This document shows, piece after piece, positions 1 through 47,751 of a stretch of DNA of 47,751 bases. The stretch's first letter is position 1. Every line of letters begins with the position of its first letter. The position numbers and the translations under genes were made by a program. Origin of the DNA: Deltaproteobacteria bacterium. GTDB taxonomy: Bacteria; Desulfobacterota_B; Binatia; UBA9968. The notes below the pieces were generated by a model that was not told the origin of the DNA, did no database searches, and worked only from the letters and a program-made list of their open reading frames with translations. Location: positions 1-47,751 of the forward strand of contig VBKY01000093.1 of assembly GCA_005879255.1 (NCBI GenBank). Reading direction: 5' to 3'.

Positions 1-1
1 A

Positions 2-751
2 AGCAATGACGTGAAGCTCATGATTGCTTACCGCCTCCATTTCGAGGCAGCGAACATGAAGGCAGTCGAAATCGTTCGGTCCGGCAAGATCGGCGAACCG
101 CGCCTCTTTAACTCGGTATTCTCGATGCAAGTTCGCCCGGGCAACATACGCACCGATAAAGAGATGGGCGGAGGGACACTCTACGATATTGGTATCTATT
201 GCATTAATGCCGCGCGTTATCTTTTTCGCGACGAACCCATTGAGGTTTTCGCTTTCAGCAGCGCCAACAGGAAAGACCCGCGCTTCAAATTGATCGATGA
301 GATGACGGGTGCGGTGCTGCGCTTTCCCAATGATCGTCTTGCGACCTTTGTATCCAGTTTCGGAGCGGCCGATGTGGCAAGCTATGGCATCTTGGGAACT
401 CGTGGTGACCTCCACGTTGAGCAGGCTTATGAATATGTCATGCCGGTAAACCACTATCTGACTGTGAAAGGCAAAACCCGGAAGCGATCCTTCCCTAAAC
501 GAGATCAGTTTGCCCCCGAACTGATTTATTTTTCGGACTGCATCAAGAACGATAAAACTCCCGAGCCCTCCGGAACCGAGGGCCTGGCCGATGTTCGTGT
601 CATCGAAGGATTGTACCGGTCAGCCAAAATTCACCGCGCGGTTAAGGTCAGGCCGGTAAAGCAAACGCAAAGACCGACCATGAAACAAGAGCTCCGGCGC
701 CCGGCGATTAGCAAACCGTCGCTGATTCATGCCGAGAGTGCCGCGCTCTAG
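2..751 (+). CDS. Gfo/Idh/MocA-family oxidoreductase, 5'-truncated
   Basis: This is the C-terminal part of an NAD(P)-dependent sugar-type oxidoreductase. The reading frame is open to the window edge and codons before the GTG at 11 still read as family sequence, so the true start lies outside. The visible segment carries the conserved YRLHFE stretch that follows the catalytic region, then the GGGTLYDIGIYCINAARYLF block that includes the conserved aspartate region of glucose-fructose-oxidoreductase-like enzymes, and a beta-sheet C-terminal domain. The N-terminal Rossmann fold (GxGxxG) is missing because of truncation. The last 40 residues are basic and look like an unstructured tail. The substrate cannot be deduced. 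Confidence 0.85.
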   Translation, partial: SNDVKLMIAYRLHFEAANMKAVEIVRSGKIGEPRLFNSVFSMQVRPGNIRTDKEMGGGTLYDIGIYCINAARYLFRDEPIEVFAFSSANRKDPRFKLIDEMTGAVLRFPNDRLATFVSSFGAADVASYGILGTRGDLHVEQAYEYVMPVNHYLTVKGKTRKRSFPKRDQFAPELIYFSDCIKNDKTPEPSGTEGLADVRVIEGLYRSAKIHRAVKVRPVKQTQRPTMKQELRRPAISKPSLIHAESAAL

Positions 752-762
752 TTGGATTGTTT

Positions 763-876
763 ATGGCGCGCACCCGCCGGAAATTCCGCCGCACAAAGAC
801 GACCGCCCGCAGTGTGAAGTCAAAGCCCAAGACTTCTGGTGCTTGCCGGACACACAACAAGAAGGCGGTTTCGTAA
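763..876 (+). CDS. Possible very basic 37-residue protein
   Basis: A short frame begins MARTRRKFRRTKTTARSVKS and ends with TAA. It has about a dozen Arg/Lys residues and no acidic residue, a composition typical of small nucleic-acid-binding or histone-tail-like bacterial proteins. It begins 11 nt after the oxidoreductase stop and is read in the same direction. The ribosome site is weak (TTGGA). I do not recognise a family, and it may be chance. It competes with a longer overlapping frame (729-983) that has no family features. Confidence 0.3.
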   Translation: MARTRRKFRRTKTTARSVKSKPKTSGACRTHNKKAVS

Positions 877-979
877 ATCACGTAATTCACCGATGGTCGG
901 GCTCAGCAAAAAAGGTGGCGGAGGAAACGCCGGAATTCGTAGGGTCGTCACTGATACTTAGAAATATCGAGAGGATGAT

Positions 980-1756
980 ATGAAAGCAGTCACCGGTATT
1001 TTCGCTTCCTTCGAACAGGCGAGACGAAGCGCCGAAGAACTCACTGCGGCTGGGATTTCCGACGAGCGGATCAACTTTTTAACTCCCGGTGCATCCGCCG
1101 CCAAGATCGATTCTGTCCCGTCCACTGCCGGGGAACAGCCGGGCATGGGAAAAGCCGTTGGCGGTGTGGTGGGCGCTGCCACGGGGACGGCCGCCGGCGC
1201 GCCCCTCGGAATGTCGCTCGCGAGCGTGATAGTTCCCGGAGTCGGACCGGCCATTGCGATCGGACTTGCAGCGGCCGCGCTGTTGGGTATCGGCGGAGCG
1301 ATCGGCGGCGCGGCAGTGGGTGGTAGCTTGGAAAACGCACTAACCGAAGGGCTACCCAAGGACGAGATATTCGTTTACGAAGACGCGCTTAAGCAGGGTC
1401 GGACGGTCTTATTTGTATTTGCTGATAACGAGGATCAAGCTGAGACTGCGCGCGGGATCTTCGAGCGCAACGGCGCAGAAAGCGTCGATGCCGCCCGGGA
1501 GCAGTGGTGGGTGGGCATGCGCGATGCCGAACAAGAGCATTATATTCGCGAGGGACAAGATTTTTCCCAGGACGAGAAAGAATATCGGATTGGCTTTGAA
1601 GCGGCGCTGCACTTGTCAACGCGCGGAAGTTCGTATGACGAGGCATCGGCGTATCTCCGGTCGCGCCACCCGGACATTTACCGCAAGGACTCCTTTCGGC
1701 GCGGATACGAGCGAGGACAGCGTCATTACCGGAGCTTGGCAGATCATTCCAGATAA
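980..1756 (+). CDS. Glycine-rich membrane-associated general-stress-type protein
   Basis: The N-terminal 45 residues (MKAVTGIFASFEQARRSAEE) resemble the alpha/beta domain of general stress protein 17M/DUF1269-like proteins. The centre (about 55-120) is a long Gly/Ala-rich hydrophobic stretch with GAATGTAAG- and IGGAIGGAAVGG-type glycine zippers, probably membrane inserting. A second alpha/beta segment (DEIFVYEDALKQGRTVLFVF) and a charged, Tyr- and Arg-rich C-terminus follow. The start is supported by GAGAGG 5 nt upstream. Such proteins usually occur among envelope-stress genes, and the neighbours here fit. The molecular function is unknown. Confidence 0.75.
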   Translation: MKAVTGIFASFEQARRSAEELTAAGISDERINFLTPGASAAKIDSVPSTAGEQPGMGKAVGGVVGAATGTAAGAPLGMSLASVIVPGVGPAIAIGLAAAALLGIGGAIGGAAVGGSLENALTEGLPKDEIFVYEDALKQGRTVLFVFADNEDQAETARGIFERNGAESVDAAREQWWVGMRDAEQEHYIREGQDFSQDEKEYRIGFEAALHLSTRGSSYDEASAYLRSRHPDIYRKDSFRRGYERGQRHYRSLADHSR

Positions 1757-1872
1757 CCCGTTGATGTGCTTCACCGGCGGGAACGAATCGCGTTGTCGGA
1801 AAGGGTGCGCTAGCTTGTCTAGTCCGGCACTGCATCGAGTATGATAGTGTTAATCAAAATCCTCCGAACCGC

Positions 1873-3258
1873 GTGATTGGTAAAGTTGTCATCGACCAGA
1901 CAATTATAAATAGTACGGATCAAAAAAAGACGCGCGTCATAATCATCGGCGGTGGATTCGGTGGACTGGCCGCCGCCCAAGCTTTAAAGAATGCAGCGGT
2001 CGAAGTCACGCTGATCGACCGGCGGAATTTTCATCTATTTCAGCCGCTTCTCTACCAGGTGGCGACGGGTTGGCTTTCTCCCGCGAACATCGCCTCGACG
2101 CTGCGGGCAACACTTCGACGGCAGCAGAATGCCCGAGTGCTTTTGGCCGAAGTGATCGATATTGACGTCAAAGGGCGTCGCGTATTGCTCACCGATGGTT
2201 CTGTAGAATACGACACTCTCATCGTCGCAGCGGGTTCCCGTCATCACTATTTCGGCAACGATCAATGGGAAGAAATTGCTCCCGGTCTTAAGACGGTTGA
2301 AGACGCCACGGAAATCCGTCGCCGTATCTTCGTTGCATTCGAGGCCGCCGAACGGGAAAGCGATCCCAAAAAACTCGACGCGTTGTTGACCTTTATTATA
2401 GTCGGTGGCGGACCTACCGGTGTCGAACTGGCCGGCGCATTGGGCGAGATCGCGAATGACACTCTCAGACATGACTTTCGCAACATCGATCCATCCAAGG
2501 CGCGAATCTTATTGATCGAGGGGAGCGACCGCATTCTTCCATCATATCCATCAGAACTGTCCGAACGAGCAGTCGGCTTCCTAGCCAAACTGGGAGTGAA
2601 AGCCGATGTGAACGCCGTCGTTACGGAACTTTATCCTGGCTCGGTTACAGTTAAGCGCGGAGAGAGCCTAGAGCGCATTCCATGTCACACGGTGATCTGG
2701 GCCGCCGGTGTGCAGGCGTCATTCTTGGGGCAAGTGCTTGCCAAAGAGACGGGAGCCAAATTGGATCGGGCTGGACACATGATGGTCGAGCCTGATCTCA
2801 CGCTTGCGGGCTATCCGGAGATCTTCGTAATCGGCGATCTAGCCAATTATTCCCATCAATCCGGCAAGCCGCTTCCCGGTCTCGCGCCGGTCGCGATGCA
2901 GCAAGGACGATACGTCGGGCGAATTCTTGAGAACCGAATCGCAGGAAAAAGCGCCGCACCGTTTCATTACCGCGACCGCGGCAGCATGGCGATCATCGGA
3001 CGAGCATCCGCAGTTGCTCATATGGGTAGGCTTCAGTTTGCCGGATTCATTGCGTGGCTCATGTGGCTGTTCGTTCACCTCGTACAGTTAGTCGAATTCG
3101 AGAACAAGATTCTCGTTTTGGTTCAATGGGGCTGGTATTACTTCAGCCGTAATCGCGCGGCACGACTGATCACCGGTGACGACGTGATCTGTCTTCCCTT
3201 AGCGGACACTGTCGGAGCCGACGAAGCATCGCAGCGCCTCAAACGCAGGGTTGTTTAG
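1873..3258 (+). CDS. ndh: Type II NADH:quinone oxidoreductase (NDH-2)
   Basis: This is a single-subunit, non-proton-pumping NADH dehydrogenase that transfers electrons from NADH through FAD to the quinone pool at the inner membrane face. The FAD-binding dinucleotide fold is at about residues 22-45 (VIIIGGGFGGLAAAQAL), the NAD-binding fold at about 175-195 (FIIVGGGPTGVELAGAL), and the second FAD motif near IFVIGDLA. The C-terminus has an amphipathic and hydrophobic stretch (WLMWLFVHLVQLVEF) typical of the membrane anchor. The length of 461 aa is normal. The GTG start at 1873 gives a 20-residue extension before the FAD fold; an internal start is possible. Confidence 0.9.
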   Translation: MIGKVVIDQTIINSTDQKKTRVIIIGGGFGGLAAAQALKNAAVEVTLIDRRNFHLFQPLLYQVATGWLSPANIASTLRATLRRQQNARVLLAEVIDIDVKGRRVLLTDGSVEYDTLIVAAGSRHHYFGNDQWEEIAPGLKTVEDATEIRRRIFVAFEAAERESDPKKLDALLTFIIVGGGPTGVELAGALGEIANDTLRHDFRNIDPSKARILLIEGSDRILPSYPSELSERAVGFLAKLGVKADVNAVVTELYPGSVTVKRGESLERIPCHTVIWAAGVQASFLGQVLAKETGAKLDRAGHMMVEPDLTLAGYPEIFVIGDLANYSHQSGKPLPGLAPVAMQQGRYVGRILENRIAGKSAAPFHYRDRGSMAIIGRASAVAHMGRLQFAGFIAWLMWLFVHLVQLVEFENKILVLVQWGWYYFSRNRAARLITGDDVICLPLADTVGADEASQRLKRRVV

Positions 3259-3393
3259 CTGAGCAACACTTCACTGTGAGGAAATTTCGTTCTTGGCCAG
3301 GGGAAATCCCATTAAAAGTTTCATGCCCCTGGAATTTGGCAAAAATATTTCTGCTGATCTGTCTTTTGTTCCAACCTTTTATGGAGAGAGGTT

Positions 3394-3780
3394 ATGTCGA
3401 AGCATGGCGAACATGAATACAGCGGGCTGCAAAATCAGCGGGCCCAAGACGATTCCGCCGCCACCACCGAGCGAGAAGTGGAGAAATTAGTCGGCGAAAT
3501 CGGCAGTGTAATCCGCGCGGCCGAGCCACAACGGCGCGGTGAATTAAAGGAACTCGCAGAAACTCTTGTGCACGAAGAAATGTCGACGATCCCGGCACAG
3601 GCAGAGGCAGCCAAAGAGTCTTTCGCTCAACATCGCGTCAACCCGCTAGCCGGTGGAATTTTCTTAACGGTTATCGGTGCTGGTTTTGCTTTGATTGTGA
3701 CGCCCGTGGGCCTGGGTCTGGTCCTGATTGGATTGTTGCTCATCATTTGGGGCGCAATCATGAGCTGGACAGAGAAATAA
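3394..3780 (+). CDS. Small protein with a C-terminal transmembrane hairpin, unknown function
   Basis: This 128-residue protein has a hydrophilic N-terminal two-thirds, probably helical (EREVEKLVGEIGSVIRAAEP), and two adjacent transmembrane segments at about 83-125 (GGIFLTVIGAGFALIVTPVG then LVLIGLLLIIWGAIM). The start is well supported by GGAGAGAGG seven nt upstream of the ATG. The arrangement resembles holin-superfamily or DUF883-like membrane-bound stress proteins, but I cannot assign it to a family. It stands alone between ndh and the SRPBCC gene, all in the same direction. Confidence 0.7.
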   Translation: MSKHGEHEYSGLQNQRAQDDSAATTEREVEKLVGEIGSVIRAAEPQRRGELKELAETLVHEEMSTIPAQAEAAKESFAQHRVNPLAGGIFLTVIGAGFALIVTPVGLGLVLIGLLLIIWGAIMSWTEK

Positions 3781-3863
3781 GCAACTCTCAAACGCGGGGA
3801 CTATCATGGCTGAGGCTGGATAAGAGATCTACCGATAGAAAAAATTTCTGATTGATGAGGACA

Positions 3864-4316
3864 ATGAAGATGGAAACGATCGAAAAATGCATTGACGTTA
3901 ATGTCCCGGTGAGCACGGTTTATAATCAATGGACCCAGTTCGAGGAATTTCCCCGATTTATGGAAAACGTCGAAAGCGTCAAGCAACTCGACGAGACCAG
4001 TCTACGATGGGTTGCCAAGATCGCGGGAAAAACCGTCGAATGGGACGCCGAAATCTCCGAGCAGGTCCCGGACAAACGAATCGTCTGGTACGGCGCCAAC
4101 GGTCCGGTGCGCAACGGCATGGTGTCGTTCAACCCCATTAACGAGGATATCACTCGGGTGACGTTGCGTATCGGCTATGAACCCGAAGGATTTATCGAGC
4201 AGGCCGGAGATAAGCTCGGCATCCTGTCGAACCGCGTGCAAGGCGATCTCGAGCGCTTCAAGGAATTCATCGAAGCGCGCGGCAGAGAGACCGGCGCCTG
4301 GCGCGGCAAGATTTAA
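3864..4316 (+). CDS. SRPBCC/START-like (polyketide cyclase/dehydrase family) protein
   Basis: This 150-residue single-domain helix-grip protein matches the cyclase/dehydrase family: I(E)KxIDVNVPVSTVYNQWTQF at the N-terminus, then FPRFMENVESV and KIAGKTVEWDAEI, with a long C-terminal helix (DLERFKEFIEARG). These proteins bind hydrophobic ligands or act as coenzyme-Q-binding chaperones (Coq10-like), and this particular short form is common beside stress proteins. Several in-frame starts exist (3855, 3864, 3870); 3864 or 3870 best fits the upstream AGGA. The ligand is unknown. Confidence 0.8.
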   Translation: MKMETIEKCIDVNVPVSTVYNQWTQFEEFPRFMENVESVKQLDETSLRWVAKIAGKTVEWDAEISEQVPDKRIVWYGANGPVRNGMVSFNPINEDITRVTLRIGYEPEGFIEQAGDKLGILSNRVQGDLERFKEFIEARGRETGAWRGKI

Positions 4317-4421
4317 TCAGGGATTCTACTTTTGATTGTTGCGTCGTCGCGGCGCGATCCGGATACGCTGAGATGGCTAACGACGGATAGAAGTTATCGG
4401 CGGGTCTTCTTTTGAGATTTG

Positions 4422-5114
4422 CTACACTCGGTGCGAGAGCCGGGTATGCAAACGAAGAAACAAATTATGAATACCAAAACCATGGAGCGAAACTTCAATA
4501 ACGGACCTTTCAGATAGCATACGCGGAATACGCACATGGACGGTTTTCTCGGCTTCGATGATGCCTCGAGCCGCGCAATTTGCGCAAAGGAAGAGCCAGT
4601 CGCGACCGGTGCCGTGGCACTCGGGACAGGTAAAAAAAACCGGAACCCCGACGGCAATGGTTCCACCCTGAGCCGATTCTTCAGGTGAGAGAGCCAGATC
4701 GACATTCAATGCTTCGATTCGCTCGCCCTTGGGAATTTGCCTGTTCGTGAAGTTTCTGACGAAGCGTTCGTACAATGGTTCGAACGACGGGTAGATCGTT
4801 CTAAATTCGCGTAGCAGTGATAAAGGCCCGGGTGAGCGAAACTCAACGCTGGGAAGCGATGGGTAAGTAATCGGTTCCGCATGAGACTGTACGACGATCT
4901 CGTTTTGCTCGAGATCGCGATCGTACATTCTCTTTTTCTCGGGATCCGAGAGATTTTCGTAGGCTTCCTTTATGGCGCGAAATTTATCGATCGTATCCGG
5001 TCCGACGCGGTCGGGATGATATTGCTTTGCCAATTCTCGATAAGCGTCGCGAATGCCGCGAAAATTCTCTCGACGGGAAATGCCGAGGATCAGGTAATGA
5101 TCCATTATTGCCAT
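4422..5114 (-). CDS. DnaJ-like co-chaperone with reduced zinc motif
   Basis: An N-terminal J domain (DHYLILGI at residue 4, HPD in AKQYHPDRVG) should stimulate a DnaK partner. The C-terminal half carries CPECHGTG and CANCAARG, two CxxC pairs instead of the four of canonical DnaJ, and ends with a substrate-domain signature (GIHNLFLRLH). At about 230 aa it is shorter than DnaJ (about 375). The frame opens at 5198, but MAIMDHYL at 5114 fits the family start. It lies directly downstream of a secreted protein in the same operon, and a sigma-54-type promoter precedes both. This is a specialised, possibly stress-induced, J protein. Confidence 0.85.
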   Translation of the reverse strand: MAIMDHYLILGISRRENFRGIRDAYRELAKQYHPDRVGPDTIDKFRAIKEAYENLSDPEKKRMYDRDLEQNEIVVQSHAEPITYPSLPSVEFRSPGPLSLLREFRTIYPSFEPLYERFVRNFTNRQIPKGERIEALNVDLALSPEESAQGGTIAVGVPVFFTCPECHGTGRDWLFLCANCAARGIIEAEKTVHVRIPRMLSERSVIEVSLHGFGIHNLFLRLHTRLSHRV

Positions 5115-5204
5115 CGGATAACCCCGGCGTTTTTGATTCAGCTCATCTCCAGCGCCTAGTTGTGGTCTCGAAGAGGCGGTTACCGCACTGAATACCATGC
5201 GGAA

Positions 5205-5621
5205 CTAAAAATAAACGCGCTCAAATCCAGCGACCTTTACGTCGATCACGAAAGAGCCGTCGCGCCGCTCGGGAAGGGGCGGCGAAGGTTTATACTCGAA
5301 GCGCGCGCTTCCTCCCGGAGGTATTTCCTTCGCGGCGGTGTAGTAAACAGTTCGCCCCGGATCATCCTTGCCGGGATGAAATTCGTTCGCCCAGCGCCAC
5401 GAGTATCTTATTTCCAAGACTACATCGCGCAGGGTGTCGCGTGAATTATTGACTATTTCGCCCGAAACCTCGCCGTTCTTAATCGACACATTGCGTAGCG
5501 TTACGATCCGGCCGACTTCGTCACCCGCGACAACAATCGTGTCGTTGGCGGTAGCGGCAATAGCCACGACGCCCGGCGTCACCAATACAACAATGGCTAA
5601 GGCATAAAAAAGCTTAATCAT
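5205..5621 (-). CDS. Secreted protein of unknown function with FxLYD-like beta domain
   Basis: A signal peptide is evident (MIKLFYALAIVVLVTPGVVAIA). The mature part has the pattern of an all-beta FxLYD-type domain (VSIKNGEVSGEIVNNSRDTLRDVVLEI). It is likely periplasmic. The start is supported by AAAGGATA upstream. It is the first gene of a minus-strand operon with the J-domain gene (90 nt apart if the latter starts at 5114), downstream of a strong -24/-12 promoter. The role is unknown; coupling to a chaperone suggests envelope or protein stress. Confidence 0.7.
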   Translation of the reverse strand: MIKLFYALAIVVLVTPGVVAIAATANDTIVVAGDEVGRIVTLRNVSIKNGEVSGEIVNNSRDTLRDVVLEIRYSWRWANEFHPGKDDPGRTVYYTAAKEIPPGGSARFEYKPSPPLPERRDGSFVIDVKVAGFERVYF

Positions 5622-5740
5622 AAGTATCCTTTCGAAGGATGTGCGTTCCGAGACTTATGGATAAAACCAATTCTGCCCGTCCGGTCAGTCGGCAGGACGC
5701 CGCAGGCCGTGACACTTTTGAATTTCCAGATTTTCAAGTG

Positions 5741-5756
5741 AGCAAGTCGCAGGCCA
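5741..5756 (-). promoter_or_regulatory. Sigma-54 (-24/-12) promoter for the J-domain operon
   Basis: Read on the minus strand, TGGCCTGCGACTTGCT matches the RpoN consensus TGGCAC-N5-TTGCA with the GG and GC dinucleotides 10 nt apart. It points at the gene starting at 5621. An upstream palindrome lies 63.5 nt from the -12 G. Confidence 0.75.
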
Positions 5757-5798
5757 TCCGTTGATCATCTAAAATTAAAAGGAAAACAATTTCGCATA

Positions 5799-5814
5799 AT
5801 ACGAAGTCTCATAA
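5799..5814 (-). promoter_or_regulatory. Upstream activator-type site (TTRCGA-N4-TCGYAW family)
   Basis: On the minus strand this reads TTATGAGACTTCGTAT. Together with flanking bases (CTCGCGAGAATCCG just upstream) it resembles the elements at 30546, 35882 and 36641. The distance from its centre to the -12 element equals that of the 36641 site. Binding by a sigma54 activator is inferred. Confidence 0.5.
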
Positions 5815-5840
5815 ATTCGCGGATTCTCGCGAGCGCGCCA

Positions 5841-7472
5841 TCAGACATCCAGACTTGGCTTCTTCTCGATCGGTAGTCCGGCGGCTTGCCAAATGTCCCA
5901 CCCGTCAATTAGGGCCCGCGCGCGCTGCCATCCGGCTCGTTTGAGTTCCTGCGCCGCACGGGCGCTGGTGGCTTCGTCCGGTCAAGCGCAGAACGTAATG
6001 ATCCAGGTTTGGCGCGGCACGTTGAGTTCGGCGATTCGCCGAACGATTTTATCGGCCGGTATTCGCAGCGCGCCTTGAGCTTGAAATGCGCTGGAGTTGA
6101 AACTGTTCTCGGCGCGGACGTCGACGATCAACAAGGGAGCGCCGGAGGATTGGAGCGCGCGGAGTTCTTCGATCGATATACGATCGGTGTCGTTCTCAGC
6201 GGCGATTGGACGCGGCCCGCCGTCATTGGCTTCTGGCGTTGCCGCGTCGATTTGATTGCGGTTTATGGGAGCGGGAGCGGGCGAAGGCGGCGTTCGGCCC
6301 AATAGCATCAGCGAGCCGCCGTGCAGCGCCACCGAGAGCAGCACGACGAGGCAGCAAATGACAAACAGCTGCTCGCTGCCCGGCACACCGGCGAATACCG
6401 GCACGAGGATCAATAGTAACGAGCTCAGACCGCGCGGTCCGAACCACGCGATTAAGAAACAGCTGCGGCGCTCTAGCTTGGTGCGCGACAACGACAAGAG
6501 GAATGCGATCGGCCGGATCAACACCACGGTTACGGCGAAGAGTACCGTCATCACGTTGAGCACAAGCAGCCCTTGCCATATCAGCGAGCTGCCAAACAGG
6601 ATGAAGGTGAAGAGCAGGGTCATCTCGGCGGTGGTCTGGCCGTATTCGAGAAAGCAGTCGCATAGTTCCACGTCGAGAGCGGCAATCGTCAATCCGGCGC
6701 AGAAAGCGGCCAAGAAGCCGCTACCATGCACTGCTTCGGCCGCCGCATAAGCGGCAAATGCCACGCCGAGCGAATACAAAGATTCGTAGTCGCGGCGCAC
6801 GCCGGTTTTGCGCCGCACCAATTCGAGCGCTCCGATCGCCAGCAAACCCACCGTGACGCCAGCTCCGGGACCGAGGAGAAACAGCTCGAGCGCCAAGCGC
6901 GCCGATTCGACACCGAAAAGATTGCTGTGGCTCAACACAGCCATGGCCACGAGAATGATCGGCAGCAAGACGATATCGTTCAAGCCGCTTTCCAGACGCA
7001 ACGCCAGGCGCACGGTTTCAGGAAGACCCGGTCGTTTCAACAAACCGCGCAGCATCACCGGATCGGTCGATGCCAGAGCAGCGCCGATCATCACCGCCGA
7101 CGCGGGCGAAAAATCCAAAAGCATCCATGCCGCAAGCGCGATGAGCGCCGCCGACAGCAAAGTGCCGGGCCCGATTACAAGAAAAGCTAAAAGACGATGA
7201 CGCCGGATCTCGGCAATGCTCAAGCTCACTGCGTCGGTAAACAACACCAGCACAAGGCTTAAGGTTGCGACGACCCGCAGGATCGGGGAATCTAGAGAAA
7301 CATTCAATAATTGCAACCCGGCAGGTCCGAGCATCGCGCCGAGCGCGAGGAAAACTCCGACTTGAGGAACATCGCTGCGGTCGATGAAGCCGGATAGAAG
7401 CGCAGCGACGATAATTACCACGCCGACTAGGGCTAAGGTCAGGATAAAGAACTGAGAACTAAACAGGTCCAT
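5841..7472 (-). CDS. Cation:proton antiporter (CPA1/NhaP type) fused to a rhodanese domain; predicted selenoprotein
   Basis: Residues 1-395 form about 12 transmembrane segments of a Na+(K+)/H+ antiporter; the family stretches ASTDPV and LRLESGLNDIVLLPI carry the ion-binding Asp region. A linker (about 400-430) leads to a cytoplasmic rhodanese domain (SIEELRALQSSGAPLLIVDVRAE). Just after ITFCA the frame meets TGA (5984-5982) and then continues for 46 residues as PDEATSARAAQELKRAGW to a TGA at 5841, the normal end of a rhodanese domain. Homologues have Cys-Pro after CA, so TGA replaces the second active-site cysteine (predicted Sec497, 543 aa in total). A hairpin lies 21 nt downstream. Without recoding the protein would stop inside its active-site loop. 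The alternative is a nonsense mutation or a base error. Confidence 0.8.
5948..5968 (-). other. Candidate bacterial SECIS hairpin (rhodanese)
   Basis: On the minus strand GCGCC-CGUGC-GGCGC forms a perfect 5-bp stem with a 5-nt loop, extended by two more GC pairs beyond an A/A mismatch. The loop begins 21 nt after the in-frame UGA and its second base is G. This fits the bacterial SECIS model as I know it. Confidence 0.65.
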
Positions 7473-7535
7473 AGGTAAGCGCTGGCAGACTCGGCGACTA
7501 TATCAGCGCGCGCGAATTACTCCAGATGTTTTGGA

Positions 7536-7551
7536 CGTCTCACAAATGAGA
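7536..7551. promoter_or_regulatory. Inverted repeat GTCTCA-CAAA-TGAGAC
   Basis: A 6-bp perfect inverted repeat with a 4-nt spacer lies between the divergent antiporter and universal stress protein genes, about 100 nt upstream of a sigma-54-type promoter. It is a plausible operator or enhancer; the binding protein is unknown. Confidence 0.4.
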
Positions 7552-7644
7552 CAGTCATAGACAGACGCTGGGAAGAGCGAGTTGGACGAAAATTTTTCAC
7601 CATCGCGCACGCCCTACTATCGCAGAGAAGTCGTGGCAATTGCT

Positions 7645-7660
7645 TGGCATAGTGATTGCG
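7645..7660 (+). promoter_or_regulatory. Sigma-54 promoter for the universal stress protein operon
   Basis: TGGCATAGTGATTGCG has GG and GC at the required 10-nt spacing and a good -24 box; the -12 box ends in G instead of A/T. The expected transcript start near 7671 lies upstream of the ribosome site and the ATG at 7697, which excludes the longer frame starting at 7640. Confidence 0.65.
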
Positions 7661-7696
7661 CAATCAAAACGAGAAAGATTGAAACGGAGAAAACCA

Positions 7697-8605
7697 ATGT
7701 ATAGCCGAATACTCGTACCGCTGGACGGATCCAAGACGGCTGAAAAAGCTCTGCCTTACGTGCGCGCCCTTGCGTCGAAGTTTAAGCTCCCCGTGGAACT
7801 GCTGGTGGTTATTGACATCACCGAGCTTGCCATGCGCATTTCCCCTGAAAATGCGCGTTATCTCACTACTCTGATAGAAAAGAACATTGGCAACAGCGAA
7901 CAGTACCTGAAAGGGGTTGCCGGGACATTTCACGACGTCAGCGTCAAGTGCACGGTGGACAAGGGCAGAGTTGCGGACGTCATCATCCAAAGAGCCGCGG
8001 CGGACAAAGGCACGCTCATTAATATGGCCACGCACGGACGTTCGGGGATCGACCGGTGGCTATTGGGGAGTATCGCCGAAAAGGTTTTGCGAGGCGCGAC
8101 CAACCCGCTGCTGCTAATTCGAGCCACACAGGCAGCGAAGACAGAAGGAGAGGCCAACCTCAGATCCGTCATAGTGCCATTGGATGGCTCGGAGTTGGCT
8201 GAGAGCGTGCTCCCCACGGTCGCTGAATTGGCAAAACCACTGCAACTCGAAGTCATTTTATTCCGGGCTTATACCATTCCTTATAGCGATCTGGCAGCCG
8301 ACGCTGAAGGCTTCTATCTCGCCCCTGACGAGGAATTGATCTCGGCGATGCGCGACGAAGCGGTCGCCTATCTCGGGAAAAAAGCCGAGGCGATAAAAAA
8401 ATTGGGGGTCGATAGGGTCTCTACTATTGCCGAGTATGGCCTCGCTGCCGATGAGATCATTTCTCTCGCACGTAAGACTCCGGACAATCTGATTGCGATG
8501 TGTAGCCACGGACGATCGGGCGTGAAACGTTGGGTGTTGGGCAGCGTGACGGAAACCGTCGTGCGTCACGCCGGTGATCCGGTGCTGGTTATCAGGGCGA
8601 CCTGA
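7697..8605 (+). CDS. Tandem-domain universal stress protein (UspA family)
   Basis: Two Usp domains are fused: residues about 1-145 (MYSRILVPLDGSKTAEKALP; MATHGRSGIDRWLLGSIAEKVL) and about 155-302 (SVIVPLDGSELAESVLP; CSHGRSGVKRWVLGSVTETVV). Both halves keep the G-2x-G-9x-G(S/T)-type ATP-binding signature near the C-terminus. Such proteins bind ATP and promote survival under starvation, oxidative or respiratory stress. The ATG at 7697 with GGAGAAAACC upstream is preferred. It forms an operon with the zinc-ribbon gene 38 nt downstream. Confidence 0.93.
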   Translation: MYSRILVPLDGSKTAEKALPYVRALASKFKLPVELLVVIDITELAMRISPENARYLTTLIEKNIGNSEQYLKGVAGTFHDVSVKCTVDKGRVADVIIQRAAADKGTLINMATHGRSGIDRWLLGSIAEKVLRGATNPLLLIRATQAAKTEGEANLRSVIVPLDGSELAESVLPTVAELAKPLQLEVILFRAYTIPYSDLAADAEGFYLAPDEELISAMRDEAVAYLGKKAEAIKKLGVDRVSTIAEYGLAADEIISLARKTPDNLIAMCSHGRSGVKRWVLGSVTETVVRHAGDPVLVIRAT

Positions 8606-8642
8606 AGCTGCTCCTTTATCGGCAGTGAAAGGAGGTGGAGCC

Positions 8643-8987
8643 ATGGTCGATGAGAAGGATCGATTCGGTGAAACCATGAAGCTCGTGGAGCGTGCCAAGG
8701 AGGATATCTACTTTGCGCAACGCGACCGCGAACTCATCGAAAAACTTAAAGCGCAACTGCAGAAGGTGGAAGATCAGGAGTCGAAGCTCCACTGCCCCAA
8801 ATGCCGTGGGCTATTAGAGACCTATACTTTCCAGGGGTTTGTACTGGACTGCTGTCAGAACTGCGGCGGGATCTGGATGGATAACGGGGAACTCGAAGGG
8901 ATAATAAGAAAAGTTGCCCGAGGTCCGTTGGGTCATTGGATAGACAAGCTGTTGAGTAAAGAAGAGCCAACAGAAGCCAAGACGTGA
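8643..8987 (+). CDS. TFIIB-type zinc-ribbon protein
   Basis: This 114-residue protein has an N-terminal coiled-coil-like charged helix (about 1-48) followed by a zinc ribbon, CPKCRGLL then CCQNCGGIWMDNGELEGII, the signature of the zf-TFIIB family (four Cys ligands in two CxxC pairs). A very strong ribosome site (AAAGGAGGTGG) precedes the ATG. It follows the universal stress protein gene and is probably cotranscribed from the same promoter. The function of this family is unknown; nucleic-acid or protein contacts are likely. Confidence 0.85.
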   Translation: MVDEKDRFGETMKLVERAKEDIYFAQRDRELIEKLKAQLQKVEDQESKLHCPKCRGLLETYTFQGFVLDCCQNCGGIWMDNGELEGIIRKVARGPLGHWIDKLLSKEEPTEAKT

Positions 8988-9036
8988 CCACGTCGAAATG
9001 CCCGTCGCACTTGTATGCTTTAATGGCGGCCGGACG

Positions 9037-9453
9037 TTAGCTTCCGTTGCCTAGCCAGACTACGGCACTTTTTGCGTTATCGAACACCACGACTTTCAAA
9101 CCCAGAGTGCATAGGGAAGCGCTCAGTGAGCGCAGCCGATCGAACTCGTCGATCTCCGACGACACGACTGCGATTTTGATGTCTGGACGGAACAAATCAT
9201 GCCCGAGGCCATTAACAAGCACATCGATATCTGGAGGTCCAAGTCTTAACCTGGCATCTGTCAGATCGATCAGAATCTTGCAATTAAGCAGGGATTGGCT
9301 TGTCGCCGCAACCTCGCGCAAAATTTGCTCGAATCTCCCGGCGTCGATTAATCCGCGAGTGATTACTATGAGGTAATTACCTCCGGACAATTTCAGCAAT
9401 TTAATCCTTAAATCCATGGTTGAAAAATCGCAAATATTTGGACCAGTCTTCAT
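9037..9453 (-). CDS. STAS/SpoIIAA-like single-domain protein
   Basis: This 138-residue alpha/beta protein has the order of a SpoIIAA-like fold: NYLIVITRGLIDAGRFEQIL, then a strand CKILIDLTDARL, then IKIAVVSSEIDEFDRLRSL and LKVVVFDNAKSAVVWL. It may be a regulatory or lipid-sensing domain. No kinase/phosphatase partner is adjacent. It is read opposite to the upstream stress operon and converges with it. Family assignment is by fold pattern only. Confidence 0.65.
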   Translation of the reverse strand: MKTGPNICDFSTMDLRIKLLKLSGGNYLIVITRGLIDAGRFEQILREVAATSQSLLNCKILIDLTDARLRLGPPDIDVLVNGLGHDLFRPDIKIAVVSSEIDEFDRLRSLSASLCTLGLKVVVFDNAKSAVVWLGNGS

Positions 9454-9593
9454 CTTGGTTCGCCGACAATCGGTATTCTGACAGCCAGCCGCCTGCCGTA
9501 CTCTCGCGGCTTCTCTTAATCCGCTACGGCAGGTAAACAGGGATGTATCATGGCGTGAGCCGAAAGTTCTTCGATGGTCTAGGCGGGAATCGT

Positions 9594-9644
9594 AAAAGGG
9601 GATAGGCCGAGTCGAAAAACCGGTCTATCCCCTTTTGTTTTTTT
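9594..9644. terminator. Strong intrinsic terminator hairpin
   Basis: AAAAGGGGATAG at 9594-9605 pairs perfectly with CTATCCCCTTTT at 9625-9636, followed by GTTTTTTT on the plus strand. On the minus strand it lies 34 nt beyond the stop of the htrA gene and the stem itself ends in four T, so it may serve htrA and act in both directions. Confidence 0.8.
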
Positions 9645-9677
9645 ATGGACGGCGTTTGGGGCCGCCGTTGCGAGAGT

Positions 9678-11138
9678 TTAACCAACGTTGCGGGACAAAG
9701 CGGCGAACGATGTGCTGCCATCAGCACGCCGGAGCAACAGAAGCAGCGGCTTGTCTCCCTTGGCCTTGGCCACCTCATCTTTCACGCCTTGCACCGAGCT
9801 CACCGGAGCTCGGTTAACTTGCAAGATCACGTCGTTCGCCTGGATGCCCGCGTTCGCGGCCGGGCTGCCGGGCATGACGGCCGTCACCAAGACGCCTTCG
9901 CTTCCCGTGAGACCCATCTGATGCCGCTCCTCGGGCCGGATGTTCTGCAGCGCCAATCCCCACTCGCTCTTTTCCTGCCTTGTGTTTACCGCCGCAGTCG
10001 GATCGTTGAGCTTGCTAATGGCCACGCTGATCGTTCTCATCTTTCCGTCACGCAGAATTTCAAGCGGTACGGTCTTACCCACCGGTGTGGCAGCCACGAG
10101 ACCGGGCAGGGTTGCCGACCCGTCGATTTTCTTCCCGTCATAACTGACGATCACGTCGCCGCGTTTGATTCCGGCCTTGTCTGCTGGGCCTTGGGCCACC
10201 ACATCGCCCACAAGCGCGCCCCGCTCTTTGTCGACGCCAAAAGAGCGCGCGAGGTCCGGCGTTACGGGCTGAACTGAAACACCCAGCCACCCGCGCGTGA
10301 CCGTGCCCTTGGTTTCCAGTTCCGGAACGAGATTTTTCACGAGGTTCGCCGGAATGGCGAAACCAATACCGATGTTGGCGCCACTCTGGCTGAAAATGGC
10401 GGTGTTGATGCCAACGACTTCACCAGCCATGTTGAAAAGTGGACCGCCGGAATTGCCCGGATTAATGGACGCGTCGGTTTGAATGAAATCATCGTATGGA
10501 CCGGCTCCGATCGTCCTCCCCTTGGCGCTGACGATTCCTGTGGTTACTGTGTTACTCAATCCAAAGGGGTTGCCGATCGCCATCACCCAGTCTCCTACGC
10601 GGAGCAGATCGGAGTTACCGAGCGTCACAGCCGGCAAAGTACTTTTGGGCTCGATTTTAATGACCGCCAAGTCGGTCTTCGGGTCGAGTCCCAGAATCTT
10701 GGCCTTGTATTGCTGTTTGTCGGTCAAGGTGACCGTGATCTCCTGGGCATTTGCCACAACGTGGTTGTTCGTCAGAATCAAGCCGTCTTTGCGAATGATG
10801 AATCCCGATCCGGTCCCCTGACGTTTGAACTGTTCGGGGTGCTGGGGCATAGGCATGCGGAAGCCCGGAAACGGAAAGTTCTCGCCGAAAAGTTGGTCTG
10901 GAAAATCGGTCTTCGCAATCGACGTTGCCTTGATATTGACCACCGCCGGCGAGACCTGCGTCGCCAAATCGGCAAACGACGGCAAAGAACCCGCTTGAGA
11001 TGGAGATACGGCGACATTAGTCGCACGCGCATCCGCCCACGCCGCCAATCTCTGCGTTTCGTGCCCTACGGCGAATCCGCTGCCAACCAGGGCGACCGCC
11101 AGCGCAGTCGCGATAAAAGTTGCTCTCTTCGATTTCAT
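9678..11138 (-). CDS. degP: Periplasmic serine endoprotease DegP/HtrA (Do family)
   Basis: This 486-residue envelope quality-control protease has a signal/anchor sequence (FIATALAVALVGSGFAVG), a trypsin-like domain with the triad visible (His in LTNNHVV, Asp in DPKTDLAVIK, Ser in NPGNSGGPL), and two PDZ domains (GWLGVSVQPV; EGVLVTAVMPGSPAANAGI). The frame is open further upstream to 11426, but GACAAAGGAGGAGAAAG before the ATG at 11138 fixes the start. It lies downstream of a two-component system on the same strand, separated by a hairpin array, so the two may be regulated separately. Confidence 0.95.
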   Translation of the reverse strand: MKSKRATFIATALAVALVGSGFAVGHETQRLAAWADARATNVAVSPSQAGSLPSFADLATQVSPAVVNIKATSIAKTDFPDQLFGENFPFPGFRMPMPQHPEQFKRQGTGSGFIIRKDGLILTNNHVVANAQEITVTLTDKQQYKAKILGLDPKTDLAVIKIEPKSTLPAVTLGNSDLLRVGDWVMAIGNPFGLSNTVTTGIVSAKGRTIGAGPYDDFIQTDASINPGNSGGPLFNMAGEVVGINTAIFSQSGANIGIGFAIPANLVKNLVPELETKGTVTRGWLGVSVQPVTPDLARSFGVDKERGALVGDVVAQGPADKAGIKRGDVIVSYDGKKIDGSATLPGLVAATPVGKTVPLEILRDGKMRTISVAISKLNDPTAAVNTRQEKSEWGLALQNIRPEERHQMGLTGSEGVLVTAVMPGSPAANAGIQANDVILQVNRAPVSSVQGVKDEVAKAKGDKPLLLLLRRADGSTSFAALSRNVG

Positions 11139-11287
11139 CTTTCTCCTCCTTTGTCGTGGAGTCCGTCCACGATGATGATTTACGATAGCGCTTTTGCAGC
11201 AGAGTTTAAGTCGAAACGATGAGAAGAGAATGAAAAGCGGATTAGAATTTTTTAATCTCTCTCTCTCGGGGGATGGTTGAAAATAAC

Positions 11288-11497
11288 TCGCCTTCAGGCG
11301 AAGTGAGAGTTCGTCATGCCGGCGGACGCCGGCATCCAGGTGACGGACAGCGTCCGTCATACCGTTGGAAAACGGTATCCAGGTTAAGGGGATGGGGATG
11401 GACCCCGGTTTTCGGGGTGACGACAAGACCGGAATGACGGGAAGAAGGGTCGACTTCCAGTCGACAAGTTCAGAACCCCTCGGCTTGGAGCCGAGGG
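11288..11497. repeat. Array of seven short hairpins with unrelated stems
   Basis: Seven consecutive inverted repeats occur in 210 bp: 11288-11301 (TCGCC), 11316-11335 (ATGCCGGC), 11341-11359 (TGACGGAC), 11359-11378 (ATACCGTT), 11402-11418 (ACCCCG), 11449-11465 (GTCGACT) and 11477-11497 (CCCTCGGCT), with loops of 3-5 nt. The form CGTCAT-stem-ATCCAGG recalls widespread REP-like elements. It sits between the kinase stop and the degP start, both minus strand. No gene is seen in 11139-11512. Confidence 0.75.
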
Positions 11498-11512
11498 TCG
11501 TTCAGTTTTCTT

Positions 11513-12934
11513 TCATGACGAAGAGGCAGGCGACGACAGCGGGAGCGTCACGCGAAAGCAGCTTCCCTTGCCAACATCGCTAGATAAATGAATCTGACCG
11601 CGGTGCAGCTCAACGATCGCACGGACCAGAGCTAGGCCGAGCCCGGTGCCGCTGCCTTCTCTGGCCGGATCGCCGCGGTAAAACCGATCGAAAATATGCT
11701 CTTGCACGTCTGGCGGGATTCCCGGGCCGTTGTCCTTGACCTGTAAGACAGCTAAGTGGTCATGCTGTTCGAGAGTAATCTCGATCCTGCCGCCGCTGGG
11801 CGTGTACTTGATCGCATTCTCAGCGAGATTGAAAACGAGCCGAAAGAGCAACGAGTCATAACCCTCGATCCATAGCGACGGAGCCGCGGCGACCGTGCAT
11901 ACGTTTCCGGCTCTCGCTGCCAGCTCACTCAAGGCGGGAGCGGCATCTTGTAACACTTCGGCCAGATTGACCGGCCTTGGACCTGCGCTTAAGGCGTTGC
12001 CCTCCATGCGCGCCATCAGTAGCAGATCCTCCACCAGCGAATTCAGCCGGTCCACTTCTTCGAGACAACTCACCAATGTCTGGCGAATTTCCGCCGGAGC
12101 CTCGGAGGATCGGAGCGCGACTTCGATCTCGCCTTTAAGAATCGTCAGAGGCGTGCGTAGTTCATGGGCGGCGTCCGCGCTGAATCGGCGCACAGCGCCA
12201 AACGAGCGCTCGAGTCGCGCCAACATGTCATTGAGCACAGCGCCGAGTCGCGCCAATTCGTCCTCGCCGGATGGAGCGGGGATTCGTTTCGTCAGGTCCT
12301 CGGCTTCAATCCGCCGGGCTGCCTCCACCATCGCATCCACCGGAGTGAGGGCGCGGCGCGCGAGAAACCATCCGCCCAACGCCGAGGCAGTCAAAGCTAC
12401 GGGCGCCAGAACAAGAAGGACGAGCAGAAAGCTCGAACGGGTAGCTTCGACATTTTCCAAAGACATGGCCACCTGGACGATATTCACCGTCGCGCCGTTT
12501 CTGACGACCGGCAGGGTCAAGAGGCGGAATGACCTTTCGGATCCGGGGCGGACCCGTGGCGTCTCGAATGTCGGCTGGCCTCTCGCTGCATTGCGCAACG
12601 CTTCGGCGCTCAGGGGCAGCCTCGATTTCCCTCGCGGCACCAGTCGAGGGTCGGGCCGGCCAAACGGATCAAGCAGTTGGAAAAAACGCTCTGCCAGTTC
12701 GGGACCAAGCATCGACTGCAGCGCATCTTCAATATCGGGACCGAAAAAGGACGGACGCCGGACCGAGTCGGCGATGGCGCTGGCGACCGAGTTTAGAGAG
12801 TCATCGACGTTCATCCGCAGACCGCGATCGAGCAGAATCACTGATGTCGCGCCCAACACGGCGAACATCGCGGTCAGAATTCCCGTGTACCCAAGAGTCA
12901 GACGGCCCCGCAGCGTGGTCGACCGCCAAATCAT
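11513..12934 (-). CDS. Sensor histidine kinase, OmpR-partner type
   Basis: This 473-residue inner-membrane kinase has TM1 at about 12-34, a periplasmic sensor region (about 35-160), TM2 at about 167-190, HAMP (RRALTPVDAMVEAARRIEAE), HisKA with the phospho-His in FSADAAHELRTPLTILKGE, and HATPase with N box NLAENAIKYTP, G1 DNGPGIP and G2 GTGLGLALV. The upstream regulator stop and this ATG overlap (ATGA at 12934-12931), so the pair is translationally coupled. It resembles CusS/TctE/QseC-type kinases; the ligand is unknown. The neighbouring degP suggests envelope stress. Confidence 0.93.
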   Translation of the reverse strand: MIWRSTTLRGRLTLGYTGILTAMFAVLGATSVILLDRGLRMNVDDSLNSVASAIADSVRRPSFFGPDIEDALQSMLGPELAERFFQLLDPFGRPDPRLVPRGKSRLPLSAEALRNAARGQPTFETPRVRPGSERSFRLLTLPVVRNGATVNIVQVAMSLENVEATRSSFLLVLLVLAPVALTASALGGWFLARRALTPVDAMVEAARRIEAEDLTKRIPAPSGEDELARLGAVLNDMLARLERSFGAVRRFSADAAHELRTPLTILKGEIEVALRSSEAPAEIRQTLVSCLEEVDRLNSLVEDLLLMARMEGNALSAGPRPVNLAEVLQDAAPALSELAARAGNVCTVAAAPSLWIEGYDSLLFRLVFNLAENAIKYTPSGGRIEITLEQHDHLAVLQVKDNGPGIPPDVQEHIFDRFYRGDPAREGSGTGLGLALVRAIVELHRGQIHLSSDVGKGSCFRVTLPLSSPASSS

Positions 12935-13626
12935 GATTGCGACGGCTCTTCCTTCAGCACGTAACCGACGCCGCGCACGCTGTGGATCAGCTTGTGCTCG
13001 AAGCCGCTATCGATTTTTCTTCGCAGGTAATTCACGTAAACGTCGATCACGTTTGTAAAGGTATCATAATTGACGCCCCAGACATGCTGAGCGATCACCG
13101 CGCGGCTGAGAACCTGGTCCCGCCTGCGGAGCAGAAACTCGAGCAGCGCGTATTCCTTGGCGGTCAAGTCGATCCGCTTGTCGCCGCGGCTGACCTCACG
13201 GGTCACCGGGTCGAGCGTGAGATCCGCAATGCTCAGTATGGCTGGCCGAGCGGAGGCACCGCGACGTAGGAGCGCTCGCACCCGCGCCAGCAGTTCTTCG
13301 AACGCAAAAGGTTTGGTGAGATAGTCGTCAGCGCCTAGATCCAGCCCCATGACTTTGTCGGCTACCGTTACTCGCGCGGTGAGCAAAAGGATCGGGACGT
13401 TGACCCGCTGTTGGCGTATTTCCTTCATCAGGCTGAGCCCGTCACGCCTCGGAAGCATGACATCGAGGATAACGAGGTCATATTCGTCTTCGAGGAGCCG
13501 TTTCAGTCCCGCCTCGCCGTCGTACTCCACATCCACGGAATAGTGCGCCGCTTCGAGGCCGCGCTTGATAAAGCTCGCGACTTTCCTTTCGTCTTCAACG
13601 ACGAGGATGTGCATGGGTTTTAACAT
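12931..13626 (-). CDS. OmpR/PhoB-family response regulator
   Basis: The receiver domain (residues about 5-115) has acidic pocket residues in VVEDE, phospho-acceptor Asp in DLVILDVMLPRRDG, Thr in LLLTAR and Lys in LTKPFAFEELLARV. The winged-helix DNA-binding domain (about 130-231) shows LTAKEYALLEFLLRRRDQVLSR and a VRGVGYVL end. The start is MLKPMHIL at 13626, with GGCGGGGG just upstream; the second Met at residue 5 is also possible. It is the first gene of the two-component operon. No sigma-54-like promoter was found upstream. Confidence 0.92.
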   Translation of the reverse strand: MLKPMHILVVEDERKVASFIKRGLEAAHYSVDVEYDGEAGLKRLLEDEYDLVILDVMLPRRDGLSLMKEIRQQRVNVPILLLTARVTVADKVMGLDLGADDYLTKPFAFEELLARVRALLRRGASARPAILSIADLTLDPVTREVSRGDKRIDLTAKEYALLEFLLRRRDQVLSRAVIAQHVWGVNYDTFTNVIDVYVNYLRRKIDSGFEHKLIHSVRGVGYVLKEEPSQS

Positions 13627-14142
13627 ACCCCCGCCAACGAAAATGCCAAGCGGCAACGCGAGAGGTTCTGATCACGGCCGCGCTTCGAAGCTAAAAGAAA
13701 GCAGCCGTCTACACGGGTGATCCTAAATTTAGACGGATGAGGAAATTAGAGTCGTGTGGCTATAAGTTTAACACTCCGCTGAAATCTTCAGCCTTGCATT
13801 ACGCAACGATCTCGATCTGACCCTGGCTTAGGATCCCTAAGCTCTTCACTTTAAAAACATCGTGAAATGGCCCCGCTAACGAGGCGTCGTTCTCTGGTCC
13901 TTTTTAGGTCGCTTCTAAGGTTAAGTTTGGATTTGTGGATTTCTTTAGTCTTGTTTTCCCGGTTTGATTTGGCTTAAGGTTCGCCTGTGACGATATCAGC
14001 ACCCACGTAGCGGGTACGAAGCAACATCCAAAGACCTTCCGTGAGCGAACTTGACCTCGTTCTCGCGCACGTGGCGCTCGGAAAGGGAATCCGGCGGCTA
14101 GCCATATACCGGCCAATTGGGAATGATCGAAGGCCTGGGAAT
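13627..14142. other. Intergenic region between divergent regulators
   Basis: This 516-nt divergent region has no convincing gene. It contains a perfect inverted repeat GCTTAGG-ATC-CCTAAGC (13826-13842) and a weak -24/-12-like match TGGCTTAAGGTTCGCC (13970-13985), correct in spacing but poor in the -12 box, that would point at the REC-sigma54 activator gene. Nothing else stands out. Confidence 0.4.
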
Positions 14143-15486
14143 ATGAGTGGAGAGAATGCCCTCGTTTTTGTCGTCGATGACGACCCGTCAATCCGCGAAG
14201 CCATCGAAAGTCTCCTCCTCGCTGCGGCCTTTGACGTCCAGTTATTTGCCTCCGCGCAGGATTTTTTGTCGAGCGAACGTCCGGATGTACCAAGCTGCCT
14301 CGTGCTCGATGTACACCTGCCCGGGCTTAGCGGTCTTGATCTGCAGCAGGAGCTGGCCAAAGCTGACATCCAGATTCCTATTATTTTCATCACCGGTCGC
14401 GGTGACATTCCAATGTCCGTGCGAGCTATCAAAGCAGGAGCGCTGGAGTTTCTTACCAAACCTTTCGCCAATGAAGAATTGCTCAACGCGATCCAACAGG
14501 GAATCGCCCACGACCGCAGAGCGGGGCGCCAAAGAAAAGATATTCCACAGCGGAATTTTGAAGAGATTATCGGCTCGAGCGCGCCTCTAAAAGCAGTATT
14601 GAAACAAGTTGAAGTTGTCGCCCCAACCAGCTCGACGGTGCTGATCCAGGGTGAGACCGGCACGGGAAAGGAACTCATCGCCCGTGCGATCCATAATGTT
14701 AGTTCCCGGTCCAATCGTCCTTTCGTCAAAATAAATTGCGCGGCCATTCCCTTGGGACTGCTCGAAAGCGAGTTATTCGGCCATGAGAAAGGCGCGTTTA
14801 CCGGGGCAGTCGCACTGAAGTTGGGACTCTTCGAACTGGCGCACCAGGGCACGCTCTTTCTCGATGAAGTCGGTGACATTCCGTTAGAGCTCCAACCCAA
14901 GCTGTTGCGCGTCCTTCAGGAAAACGAGTTTGAGCGCGTGGGCGGTACCCGGACACGGCAAGTCGATGTGCGCTTGGTCGCCGCAACCAACAAGAATTTG
15001 GCGCAAATGATTGTCGCTAAACAGTTTCGCGAGGATCTCTATTTCCGCTTGAACGTTTTTCCGATTGTGACTCCTCCCTTGCGGGATCGAGTTGAGGACA
15101 TTCCCCTTTTAGTGCGACACTTTGTCGATACATATTCACAACGCATGAACAAACCGATCGAGACGGTCGCCGAGCATGTAATGAAGCGCTTATGTCAATA
15201 CCGGTGGCCGGGGAACATCCGGGAGCTGCAGAACTTCATCGAGCGATCCGTCGTTCTGTCGAGCGGAACGCTGTTGCGTCCGCCGTTTGCTGATTTGGAG
15301 CAAAGCGCTAAAAGAGCCACAGGCAGTTTTGCTACTCTTGAGGACGCCGAGCGACGCCATATCGTGAAAGCGTTGGACGATACGAATTGGGTAATTGGCG
15401 GGCTAAACGGCGCCGCCTCCCGGTTGGGCCTGAAGCGCACCACTTTGCTCTCTAAAATGGAGCGGCTTGGCATCTCGCGCTCGTAG
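14143..15486 (+). CDS. Sigma-54-dependent response regulator (REC-AAA+-HTH)
   Basis: The receiver domain at residues 5-120 is FixJ-like (VFVVDDDPS, phospho-Asp in CLVLDVHLPGLSG, Lys in FLTKPFAN). The sigma54-interaction AAA+ domain (about 140-370) has Walker A GETGTGKE, the GAFTGA loop that contacts sigma54, and Walker B TLFLDEVGDIP. The C-terminal HTH is of FhlA type (GAASRLGLKRTTLLSKM). The frame extends upstream to 14041, but the Met at 14143 fits the receiver. There is no adjacent kinase of matching type except the PAS kinases downstream, which may phosphorylate it. It is a candidate activator of the local sigma-54 promoters. Confidence 0.93.
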   Translation: MSGENALVFVVDDDPSIREAIESLLLAAAFDVQLFASAQDFLSSERPDVPSCLVLDVHLPGLSGLDLQQELAKADIQIPIIFITGRGDIPMSVRAIKAGALEFLTKPFANEELLNAIQQGIAHDRRAGRQRKDIPQRNFEEIIGSSAPLKAVLKQVEVVAPTSSTVLIQGETGTGKELIARAIHNVSSRSNRPFVKINCAAIPLGLLESELFGHEKGAFTGAVALKLGLFELAHQGTLFLDEVGDIPLELQPKLLRVLQENEFERVGGTRTRQVDVRLVAATNKNLAQMIVAKQFREDLYFRLNVFPIVTPPLRDRVEDIPLLVRHFVDTYSQRMNKPIETVAEHVMKRLCQYRWPGNIRELQNFIERSVVLSSGTLLRPPFADLEQSAKRATGSFATLEDAERRHIVKALDDTNWVIGGLNGAASRLGLKRTTLLSKMERLGISRS

Positions 15487-15529
15487 AGCTACCGCCGCCT
15501 CTTGTGTAAAGTTCAAAACGTTCAAGCCG

Positions 15530-15785
15530 TTCAATCCTTCGACTTTGCTCAGGATGAGCGAAGGAAAAGGCCGCTCGTGGTGAGCCTGTCGAACCATGCG
15601 CTCCGTTGAAAAAGGTTCGGAATGCTTCGAGAGCGTCATGCTTCGGCAAGCTCAGCAGAACGAAAAATCGTCAATGATATGAAAACTCCCCCCGTTCGTT
15701 CCTTCGTCAAGCTCAGGACGGGCTCTGAGCTTAGCCTGCCCTGAGCCGAGTCGAAGGGTCGAAGGACTCCTAGAGAGTTTTTCAA
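15530..15785. repeat. Dispersed-type repeat region (TTCGACAAGCTCAGG-like)
   Basis: The sequence contains imperfect, inverted and direct copies of CTTCGTCAAGCTCAGGACGG, GCTCTGAGC and CCTGAGCCGAGTCGAAGGG-like units. These resemble a repeat family common in the intergenic regions of many environmental bacterial genomes. No gene is supported here; the minus-strand frames across it are low-complexity by-products. Confidence 0.6.
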
Positions 15786-15803
15786 CAGCCTGCAAGAAAT
15801 GAA

Positions 15804-16004
15804 ATGAGCAAAAAGAAAACAAGGCCAGCTACTCGGAAACAGCGCGCCAAACGTCCTCCGCCAAAGCCGGTGGATTCGCCATTCGCGCCCGTTCAGACAG
15901 CTCCAACCCTCGGCAGCATAATGGTGCAAGGAATTATTCAAGGCCAAAGGGAAACGGATTTGTTGAAGCAATGTCTTAGGGCAAAAGGCTGGACGCAGGA
16001 GTGA
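15804..16004 (+). CDS. Possible small basic protein
   Basis: This 66-residue frame starts MSKKKTRPATRKQRAKRPPP and ends with a more ordinary helical segment (QGIIQGQRETDLLKQCLRAKGW). The N-terminal third is Lys/Arg/Pro-rich. There is no clear ribosome site, and it follows a repeat region. I do not recognise a family; it may be a genuine orphan or chance. Confidence 0.3.
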   Translation: MSKKKTRPATRKQRAKRPPPKPVDSPFAPVQTAPTLGSIMVQGIIQGQRETDLLKQCLRAKGWTQE

Positions 16005-16307
16005 ATTTCAAATTAGGGCACTACCCGGCACTGAATTGGGTTGACAACACTCATCTATATTGATCAAGAATTGGAGGTGCTGGCGATTGGCTGGCAGGCT
16101 TGCCATTTGGATCCAGCACTGAACAAAGAGACTGAACAAAGAGAGGGATGATCCGACAAACATTTAGTCGAAAACCGGGAACCGTATGGCTGAGATTCAT
16201 GAAAAACCGTCAAGTATGAGCGAACAAGCAATCTCCTTGCAGGCTCGATGCTTGCGCGAGCGCGCCGCGCAACAAGAATCTCGCGCGTAAAATATCTGGA
16301 AGTCGAG
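16005..16307. other. Leader region of the PAS kinase
   Basis: No gene is seen in these 303 nt. A -24/-12-like sequence TGGCGATTGGCTGGCA (16081-16096) has correct GG/GC spacing with one mismatch in the -12 box and would read toward the kinase gene. A sigma-70-type promoter could not be identified with confidence. Confidence 0.3.
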
Positions 16308-19300
16308 ATGGAGCAGACCTCCGACGACGACACCAAGCGCCTTCAAGACTGCATCAATGATCTGATGAGCGTTCAGGCGCTTCCCGCCGTTTGGAGCGGC
16401 CAGGAGCCGTCCCAGATTGTCGCCACTCTGCTCGATGTCTTGGTCTGCGTGCTGCGCCTCGACTTCGCCTACGCCCGGCTAAGCGCCGCAATTGACGGCT
16501 CGCCAATCGAACTGGTTCGTTTGCCTCAGGGCCGAACTCCAGAAGGTCGGCCGGAGCAAGTGAATCGCGTGCTCGAAGGTTGGTTCACAGCCGATCGACC
16601 CGACGCGCCATTTGTCGCGCCGAATCCATTCGGAGATGGAACGGTTTCAGTGGCGCCCTTTCGTCTACGCCTCCAGGATGAAATCGGCATATTAGTGGCG
16701 GCAACTACGCGAAACGATTTTCCGACTGCCACCGAGCTGATTCTGCTCCGAGTGGCGGTCAACCAGGCCGTGATTGGATTACAAGAGGCTCGCCGGCTGG
16801 CAGAGCAAAAGCGGACTGCTGATGAGCTCGAACGACGAGTCGCGGAGCGGACCGAGCACCTTAGCGCTGTCAACGAGGAGCTCAGAAGAGAAATTAATCG
16901 GCGTAAATGGGCGCGCGATGCTCTACAACAAAACCAGCAGCGGCTCCGGGCCATTTTGGACAATAGTTCTGTCCTAATGTTCATGAAAGACATCAACGGG
17001 CATTATTTGGATTGTAATTCTTCCTTTGAAAACCTCTGTGGCTTGAGTCGAGGTCAAATCATCGGCAAAACCGACAGGGAACTTTTCGCTGCAGAGCAAG
17101 CGGCTCAATATGAATCCAACGATCGCGAGATACTCAAGACCGGAACGCCGCTGGAGTTTGAGGGAACGGCGCTTCGCCCGGATGGATTACACACCAGCAT
17201 CGTGTCGAAGTTCCCGTTGCGCGACGGCGAAGATCGCATTTACGCCATCGTTGGCATTATTACCGACATTACGGAGCGCAAGCGGATGGAGCAGACGCTA
17301 CAGGAGAATCAGCAGCGCTTGCGCGTTGCGCTGGAATCCTCCCCCGTTGCGTTCACGATTCTGCGTGCCGCGCGTGATGATCGGTCGCACATCATCGATT
17401 TCCAGTGGTTGTATTTGAATCCAGTCGCGTCGCGGATCCTCGGGCGCGCGCCCGAGGAACTCATCGGGCGTCGGGTGCGCGAGGTGTTGCCGAACGGCTG
17501 GGAACCACCCGGGCTCTTTGAGTGCTTCGTGCAAGTAGTCAATACAGGTGAGCCTCAAGAAATTGAGGTTGCATCCGGACATAACGGCATCAACGGTTGG
17601 TTTCATAATATTGCCGCGAAACTGGGTGATGGCGTCGCCGTGTGGTTTACGGACGTCACCGAGCGCAAGCGGGCGGAGGAGGAGCTCCGGCGCAGTGAGG
17701 CCTTCCTGGCGGAGGGACAAAGAATCAGCCAAACGGGCAGTTGGGCAGTTAAACTTCCCTCCGAAGACGTCTTCTGGTCACACGAAATGTTTCGCATCTA
17801 CGGCCTCGATCCTGCGACGACGAAGCTTTCTCAAAAGATGGCTTTTCAACTGATTTATCCCGAAGATCGGTTGTTTGTGAAGCAGGCGTTCGAGCGGGCA
17901 CTTCGCGACAAAAGCGATTTTGCGGTTGAGCATCGTGCTATTCTTGCCGACGGGTCAATTAAACATCTCCACGCCTTGGGCCATGCCGTGTGCGATGCGT
18001 CTGACAATCTCACCGAGTTCGTCGGCACAGTGGTCGACATCACGGAGCGCAAGCGGGCAGAGCAGGCGCTCAGACAGTCGAGCAGACGGATCGAGAACAT
18101 CCTCGAGAGCATCACCGACGAGTTCAACGCATTCGACCGCGAGTGGCGCTTCACTTACGTCAACGAGCCGGCGTTGAAGTCTATCCGAAGAGCAAAGGGT
18201 GAAGCGCTAACGCGCGAAAAGATTCTGGGGAAGAACGTGTGGGAGGTGTTCCCCGAGCACGTGGGTTCCGTGTTCTACCAGAAGTACCACGAAGCCATGC
18301 GCGAGCAGAAGACCGTCTACTTCGAAGCGCTCTCCCCGGTGACTGGCAGATGGGTCGAAGTGAATGCCTACCTTTCTGAGGAGGGTTTGTCTGTCTACTA
18401 CCGAGACATCACCGACCGCAAGCAGGCAGAAGAGCAACGCGCCTACCACGCCCACCTGCTGGAAAACGTGCACGATGCGGTCATCGCTACAGATGAGCGG
18501 TTCGTTCTGACAGCCTGGAATAAAGGCGCCGAGCAGATGTACGGCTGGAGGGCGGATGAGGTGTTGGGGCGAAGTGTTTTGGAAGTTGTTCCTTGGGATG
18601 GTAGCGCTGAGGAACGTGCCAAGGCCGACCGTGAGCTGGCCGAGACGGGTCGGCGGCGCGCCGAAATCATCACGTACCGTAAGGACGGCACGCCGGTCTA
18701 CGCCGAAGGCAGGAGCGTCGCCTTGCGAGACGGGCAGGGCCGAATCACGGGCTACCTGGGCATTAACCGGGACATCACCGAGCGCAAGCGGGCGGAGAAG
18801 GAGCGCGCGCAGTTGTTGCGTCGGCTCATGGCCGCGCAGGAGGATGAGCGTCGGCGCATCGCGCGTGAGATGCACGATCAGTTTGGGCAGGCGGTCAGCG
18901 CGCTCACCTTAAAACTCGCGGCGCTTAAAGGCGCACACGGCGGGCAAACTGAGCTTGGCGAGCAATTCCTTGCCTTAGAAGCGATTGTGAAACAACTCGA
19001 CGCTGATGTTGATTTCCTCATCTGGGAAATGCGGCCGACCGCACTGGATGATCTCGGCCTCGTGGTCGCCCTCTCTAATTACGTCGAGAATTGGTCGAAG
19101 CATTTCGGGGTCCATGCCGAAGTGCACGCGAGCGGGATGGAGAAGGACCGTCTAACCAGCGAAGTGGAGACGGTGCTTTATCGTGTAACGCAGGAAGCCC
19201 TGACCAACATCGCCAAACATGCCAGGGCCGGAAATGTGGACATCCTCCTCGAACGCCGCTCGGATCACGTCTCGCTCATCATCGAAGACGACGGCATCGG

Positions 19301-19502
19301 TTTCGACGCCGAGAAAGCATTCGCTACAGTTCCTACGGGGTTGGGTTTGATCGGCATGCGCGAGCGCGCTTCACTGGTTGGCGGAACGCTGGAGATCGAA
19401 TCGCATCCGGGCAATGGCGCCACCATCGTTGTACGCATCCGCGCGCCTCTGGGTCCGAAGCGAGAGGAGCAAAATGAAAAAATTGAGTATTCTCTTAGCT
19501 GA
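16308..19502 (+). CDS. GAF/multi-PAS sensor histidine kinase (NarL-type, HisKA_3)
   Basis: This soluble kinase of 1064 aa has an N-terminal GAF-like domain (RLQDCINDLMSVQALPA) shared with the activator at 23915, a short coiled coil, then five PAS domains (AILDNSSVLMFMKDINGHYL; ALESSPVAFTILRAARDD; FLAEGQRISQTGSWAVKLP; ESITDEFNAFDREWRFTYV; LENVHDAVIATDERFVLTAW), most ending in a TDITERKRAE-type linker. The dimerisation/phospho-acceptor domain is HisKA_3 (ERRRIAREMHDQFGQAVSAL), followed by HATPase_c (LTNIAKHA; IEDDGIGF; GLGLIGMRERA). It has no transmembrane segment, so it probably senses cytoplasmic redox, gas or metabolite cues. It overlaps the downstream regulator by 29 nt. Confidence 0.93.
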   Translation: MEQTSDDDTKRLQDCINDLMSVQALPAVWSGQEPSQIVATLLDVLVCVLRLDFAYARLSAAIDGSPIELVRLPQGRTPEGRPEQVNRVLEGWFTADRPDAPFVAPNPFGDGTVSVAPFRLRLQDEIGILVAATTRNDFPTATELILLRVAVNQAVIGLQEARRLAEQKRTADELERRVAERTEHLSAVNEELRREINRRKWARDALQQNQQRLRAILDNSSVLMFMKDINGHYLDCNSSFENLCGLSRGQIIGKTDRELFAAEQAAQYESNDREILKTGTPLEFEGTALRPDGLHTSIVSKFPLRDGEDRIYAIVGIITDITERKRMEQTLQENQQRLRVALESSPVAFTILRAARDDRSHIIDFQWLYLNPVASRILGRAPEELIGRRVREVLPNGWEPPGLFECFVQVVNTGEPQEIEVASGHNGINGWFHNIAAKLGDGVAVWFTDVTERKRAEEELRRSEAFLAEGQRISQTGSWAVKLPSEDVFWSHEMFRIYGLDPATTKLSQKMAFQLIYPEDRLFVKQAFERALRDKSDFAVEHRAILADGSIKHLHALGHAVCDASDNLTEFVGTVVDITERKRAEQALRQSSRRIENILESITDEFNAFDREWRFTYVNEPALKSIRRAKGEALTREKILGKNVWEVFPEHVGSVFYQKYHEAMREQKTVYFEALSPVTGRWVEVNAYLSEEGLSVYYRDITDRKQAEEQRAYHAHLLENVHDAVIATDERFVLTAWNKGAEQMYGWRADEVLGRSVLEVVPWDGSAEERAKADRELAETGRRRAEIITYRKDGTPVYAEGRSVALRDGQGRITGYLGINRDITERKRAEKERAQLLRRLMAAQEDERRRIAREMHDQFGQAVSALTLKLAALKGAHGGQTELGEQFLALEAIVKQLDADVDFLIWEMRPTALDDLGLVVALSNYVENWSKHFGVHAEVHASGMEKDRLTSEVETVLYRVTQEALTNIAKHARAGNVDILLERRSDHVSLIIEDDGIGFDAEKAFATVPTGLGLIGMRERASLVGGTLEIESHPGNGATIVVRIRAPLGPKREEQNEKIEYSLS

Positions 19503-20127
19503 CGATCACAAAATAGTGCGCGAAGGATTACGGATGCTCGTCAACGCGCAAGCAGACATGGAAGTAGTCGGCGAAGCCGACAACGGGCGCATGGCAATAA
19601 CCGTGGTCCGGCAGCTTGAGCCGGATGTCGTCGTCATGGATGTCTCGATGCCTGAGCTCAACGGGCTCGAAGCCACGGAACGGTTAAAGAGACTATGTCC
19701 GGGCATCAAAATCTTGGTCCTGACGCGCCACGCGGACGACGGCTACTTGCAGCGAATGTTACAGGCTGGCGCGAGCGGTTACGTTCTGAAACGAAGTGCT
19801 TCTGAGGAACTGGTGCGCGCGATTCGCTATGTCGTCGCCGGTAAGACCTACCTCGATCCGGCAGTGACCGCTACAGTCGTAGGCAGCGCACTTGGAAGAC
19901 ATTTCGCTCGCGGTTCGCCGCCCAAAAAGACCTTGAGCCTGCGCGAAGAGGAAGTTTTGCGCCTCGTCGCGAGGGGATACTTGAACAAAGAGGTCGCTGC
20001 CCGCCTCGAGATCAGCATCAAGACCGCCGAGGCGCACAAAGCCAACGCCATGCAGAAAATGGGCATGAAGAGCCGCATCGACATCGTGCGCTACGCGGTC
20101 CTCGAAGGTTGGCTGGACGACACCTGA
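19474..20127 (+). CDS. NarL/FixJ-family response regulator
   Basis: The receiver domain has ILLADDHKIVREGLR at the N-terminus, phospho-Asp in DVVVMDVSMPELNG and Lys in GYVLKRSA. The LuxR-type HTH is LSLREEEVLRLVARGYLNKEVAARL with a recognition region ISIKTAEAHKANAMQKM. The ATG at 19474 with GAGAGGAGC upstream lies inside the 3' end of the kinase gene, so the two are translationally coupled partners. The last residues (LEGWLDDT) are normal for the family. Target genes are unknown. Confidence 0.93.
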   Translation: MKKLSILLADDHKIVREGLRMLVNAQADMEVVGEADNGRMAITVVRQLEPDVVVMDVSMPELNGLEATERLKRLCPGIKILVLTRHADDGYLQRMLQAGASGYVLKRSASEELVRAIRYVVAGKTYLDPAVTATVVGSALGRHFARGSPPKKTLSLREEEVLRLVARGYLNKEVAARLEISIKTAEAHKANAMQKMGMKSRIDIVRYAVLEGWLDDT

Positions 20128-20283
20128 TTTTTCAACAAACTTTACCCTCTTCCACCCTCAGGAAAAACCCACGCAGGTTCCCGCTTTCCCTAACTGCGAA
20201 AATCTCTCCACGGAGATAAAATGCTGGAGCGTTAGTTTACGAGCGTCATAGCGCGTGAAGCTGGGAACTTGCGTGTGCGACCG

Positions 20284-20299
20284 TGGACGCCCTTTTGCA
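20284..20299 (+). promoter_or_regulatory. Sigma-54 promoter for the MEDS-PAS kinase
   Basis: TGGACGCCCTTTTGCA has GG/GC at 10-nt spacing and a perfect TTGCA -12 box. It overlaps the first codons of the long open frame (20283), which argues that translation starts later, at 20553. The 20128-20552 region otherwise holds no gene; a degenerate TTACGAGCGTCATA lies about 47 nt upstream. Confidence 0.6.
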
Positions 20300-20552
20300 C
20301 GAAGTTTGCGCGCATGAAGCCTGGAGCTTGGGGGCGATTAGCATTTCCACACGGACATCATTAAGTCTTAACCGACCGGTCAGCAATGGAGGAATCATTA
20401 TTGGGAAGCGGCATTCGAGAGCAGGAAATCATCGGCAATCAAACCGCCTCGGCATGGCTGCCGGGGGGGAGGAGATTAAATTTTCGTGCCCGGATGCGGC
20501 ACGCGGTAGTCCAGCGCAACCATTTTACCAACCAGAGAAGATAGTGACCGCG

Positions 20553-23165
20553 ATGGCAACGGAGCTGCGTAAACCTGGAATTAGCCTTCTCGGCGACCTG
20601 CCCTGGGGCACACACTTTTGCCATTTCTACGAGACCAAAGAGGATCTGCTTCATGCGGTGGTGCCCTATTTCAAAGCGGGTTTGGAATCTAACGAGTGCT
20701 GCGTTTGGGTAGTTTCTGAACCCGTGTCGGAGGAAGAAGCGAGGGATGCGTTGAGGGCGGTTGTTCCCGATCTCGCGCGCTACGAGGGCAACGGCAGTGT
20801 CGAAATTCTTATGGGACGGGACTGGTATTTTACAGAGGGCGTTTTTGATCGACAGAGAGTTTCAAGCGGTTGGATCGAAAAGCTCAATCGAGCGCTTGCT
20901 CGAGGATATGACGGGATGAGGGTGTCGGGAGACGCATTCTGGTTTGGCAGCACATACTGGAAAGATTTCTGCGAGTACGAGAAGGACCTGAACGAGTTTG
21001 TCAAAGACAAGCCCATGACTGTCTTGTGTACCTACTCGCTTCCGTCGAGCAACGCCGGTGAACTCCTTGATGTATCCCCTATGCATCACTTTGCTATAGC
21101 AACGCGAAACGGAAACTCGGCGGTTATCGAACCTCCCGGTGCTACGCCCGAGCGTAAGCGCGTTGAAGGGTTGCTCCGAGAGGGTAATGAGAGAGTCGAG
21201 ATGATCCTCGACAGCATAACGGATAACTTCTTTGGTTTAAGCAAGGACTGGCGATTTACGTATTTCAACAAGCATGCTGCAGAGCAAATGAGAGTCCTCG
21301 GCAAAGACCCCGCACGACTTATCGGGAAAGTGCTGTGGGAGGAGTTTCCGTACGTGCCCAACGAGGTCACGCTCCGTCGCGTCATGTCCGAGCGAGTAGC
21401 GATCACCGACGAGATCTATTATTATCCGCCGTTGGGCGAGTGGGTGGAGAATCACATGTACCCGAGCCACGACGGCGGACTGGTGACATTTCAGAAATAC
21501 GTCACCGAGCGCAAGCGCGCGGAAGAAGGATTGCGGCGCAGCGAGGCCTTCCTGGCGGAGGGACAAAGAATTAGCCACACGGGCAGTTGGTCAGTGAAAC
21601 TCCCGTCCGAAGAGGTCTTCTGGTCACAGGAGGCGTTTCGCGTCTACGGCCTCGATCCTGGCACGACGAAGCTTTCTCGACAGCTAGCTTTTCAACTGAT
21701 TCACCCCGAAGATCGGCCGTTTGTGCAGGAGGCGTTCGAGCGGGCACTTCGCGACAAAAGCGATTATTCGGTTGAGCATCGTGCCATCCTTGCCGACGGT
21801 TCGATTAAATATTTCCACGCTCTGGGCCACCCGGTGTTGAACGAGTTCGGCGACCTCGTTGAATACATCGGTACGGTCATGGACATCACCGAGCGCAAGC
21901 GCAGTGAGCAACGTCTGGCCGTGCAGTACGCCGTCACGCGCATCTTGGCTGAATCCAACACCCTCGCCGCGGCGACCCCGGACCTGCTGCGAGCTATCGG
22001 TGAAAACATGCAATTAGATTGGGGCGCACTTTGGATCGTCGATCGCCAAGCAGCCATGATCGGTTGCCAGAATATCTGGCACGCGCCGAATCTAGAGGCT
22101 GCGGAGTTCAACGCGATCAGCCGCAAGACCAGATTCACGTTCGGCCAAGGCTTTCCGGGGCAGGTCTGGCAAAGATCCGAAAGTATCTGGTCCGAATCTA
22201 TCTGGACTGATGACGCCATGAAGAACCCCAATTACGTGCGCGCGCCCATCGCAGCCAGCATGGGCTTGCGTACAGCTATTGGGTTTCCCCTTGTGGTCGC
22301 CGGCGAACCCTTCGGTGTTATTGAATTCTTCGGTCGTGCAGTTGCGCGGCCCGACAAGGAACAAGTTGCAACGCTGTCGGCCATTCGGAGCCAAATCAGT
22401 CAGTTCGTTGAGCGCAGGGGCGCAGAAGAAGGACTGCATGCTGCACGGGCGGAGCTGGCGCGCATCTCGCGGGTCATGACAATGGGGCAACTGACGGCCT
22501 CGATCGCCCATGAAGTGAGCCAGCCCCTCGCCGCCATCGCTATTAACGCCAATGCCGGCCTTGGCTGGTTGGCAGGGACAACCCCAAACCTCGATAACGC
22601 GCGGGGAGCCTTACACCGTATTATCAGAGACGGAAATCGGGCGGGCGATGTCATCACGCGGATTCGGATGCTGTTGAGGGAGAACGACGCAGCCAAAGAG
22701 CGGCTGGACATCAACGAGGTCATTCAAGAAGTTGTTGCCCTTGTGCAGGATGAAATACGAAGACATGGGGCGGCGTTCCGAATGGAACTGGCCGACAATC
22801 TCCCGTCCGTGCTGGGAGATCGCGTGCAGTTGCAGCAGGTGGTGCTCAACCTGATCATGAACGGAATTGAGACCATGAGCGAGATTACAGACCGACCGCG
22901 GGAGTTGATCCTCAAAACGCAGCAGGATGAAGTCGATAAGGTGTGTGTCACGGTTCAAGACTCGGGTATAGGCATTGACCCGCAAAGTCTCGCACGGATT
23001 TTTGAAGCCTTTTACACAACCAAGCCGCAGGGGATGGGGATAGGATTGTCGATCAGTCGCTCCATTATTGAGTCGCACGGCGGACGACTCTGGGCAGCGC
23101 CGAATGATGGCCCGGGCGCTACGTTCCAATTTACCTTGCCCATTTCTAAACCCGGCGCGTCCTGA
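20553..23165 (+). CDS. MEDS-PAS-PAS-GAF sensor histidine kinase
   Basis: The N-terminal MEDS domain (DcmR-type sensory domain) runs from about 10 to 190: [31 protein letters not shown], and the conserved cysteine in MTVLCTYSLPSS. Then come a PAS domain (ILDSITDNFFGLSKDWRFTY), a second PAS domain about 80% identical by eye to one in the upstream kinase (FLAEGQRISHTGSWSVKLP), a GAF domain (about 545-700), and HisKA with phospho-His in SIAHEVSQPLAAIAINA followed by HATPase (VVLNLIMNGIETM; DSGIGIDP; GMGIGLSISRSI). The kinase core resembles FixL/DctB types. It is soluble. A sigma-54 promoter lies upstream. The MEDS start at 20553 is chosen over the open frame from 20283. Confidence 0.88.
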   Translation: MATELRKPGISLLGDLPWGTHFCHFYETKEDLLHAVVPYFKAGLESNECCVWVVSEPVSEEEARDALRAVVPDLARYEGNGSVEILMGRDWYFTEGVFDRQRVSSGWIEKLNRALARGYDGMRVSGDAFWFGSTYWKDFCEYEKDLNEFVKDKPMTVLCTYSLPSSNAGELLDVSPMHHFAIATRNGNSAVIEPPGATPERKRVEGLLREGNERVEMILDSITDNFFGLSKDWRFTYFNKHAAEQMRVLGKDPARLIGKVLWEEFPYVPNEVTLRRVMSERVAITDEIYYYPPLGEWVENHMYPSHDGGLVTFQKYVTERKRAEEGLRRSEAFLAEGQRISHTGSWSVKLPSEEVFWSQEAFRVYGLDPGTTKLSRQLAFQLIHPEDRPFVQEAFERALRDKSDYSVEHRAILADGSIKYFHALGHPVLNEFGDLVEYIGTVMDITERKRSEQRLAVQYAVTRILAESNTLAAATPDLLRAIGENMQLDWGALWIVDRQAAMIGCQNIWHAPNLEAAEFNAISRKTRFTFGQGFPGQVWQRSESIWSESIWTDDAMKNPNYVRAPIAASMGLRTAIGFPLVVAGEPFGVIEFFGRAVARPDKEQVATLSAIRSQISQFVERRGAEEGLHAARAELARISRVMTMGQLTASIAHEVSQPLAAIAINANAGLGWLAGTTPNLDNARGALHRIIRDGNRAGDVITRIRMLLRENDAAKERLDINEVIQEVVALVQDEIRRHGAAFRMELADNLPSVLGDRVQLQQVVLNLIMNGIETMSEITDRPRELILKTQQDEVDKVCVTVQDSGIGIDPQSLARIFEAFYTTKPQGMGIGLSISRSIIESHGGRLWAAPNDGPGATFQFTLPISKPGAS

Positions 23166-23227
23166 AGCTAGCTGAGAATTGTTTCTAGGTGATACTAGCC
23201 GACCTACTCATGTGAACGGAGAACGCT

Positions 23228-23896
23228 ATGGCCGAGTCTCAAGGAGCGAGTGAGAGCGAACCGCCGATTCGGTTCGCCGGTTCAGTCCTCGGCACGCAGC
23301 GTCATGTCTGCGCGTTCTTTCATAGCCCGGACGAGGAGTATCGGATGCTGCTTCCGTTCATCAAAGAAGGATTCGAGCGCGGCGAGAAGGCCTTCCATAT
23401 CGTCGATCCCAGGCTGCGTGATGAACACTTAAGGCGGTTGGAGACCGCCGGCATCGATGTAGCGGCAGCGGAAAAGAGCGGCCAATTCGAGCTGCGCAAT
23501 TGGGCTGAAGCGTATCTGCGCGACGGCCACTTCGATCAGGATAGGATGCTTGCTCTGATCCAAGAAGTACTGGAGGGAGGAAGACAGCAAGGCTTTCTGC
23601 TGACTCGTCTAATTGCCCATATGGAATGGGCCCTGGAAGACCGGCCGGGGGTTAATGACCTGGTGGAGTACGAGACCAGACTGAACTATATCTTGCCCCG
23701 GTATAAAGACCCCGTCATATGAACGTACGATCTCGCCAAGTTTGGCGCGGATATCGTTGTTGATATTATGCGGACTCATCCGATGATCATTATCGGAGGT
23801 ATTCTTCAGGAGAACCCGTTTTTCGTTCCGCCGGATGAGTTCTTGCGGGAGCTGCGTGAACGCGCTGCCATGCACAAAGGATCCCCCACAAGTTAG
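23228..23896 (+). CDS. Stand-alone MEDS-domain sensory protein; predicted selenoprotein
   Basis: This single-domain protein resembles the DcmR/MEDS sensory fold: HVCAFFHSPDEEYRMLLPFI, FERGEKAFHIVDP, then LLTRLIAHMEWALEDRPGV. After RYKDPVI the frame meets TGA at 23720-23722 and continues for 57 further residues (TYDLAKFGADIVVDIMRTHP ... NPFFVPPDEF) to TAG at 23894. Paralogues in this window read DPVICAYD, MMCTYPL and VLCTYSL here, so TGA replaces a conserved Cys (predicted Sec165, 222 aa). A hairpin follows 16 nt after the TGA. The extended frame ends immediately before the next gene. The ligand is unknown; DcmR itself responds to dichloromethane. Confidence 0.8.
23730..23752 (+). other. Candidate bacterial SECIS hairpin (MEDS gene)
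   Basis: CGCCA-AGUU-UGGCG (23734-23747) forms a perfect 5-bp stem with the loop starting 16 nt after the UGA and G in the second loop position. Outside it AUC/GAU pairs resume after an asymmetric bulge with a U (23733), similar to the bulged U of the E. coli fdhF element. Confidence 0.65.
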
Positions 23897-23914
23897 TTGA
23901 CGACAAAAGTGGAG

Positions 23915-25555
23915 ATGGAACATACAGCCGATGAGATCGGGCGGCTTCAAGGCTGCATCAATAATCTAATCAGCGTGCTAGCCCTTCCCGCCATCTGGAG
24001 TGGACAGGAACCTGCATACATTCTGGGTACTTTGCTCGACGCTCTACTGGGTATGCTGCGCCTGGACTTTATTTATGCACAGCTGACCGATTCGATTCCC
24101 GGCTCACCCATTGAAATGGTCCGTTTGGCTCAGCGCCGAACTTCGGCTGCTGAGCCTCAGCAAATGGGCCAAGCGCTCAACCGCTGGTTGACAGGCGACC
24201 CGCCACCGGCGCGTTTGGTGGTGCCGAATCCCATCGGAAGAGGAGAGGTCTCTATCGCGCCGTTGCGGCTCGGGCTTCTGGACGAAGTCGGACTATTAGT
24301 CTCAGGCTCCGAGCGGGCGGATTTCCCGACCGAGATCGAAATGCTCCTCCTGCGAGTAGCAGCGAACCAGGCGACGATTGGGTTGCAAGAGGCTCGAGAC
24401 ATCACCGAACGCAAACGAGCCGCGGATATACTCGAGCAGCGCGTCGATGAACGGACCAGACAACTCACAGCTGTCAACGAAGAGCTAAGACAGGCAAGAG
24501 TTACATTGGAAAAAGCCTTCGAAGAGATCAAAGCACTGAAAGACCGTCTCTACCATGAAAATGTGGCGCTGAGAGAAGAAATCGACCGGACATGGATGTT
24601 CGAGGAAATTGTCGGCTCATCGCGGGCGATGCGGGCCGTGCTTTCACGCGTCGCCAAAGTTGCTCCCACGGATTCCACGGTTCTCATCACGGGGGAAACG
24701 GGTACTGGAAAGGAACTTATTGCTCGTGCTATCCACAATCGCTCAAACCGCGCCGGTCAGGCTTTCGTGGCCTTTAATTGCGCCGGCATCCCACCCTCCT
24801 TGATCGCTGCGGAATTATTCGGTCATGAGAAAGGAGCCTTCACCGGAGCACAGCAGCGACGCCTCGGGCGCTTTGAGCTGGGTGAGGGCGGGACAATTTT
24901 CCTGGACGAAGTTGGCGAGCTGCCCGCGGAAACGCAGATTGCCTTGTTGCGAGTAATCCAGGAGCGGGAGTTTGAACGAGTCGGCGGGAGTCAGCCGATT
25001 TCAGCCAATGTTAGAATCATTGCCGCCACCAACCGCAACTTGCAGGACGCCATTGGGGCGGGCGCCTTTCGGCTGGACTTATTTTATCGACTGAACGTAT
25101 TCCCGATCGAGGTACCTCCTTTGCGTGAGCGGAGAGAGGACATTCCCCTGTTGCTCGAGTATTTCGTTAAGCGTTATGCCGATAAGGCAGGCAAGAGTTT
25201 ACGCAGCGTCGAAAAGAAAACGATAGAACTATTCAAGTCTTATCACTGGCCAGGCAACATTCGAGAGCTGCAAAATGTGATCGAGCGATCTGTCATTGTC
25301 TGCGAGAGTGAAATCTTTTCGGTTGACGAGAACTGGCTATCTAAGGCATCGCTTGAGCCGCACCGACGATCAGGTACTCTTTCCGAAATGCTGCTCGAAC
25401 AGGAAAAGAGAATCATCGAGTCTGCACTGGCTGAAAGCAAGGGCAGAATCGCAGGTCGTTTCGGAGCAGCCGCCAATCTGGGAATACCCTCCTCCACACT
25501 CGAATCAAAGATTAGGACGCTTAAAATTAAGAAAACCCGTTTCATGTCGGACTAG
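23915..25555 (+). CDS. GAF-domain sigma-54-dependent activator
   Basis: Residues 1-165 form a GAF-like sensory domain nearly matching the start of the kinase at 16308 (GRLQGCINNLISVLALPAIW). A coiled coil (about 170-225) with VDERTRQLTAVNEELRQAR follows, then the AAA+ sigma54-interaction domain with [14 protein letters not shown] and [12 protein letters not shown], and a C-terminal HTH ([20 protein letters not shown]). There is no receiver domain, so it is controlled by ligand or by partner proteins. The frame opens with TTG at 23897, directly after the MEDS stop; the ATG at 23915 matches the homologous start of the 16308 kinase. It is probably cotranscribed with the Sec-containing MEDS gene. 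Confidence 0.92.
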   Translation: MEHTADEIGRLQGCINNLISVLALPAIWSGQEPAYILGTLLDALLGMLRLDFIYAQLTDSIPGSPIEMVRLAQRRTSAAEPQQMGQALNRWLTGDPPPARLVVPNPIGRGEVSIAPLRLGLLDEVGLLVSGSERADFPTEIEMLLLRVAANQATIGLQEARDITERKRAADILEQRVDERTRQLTAVNEELRQARVTLEKAFEEIKALKDRLYHENVALREEIDRTWMFEEIVGSSRAMRAVLSRVAKVAPTDSTVLITGETGTGKELIARAIHNRSNRAGQAFVAFNCAGIPPSLIAAELFGHEKGAFTGAQQRRLGRFELGEGGTIFLDEVGELPAETQIALLRVIQEREFERVGGSQPISANVRIIAATNRNLQDAIGAGAFRLDLFYRLNVFPIEVPPLRERREDIPLLLEYFVKRYADKAGKSLRSVEKKTIELFKSYHWPGNIRELQNVIERSVIVCESEIFSVDENWLSKASLEPHRRSGTLSEMLLEQEKRIIESALAESKGRIAGRFGAAANLGIPSSTLESKIRTLKIKKTRFMSD

Positions 25556-25692
25556 TGTCATTTCCCGTGTTTGACATTTCTAATTTCTAGCTCACATCGT
25601 ACACAGTCAACGAAGAAGCAGCCGTATTTTGTTCTGAATGACCGGCTGAATTTTTGGGAGTCACGCTATCTCTCGTGACAGCCAATCGATGC

Positions 25693-25712
25693 GCTGTCGA
25701 TATATCAACAGT
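25693..25712. promoter_or_regulatory. Imperfect palindrome GCTGTCGATATATCAACAGT
   Basis: This matches the perfect palindrome at 26435-26454 with two changes. It lies about 105 nt upstream of the sigma-54 promoter of the receiver gene, a suitable place for an enhancer. The rest of 25556-25880 has no gene. Confidence 0.55.
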
Positions 25713-25807
25713 CAGTGTGCGGATCGCAGCCGGTGCGAATGCTAGCTAGAATCATCAACCGCTCACTTACAAATGATTTTCCGATAGAAGCACACCTTGC
25801 TTCTGGC

Positions 25808-25823
25808 TGGCATAGGAGTTGCC
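25808..25823 (+). promoter_or_regulatory. Sigma-54 promoter for the single-domain receiver
   Basis: TGGCATAGGAGTTGCC has good -24 and -12 boxes at the correct spacing. A transcript start near 25834 fits translation from the ATG at 25881 and excludes the longer frame from 25797. Confidence 0.65.
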
Positions 25824-25880
25824 TGTACGTTTGGAAGAAACCGATTAGCTGGCATCTTCTGGGATACTCGAGCTATTCCC

Positions 25881-26354
25881 ATGGCTGAAGGAGTTCGAAT
25901 TTCGCCCTTTATGCGCACCGATAATAGATTTCCTGCCTCAGACAACTATTTTTCTTCTGGCAAAAATAGAGTGAAGAAAAATAGTCGATCCGAGACAACT
26001 CTATTTTCGATAGTCGACGACGATGAGTCGATGCGTGAAGCTATCGAGAGCCTTGTTGAGTCATTGGGTTTCAGAGCTGAGACGTTCGCCTCCACTGAAG
26101 AGTTCGTGCAGTGTGATCATCTCGGGCAGATCGCCTGCCTCATTCTCGATGTGCACCTGCCGGGAATGAGCGGATTAGAGCTTCAGCGCCTATTGTCATT
26201 TGCCACTTACGCTTTTCCAATCATCTTCATCAGCGGCCGTGGTGACGATCGTATGCGGGAATACGCACTCAAAGGGGGAGCGGTGGAATTTTTGTATAAG
26301 CCGTTCACCGCTGAGGCTCTGCTCACGGCGGTTCACTCCGCCCTGAAGCGCTAG
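25881..26354 (+). CDS. Single-domain response regulator (FixJ-like receiver)
   Basis: A receiver domain of about 120 residues follows a short Arg/Ser-rich leader: FSIVDDDESMREAIESLVES, phospho-Asp in CLILDVHLPGMSG, and Lys in FLYKPFTAEALL. There is no output domain. The receiver is close in sequence to that of the sigma54 activator at 14143 (same REAIESL and LDVHLPG blocks), so it may compete for the same kinase or act as a phosphate sink. A GTG at 25971 is an alternative start. It is flanked by two copies of the same palindrome. Confidence 0.85.
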   Translation: MAEGVRISPFMRTDNRFPASDNYFSSGKNRVKKNSRSETTLFSIVDDDESMREAIESLVESLGFRAETFASTEEFVQCDHLGQIACLILDVHLPGMSGLELQRLLSFATYAFPIIFISGRGDDRMREYALKGGAVEFLYKPFTAEALLTAVHSALKR

Positions 26355-26432
26355 TGCTGCGCTGCGATTTTCGCCAGCAAATTCTTTTTTCTCACGCCAC
26401 AACGGCGGCCGCTGTTGTGCCAATACTTGGAC

Positions 26433-26456
26433 TTGCTGTCGATATATCGACAGCAA
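26433..26456. promoter_or_regulatory. Perfect 24-bp palindrome with core GCTGTCGATATATCGACAGC
   Basis: The sequence is its own reverse complement over 24 nt. It lies about 300 nt upstream of the MEDS gene at 26750 and about 115 nt upstream of a weak -24/-12 match. A dimeric or enhancer-binding regulator is inferred. The remaining 26355-26749 shows no gene. Confidence 0.6.
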
Positions 26457-26558
26457 AAGTTGTCCGAGCCCTCTTTTGAATCATAGTCAAACCGACCACG
26501 TCCAGCTAACCGATTAAGTATTCAACCCGAATACGGCAGATGATCGTGACAATGAGTT

Positions 26559-26574
26559 TGGCATGAGTTGAGCT
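26559..26574 (+). promoter_or_regulatory. Weak sigma-54-like promoter before the MEDS gene
   Basis: TGGCATGAGTTGAGCT has a good -24 box and GG/GC spacing, but the -12 box reads GAGCT rather than TTGCA. It is supported mainly by the palindrome upstream, whose distance is similar to the better-matched pair before the receiver gene. Confidence 0.35.
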
Positions 26575-26749
26575 ATATACTGAAGAATTGGCAAACATTA
26601 ATAAGTTTGACGGATTGTTGTGACCGCATGGGGCGAGGTCATCGGCCGCACTCAAGCGTGACTGCAAGCGGCTTAACGCGTCAAGTCAACGGTCACACAA
26701 CGTCCGTCCGATTCTTTTACGCACTAATACGAACTGAAATGAGAATCCC

Positions 26750-27468
26750 ATGGCTGCAAGCGATCGACCCATTTTCTTCGCTGGCTCAATGCTCGGCGCC
26801 CACCGGCATGTGTGCGCCTTCTTCAGTTCAGCGAAGGAGGAGTACGAAACGCTGTTGCCGTTCGTTCGCGACGGCCTCAAGCGCGGCGAGCGCGCCTACC
26901 ATGTATGCCACTCCAATGACCGAGATGAACATCTCGAGCAATTGCGAAACGCGGACGTCGATGTGACCGAAGCGCAGCGAAAGCGCCAGCTCGAGGTGGC
27001 GACCGTCGAGGAAACATACCTGCGTGATGGCTGCTTCGACAAGGAGGAAATGCTCACGCTGACCCAGCAGAGGCTCAAGAGCGGGGCAGGGCTTGGCTTC
27101 CCCCGCTGACGCGTATGATTGCGCACGCAGAGAGTGTTCTGGAAGACTGGACCCGCGTCAATGATTGGATCGAGTACGAGGCGCGGCTGAATGAGATTCT
27201 GCCGCACTATGATGATCCGGTGATTTGCGCGTACGACGCCAACCTGCTGAGCGCCGCTATCGCGGTCGATATTCTGCGCACCCATCCCGTTGCGATCATC
27301 GGCGGCGTACTGCGCGAAAACCCGTTCTTCGTGCGGCCAGCAGAGTTTCTGCTTGAGCGGCTCGGGCGGAATGTGACGTTGCCCAAGGCGTTCTTCGTTA
27401 CGCCGGAACGCTTCCTCAAGGAGCTGCGTCAACGCCGCGCCGCGCCGAAGGGAAGCAAGGATCAGTAA
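26750..27468 (+). pseudogene. MEDS-domain sensory protein with frameshift
   Basis: The first frame (26750-27109) encodes FFAGSMLGAHRHVCAFFSSA and ends at TGA after GLGFPR; the rest of the domain (TRMIAHAESVLEDWTRVNDW ... DPVICAYD ... RTHPVAIIGG) continues in another frame to 27468. The break is at the C run 27100-27104, where the homologous gene at 23228 reads on without interruption. One base lost or two gained would restore a protein of about 239 aa. The cause may be a sequencing or assembly error in a homopolymer, a true mutation, or a phase-variable tract. It is a close paralogue of the 23228 gene, but keeps the normal Cys. Confidence 0.8.
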
Positions 27469-27506
27469 CTGGAAGCGGAAATTACGTGCCGGCGTGATGA
27501 CTTTAA

Positions 27507-27560
27507 GCCGGGAGGACGACTGCATCAATAAATCTGATCAAGATGGCGCGACCCGACGTT
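27507..27560 (+). pseudogene. Short remnant of a GAF-type gene start
   Basis: The sequence GACTGCATCAATAAATCTGA resembles the start of the activator gene (GGCTGCATCAATAATCTAAT at 23950-23969) and of the 16308 kinase, and sits in the same place, just after a MEDS gene. Correcting one base gives CINNLI. The rest of the gene is absent; 27561-27889 shows nothing recognisable. This suggests a decayed duplicate of the MEDS-GAF pair. Confidence 0.4.
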
Positions 27561-27972
27561 TGAGCGGCCCCGAGCCCGCGATCGATTGATGGTTGTCCCA
27601 CTTTCGGCACAGTGGCTGTGGGCGCATATGACCGATCTAAGTTTACTGGTCTTTTTTTTCGACGGAAGGGAGGACGTCGTCGAACTTGCGGGTCTTAGGC
27701 AATACCTGGTACCGGCGCCACTTTGGTCAATGTGGCGATGAATTTTTGATAAACAGCCAGAGCCGGTATTGAGTTTTTGATCTTTAACTAGTTAGTTGTA
27801 GTCGCTATTTCCTTCATAACGTAGGACTAACAGACCCTGCATAAGCATCTCGGCGAACGTCAGGTACAACGATGGCCCAAAATTCATTCGTCGATACATC
27901 GATTTCTGGCTACGATGAGCGAAATCATTAATTCAAATGAAATTAACTGCAGTCTGGAGAGGGGTGCGGCTG

Positions 27973-30507
27973 ATGGCAGAGTTGAGGCACACCCGAACTA
28001 GCGTTGTTGACGATATGCCGTCGGGGACGCACTTTTGCCACTTTTACGAAACCGAAGAGGACCTGCTTGACACGGTCATCCCGTATTTCAAAGTCGGGTT
28101 GGAGAACAAAGAATTCTGCCTCTGGGTAATCTCGGAGCCGCTGACGGAGGAAGACGCATGGAGCGCGTTGAGGGAACGCATTCCCGAGTTTGACCGGCAC
28201 GTGTCCGGACGCAACTTAGAGATTTTCTCGGGCCGGCATTGGTATTTAGAAGGAGGCCTTTTTGATCCAAAGAGAGTCGCAACCGGCTGGAATGAGAAAC
28301 TCAATCAGGCGCTCGCCAGAGGCTATAGCGGGATGAGAGTGAGCGGCGACGCGGGCGGGTTCGAGCAGAAAAACTGGCTACATCTCTGTGACTATGAAAG
28401 ACAGCTCAACGAGTCTGTGCCGAATCAACTGATGACGATGATGTGCACTTATCCGCTGGCGGCGACTGGAGCCGTTGAGCTTCTCGACGTGGCGGGGACC
28501 CACCAGTTCGCGGTCGCAAAGCGAAAAGGCGGATGGGAGGTATTTGAAATGCCTCAGATCAGAGAGCCGCGGGATGAGATCAACACACTGAATCAAGAGC
28601 TCGAAAGAAAGCTCCTCGAGCGGGGGAAACAACTCACAGCCGTCATCGGAGATCTGTCGGATGAAGTTATCGACCGCGAGCGCGTTGAAGAAGCGCTTGA
28701 CGAAAACCAGCAGCAGCTTCGAGCTATTTTGGACCATAGTCCCTCGATGATTTTCTTGAAAGAGCCGAATGGGCGTTACCTCGATTGTAATCTTCCTTTT
28801 GAGCAGCTCTGCGGCCGAAGTCGAGATGAGATTATCGGCAAAACCGACCGCGAACTCTTTTCGGCTCAACAAGCGGATCAGTTGGACGCCGACGATCGCA
28901 AGGTGCTCGCCGCAGGAATGCCGCAGGAGTTTGAGGAGACCGTGCTTCGCCCCGATGGGCGGCGCACGTGTATCGTCTCGAAGTTTCCCCTGCGAGACGT
29001 AAACGACCGCATTTACGCCATCGGCGGAATTGTTACCGACATCACCGAGCGCAAGCAGGCGGAGGAGGTGCTGCGGGAAAGCGAGGAGCGGTTCCGTCTG
29101 ATGGTCGAAGGCGTGAAGGACTACGCGATTTTCATGCTCGATCCTGAAGGCAGAGTCACCAGTTGGAATCTCGGCGCCGAGCGCTTCAAAGGTTATCGTG
29201 AAGACGAGATATTGGGCGAGCATTTCTCGCGATTCTTTCTCGCTGAGGAGGTTGCCAGAGGCAAGCCTGAAGAAGAACTAAGGTTGGCAGGGGCGGCAGG
29301 CAGGGTTGAAGATGAAGGCTGGCGGGTGCGTAAAGACGGCACGCGTTTTTGGGCGAATGTCGTGATCACGGCTCTTCGGAATCGGGGAAATGGCAACCTC
29401 ATCGGCTTCTGCAAGCTGACGCGTGACGCCACCCAGCAGCATGAGGCGCAAGCCGCGCTGGCACGCGCTTTCGAAGAGATCAATGCCCTGAAAGACCGGC
29501 TCCATGAAGAAAATGTCGTTCTGCGGGAAGAGATCGACCAAAGGTCGATGTTCGAAGAAATTATCGGCTCATCGCGGCCTGTGAAGTCGGTGCTGTCTCG
29601 CGTCGCTAAAGTCGCGCCCATGGATTGCACCGTGCTCATTACCGGGGAAACTGGCACGGGAAAGGAACTTGTCGCTCGCGCCATTCACAAGCGCTCAAAC
29701 CGTGCGGATCGAGCGTTTGTCGGCTTCAATTGCGCCGGAATCCCGCCGTCGCTGATTGCTTCGGAGCTTTTTGGCCATGAAAAAGGCGCCTTCACGGGGG
29801 CGCAGCAGCGCCGCCTCGGTCGCTTCGAGCTCGCCGAGGGCGGCACGATTTTTCTCGACGAAGTCGGCGAGCTGCCCGCGGAAACTCAGATCGCCCTGTT
29901 GCGAGTGATTCAGGAACGGGAGTTTGAACGAGTCGGCGGCAGCCAGCCCATTGCCACTAATGTCCGCGTCATCGCCGCCACCAATCGGGATTTGCAGGAG
30001 GCCGTCGCCGCCGGCAATTTCCGGCTCGACCTGTTCTATCGTCTGAACGTGTTCCCGATCGAAGTGCCGCCGCTGCGCGAGCGGCGGGAGGACATCTCGA
30101 TGTTGCTCGAATACTTCATCAAACGTTACGCTGACAAAGCGGGTAAGAAGATCCGCAGCATCGACAAACGGACCGTCGAGTTGTTCAAATCTTATCATTG
30201 GCCTGGCAACATTCGCGAGCTGCAAAATGTGATCGAGAGATCGGTGATTGTTTGCGAGAGTGAAAGTTTTTCAGTTGACCCGAGCTGGTTATCGACGGCG
30301 CCGGTTTCGAGCAGTTCAAGCTCGTCGACTTTGGCTGAAAAGTTACATGCGCAAGAAATTAAAATCATTGAGTCCGCGCTTGCCGAGAGCAAGGGCAGAA
30401 TTGCCGGCCGGTTAGGGGCGGCTTTCAAGCTAGGCATCCCGTCGTCGACGCTCGAGTCGAGAATCAAGCTGCTTAAGATCAAGAAGAGTAGATTCAGATC
30501 CGACTGA
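27973..30507 (+). CDS. MEDS-PAS-PAS sigma-54-dependent activator
   Basis: Residues about 10-190 form a MEDS domain ([34 protein letters not shown]; Cys in [11 protein letters not shown]). A coiled coil and two PAS domains follow ([20 protein letters not shown], nearly the same as a PAS in the 16308 kinase; and [19 protein letters not shown]). The AAA+ domain has [14 protein letters not shown] and [12 protein letters not shown], and the HTH is [20 protein letters not shown]. The AAA+ and HTH parts are almost identical to those of the 23915 activator, so both probably bind the same DNA sites. The ATG at 27973, with GGAGAGGGG upstream, is preferred over 27937. This is a direct MEDS-to-transcription link. 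Confidence 0.92.
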
Positions 30508-30545
30508 ATTAATTCGCAAGCCTTCCCTCGCGAGAATCCGTAAAT

Positions 30546-30561
30546 TTACGATCGTTCGCAT
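30546..30561. promoter_or_regulatory. Upstream activator-type site TTACGATCGTTCGCAT
   Basis: This belongs to the TTRCGA-N4-TCGYAW set. About 75 bp around it align with the region before DoxX (35857-35937), including CTCGCGAG, AAATTTACGA and GAATTTTCATCGCT. Only a degenerate -24/-12 match (TGGAATTTTCATCGCT, 30584-30599) follows, so the promoter itself is uncertain. Confidence 0.45.
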
Positions 30562-30609
30562 CTCTTCGTCCCGCCTTTCTCCGTGGAATTTTCATCGCTG
30601 AACAAGCCG

Positions 30610-31338
30610 ATGAGAATAACCCAACAAAAAAATCTCCTCAAAGTAACAACCTTTCTCTTTCTTCTCGCTCTAATACTCCTACTCAGTTACGATCGCGGAC
30701 AACCCTTCAGGGTTCTTGGCTCGTTTGGCGAAAATCTCGGAAAACTTTTTACGACAAGGGGAAGAATTTCCGAATTTCTAACATCGCACGGCCCCTATTC
30801 GCCGGTCTTCTTTATATTGTTGCAAGCCCTGCAGGTCGTGATCTTACCTATACCGGGAGACCTAATTGGAATAGTCGGCGGCTATATTTACGGCGTGCCT
30901 TTCGGATTTTTCTTTTCCACTCTGGGTCTTGCGCTAGGTTCAACGATAGCTTTTGAGCTTGCCAGAATCCTCGGAAAGCCATTCGTGGAGAACTTCGTCA
31001 GCGCACGGCTCCTAAAAAAATTCGACTTCCTCGCAACCGGCACAGGAGCAACAATTGGTTTTCTTCTGTTTCTGATCCCCGTTTTTCCGACTGATGTCCT
31101 GTGTTTTCTTCTTGGCTTGAGCCGCATGCGCCTTACTACATTTTTGATAATCTCAACGCTTGGTCGGATGCCGTGGACATTTCTCCTAACGTTACAAGGC
31201 GCCAATATCAAAAATGAGCAATATGCCACGGCTGTTGCCATCGCGGCCGTCTCCGTGGTGCTAATCTTTATCGCCTATCTTTACCGACGACAACTTGACC
31301 AATGGATAAGACGCGCTTCCCGGACGGATCGGCAGTAG
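30610..31338 (+). CDS. TVP38/TMEM64 (DedA-like, VTT domain) membrane protein
   Basis: This integral membrane protein of about 242 aa has TM1 near 10-28, a soluble loop, and then the VTT core: PVFFILLQALQVVILPIPGDLIGIVGGYIYG, GLALGSTIAFELARILGK, LLFLIPVFPTDVLCFLLG and a C-terminal TM. The re-entrant GD/GG and FP-D-L motifs of the family are visible. DedA/VTT proteins are lipid scramblases or envelope-homeostasis transporters. A very similar copy lies at 34984. The GTG at 30583 opens the frame; the ATG at 30610 aligns better with the copy. Confidence 0.9.
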   Translation: MRITQQKNLLKVTTFLFLLALILLLSYDRGQPFRVLGSFGENLGKLFTTRGRISEFLTSHGPYSPVFFILLQALQVVILPIPGDLIGIVGGYIYGVPFGFFFSTLGLALGSTIAFELARILGKPFVENFVSARLLKKFDFLATGTGATIGFLLFLIPVFPTDVLCFLLGLSRMRLTTFLIISTLGRMPWTFLLTLQGANIKNEQYATAVAIAAVSVVLIFIAYLYRRQLDQWIRRASRTDRQ

Positions 31339-31372
31339 CGGGGATTCTCAGTCAGCAGGTTACCATGAAGAT

Positions 31373-31555
31373 CTAGCGGAGTGCGCCGCGGTTGAGAATG
31401 CTCTCAGGCAGGAGGAACAGTGTTTCGCTCGGCGGGAGGCAAATCAAAAAAGATATCACCACGAATGACCCGAAGAGAACGAAGTTTAGAATCATCGATT
31501 TGCGTGAGCCCAGTTTCCGTTTCCGGGTGAAGTGTCCAGTACGGACCCGAGTCAT
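31373..31555 (-). CDS. Possible small membrane protein coupled to the permease
   Basis: This 60-residue frame has a basic N-terminus and one transmembrane segment (MILNFVLFGSFVVISFLICL). It is doubtful alone, but its ATG overlaps, as ATGA, the stop codon that the permease would use if its frameshift were corrected (31554-31552). That pattern suggests translational coupling. No family is recognised. Confidence 0.35.
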   Translation of the reverse strand: MTRVRTGHFTRKRKLGSRKSMILNFVLFGSFVVISFLICLPPSETLFLLPESILNRGALR

Positions 31556-33107
31556 GAGCTCAAGTACCAGGGAACGTCGATGACAATAATTCTCTGGTTC
31601 CCTTTCAGCAAAAGCAAAGCCTTTAACAATGCCGCTCGCTGGTTATGCAGGAAATAGTGATACCAGCGTTGCTTTCCTCGATCTCCAAAATGTAATCGAG
31701 AATCGGGTTAATGACGAAGCGATAGGGTGAGTTCAGCACGACCAGCTTCGGCGCCGTTACACCGGCTATTAGCAGTGTCGTTAGCCAGGCCCCTTCCGCG
31801 AACTTGGCGACACTCACCACGACCACGGTCGTTGCAGTTGCCGTAGCCCCTAGCGCGTTCACAAACATGCTGCTCCTTGATCGTCTCCCCCCTTGTCGCT
31901 TCCAGTGTGCCACCATACCGGCTTGGGAGAGCGTAAATGCCAGGAAAGCGCCAACCGCAAACAGCGGAATCAATCGGTCAGTGACGCCGCCAAAAAGTAT
32001 GAGCAAAAAGCCGCATAGGAAGGCGAGCACATAGATACCGTGAGAGTACACGAGCCGTCGCCCACGCGAAGCGAACGAGTAGGGAAGATAGCCGTCCTGA
32101 GCGACCGCCCGACAAACGCGTGGAAAGTCAGCAAAGGCGGTGTTGGCCTGGAACGCGAGTACCAGGAGAATGGAGCCGATCGTGACATAGTAGAATGCGC
32201 CCTTACCCGCCACTGCTCCGGTGAGCTGTGAAAGTACACTTTCATATCCCGGCTCCCCGGGCGGCGTCGCGCCGATGTGGTACGTGCGCACCAGGTAGGC
32301 TATGCCCGCGACCAGCACAGTAAGAATCGAAACGATGGCCGTCAGCGTGCGCTGGGCTGTCTTCACGACGGGCTCCCGGAATGCTTGCACGCCGTTACTG
32401 ACTGCCTCTACACCGGTCAACGCGGTGCAGCCGTTGGAAAAGGCCTTGAGTAAGAGCCAGGCGCTAACCACGGCGGTCTGTGGCGGAAGCGGCGGGGGCG
32501 GAACCACCGGCTCCGGATCACCGCCTGCGACAAACGATTTCGCTAGCCCTAATCCAAGAGTCGTGAACAGGGTTCCAACGAAGACATAGGTCGGCACCAG
32601 GAACACTGTGCCCGTCTCACGGACGCCGCGTAGGTTCACAATCGTGATGAACAGCAATATGGCCAGGCACAGCGACAGCGTGTGCGGCTGTAGGGACGGG
32701 ACCGCTGATATGAGCGCGCCGACACCAGCCGAAATGCCGACTGCCGCGACCAAGAGATAATCGATCATCAGCGCTGTGGCCGCAAGCAATCCGGGGAAAA
32801 CTCCCAGATTTTGGCGGGCCACCGTATAGGAGCCGCCGCCGGTCGGATAGGCTTCAATGGTTTGACGATACGAAAAGTAAACAATCAGGAGCAGAATGAT
32901 GATGCTGGCGCTGATCGGAATAATGTAGGCAAGGGCGGCTGCGCCCAACGGCATCAGTAAGGTCAGTGCCGCTTCGGGACCGTAGGCAGCCGAGCCGAGC
33001 GCATCCAGTCCAAAGATTGCGATTCCAGCCAGAGGCTCAACCCGTTCTCGTCTTTCGTCAGATGACTTTAGCGGTCTTCCTAACAGAAGATCAGTTAGCG
33101 GTCTCAT
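31552..33107 (-). CDS. APC-family permease with probable frameshift near the 3' end
   Basis: The 12-TM amino-acid/polyamine/organocation permease begins MRPLTDLLLGRPLKSSDE and has AGIAIFGLDALGSAAYGPEA (TM1 with the unwound substrate-binding Gly region) and YPTGGGSYTVARQNLG. The uninterrupted frame runs 31623-33107 and ends abnormally with GITISCITSERHC. In another frame the same DNA reads YHYFLHNQRAALLKALLLLK, then QRIIVIDVPWYLSS, ending in TGA at 31552, which looks like the natural C-terminus. Loss of one base near 31665 explains this. The substrate is unknown. The frame extends to 33371, but the Met at 33107 fits the family. Confidence 0.8.
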
Positions 33108-33206
33108 TCCTCCGGTCCAGCCTCCATCGCAAATTGCCCAGTACGAAAGTCCGCGGCTACGGTTTGACTGACGATTTCGCACGGACAGGTGCCTAATTGA
33201 GTTGCG

Positions 33207-33222
33207 AGCAAGGAGAGGACCA
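33207..33222 (-). promoter_or_regulatory. Sigma-54 promoter for the permease
   Basis: On the minus strand TGGTCCTCTCCTTGCT has GG/GC at 10-nt spacing and a good -12 box, about 100 nt before the permease start. A possible half-site (TCGCAT) lies further upstream at 33305-33310. It supports the start at 33107 and not 33371. Confidence 0.6.
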
Positions 33223-33474
33223 AGCGAAGCATATTGAAAATCGATAGATAGAGCACAATCAGGAATCCCAGCTTTTCGTAAATCTTCTCTCGAGGTTGAA
33301 AAATCGCATCCCGACAGGTTTTCCGCACCAAACCATAATGATGAATGCTGCGGCGTGAATCCTTCAGCCATCAGGATTGGCGGTCATGAACATGCAATCG
33401 TCGCGGCCGTGACCGACGGGATTATTGCAACGGAGAAAAAGCGTCCACTTTCAAATTTGTGATTGACGGACAAA

Positions 33475-33618
33475 TTAGAAGTTGCCGGTGCACAATCGCG
33501 ATGGCATCTGATTGAGCGGCCCAACTCTTTGCCGGCTTGCTTCAGATGACTGACGCGGTCTTCCGAACAGGAAATCAGTCAGGGAAATCGTTCTTAACGG
33601 CCTCCCGAAAATGGTCGT
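33475..33618 (-). pseudogene. Fragment of a second APC permease (N-terminus only)
   Basis: The minus strand reads ISLTDFLFGRPRQSSEASRQ, then RVGPL, matching the N-terminal block of the adjacent permease (LTDLLLGRPLKSSDERRERVEPL) in about half of positions, then loses similarity and stops. There is no start codon and no transmembrane region. It is a remnant of a tandem permease duplicate. Confidence 0.6.
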
Positions 33619-33727
33619 TTATAGCTCCAACGCAACTTACGACCGACTCTCAAAAGGCAGGCAATAAGCCCGTCCATATCGCAAACCGTCCGATCTCCGA
33701 GCGCTCCGTCAGACAACTATCTAGGAA

Positions 33728-33743
33728 TTGCGAGCCATCGCAA
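33728..33743. promoter_or_regulatory. Upstream activator-type palindrome TTGCGA-GCCA-TCGCAA
   Basis: A perfect TTGCGA-N4-TCGCAA inverted repeat with the same half-sites and spacing as the element at 36641. It lies 90.5 nt upstream of the -12 element of the promoter at 33813. Confidence 0.55.
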
Positions 33744-33812
33744 ATCTATGGATTATTGCGAGCACGGCAAAAAATCAGCGACAGAAACCGTGTCTTTTTC
33801 TGTTCCTCCTGC

Positions 33813-33828
33813 TGGCATCGCTGTTGCT
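33813..33828 (+). promoter_or_regulatory. Sigma-54 promoter for the small conserved protein
   Basis: TGGCATCGCTGTTGCT is a near-consensus -24/-12 promoter about 90 nt before the gene at 33920. A plus-strand frame over this region (33537-33923) is not credible as a gene. Confidence 0.7.
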
Positions 33829-33919
33829 CACTTACAAACCAATACCGAGTTTGGCAAAAAAGTCTGATCGCAGCTGCCAAAGGGCTTTTTATTTTTACCG
33901 TACGTAAAGGAGGTGCATC

Positions 33920-34171
33920 ATGACACTGGCGGCGGAAAAAGAACTGGAGCACATCGGCGAGACTTGTGGTACTGCAGACCACGACCATGACCTGATCCAC
34001 GACCTGAGCAAGCGGCTCGACGCCGTATGGCGCTACGACCAGTACATCGCCAACGCCGAGGGCAGACCGGCCCTGCAGAATCTGTGGAACGACCTGAAGT
34101 GCCAGGAGATCGACAACATCAAGCGCATGAAGCAGGTGATGGTCGAGGAGATCGAGCAGAACTGCTTCTGA
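33920..34171 (+). CDS. Conserved small protein, His/Asp-rich N-terminus, unknown function
   Basis: This 83-residue helical protein has a distinctive CGTADHDHDLIHDLSKRLDA segment and ends in NCF. It has a very strong ribosome site (AAAGGAGGTG). The spacing of His, Asp and Glu in long helices suggests a metal-binding helical hairpin, perhaps ferritin-like, but this is inference. I have the impression that similar small proteins occur in Deltaproteobacteria, without a known role. It is controlled by its own sigma-54 promoter with an upstream palindrome, so it belongs to the local stress regulon. Confidence 0.8.
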   Translation: MTLAAEKELEHIGETCGTADHDHDLIHDLSKRLDAVWRYDQYIANAEGRPALQNLWNDLKCQEIDNIKRMKQVMVEEIEQNCF

Positions 34172-34340
34172 CCGAGCCGTGCCACGCTGGCTAGGTCGTG
34201 CTCCTCGAACGCCGGTGCTCGATCTCGGTATGACCGGCATTTCGCGTAGTCGTCCATTATGGAGACAGTTGTCTTTGGGCCCAAGCTTGTCGTTAGCAGA
34301 ACGCTGCACAACAGCCTGAACCATTTATGGAGGAACCGCG

Positions 34341-34901
34341 GTGACGCCAATCAAAGAGAGACGTATTGGGTTTATCGGATCGGGTACAATGGGCAGTCGG
34401 ATGGCGCAGCGGCTGCTCGCCGCTCGCTGCGAGCACATCATGGCCTGTCTCACAGCTGATGCCGCGGTCGAGGCGGTATTCTATGGAACCGAGGGAATCC
34501 TGGCGGGTGCGCGCTCGGGAGCGACCTGTATCGAACTGAGCACCACTGCGCCGGCTAGTTCGTGGCGGATTGCCGAGGCGGCTCGGGCGCAAAGAATCGA
34601 GACAATCGACGCGCCGGTGTCAGGCAGCACGGTGCAGGCGAAGGCGAGGGCGCTGATCATTTTCGTCGGTGGCAACGAAGCGAAGGCCGAACGTCTGATC
34701 GAACTTCGAAAAGATCCCAATCTAGGTCCGCGGGCGACTCATGCGGAGCTCCATAACGCGGCGCCCAGATCAATTATCTGTAGAAACACAAAATCCACCA
34801 TGTTGGAGGCTGACGTCCAAACGCAATCTGACCCGCTTATCAAAGAACTTGCTGAACTGGCCGAGTTTATTAAGTCCCAGGGCGGAGTATTAATCCCGTA
34901 A
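34341..34901 (+). pseudogene. Degenerate beta-hydroxyacid dehydrogenase (6PGDH/HIBADH NAD-binding family)
   Basis: The N-terminal NAD-binding motif IGFIGSGTMGSRMAQRLLAA is followed directly by CLTADAAVEAVFYG; about 35 residues of the Rossmann fold between these are missing. The catalytic stretch ETIDAPVSGSTVQAKARALI and FVGGNEAKAER are present, but the C-terminal helical domain with the catalytic Lys is replaced by unrelated sequence ending in FIKSQGGVLIP. The frame is open, so a protein could be made, but it should lack activity. It is most simply a gene with an internal deletion and a recombined 3' end. Confidence 0.7.
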
Positions 34902-34927
34902 GTCGGGTTCTGCTGCTGCGTTTCGCC

Positions 34928-34943
34928 TGGCCTGTGGCTTGCT
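34928..34943 (+). promoter_or_regulatory. Sigma-54 promoter for the second TVP38-like gene
   Basis: TGGCCTGTGGCTTGCT fits the -24/-12 consensus and lies about 45 nt before the start at 34984. The surrounding TTCGCCTGGCCTGTGGCTTG is nearly the same as sequence before DoxX and the BON gene. No TTRCGA palindrome was seen upstream. Confidence 0.7.
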
Positions 34944-34983
34944 GTTCTGAAAAGCGGAAAAACGTTCCGCGGGTGCGTAGGTC

Positions 34984-35736
34984 ATGCGGCGATTGCTACG
35001 GACAATGCAGCGAAATAGCGTCTTCATCAAAGCGACGATCTTTTTGTTCTTGGTCGGCCTGATCTTTCCGGTTAGCTACTACGGATCACGACCCTTCAGC
35101 GTACTTGGGTCGGCCGGCGAAAATCTGGTAAAATTTTTTACCGCCAGAGAAAGTTTCTCCCGCTTTCTCATTTCTCTCGGTGCCTATTCGCCGATTTTTT
35201 TCATCCTGTTGCAGGCCCTTCAGGTTGTCATCTCGCCACTCCCCGGAGAACTCACTGGAATAGTCGGCGGCTATATTTACGGCGTGATTCTCGGCTTTAT
35301 CTATTCCACTCTCGGGTTGACTTTGGGTTCCTGGGCAGCCTTCGAGCTCGCCAGAATTCTCGGCAGGCCATTTGTAGAAAAATTTGTCGGCGCGACCGTC
35401 GTTAAAAAATTCGAGTTCCTGACGAGTAATATAGGAGCGGCGGTTTGCTTTGCTTTGTTCATGATCCCCGGCTTTCCGAAGGATGTGTTGTGCTATCTCC
35501 TCGGTTTAAGCCGGATGAGGCTGGCGATGTTTTTGGCGCTCTCGACGCTGGGCCGGATGCCGGGGACATTCCTCCTTACCTTGCAAGGTGCCAGCGTTAG
35601 AAATCAGCATTATTACATCGCCGTCGCGAGCGTTTTCGTGTGTGTGGCGCTTGTTTTCATCGCCTATATCTACCGGGAACGACTCGATCACTGGTTGAAA
35701 AACCTGTCGGCAAAAGCATTGGAGCAGAAATCTTAA
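34984..35736 (+). CDS. TVP38/TMEM64 (DedA-like, VTT domain) membrane protein, second copy
   Basis: This 250-residue paralogue of the 30610 protein shares most of the core: PIFFILLQALQVVISPLPGE, LTGIVGGYIYGVILGFIYST, then MIPGFPKDVLCYLLGLSRMR and STLGRMPGTFLLTLQGASV. About five hydrophobic segments are visible. Where the first copy has PIPGD, this one has PLPGE, a conservative change in the re-entrant loop. It follows a clear sigma-54 promoter. A role in envelope or lipid homeostasis under stress is inferred from the family. Confidence 0.9.
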   Translation: MRRLLRTMQRNSVFIKATIFLFLVGLIFPVSYYGSRPFSVLGSAGENLVKFFTARESFSRFLISLGAYSPIFFILLQALQVVISPLPGELTGIVGGYIYGVILGFIYSTLGLTLGSWAAFELARILGRPFVEKFVGATVVKKFEFLTSNIGAAVCFALFMIPGFPKDVLCYLLGLSRMRLAMFLALSTLGRMPGTFLLTLQGASVRNQHYYIAVASVFVCVALVFIAYIYRERLDHWLKNLSAKALEQKS

Positions 35737-35881
35737 AATTGCATCTAACCATCTGTGGTTGAATCCGGTGAAACTTTGACTCGTTAATTCGCTCCCGAGC
35801 TCGATTGGTAAATGGCAAATTCGTCCTGTCCGTAGTCGGCCGCGGCCGCCAAGCCCTAACGACTCGCGAGCAGCCGCAAAT

Positions 35882-35897
35882 TTACGATAGTTCGAAT
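35882..35897. promoter_or_regulatory. Upstream activator-type site TTACGATAGTTCGAAT
   Basis: A member of the TTRCGA-N4-TCGYAW set, preceded by ACGACTCGCGAGCAGCCGCA, almost as at 36617-36640. It lies 66.5 nt from the -12 element of the DoxX promoter. Confidence 0.55.
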
Positions 35898-35942
35898 CCG
35901 TTCGTCGTCCAGCCTTGCCTCAGAATTTTCATCGCTTGCGCC

Positions 35943-35958
35943 TGGCCTGCGCATTGCT
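35943..35958 (+). promoter_or_regulatory. Sigma-54 promoter for DoxX
   Basis: TGGCCTGCGCATTGCT fits the -24/-12 consensus and lies about 66 nt before the GTG start at 36025. An upstream palindrome is at 35882. Confidence 0.7.
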
Positions 35959-36024
35959 AATTCAAATAGTTGGAAAAAACTGCGTCATGTTCTAGGCAGA
36001 AACACATTCTGCAAGGAGTGTCCG

Positions 36025-36555
36025 GTGATTGCAGAGCTATTGGCCACGGATGAAGATTGGGTCCTGACCGTAGCGCGAATCATCCTGGGAATGGCTCTAT
36101 TCGCCCACGGGGCGCAGAAACTTCTAGGTTGGTTCGGAGGTCATGGTCTGAGCGCCACATTACGTACATTTCGCGATCAACTTGGAATTCCCACGCCGCT
36201 TACCTATCTGGCGATCGCGGCCGAGTTCTTTGGCGGCCTCGGATTGATTGTTGGACTTTTCAGCCGCATCGCGGCTATGAGCATTGCGATTACGATGGTT
36301 GTGGCGATGGTGACGGTCCACTTGAAGTACGGCTTTTTTATGAATTGGTTCGGCGACAAGCAAGGCCATGGTATAGAGTATCATCTGCTGGCCATAGCCC
36401 TTGCGGTCATCGTCGTCGTGCACGGAGCCGGCGCCTTCTCTTTGGATCGGGCGCTGTATCGTCGAATGGCGTCTCCTCCGGGCAACAACATTGGTCTCGA
36501 GCTTAATTCAATCATTCCGTTTTTTCCTCGAATGAGGCCGGCTTCTTCTTCATAA
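36025..36555 (+). CDS. DoxX-family membrane protein
   Basis: Four transmembrane segments occupy residues 12-140: VARIILGMALFAHGAQKLLG with the typical R-x-x-L-G-xx-F-xx-HGxQKL pattern, then LTYLAIAAEFFGGLGLIVGL, AMSIAITMVVAMVTVHLKYG, and LLAIALAVIVVVHGAGAFSL. The GTG start is supported by AAGGAG. The last 30 residues form a variable tail. DoxX proteins are small quinone-related or redox-stress membrane proteins; the exact role here is unknown. It is controlled by a sigma-54 promoter. Confidence 0.9.
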   Translation: MIAELLATDEDWVLTVARIILGMALFAHGAQKLLGWFGGHGLSATLRTFRDQLGIPTPLTYLAIAAEFFGGLGLIVGLFSRIAAMSIAITMVVAMVTVHLKYGFFMNWFGDKQGHGIEYHLLAIALAVIVVVHGAGAFSLDRALYRRMASPPGNNIGLELNSIIPFFPRMRPASSS

Positions 36556-36640
36556 AAGTTATTCATTCGCGGAAAAATTCGTAGCGAAAAACTGCTGGCA
36601 TAACAAACGCTGTAGTAACGACTCACGAACAGCCGCAAAT

Positions 36641-36656
36641 TTGCGAAAGTTCGCAA
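36641..36656. promoter_or_regulatory. Upstream activator-type palindrome TTGCGA-AAGT-TCGCAA
   Basis: The best member of the TTRCGA-N4-TCGYAW set, with symmetric half-sites; it overlaps CGCAAATTTGCG (36634-36645). It lies 63.5 nt from the -12 element of the BON promoter. The A/T-rich stretch between (36661-36695) could be bent or IHF-bound. Confidence 0.6.
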
Positions 36657-36698
36657 GCCCATATTTTAATTTCATTTATTTTTTTCATTGTTTTCGAT

Positions 36699-36714
36699 TG
36701 GTCTATGGCTTGCT
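36699..36714 (+). promoter_or_regulatory. Sigma-54 promoter for the BON-domain gene
   Basis: TGGTCTATGGCTTGCT fits the -24/-12 consensus, 55 nt before the ATG at 36770, downstream of a palindrome and an A/T-rich stretch. Confidence 0.7.
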
Positions 36715-36769
36715 GTTCTCCTCTCTCAAGATTGGCCGAAGAAATTTTTTGAAAGGAGAATAAATTGCC

Positions 36770-37450
36770 ATGGCAACAGCAACTGCCGTCAGCAAGGGCC
36801 GAAACGATGAGCAGATTCAAAGAGACGTGCTGGCTGAACTGAAGTGGGATGCGCGCGTCACGCCGAACGAGATCGGTGTCGCTGTCAAAGACGGCATCGT
36901 CACACTTACCGGATGGGTGGATTCTTACAGTAAGAAGTGGGCTGCGGAAGAGGCCGCGCATCGCGTAAACGGCGTAAAGGCCGTAGCTAACGATATTGAG
37001 GTCCGGCTGTCGAGCGCCGATGAGCGCACCGATGCCGACATCGCCGCGGCCGCTGTCCGCGCGATCGAGTGGGATGCTTTCGTGCCCATCGATAAGGTCG
37101 ATGTCACGGTCTCTAAGGGGTGGGTGACGCTCAAGGGCGAAGTCGAGTGGCAGTACCAAAAACAGGACGCCGAGCGGGTGGTGCGCCGCCTGACGGGGGT
37201 CAAGGGCGTAACGAACCTAATCCTCGTCAAGCCGCGTGTGACGCCGTCCGAGCTCAAGCAGAAAATCGAACAAGCACTAATCCGCAGCGCGGAGACGGAT
37301 GCCCAGCGGATCACGGTTGAGGTGCAAGGGAGCAAGGTGATTTTAAAGGGAATGGTACGGTCTTGGGCGGAGCGGGAGGAGGCGGAGCGCACGGCATGGT
37401 TGGCGCCGGGAGTTACCTCCGTGGAGAATCGCATTACGCTTCAGTTCTAG
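36770..37450 (+). CDS. Triple BON-domain protein
   Basis: Three BON domains are visible at about 15-80 (IQRDVLAELKWDARVTPNEI; VKDGIVTLTGWVDSYSKKW), 88-155 (AVRAIEWDAFVPIDKVDVTV; GWVTLKGEVEWQYQK) and 160-226 (KIEQALIRSAETDAQRITV; SKVILKGMVRSW). There is no signal peptide or LysM domain, so it is cytoplasmic or exported by an unseen route. BON proteins bind phospholipid or respond to osmotic stress (OsmY type). AAAGGAG precedes the ATG. The downstream FlbD-like gene follows after 60 nt and may share the transcript. Confidence 0.92.
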   Translation: MATATAVSKGRNDEQIQRDVLAELKWDARVTPNEIGVAVKDGIVTLTGWVDSYSKKWAAEEAAHRVNGVKAVANDIEVRLSSADERTDADIAAAAVRAIEWDAFVPIDKVDVTVSKGWVTLKGEVEWQYQKQDAERVVRRLTGVKGVTNLILVKPRVTPSELKQKIEQALIRSAETDAQRITVEVQGSKVILKGMVRSWAEREEAERTAWLAPGVTSVENRITLQF

Positions 37451-37510
37451 GGTTCCGACCTTCCATGCTCGTCCACGATTGAATAAGCGCGGAAAAAAGG
37501 AGGTTTTCCA

Positions 37511-37699
37511 ATGATTGTGCAAATGACCGATACCGCGACCGGCACCGCGGCGTATATCAATCCAACCTATGTCGTGACATTGCGACCGGATCCGGCGGAC
37601 CCCGACCATGTGAGCATCGTCAGGCTCCGAGACGGTGAATCTATCAGGGTGAAGGGTGATCATCGCGAAGTGGCCGACAAGCTAGCGCGTGCCCACTAG
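37511..37699 (+). CDS. FlbD-like small protein
   Basis: This 62-residue protein has the layout of FlbD-like proteins: MIVQMTDTATG, AYINPTYVVTLRPDPADPDH, VSIVRLRDGESIRVKGDHRE. FlbD proteins normally sit beside flagellar genes, but none are present here; this is a stand-alone homologue whose role is unknown. AAAAAGGAGG upstream gives a strong start. It is probably cotranscribed with the BON gene. Confidence 0.7.
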   Translation: MIVQMTDTATGTAAYINPTYVVTLRPDPADPDHVSIVRLRDGESIRVKGDHREVADKLARAH

Positions 37700-37826
37700 G
37701 GAAACGAGGCGTCTTCCATCACTAGTCGCCGGTAAAATCGCGGGGGCCATGCGGATATCCGCGGGTAATGCGGTGGATGACCATGGACCGCAGGCCGTCT
37801 GTGAGCAAAAACAAGGAGAAACGAGC

Positions 37827-38186
37827 ATGCAAATGCGTAAAGCTTGCACGATCATAAATTTTTCTCTGGTCGCTCTGTTAGTTTTGAGCATGGGTTGCAC
37901 GCAACCCCTTACTAAGAGAGAGCAAGCCGGCCTCGTCGGTGGCGGTCTAGGCGCGGCAAGCGGCGCGATTATCGGCAGCAGCGTTGGCCATGCCACAGCG
38001 GGCGCTCTCATCGGCGGGCCTATCGGACTTTTGGCCGGCGCACTGATTGGTGACCAGCTCATGGCGCAAGACCAGCGACAGGACGTGCAGCAGAGGCAAA
38101 TCGAACGGAACCAAGCCGAAATCGCCCGGCTGCGTCGAGAGATCCAGCGGCTGCAACTCGAGACCGACCGTTTAAGGGAACGATGA
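37827..38186 (+). CDS. Glycine-zipper lipoprotein
   Basis: The lipoprotein signal FSLVALLVLSMGCTQPL has a lipobox (LSMGC), placing the mature protein on the outer or inner membrane. A glycine-zipper segment follows (GLVGGGLGAASGAIIGSSVG; GALIGGPIGLLAGALIGDQL), then a charged helical tail (QQRQIERNQAEIARLRREI) that should form a coiled coil. It resembles YMGG/Gly-zipper OmpA-like lipoproteins. The ATG at 37827 with AAGGAG is preferred to the upstream frame from 37689. It starts a run of closely spaced envelope genes up to 39021. Confidence 0.85.
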   Translation: MQMRKACTIINFSLVALLVLSMGCTQPLTKREQAGLVGGGLGAASGAIIGSSVGHATAGALIGGPIGLLAGALIGDQLMAQDQRQDVQQRQIERNQAEIARLRREIQRLQLETDRLRER

Positions 38187-38212
38187 GAGGACATCTCTTC
38201 GAGGAGAGCGTC

Positions 38213-38416
38213 ATGCATAAAATGATTACGACCACTCTGGGAGAACTCATCGTCGCGGTGACCGACGAGGTCAACTCATACATTCATGACCCGTCCTGTA
38301 AGTATGCGATGGTGTGTGTTGTCCTGTCTGATCTCTTGGCGCACGATCGTGTGCGCCTAGACAGGCTCACTCGACAATTGGACCAGGAGGAAGCGGAATA
38401 CAGGTCCAACTTGTGA
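38213..38416 (+). CDS. Small conserved-looking protein, unknown function
   Basis: This 67-residue helical protein reads MHKMITTTLGELIVAVTDEV, then CKYAMVCVVLSDLLAHDRVR. It is too short for a catalytic domain and has no signal peptide. The ATG at 38213 has GAGGAG seven nt upstream; the earlier ATG at 38183 overlaps the lipoprotein stop. Its stop overlaps the GTG of the next gene (GTGA), showing tight operon organisation. No family is recognised. Confidence 0.6.
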   Translation: MHKMITTTLGELIVAVTDEVNSYIHDPSCKYAMVCVVLSDLLAHDRVRLDRLTRQLDQEEAEYRSNL

Positions 38417-39021
38417 AAGCGGTATCAACAATCGCGTTGGCTGTTTGGTTGCTCATGCAGCCGGTTTCGGCTGCAGCGGCCGCGTCAGGCGACCGTATTC
38501 GTGAAACCGTCGACAAGCTGTTGACAATCCTCAAGGACCCTCAGTTAAAAGGAGAGAGCAAAAAAACCGAGCGGCGTCAGAAACTCAAAGAGGTGATCGG
38601 TGAAAGATTTGATTTCCCGGAGATGGCCAAACGCTCGCTCGGTTCCGAGTGGCGGCGTCGCAGTCCCGAGGAACAAAAGGAATTCGTCAGGCTTTTTACC
38701 GAGCTGCTCGAGCAAGCGTATCTGGACAAGATCGAATCGTACAATGGTGAGAAAGTTCAATATCTAAAAGAGCGGGAGGACAAGGATAATGCCGAGGTGG
38801 CGACAAAGATCATCGACAACAAGGGACAAGAGTTCTCGGTCAACTATCGGCTTCACAACGTAAACGGAGACTGGAAGATCTATGACGTGGTCATCGAAGA
38901 CATAAGCTTGGTCAGCAATTACCGCTCGCAGTTCAATCGCGTGCTGGCAAAAGGCTCGTTTGAAGAACTGCTAACGAGAATGAAGGAAAAGCAATTCAGC
39001 GCGCCGGCTGCGAAGAGCTAA
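38413..39021 (+). CDS. mlaC: MlaC/Ttg2D-family phospholipid-binding periplasmic protein
   Basis: This 202-residue protein has a signal peptide (STIALAVWLLMQPVSAAAAA) and the MlaC pattern: RIRETVDKLLTILKD, RFDFPEMAKRSLGSEWRRRS, FVRLFTELLEQAYLDKIESY, and NGDWKIYDVVIEDISLVSNY. It should carry phospholipids between the outer membrane and the inner-membrane Mla transporter. The transporter genes (mlaFED) are not in the window, so this is an orphan copy in an envelope-stress operon. GTG start, overlapping the preceding stop. Confidence 0.92.
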   Translation: MKAVSTIALAVWLLMQPVSAAAAASGDRIRETVDKLLTILKDPQLKGESKKTERRQKLKEVIGERFDFPEMAKRSLGSEWRRRSPEEQKEFVRLFTELLEQAYLDKIESYNGEKVQYLKEREDKDNAEVATKIIDNKGQEFSVNYRLHNVNGDWKIYDVVIEDISLVSNYRSQFNRVLAKGSFEELLTRMKEKQFSAPAAKS

Positions 39022-39118
39022 AATTTCCGAGGTGGATTAGTGCGTAGACGAGCAAAACCGCGAGTGTCGCCGTGATTCACAGTATCGGCGGCGATCGAGA
39101 AATCACGAGGAGGTTGCG

Positions 39119-39523
39119 ATGTTCACGATATTCAATTTGAAAAACGGTTTCTTCAGCTTATTTGTGATCGGCTGGTCTCTGCTAGCGCTAACTGCCATCT
39201 CCGTTGCCCAAGAAGGCCCCAAAGCGCAGACAGACCAGCAGACTAAAGTCAGCGATGCTGATCTCAGAGCATTTGTTAAGGCTTACGTAGACAATCAAAA
39301 GATCCGTCAGCAATACGAACCGTCGTTGAAAGACAGTACCGATTCGGAGAAGGATCAGCAGATTCAGGACCGGGCCAACGCGGAACTGAAAAAGTCTCTC
39401 GCCAAACAAAATCTGACGGTTGAGAAGTACAACGCGATCTATAACCAAATAAACAGCGACGAGGAACTGCGCAAGAAAGCTTTGAAGCTGGTCGAGGAAG
39501 AGCGGAAAAGGTCGTCGACCTGA
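39119..39523 (+). CDS. DUF4168-type secreted protein
   Basis: An N-terminal signal segment (FSLFVIGWSLLALTAISVAQ) is followed by a helical domain with the DUF4168 pattern (SDADLRAFVKAYVDNQKIRQ; KQNLTVEKYNAIYNQINSDE). Such proteins are periplasmic and of unknown function. A strong ribosome site (GAGGAGG) precedes the ATG. It follows the mlaC gene by about 100 nt and may belong to the same envelope-stress group. Confidence 0.8.
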   Translation: MFTIFNLKNGFFSLFVIGWSLLALTAISVAQEGPKAQTDQQTKVSDADLRAFVKAYVDNQKIRQQYEPSLKDSTDSEKDQQIQDRANAELKKSLAKQNLTVEKYNAIYNQINSDEELRKKALKLVEEERKRSST

Positions 39524-39577
39524 CGAAGACTGGATTCCCTCTTCGACCGCTCTCAGGACATGCTTCCGCCGAAGTTG

Positions 39578-39648
39578 AGAGTTCGTCACGCCAGCGCAGG
39601 CCGGATGAATAAGACCAAGACTGGATTCCGGCATTCGCTGGAATGACG
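39578..39648. repeat. REP-like repeat before dps
   Basis: GAGAGTTCGTCACGCC repeats the flank of the hairpin array at 11306-11320, and ATTCCGGCATTCGCTGGAAT (39625-39644) forms the same type of short hairpin. It lies between the DUF4168 gene and dps. Confidence 0.5.
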
Positions 39649-39750
39649 GAATCGCGATGCTGGTCGACTTACTACGAACCAAAAGGTCGTCCGCTCCATT
39701 TGAAACGACTTCATGAGGAAGAGAAAATCAAATCATACGGAGGAAAATAT

Positions 39751-40236
39751 ATGAAACCGACCATTGGACTCTCTGACGGACAACGTGAGGGCGTCGTCGC
39801 TATCCTTAATACATTGCTCTCGGATGAATATGTTCTTTACACCAAGACACGGAATTACCACTGGAACGTTTTCGGGCCGCAGTTCAATGACCTGCACAAG
39901 TTCTTCGAAGGTCACTATGAAGAACTGGAGGAAGTCGTCGATGAGGTTGCGGAGCGGGCTCGTGCTCTTGGCGGTTTTGCTTTGGGAACCATGACGGAGT
40001 TTGTCCAACGCACCAGACTTAGGGAACATCCGCAAGAATATCCAGATGCCCGGCATATGCTCTCCAACCTTTTGACCGATCATGAATCCCTGATTCGACA
40101 ACTGCGCGCGGACGCGGAAACTTGCGATGAAAAATTCCATGACCTCGGCACGAATGATTTTCTAGCCGGGTTGATGGAGCGCCATGAAAAAATGGCCTGG
40201 ATGTTCAGATCCTTTCTCGAAGGGGAGCACGTCTAG
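39751..40236 (+). CDS. dps: Dps-type ferritin-like DNA-protection protein
   Basis: This 161-residue protein keeps the ferroxidase-site residues of Dps: His in NYHWNVFGPQFNDLHKFFEG, and Asp/Glu in HYEELEEVVDEVAERARALG. It should oxidise Fe2+ with H2O2, store iron in a 12-mer and protect DNA. The ATG at 39751 with GGAGGAAAA upstream is clear; the frame open from 39643 overlaps a repeat. Surrounding genes also concern redox and envelope stress. Confidence 0.93.
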   Translation: MKPTIGLSDGQREGVVAILNTLLSDEYVLYTKTRNYHWNVFGPQFNDLHKFFEGHYEELEEVVDEVAERARALGGFALGTMTEFVQRTRLREHPQEYPDARHMLSNLLTDHESLIRQLRADAETCDEKFHDLGTNDFLAGLMERHEKMAWMFRSFLEGEHV

Positions 40237-40257
40237 GGTGAAAGGTGAGCGCGAACG

Positions 40258-41187
40258 ATGAAAGCGGTGCGCATTCATCAATACGGCGGTCCGGAAGTGC
40301 TGAAGTATGAAGAGGCGCCGCAGCCGAATCCGATGCCCGGCGATGTTCTCATCCGCGTCCATGCCGCCGCTGTCAACCCGGTGGACTGGAAGGTTCGCGA
40401 AGGCTATCTCAGAGAACGGCTCAAACATTCGCTGCCTCTCATTCTGGGATGGGATTTGTCGGGCGTGGTGGAGGCCACTGCTGCCGGCGTTAGCCAATTG
40501 AAGATCGGCGATGAGATCTACAGCCGGCCGGATCTATCGAGGGACGGGGCGTACGCTGAATATATCGTCGTCCGAGAACCGGAAATTGCGCGAAAGCCTA
40601 GATCCGTCGACCATATTCACGCCGCCGCCATACCGCTTGCCGCACTGACCGCGTGGCAATCACTTGTTGACGCCGCCGAGATTTCATCCGGGCAGAAAGT
40701 GCTCATTCACGCCGCAGCAGGAGGGGTCGGCACCTTGGCGGTGCAACTGGCCAAGTGGAAAGGCGCCTACGTGATCGGCACGGCGTCGGCGCGCAATCAC
40801 GATCTTGTCCGGCAACTGGGAGCAGACGAAATCATCGACTACCAAGCTGTTAAGTTCGAGGACGTGGCGCGTGACGTAGATGTAGTGCTCGACACTATCG
40901 GCGGCGATACCCAACAGCGTTCTTGGAAGGTCCTCAAACGCGGCGGGATTCTGGTTTCGATTGTCAGTCCGCCATCGCCGGAGATGGCAAAAGAGTACGG
41001 CGTTCGTCAGGCATTCGTTTTTATCGAGCCTAATGCGACCCAGCTAGCGGAGCTGGCGAAGCTGGTTGACTCCGGAAAATTACGAGCTGTCGTCGAAACC
41101 ATTCTCCCACTGGCCGAGGCGAGGCGCGGCCAGGAGATCAGTCAGAGTGGCCACGCTCGGGGCAAGATTGTCCTTCGCATTGCGTAG
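40258..41187 (+). CDS. NADP-dependent zinc-free MDR oxidoreductase (quinone reductase type)
   Basis: This 309-residue protein has the MDR start MKAVRIHQYGGPEVLKYEEA, the GroES-like domain with AAAVNPVDWKVREGY, a LILGWDLSGVV block, and the Rossmann motif AAAGGVGTLAVQLAKWKGAY. It lacks the catalytic zinc Cys and the structural zinc lobe, which places it with quinone oxidoreductases and NADP-dependent alkenal reductases. It may detoxify quinones or reactive aldehydes. It starts 22 nt after dps, probably in one transcript. Confidence 0.92.
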   Translation: MKAVRIHQYGGPEVLKYEEAPQPNPMPGDVLIRVHAAAVNPVDWKVREGYLRERLKHSLPLILGWDLSGVVEATAAGVSQLKIGDEIYSRPDLSRDGAYAEYIVVREPEIARKPRSVDHIHAAAIPLAALTAWQSLVDAAEISSGQKVLIHAAAGGVGTLAVQLAKWKGAYVIGTASARNHDLVRQLGADEIIDYQAVKFEDVARDVDVVLDTIGGDTQQRSWKVLKRGGILVSIVSPPSPEMAKEYGVRQAFVFIEPNATQLAELAKLVDSGKLRAVVETILPLAEARRGQEISQSGHARGKIVLRIA

Positions 41188-41255
41188 GGTTTCCGCTTGC
41201 CGCGCAAGCAAATCGAACGGAGCAGCCCGAATAAGAATGAATCAAGACATTCACA

Positions 41256-41945
41256 ATGAGCAAAAACAAAAGGGAAGAAATTGCATTTTTATTCGATCTC
41301 GACGGCACATTGGTTGACAGCGTCTACCAACATGTTCTGGCGTGGCGCGAAGCCTTGGAAAAAACCGGAATCGAATTGGCCGTATGGCGAATTCACCGCC
41401 GGATCGGCATGAGCGGAGGATTGCTCGTCAATGCATTACTGCGGGAAACCGGTCATCGCGTAAGCACTTCGGAAGCGGCGGAGCTGCAAAGAATTCATGC
41501 CGAAGCTTATGCCCGACAGGTTGCTCAACTGCGACCGTTACCCAGCGCGAGGGAACTGTTGGCCTATTTGACGAAGAATCGCGTTCCGTGGGCCATTGCC
41601 ACCAGCAGTTGGCTCGACAGCGCGCGCCCGGCTCTGCGGCTGCTTGGGGTCGGCTCGGAAGCCGCTGTGATTACTCGAGACCAGGTGGCCCACGCCAAGC
41701 CTAATCCTGACTTATTTCTAGCCGCAGCCGCGCGTCTGGGAGTAGAGATCACTGATTCGATCGTGGTCGGAGATAGCGTTTGGGATCTTCTCGCGGCCCG
41801 CCGCGCGCGGGCTGTTGGTGTAGGACTACTATCGGGAGGTTACGGTCAAGATGAATTGGAAAGAGCCGGCGCGTATCGAGTCTACCAAGACCCTGCCGAT
41901 CTGCTGAATCACTTGGATGAGATGGGGGTAAGAACAACAGACTAG
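41256..41945 (+). CDS. HAD-superfamily phosphatase (phosphoglycolate phosphatase/beta-PGM type)
   Basis: The four HAD motifs are present: I, FLFDLDGTLVDS with nucleophile and acid Asp; II, AIATSSW; III, Lys in AHAKPNPDLFL; IV, IVVGDSVWDLLAA. A helical C1 cap (about 20-90) puts it with phosphoglycolate phosphatase or beta-phosphoglucomutase-like enzymes. The substrate is not predictable. It follows the MDR gene in the same direction, and the following hydrolase gene starts 22 nt after it. Confidence 0.92.
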   Translation: MSKNKREEIAFLFDLDGTLVDSVYQHVLAWREALEKTGIELAVWRIHRRIGMSGGLLVNALLRETGHRVSTSEAAELQRIHAEAYARQVAQLRPLPSARELLAYLTKNRVPWAIATSSWLDSARPALRLLGVGSEAAVITRDQVAHAKPNPDLFLAAAARLGVEITDSIVVGDSVWDLLAARRARAVGVGLLSGGYGQDELERAGAYRVYQDPADLLNHLDEMGVRTTD

Positions 41946-41967
41946 GTCAAGAGGAGTTGGTTAAAAA

Positions 41968-43662
41968 ATGGCGTTGCGCCCGCATGACAGAATTCTGTCT
42001 TTACAGCTAGCGATCGATCGCTTGGTCCGTCGGCTGCGCCGTGGCAAGGCGCCCGCCGTCACTGGCCGGCGATTTCTCATCGTGCAGATCGACGGTCTCT
42101 CGCGCGCTGTTCTGGATCAGGCGCTTGCATCTCGACGCATGCGTTTTCTCAAACGATTATTGCGCCGTCACGGCCATCGCGTGCAACCGATGTCCGTCGG
42201 CCTGCCGACCTCCACGCCTGCGTTCCAGATGGCGGCGATGTATGGCGTGCGTCCCGACATTCCGGGCTTTCACTACTACTTCCGCGAGCTCCAATCGGAT
42301 ATCCACTTTCCGCGCCGTGGACACGCGGCGCTGGTCGAGAAAAAACTATCGGCGGGCCGGCGCGGCATCCTGGAAGGAGGCAGCGCCTATGGCTGCGTGT
42401 TTACTGGCGGCGCCGACAACAATCTCTTTACGTTCGCGACTCTCACGCGTCCAAGCGGCCGCGGTCTGCTCGCCGCGCTTTCGCCGTTTGTGGTGCTTGG
42501 GTGGGTATGCGCGACGAGTCTGCTGCGAACGATCATCGAGCTGGTGAAGGCCCTGCCGCACCTGGCGAATCGCCAAACAAGACAACAGAGCCGGCGGTGG
42601 TTCATGATCAAGGTCGGCATTTCGGTCTGGATGCGCGGGTTTTTTACCATGGCGGTTTCTCGCGATCTCTATGCCGGTGTTCCAGCCGTGTATGTGAACT
42701 ATGTCGATTACGATGAGGCTGCGCACGCCTTCGGTCCGCGCAGCCGTCCCGCTTTCGTAACCTTGGGTCGCGTGGACCGAGCGATTTATCATCTCTGGCG
42801 CGTTGTGCGGCGCGTGCCCGAACACCGCTATGATTTCTATATTCTTTCCGACCACGGCCAGACATCTTGCAAACCTTATCGGGACGTCAATGGCGGCCAG
42901 CGCTTCGAGCGTTGGATCTTCGATCAGTTGCTGACCAATTCGCCGCGCGCTGCTAAGCCCGACAGCAGCGTAGACCAGGGTCTAGCCCATGGAATACGCT
43001 CCCGGTCAAAGGGAGTATCAGGATTCTTTCAGCACTATCTCAACTACGTCGATGAAGATTATCTGCGGTGCAAGGACCCGGAGGCGCACGAGCAGGATGG
43101 CATCCGTGTGATTTCCGCCGGTCCCAACGCGTTCTTGTACATCCTGGACGCTAAGGAGCCGTGTGACGTCGACGCGCTCGAGCAGCGTTTTCCCGGGTTG
43201 GCTGAGAAACTCTCACAGAGCGCGGGCGTGGGACTGGTATTGGCGCGGTCCACCACTGGGCCGGTCTGCTTCTGTAAGGGCAAGCGCTATCGCTTATCCG
43301 AGTCCGTAGCGGGACCTTTCGAAAGTCGCGCGGACGCTACTCTGGTGGTTCAGGGGATTGCGGATCTAATGGCGATGCCGAGCGCGGGCGACCTCGTGAT
43401 CTACGGCATTGGTGCTTCCGAGGGTCACGTCTCATTCATCCCTGAGATGGGCGCTCACGCCGGGCCGTCAGCCGATGAGATGCAGACCTTCATTGTCCGG
43501 CCCGAGAAGGTGACCCTGCCGACATCTATAAATCATCCGTCGCAGCTCTACGATCACTTCATCCGCTATCAAGAACCGGGAGAAGATCTTTTATCGTCAT
43601 CCAGTAAGAGCTCGACCAGCGGAGCCACCATAAAATCAGTCGTCACGTGTTGGGCGGTTTAA
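41968..43662 (+). CDS. Alkaline-phosphatase-superfamily (type I phosphodiesterase-like) hydrolase
   Basis: This 564-residue protein has the metal-site pattern of the nucleotide pyrophosphatase/phosphodiesterase group: Asp in RFLIVQIDGLSRAVL, a Thr nucleophile region in GLPTSTPAFQMAAMYG, Asp/His in VNYVDYDEAAHAFGPRSRPA, and DH in YDFYILSDHGQTS. A hydrophobic stretch (about 165-195) may be a membrane segment. The substrate is unknown; it may act on phosphodiester or phosphoglycolipid groups. The last 20 residues are low-complexity Ser/Thr. Confidence 0.8.
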   Translation: MALRPHDRILSLQLAIDRLVRRLRRGKAPAVTGRRFLIVQIDGLSRAVLDQALASRRMRFLKRLLRRHGHRVQPMSVGLPTSTPAFQMAAMYGVRPDIPGFHYYFRELQSDIHFPRRGHAALVEKKLSAGRRGILEGGSAYGCVFTGGADNNLFTFATLTRPSGRGLLAALSPFVVLGWVCATSLLRTIIELVKALPHLANRQTRQQSRRWFMIKVGISVWMRGFFTMAVSRDLYAGVPAVYVNYVDYDEAAHAFGPRSRPAFVTLGRVDRAIYHLWRVVRRVPEHRYDFYILSDHGQTSCKPYRDVNGGQRFERWIFDQLLTNSPRAAKPDSSVDQGLAHGIRSRSKGVSGFFQHYLNYVDEDYLRCKDPEAHEQDGIRVISAGPNAFLYILDAKEPCDVDALEQRFPGLAEKLSQSAGVGLVLARSTTGPVCFCKGKRYRLSESVAGPFESRADATLVVQGIADLMAMPSAGDLVIYGIGASEGHVSFIPEMGAHAGPSADEMQTFIVRPEKVTLPTSINHPSQLYDHFIRYQEPGEDLLSSSSKSSTSGATIKSVVTCWAV

Positions 43663-43693
43663 AAATCAAATTATTGTAACGGAGGAATGGCAG

Positions 43694-44260
43694 ATGGCTG
43701 TCAAATGGAACGAAGACGTCGATACAGCGCTCGCCGAGGCGAAAGCGCGCAACAAACCGCTGCTGATCGACTTCAGCGCGGCTCCGGCGTGAGGCGGATG
43801 CGTTCGGCTGGAGGCCGAATCCTATGCGGACGACGCGACCGCGACGTTCATCCACGAAAATTTTATCCCTGTCGAGGCACACATCGAAAAACATCCAGTC
43901 TACTTTCACCGTTTCGACGTATTGTGGACGCCGACGGTGCTGATTCTGGACTCAAATGGAATTGAGAGGGAGCGAAACGAAGGTTACTTGCCGAACAGAG
44001 AATTCCGCGCGCGGTTGGAAATGGGTTTGGCGAGGATCGCCTTCATGCACAAGCAATGGGTCGAGGCAGAGCGGCGCTACAACGAGGTAGTCGAGAGATA
44101 TTCGAACACTACTGCCGCGCCGGAGGCCATCTATTGGCGAGGAGTGAGCCGCTATAAGGCGACCAACGATCACGCGGTGCTGAGCAAAATAGCGGACGAG
44201 CTCAAAGAGAAATATCCGGGGAGCGTGTGGACGCTCAAGGCCTCAATCTGGTCCCATTAA
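43694..44260 (+). CDS. Thioredoxin-like protein with UGGC active site; predicted selenoprotein
   Basis: The protein begins MAVKWNEDVDTALAEAKARN, then PLLIDFSAAPA, and meets TGA at 43790-43792, followed in frame by GGCVRLEAESYADDAT and the thioredoxin cis-Pro region RFDVLWTPTVLILDSNG. A helical, TPR-like C-terminus (ARIAFMHKQWVEAERRYNEV) completes 188 aa. The TGA falls on the first Cys of CxxC, so the motif is Sec-Gly-Gly-Cys (Sec33). A six-bp hairpin follows 16 nt later. Translation does start upstream: GGAGG precedes the ATG at 43694. Without recoding, only 32 residues would be made. It is probably a cytoplasmic thiol/selenol redox enzyme. Confidence 0.85.
43796..43822 (+). other. Candidate bacterial SECIS hairpin (thioredoxin-like gene)
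   Basis: UUCGGC-UGGAG-GCCGAA (43803-43819) is a perfect 6-bp stem with a 5-nt loop that starts 16 nt after the UGA and has G at its second position. GGA (43796-43798) and UCC (43820-43822) extend the stem beyond a 4-nt bulge. Confidence 0.7.
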
Positions 44261-44279
44261 TCGATAAGGAGACGATCCA

Positions 44280-44705
44280 ATGAGTACGACTGGTCTCGAG
44301 GTTTTCGACAGAACGGTGCAGAAGACCAACAGCTGGCTCCATGACCTCATGCAGGTTCTCCAGTGGGCGGACAAGCATAAGGCCTATCTGGCTTTGAGAG
44401 CGACCTTGCACGCGCTGCGCGACCGTCTCACGGTGGATGAAGTGGCGCAACTCGGCGCCCAGCTGCCGATGCTGATCCGTGGTTTCTACTACGAAGGCTG
44501 GGATCCCACGGACAAGCCATTGCGCGAGCGTCATAGAGAACAGTTCCTGGCCCGCATCGAGGAGCAATTCAAGGACGACGATAGCATCGATCCTGGCGTG
44601 GTCGCGCGCGCGGTCTTTTTTGTCATCGAACACCGGGTAAGCCAGGGAGAAATCGAGGATGTAAAGCAGGTGTTGCCCGCCGAGATGCGAGACCTTTGGC
44701 CATGA
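44280..44705 (+). CDS. DUF2267 protein
   Basis: This 141-residue helical protein has the DUF2267 pattern: FDRTVQKTNSWLHDLMQVLQ, then ALRATLHALRDRLTVDEVAQ, LGAQLPMLIRGFYYEGWDPT, and a C-terminal REQFLARIEEQF. Members usually occur with stress and persistence genes; their molecular role is unknown. ATAAGGAG precedes the ATG. It starts 20 nt after the thioredoxin-like gene and its stop overlaps the start of the next gene (ATGA), so the three form an operon. Confidence 0.9.
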   Translation: MSTTGLEVFDRTVQKTNSWLHDLMQVLQWADKHKAYLALRATLHALRDRLTVDEVAQLGAQLPMLIRGFYYEGWDPTDKPLRERHREQFLARIEEQFKDDDSIDPGVVARAVFFVIEHRVSQGEIEDVKQVLPAEMRDLWP

Positions 44706-46087
44706 AGCCGGCGAGAATAATGCGCCAACCCAATCGCAGCGCGACTGATGGCCGGTCTGTCGAGTCGGTGCGCGCAATCGCGCATCCGCTGGACGGCGCC
44801 GCTCATGACTATGATCCGCTCATGGATCTCGTCGACAATGCGCGCTTCGTCTTGCTGGGGGCGGCGTCGCACGGCACCTACGAGTTTTATCGGGAGCGCG
44901 CCGAGATCACCAAGCGGCTCATCCAAGAAAAAGGTTTTACGGCCGTTGCCGCAGAGGCCGATTGGCCCGGCGCCTATCGCGTGAATCGCTACGTGCGCGG
45001 CGAGAAGAGCGACACCGACGCAGTAGAAGCGCTCGCCGGGCTCAGGCGCTTTCCCGCGTGGATGTGGCGCAACACCGCGGTGATCGAGCTCGTCGACTGG
45101 CTGCGCGCATATAACGATAAGCTTTCCGCCGGCGCTACGAAGATCGGCTTTTACGGTCTCGATCTCTATAGCCTGCGCGCTTCCAGGGAAGCCGTGCTTC
45201 GATACCTCGAGAGGATCGACCCCAAGGCAGCCGATCGCGCCCGCGCGCAGTATGCCTGCTTCGATCACTTCGCCGACAACGCGCGAGGCTACGCCGTTTT
45301 TGGTGGCGTTGGCCGACCCTGTCGCGACGCGGCCGTCGCCGGCGTGGTGGAACTTCAGCAAAGCCGCGCTGTGAGAGAGGCGCGAGGCGCTGGTGCTGAA
45401 CCGGAGGAAGAGTACTTTAACGCTCTGCAGAACGCCCGCGTCGTAAAGAACGCGGAGGGTGTCTACGCGTCGATGTACCGCTCGCAGGCGCCGGCATGGA
45501 ATCTGCGCGAGCAGCACATGGCGGTGACCCTCGACGATCTAGGGACGCATCTCAATAAGCAAGGAGGAGGGCGGGTTAAGATCGCGGTGTGGGCGCATAC
45601 CTCGCACCTTGGCGACGCTCGCGCGACTGAAAAGCGTGAAGACCGGTTGGTCAACGTCGGCCAGCTCGTACGCGAGCAGCATGTCGGTGAAACCATGCTG
45701 ATTTGTTTCACGACCAACGGCGGTACCGTGACCGCAGCGTCCGATTGGGACGGGCCGCCGGAGATCAGAGAGCTCCGGCCGGCGTTGTCCGACAGCTATG
45801 AAGCGCTGTTTCACGACACCCAACTCGGCCGCTTTATGATTTCTCATCGCGAGCGCGACAAAGTGCCGGAGGCTTTGCGTCATGATCGACCGGAGCGCTC
45901 CATCGGAGCGGTCTATCATTCCCAAACGCCCGCGGTCGAGCGCGCCGCGCACTATTTTACCGCACGTGTGGCCGAGCAGTTTGACGCTGTCTTCTACTTC
46001 GATAAAACGCGCGCAGTCGAAGCGATCGAGCACAACCGAGGGGAGGCAAGCGAGAAGGTGCCGCTGACGTATCCTTTTGAAGTTTGA
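44702..46087 (+). CDS. Erythromycin-esterase-family protein with altered motif
   Basis: This 461-residue homologue of EreA/EreB shows FVLLGAASHGTYEFYRERAE, AAEADWPGAYRVNRYVRG, ALQNARVVKNAEGVYASMYR, and the His motif AVWAHTSHLGDAR. The usual GExxHG motif reads GAASHG, so the conserved acidic residue before the catalytic His is Ala. True macrolide hydrolysis is therefore doubtful; many environmental homologues act on unknown substrates. The ATG at 44702 overlaps the preceding stop. It is followed by Hsp20, Prs and a phosphoribosyltransferase, a neighbourhood I have seen associated with stress clusters. Confidence 0.88.
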   Translation: MKPARIMRQPNRSATDGRSVESVRAIAHPLDGAAHDYDPLMDLVDNARFVLLGAASHGTYEFYRERAEITKRLIQEKGFTAVAAEADWPGAYRVNRYVRGEKSDTDAVEALAGLRRFPAWMWRNTAVIELVDWLRAYNDKLSAGATKIGFYGLDLYSLRASREAVLRYLERIDPKAADRARAQYACFDHFADNARGYAVFGGVGRPCRDAAVAGVVELQQSRAVREARGAGAEPEEEYFNALQNARVVKNAEGVYASMYRSQAPAWNLREQHMAVTLDDLGTHLNKQGGGRVKIAVWAHTSHLGDARATEKREDRLVNVGQLVREQHVGETMLICFTTNGGTVTAASDWDGPPEIRELRPALSDSYEALFHDTQLGRFMISHRERDKVPEALRHDRPERSIGAVYHSQTPAVERAAHYFTARVAEQFDAVFYFDKTRAVEAIEHNRGEASEKVPLTYPFEV

Positions 46088-46269
46088 ACAAACAATTAAG
46101 GAGAAAATCCGAAGCACGAAACCTGAGCTATGTCGAAGGATCCGGAGCTCGAAACTAATTAAAAAAATTACAAACGGTGAGTTCGGTTTTGAATTTACCG
46201 ATTTGAATTTTGCAAATTGTTTAGGATTTCGAATTTTTGCGCCGGTAAAACATGGAAGAAGTAATCGAA

Positions 46270-46628
46270 ATGCGCACACCGGTATTTACAGAGCCCGCTA
46301 CCTCGGCGCTCTTGGCGGATATTTACGAGACTCCGTGCGCCGACGCATACGTGATCGAGATCCCGGTCCCCGGACTAAAGCCGGATGAAATTGTCGTTGA
46401 AGCCGACACGTACAGCCTGACTGTCTCCACCGAGCCGGCGCAAACGGAGCCCAAATCTGGCCCCAGCGTGAATTCTCGGTGCGGCCGATGTCGCGGATAT
46501 TCAATTTTCCGGTCGAGATCGACATCGACAACGTGCAGGCGACCTTGGAAAACGGCATCTTGCAGATCCGCGCTCCCAAGGCGGCTGCGGGCAAGGGGAA
46601 ACTCATCCGGGTCCGGCGGGCGGCGTGA
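46270..46628 (+). pseudogene. Hsp20/alpha-crystallin small heat-shock protein with frameshift
   Basis: The N-terminal half (ADIYETPCADAYVIEIPVPG; LKPDEIVVEADTYSLTVSTE) is in one frame and the alpha-crystallin C-terminal part (REFSVRPMSRIFNFPVEIDI; NVQATLENGILQIRAPKAAA; GKGKLIRVRR) in another, ending at TGA 46626-46628. A single-base loss near 46455-46465 explains the switch. The reading frame that continues without shift (to 46689) is Arg/Ser-rich nonsense. The restored stop overlaps the start of prs (GTGA), which supports the correction. It may be an assembly error rather than a mutation. ATG at 46270 has GGAAGAAG upstream; 46252 is the alternative. Confidence 0.82.
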
Positions 46629-47560
46629 AAAATGGATTCACGATCTTCAGCGGCACAGCCAACCCGGCGTTGGCGGCCGCAATTGCTGACGAGCTCGGCG
46701 TCCAGCTTGGTGCCTGCGCCATCGATCGGTTTCCGGACGGCGAGATGGCGGTACAACTGCTGGAGCCGGTGCGCCGTAAAGAGGTCTTTCTCGTACAGTC
46801 GATTTCGCCGCCCGTCAACGACCATCTAGTCGAGCTTTTGGCGCTGGCCGATGCCTGCCGGCGCGCGGCCGCGGCGTGCATTACGGCGATTGTGCCTTAC
46901 TTTGGCTATGCGCGAGCGGATAAGCGCCACGGTCGGCTGGAACCGATCACGGGGCGGATGGTTGCCGATCTTCTTCAGGTAGTTGGTATTGCGCACGTGA
47001 TCACTATGGATCTGCACACGCCGCAAATCGAAGGGTTTTTCTATGTTCCGACGGACAGCCTGACAGCGGTGCCGACACTCTGTCGGGCGCTATGCGATTG
47101 GCTGCCAGCAGACGTGGTAGTTGTGTCGCCCGACGGCGGCCGCGTCGGGATGGCCACTCAGTACGCACAGTGTCTCGGTGCTCCGGTCATCGTGCTGCAC
47201 AAGCGGCGCGAGAGCGGCTCCGAGACCAAGGTGACCCATATCATCGGCGACGTATCGGGCCGAGCATGCTTGCTCGTGGATGACATGATTTCGACCGGCG
47301 GCACAATCGCCGAAAGTATGTCGGCGCTCCTCGCTGCGGGTGCCCGCCCGGAGATCATCGTGGCGGCCACGCATGGACTATTCCTGATGGGCGCGCGCGC
47401 CAGGCTGGAGCATCCCGCGGTGCGCGCCGTGTTTGTCACCGACACGATATCGGTGGCCGAGAAAGACTGGGCGCAGCTGCATGTCGTCTCAATCGCGTCG
47501 CTCATCGGCAGCTCGCTGGCGCAATTGCTGGCCGACGGTTCAAACGGCGATCCGTGCTGA
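46625..47560 (+). CDS. prs: Ribose-phosphate pyrophosphokinase (PRPP synthetase)
   Basis: This 311-residue enzyme makes PRPP from ribose 5-phosphate and ATP. Visible motifs: [20 protein letters not shown] at the N-terminus, [11 protein letters not shown], the flexible-loop region [32 protein letters not shown], and the PRPP-binding loop [20 protein letters not shown]. The GTG start overlaps the Hsp20 stop. Its place next to a phosphoribosyltransferase and stress genes suggests a second, specialised prs copy rather than the housekeeping one, which is inference. Confidence 0.93.
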
Positions 47561-47586
47561 AACCGGTGGCCGATAGGAGCAGAGGT

Positions 47587-47751
47587 ATGAAGCAAAGACC
47601 CTTTCGTGATCGCCGTGAAGCAGGCGAGTTGCTCGCGATCAAGCTCACGGCCTACGCTAATCGCCCGGACGTGCTCGTGCTCGCCCTGCCGCGCGGCGGA
47701 GTGCCCGTCGCCTATGAAGTAGCCCGCGCCCTCGGCGCGCCCCTGGACATC
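47587..47751 (+). CDS. Phosphoribosyltransferase-family protein, 3'-truncated
   Basis: The visible 55 residues ([40 protein letters not shown]) match the start of stress-associated predicted phosphoribosyltransferases (COG1926-like). The gene runs off the window end, so the PRPP loop is not seen. AGGAGCAGAGG precedes the ATG. It follows prs by 26 nt, so the product of Prs could be its substrate. Confidence 0.85.

Follow-up and report, generated by a model that had tools for sequence, protein, structure and literature searches.

The window, by which we mean the whole stretch of 47,751 nucleotides of contig VBKY01000093.1 that was analysed, carries a gene for a MEDS-domain protein (Sec-MEDS) which is very probably best explained as a selenoprotein sensor that serves as the input partner of the adjacent signalling protein and employs its selenol as the trigger. 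That the gene encodes a selenoprotein appears nearly certain: the UGA at position 23720 would be decoded as selenocysteine (Sec) by means of SelB and tRNA-Sec, with a downstream hairpin acting as the SECIS element, and Sec would replace a Cys that is conserved among MEDS domains. The relevant features of the window are collected in Table 1.

Table 1. Positions of the Sec-MEDS gene, its recoding signals and the surrounding signalling genes in the window.
Feature	Position	Strand	Basis or remark
PAS histidine kinase	16248..19502	+	Probably starts at ATG 16308 and opens with the same GAF-like module (60% identity)
Upstream Cys-type MEDS-PAS-GAF histidine kinase	20283..23165	+	
Sec-MEDS gene, stand-alone MEDS sensory protein of 222 residues, predicted Sec at 165	23228..23896	+	Open reading frame, PF14417, TGA homologues, selection behind the TGA
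In-frame TGA, predicted Sec codon	23720..23722	+	Column is TGC/TGT in 62/82 aligned segments
Putative lower stem extending the hairpin	23727..23757	+	Pairing in 84% of cells; no pair changed on both sides
Apical hairpin of the putative SECIS	23734..23747	+	Stem strands CGCCA and TGGCG around the loop AGTT; no difference between the window and 20 TGA loci
Following gene, probable partner, with a sigma54-activator AAA+ domain behind a GAF-like N-terminal module	23915..25555	+	
GAF-like module	23915..24514	+	At most 500 nt downstream of MEDS in 72/79 loci
Second stand-alone MEDS gene, Cys form	26750..27468	+	Frameshifted near 27105
Cys-type MEDS-PAS-sigma54 activator	27937..30507	+	

An earlier, sequence-only reading of the window had placed this TGA in frame within a stand-alone MEDS gene, followed by 57 coding residues, and both statements are borne out, as the frame read through from the ATG at 23228 comprises 164 residues, the TGA and 57 further residues up to the TAG at 23894-23896. 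In a profile search the protein matched PF14417 (MEDS) over residues 25-185 with 150.9 bits (cut-off 29.8), so that the MEDS domain itself crosses the TGA. The Cys which had been noted at the TGA column in the other three MEDS stretches of the window is indeed present, one of these comparator genes (26750-27468) being frameshifted. On the other hand, the claim that the frame ends exactly where the next gene begins had to be corrected: alignment of homologues puts the probable start of that gene at the ATG at 23915, 18 nt past the stop, and not at the mechanically assigned TTG at 23897. Elsewhere in the window, a PRPP-synthase-like gene (46625-47560) shares 70% identity with a sequence of the betaproteobacterial bin G041 and 32-45% with its other long matches. 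At the DNA level, the longer stretches (over 300 bases) that matched among 100 genomes reach only 64-69% identity.

A scan of genome contigs for MEDS yielded 79 loci with 82 aligned segments that cover codon 165, and this codon is TGA in 20 of them, TGC in 44, TGT in 18 and nothing else, so that homologues with TGA at this column, proposed earlier as something to be listed, do exist. Later searches added four more TGA copies (L155, which is 63-64% identical, L168, L173 and L174), of which L173 is partly broken in appearance. The distance from the TGA to the next stop is 52-59 codons in 19 of the 20 TGA loci, the remaining one (L043) ending with its contig. Among the best 120 full-length database matches, residue 165 is Cys in 117, Trp in two and Tyr in one. 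When residues 1-164 were used as the query, 119 of the best 120 matches stopped exactly at residue 164, the one other match being a full-length Cys form; judged by where these proteins end, the 119 are probably Sec genes that were cut short, which bears on annotation. Two metagenome proteins (P0014 and P0028) have Trp at 165, possibly a TGA that the gene caller translated with code 4.

These data bear directly on the view that the TGA is a nonsense mutation or a sequence error and the gene a pseudogene, which we regard as exceedingly improbable. Decay or sequence error does happen in this region, as demonstrated by the frameshift in the window's second stand-alone MEDS gene, and other MEDS copies look broken (L071, L173, L184), but the same TGA codon occurs in a quarter of the aligned segments (20/82) with no further stop codon in the aligned part of those 20 copies, and the common end point of 119 database matches also speaks against a chance lesion. 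In addition, codons 177-212, which lie past the hairpin, have a pN/pS of 0.16 compared to 0.26 before the TGA (20 sequences, L043 left out), both ratios being rough since pS is near saturation; by these estimates purifying selection goes on behind the TGA. Pseudogene formation and sequence error were rejected because the TGA recurs among homologues. The frameshift at 27105 adjoins a run of C and may reflect either decay or a sequence error.

The hairpin had been described as CGCCA-AGTT-TGGCG, with its loop 16 nt past the TGA and G as the second loop base, and it is found as such at 23734-23747. Its 14-nt element, CGCCAAGTTTGGCG, is identical in the window and in the 20 TGA loci (21/21), and codons 169-173 show zero synonymous variability across the 21 TGA sequences, where codons 10-164 average 0.48; the same codons reach 0.44-0.57 in 61 Cys sequences. 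The suggestion that conservation of the hairpin would be visible in synonymous variation and covariation was thus upheld in its first part, the element being invariant without any synonymous change in its codons; as to the second, none of the 12 hairpin pairs changed on both sides among the 21 TGA sequences, in which the apical stem is free of variation. In the three divergent TGA copies (L155, L168 and L173) the element reads GGCCCG-GTT-CGGTGCC instead; it forms a hairpin at an unchanged location from different base pairs and keeps the GUU in its loop. A crude hairpin scan passed 21/21 TGA sequences but also 19/61 Cys sequences, so that the presence of a hairpin is by itself a weak discriminator. 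At one locus of the Cys form (L071, 5473 and downstream), a frameshifted gene still carries a nearly unchanged relic of the Sec hairpin, which looks, as far as its sequence can tell, like the fossil of a Sec-to-Cys conversion. Viral contigs matching the hairpin pattern were sought and none was found.

A further line of evidence comes from the genomes themselves. The 20 TGA loci represent 18 genomes, in which tRNA-Sec was searched for by ARAGORN on the stretches around each genome's best Rfam hit. The search for selA, selB, selC and selD that the sequence-only reading had put forward was positive for these TGA-bearing relatives: selA and selD exceed the cut-off in 18/18 genomes, 17 of them with an in-frame TGA in selD itself, selB does so in 17/18, G012 having only a short piece, and tRNA-Sec(tca) is present in 17/18, the best Rfam hit of G003 being a tRNA-Ser. 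The lack of tRNA-Sec in G003 and of a full selB in G012 is perhaps due to incomplete bins. Among genomes of Cys loci, selA exceeds the cut-off in 27/49. Setting TGA genomes against Cys-only genomes, selA is found in 19/19 versus 24/46 (p = 9e-5), where the 46 are the 49 minus G001, G009 and G041, which also hold a TGA copy, and G637 stands outside the selA count.

It is in this regard that readthrough with another amino acid, through a near-cognate tRNA or a Cys- or Trp-inserting suppressor, has to be weighed, and we consider it very improbable. The base after the TGA is A in 20/21 sequences, a context that would suit leaky termination as known from E. coli, and the UGA aligns with Cys, as this explanation would have it; against it stand the third-position conservation of the hairpin, which is confined to TGA forms, and the higher frequency of selA in genomes with the TGA. 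Both point to Sec, whose insertion we infer with good support from the comparative evidence as a whole.

The 5' context of the codon is also peculiar. The Ile codon before the TGA is ATA in 16/17 TGA forms versus 3/48 Cys forms, and elsewhere in the TGA genes ATA accounts for 8/233 Ile codons; in the window this ATA lies at 23717-23719. As to descent, at least seven Sec/Cys changes are required by a tree with 106 rows, in which half of the forks are weak and P0028 is mislabelled as Cys, and its starred branches taken alone are compatible with one origin.

All 20 TGA loci belong to records whose titles say MAG and give the source as Acidobacteria (including Terriglobia and Thermoanaerobaculum), Rokuibacteriota, Betaproteobacteria, Deltaproteobacteria and Chloroflexi, so the bins may carry wrong labels. 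The family is sparse in broad samples; seed genomes included, matches were obtained in 5/297, 1/200, 6/95 and 8/395 genomes (cut-off 1e-50 for the 297- and 200-genome sets and 1e-40 for the 95- and 395-genome sets), and TGA copies are rare, occurring in 2/297, 1/200, 3/95 and 1/395 of the same genomes, again with seeds included. Among plasmid records, 33 match the MEDS protein, all below 60% identity, and codon 165 encodes Cys in all five that were looked at.

What the residue might do was approached through a model of the MEDS protein built from a 55-row alignment (A1; pLDDT 90.2), according to which the MEDS fold is KaiC/FlaH-like and of the RecA type. A search of solved structures by sequence gave six matches (E 0.07-0.8), the best of them a KaiC. 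The RecA fold is shared with KaiC/FlaH in the predicted model, yet Sec-MEDS has only about 12% identity to these proteins and is without the Walker A motif GxxxxGK[ST], which is also absent from all rows of A1 and of an alignment of nine diverse MEDS (A3). Residue 165 is Cys in 54/55 rows of A1, with one Trp, and in 9/9 sequences of A3. The predicted model has Sec165 as the third residue of strand 163-168 and Cys28 as the third of strand 26-31. In the RecA-type strand order the two strands are neighbours, which would place Cys28 and Sec165 on adjacent strands. Cys28 is present in 55/55 rows of A1 and in 8/9 diverse MEDS of A3; the Ala that a haloarchaeal MEDS has in its place weakens its candidacy as an obligatory partner.

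The link between the MEDS sensor and the adjacent regulator, which had been proposed for the window, turned out to be stronger than first claimed, as a GAF-like module follows MEDS in 72/79 loci and is fused to it in one genome. This module of about 190 residues lies on the same strand within 500 nt downstream in 19/20 TGA loci, L043 again ending with its contig, and in 53/59 Cys loci. GAF_2 was matched weakly by 7/11 module sequences (best E 1.4e-4) and the window's own module matched no Pfam family; its model (pLDDT 88.4) has many GAF domains among its best folds (ranks 3, 6, 7, 8 and on). The module of the window is 61-69% identical to those of L001-L008 and L010, and the three divergent TGA copies (L155, L168 and L173) have no recognisable GAF-like module in the available flank. 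In 18 TGA loci that were scanned, the gene after MEDS encodes a histidine-kinase domain in 16 and none in L005, where the gene is cut by the contig end, and in L012. The fusion (L174, 283-2148, minus strand, in the Rokubacterial bin G014) joins Sec-MEDS, module, HisKA_3 and HATPase in one frame of 621 residues across the TGA and is a predicted Sec-containing kinase. Within the window, the histidine kinase at 16248-19502 likewise opens with a GAF-like module, and the list of open reading frames has no MEDS gene directly before it.

Neighbourhood and fusion make the GAF-like module a likely partner of MEDS, and we think it probable that the full-length Sec-MEDS protein is an input partner acting on this N-terminal module of its neighbour, the physical partnership being deduced from gene arrangement. 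The module would then feed a histidine kinase in the majority of relatives with the TGA and, in the window, a sigma54 activator. In such an arrangement the UGA might also be a regulated stop, with the balance between the truncated (164-residue) and full-length products informing the partner of selenium supply or of the activity of SelB. The truncated product would be without the end of the MEDS domain, and UGA-Sec decoding is known to compete with termination in a manner that depends on selenium supply, as described in a passage of PMC4513850. In L174, however, truncation would lose the whole kinase, and we hold a regulated stop of this kind to be unlikely.

Returning to the Sec-containing full-length protein, the selenol is tentatively viewed, with slightly less confidence than doubt, as a trigger of fast nucleophilic or redox action, which an electrophile or oxidant would modify, the change being passed to the partner. 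This reading is put forward because of selenol chemistry and because MEDS relatives are tied to dichloromethane and alkene/epoxide regulation; electrophilic cues would suit a nucleophilic selenol. Both the ligand and the direction of the response are matters that we infer. Alternatively, Sec or Cys may form a metal or non-covalent ligand site, tuned to a small hydrocarbon derivative or a soft metal, with no covalent or redox switch. MEDS has been proposed as a sensor of simple hydrocarbon derivatives (in the part of PMC11507031 that deals with it), and H26 and C165 are invariant in the nine diverse MEDS, both of which would fit such a site, but most uncharacterised prokaryotic selenoproteins are likely to have a redox function according to the pertinent section of PMC13188914, and we consider a purely ligand-binding role doubtful. 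The more specific proposition that Sec165 of a KaiC-fold MEDS acts as the chemical trigger of a GAF-like kinase or sigma54 activator that is its neighbour or, in one Rokubacterial bin, its fusion partner, and that UGA decoding ties the sensor to selenium supply, we hold to be evenly balanced between true and false.

The statement that no MEDS selenoprotein has been described agrees with the literature searched. Table 1 of PMC13188914 (2026), which inventories 119 selenoprotein families, has no MEDS entry and only one entry named regulatory, FmdB, and the text portion of that source that was searched gave no match for MEDS, DcmR, sensor, histidine kinase or signal transduction. Likewise, no DcmR or MEDS selenoprotein was found in the searchable literature, a scope in which most subscription papers do not fall; a term search of the accessible text of PMC12013277, PMC9312934 and PMC5029168 returned neither MEDS nor DcmR, and the passages inspected in PMC2702500 and PMC5109826 name no Sec-containing kinase or sensor. 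The bacterial selenoproteins described in the PMC13188914 inventory are mainly enzymes and redox, transport or metal-binding proteins. If our explanation is true, Sec would be used for signalling, within a widespread sensory domain, and Sec-MEDS would constitute a selenoprotein family devoted to bacterial signalling, of a kind absent from that inventory as tabulated. Aerobic bacteria seldom keep selenoproteins, as a passage of the same source indicates, and several record titles of MEDS loci name soil or soil depths, so that the oxygen tolerance of the system is a fair question.

Comparison with known systems places Sec-MEDS among several relatives. DcmR of Methylobacterium, a one-component DNA-binding regulator, gave the MEDS domain its name. 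It is described as a repressor in the dichloromethane cluster in a passage of PMC12750041. The only NCBIfam match of Sec-MEDS was to the RsbA-type anti-sigma factors (NF041045), which was limited to the MEDS part; it scored 51.9 bits where the cut-off is 210, and nothing else of the RsbA profile is present. A closer likeness is offered by EtnR2 (MYCCH_RS29050) of Mycolicibacterium chubuense NBB4, a small stand-alone MEDS protein that is 34% identical to Sec-MEDS but has Cys, not Sec, at position 165. Its gene lies 10 nt before that of EtnR1 (MYCCH_RS29055), and the order of a MEDS gene followed by a regulator gene is that of the window; the two loci are named as a MEDS and an HTH protein, respectively, in a passage of PMC8784404. 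The outputs differ, as that of EtnR1 is a DNA-binding HTH, whereas the partner in the window is a sigma54 activator and those of its relatives are mostly kinases. The EtnR2/EtnR1 pair detects epoxide, as stated in the relevant part of PMC11507031, and this ligand work concerns the actinobacterial pair only; Nocardioides JS614 has a similar pair that is unnamed in its record. Residues 105-169 of EtnR1 (L185, 3602-5344) matched the module profile weakly (22.8 bits, with an E-value that holds for three sequences only), and this N-terminal match suggests that EtnR2/EtnR1 and the MEDS/GAF pairs may form one wide family. The exchange of Sec and Cys in turn singles out the important residue of MEDS proteins, among them EtnR2. 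In conclusion, Sec-MEDS shares with the known bacterial selenoproteins a UGA aligned with Cys, a SECIS-like hairpin directly downstream and the presence of sel genes in the genomes of its relatives.
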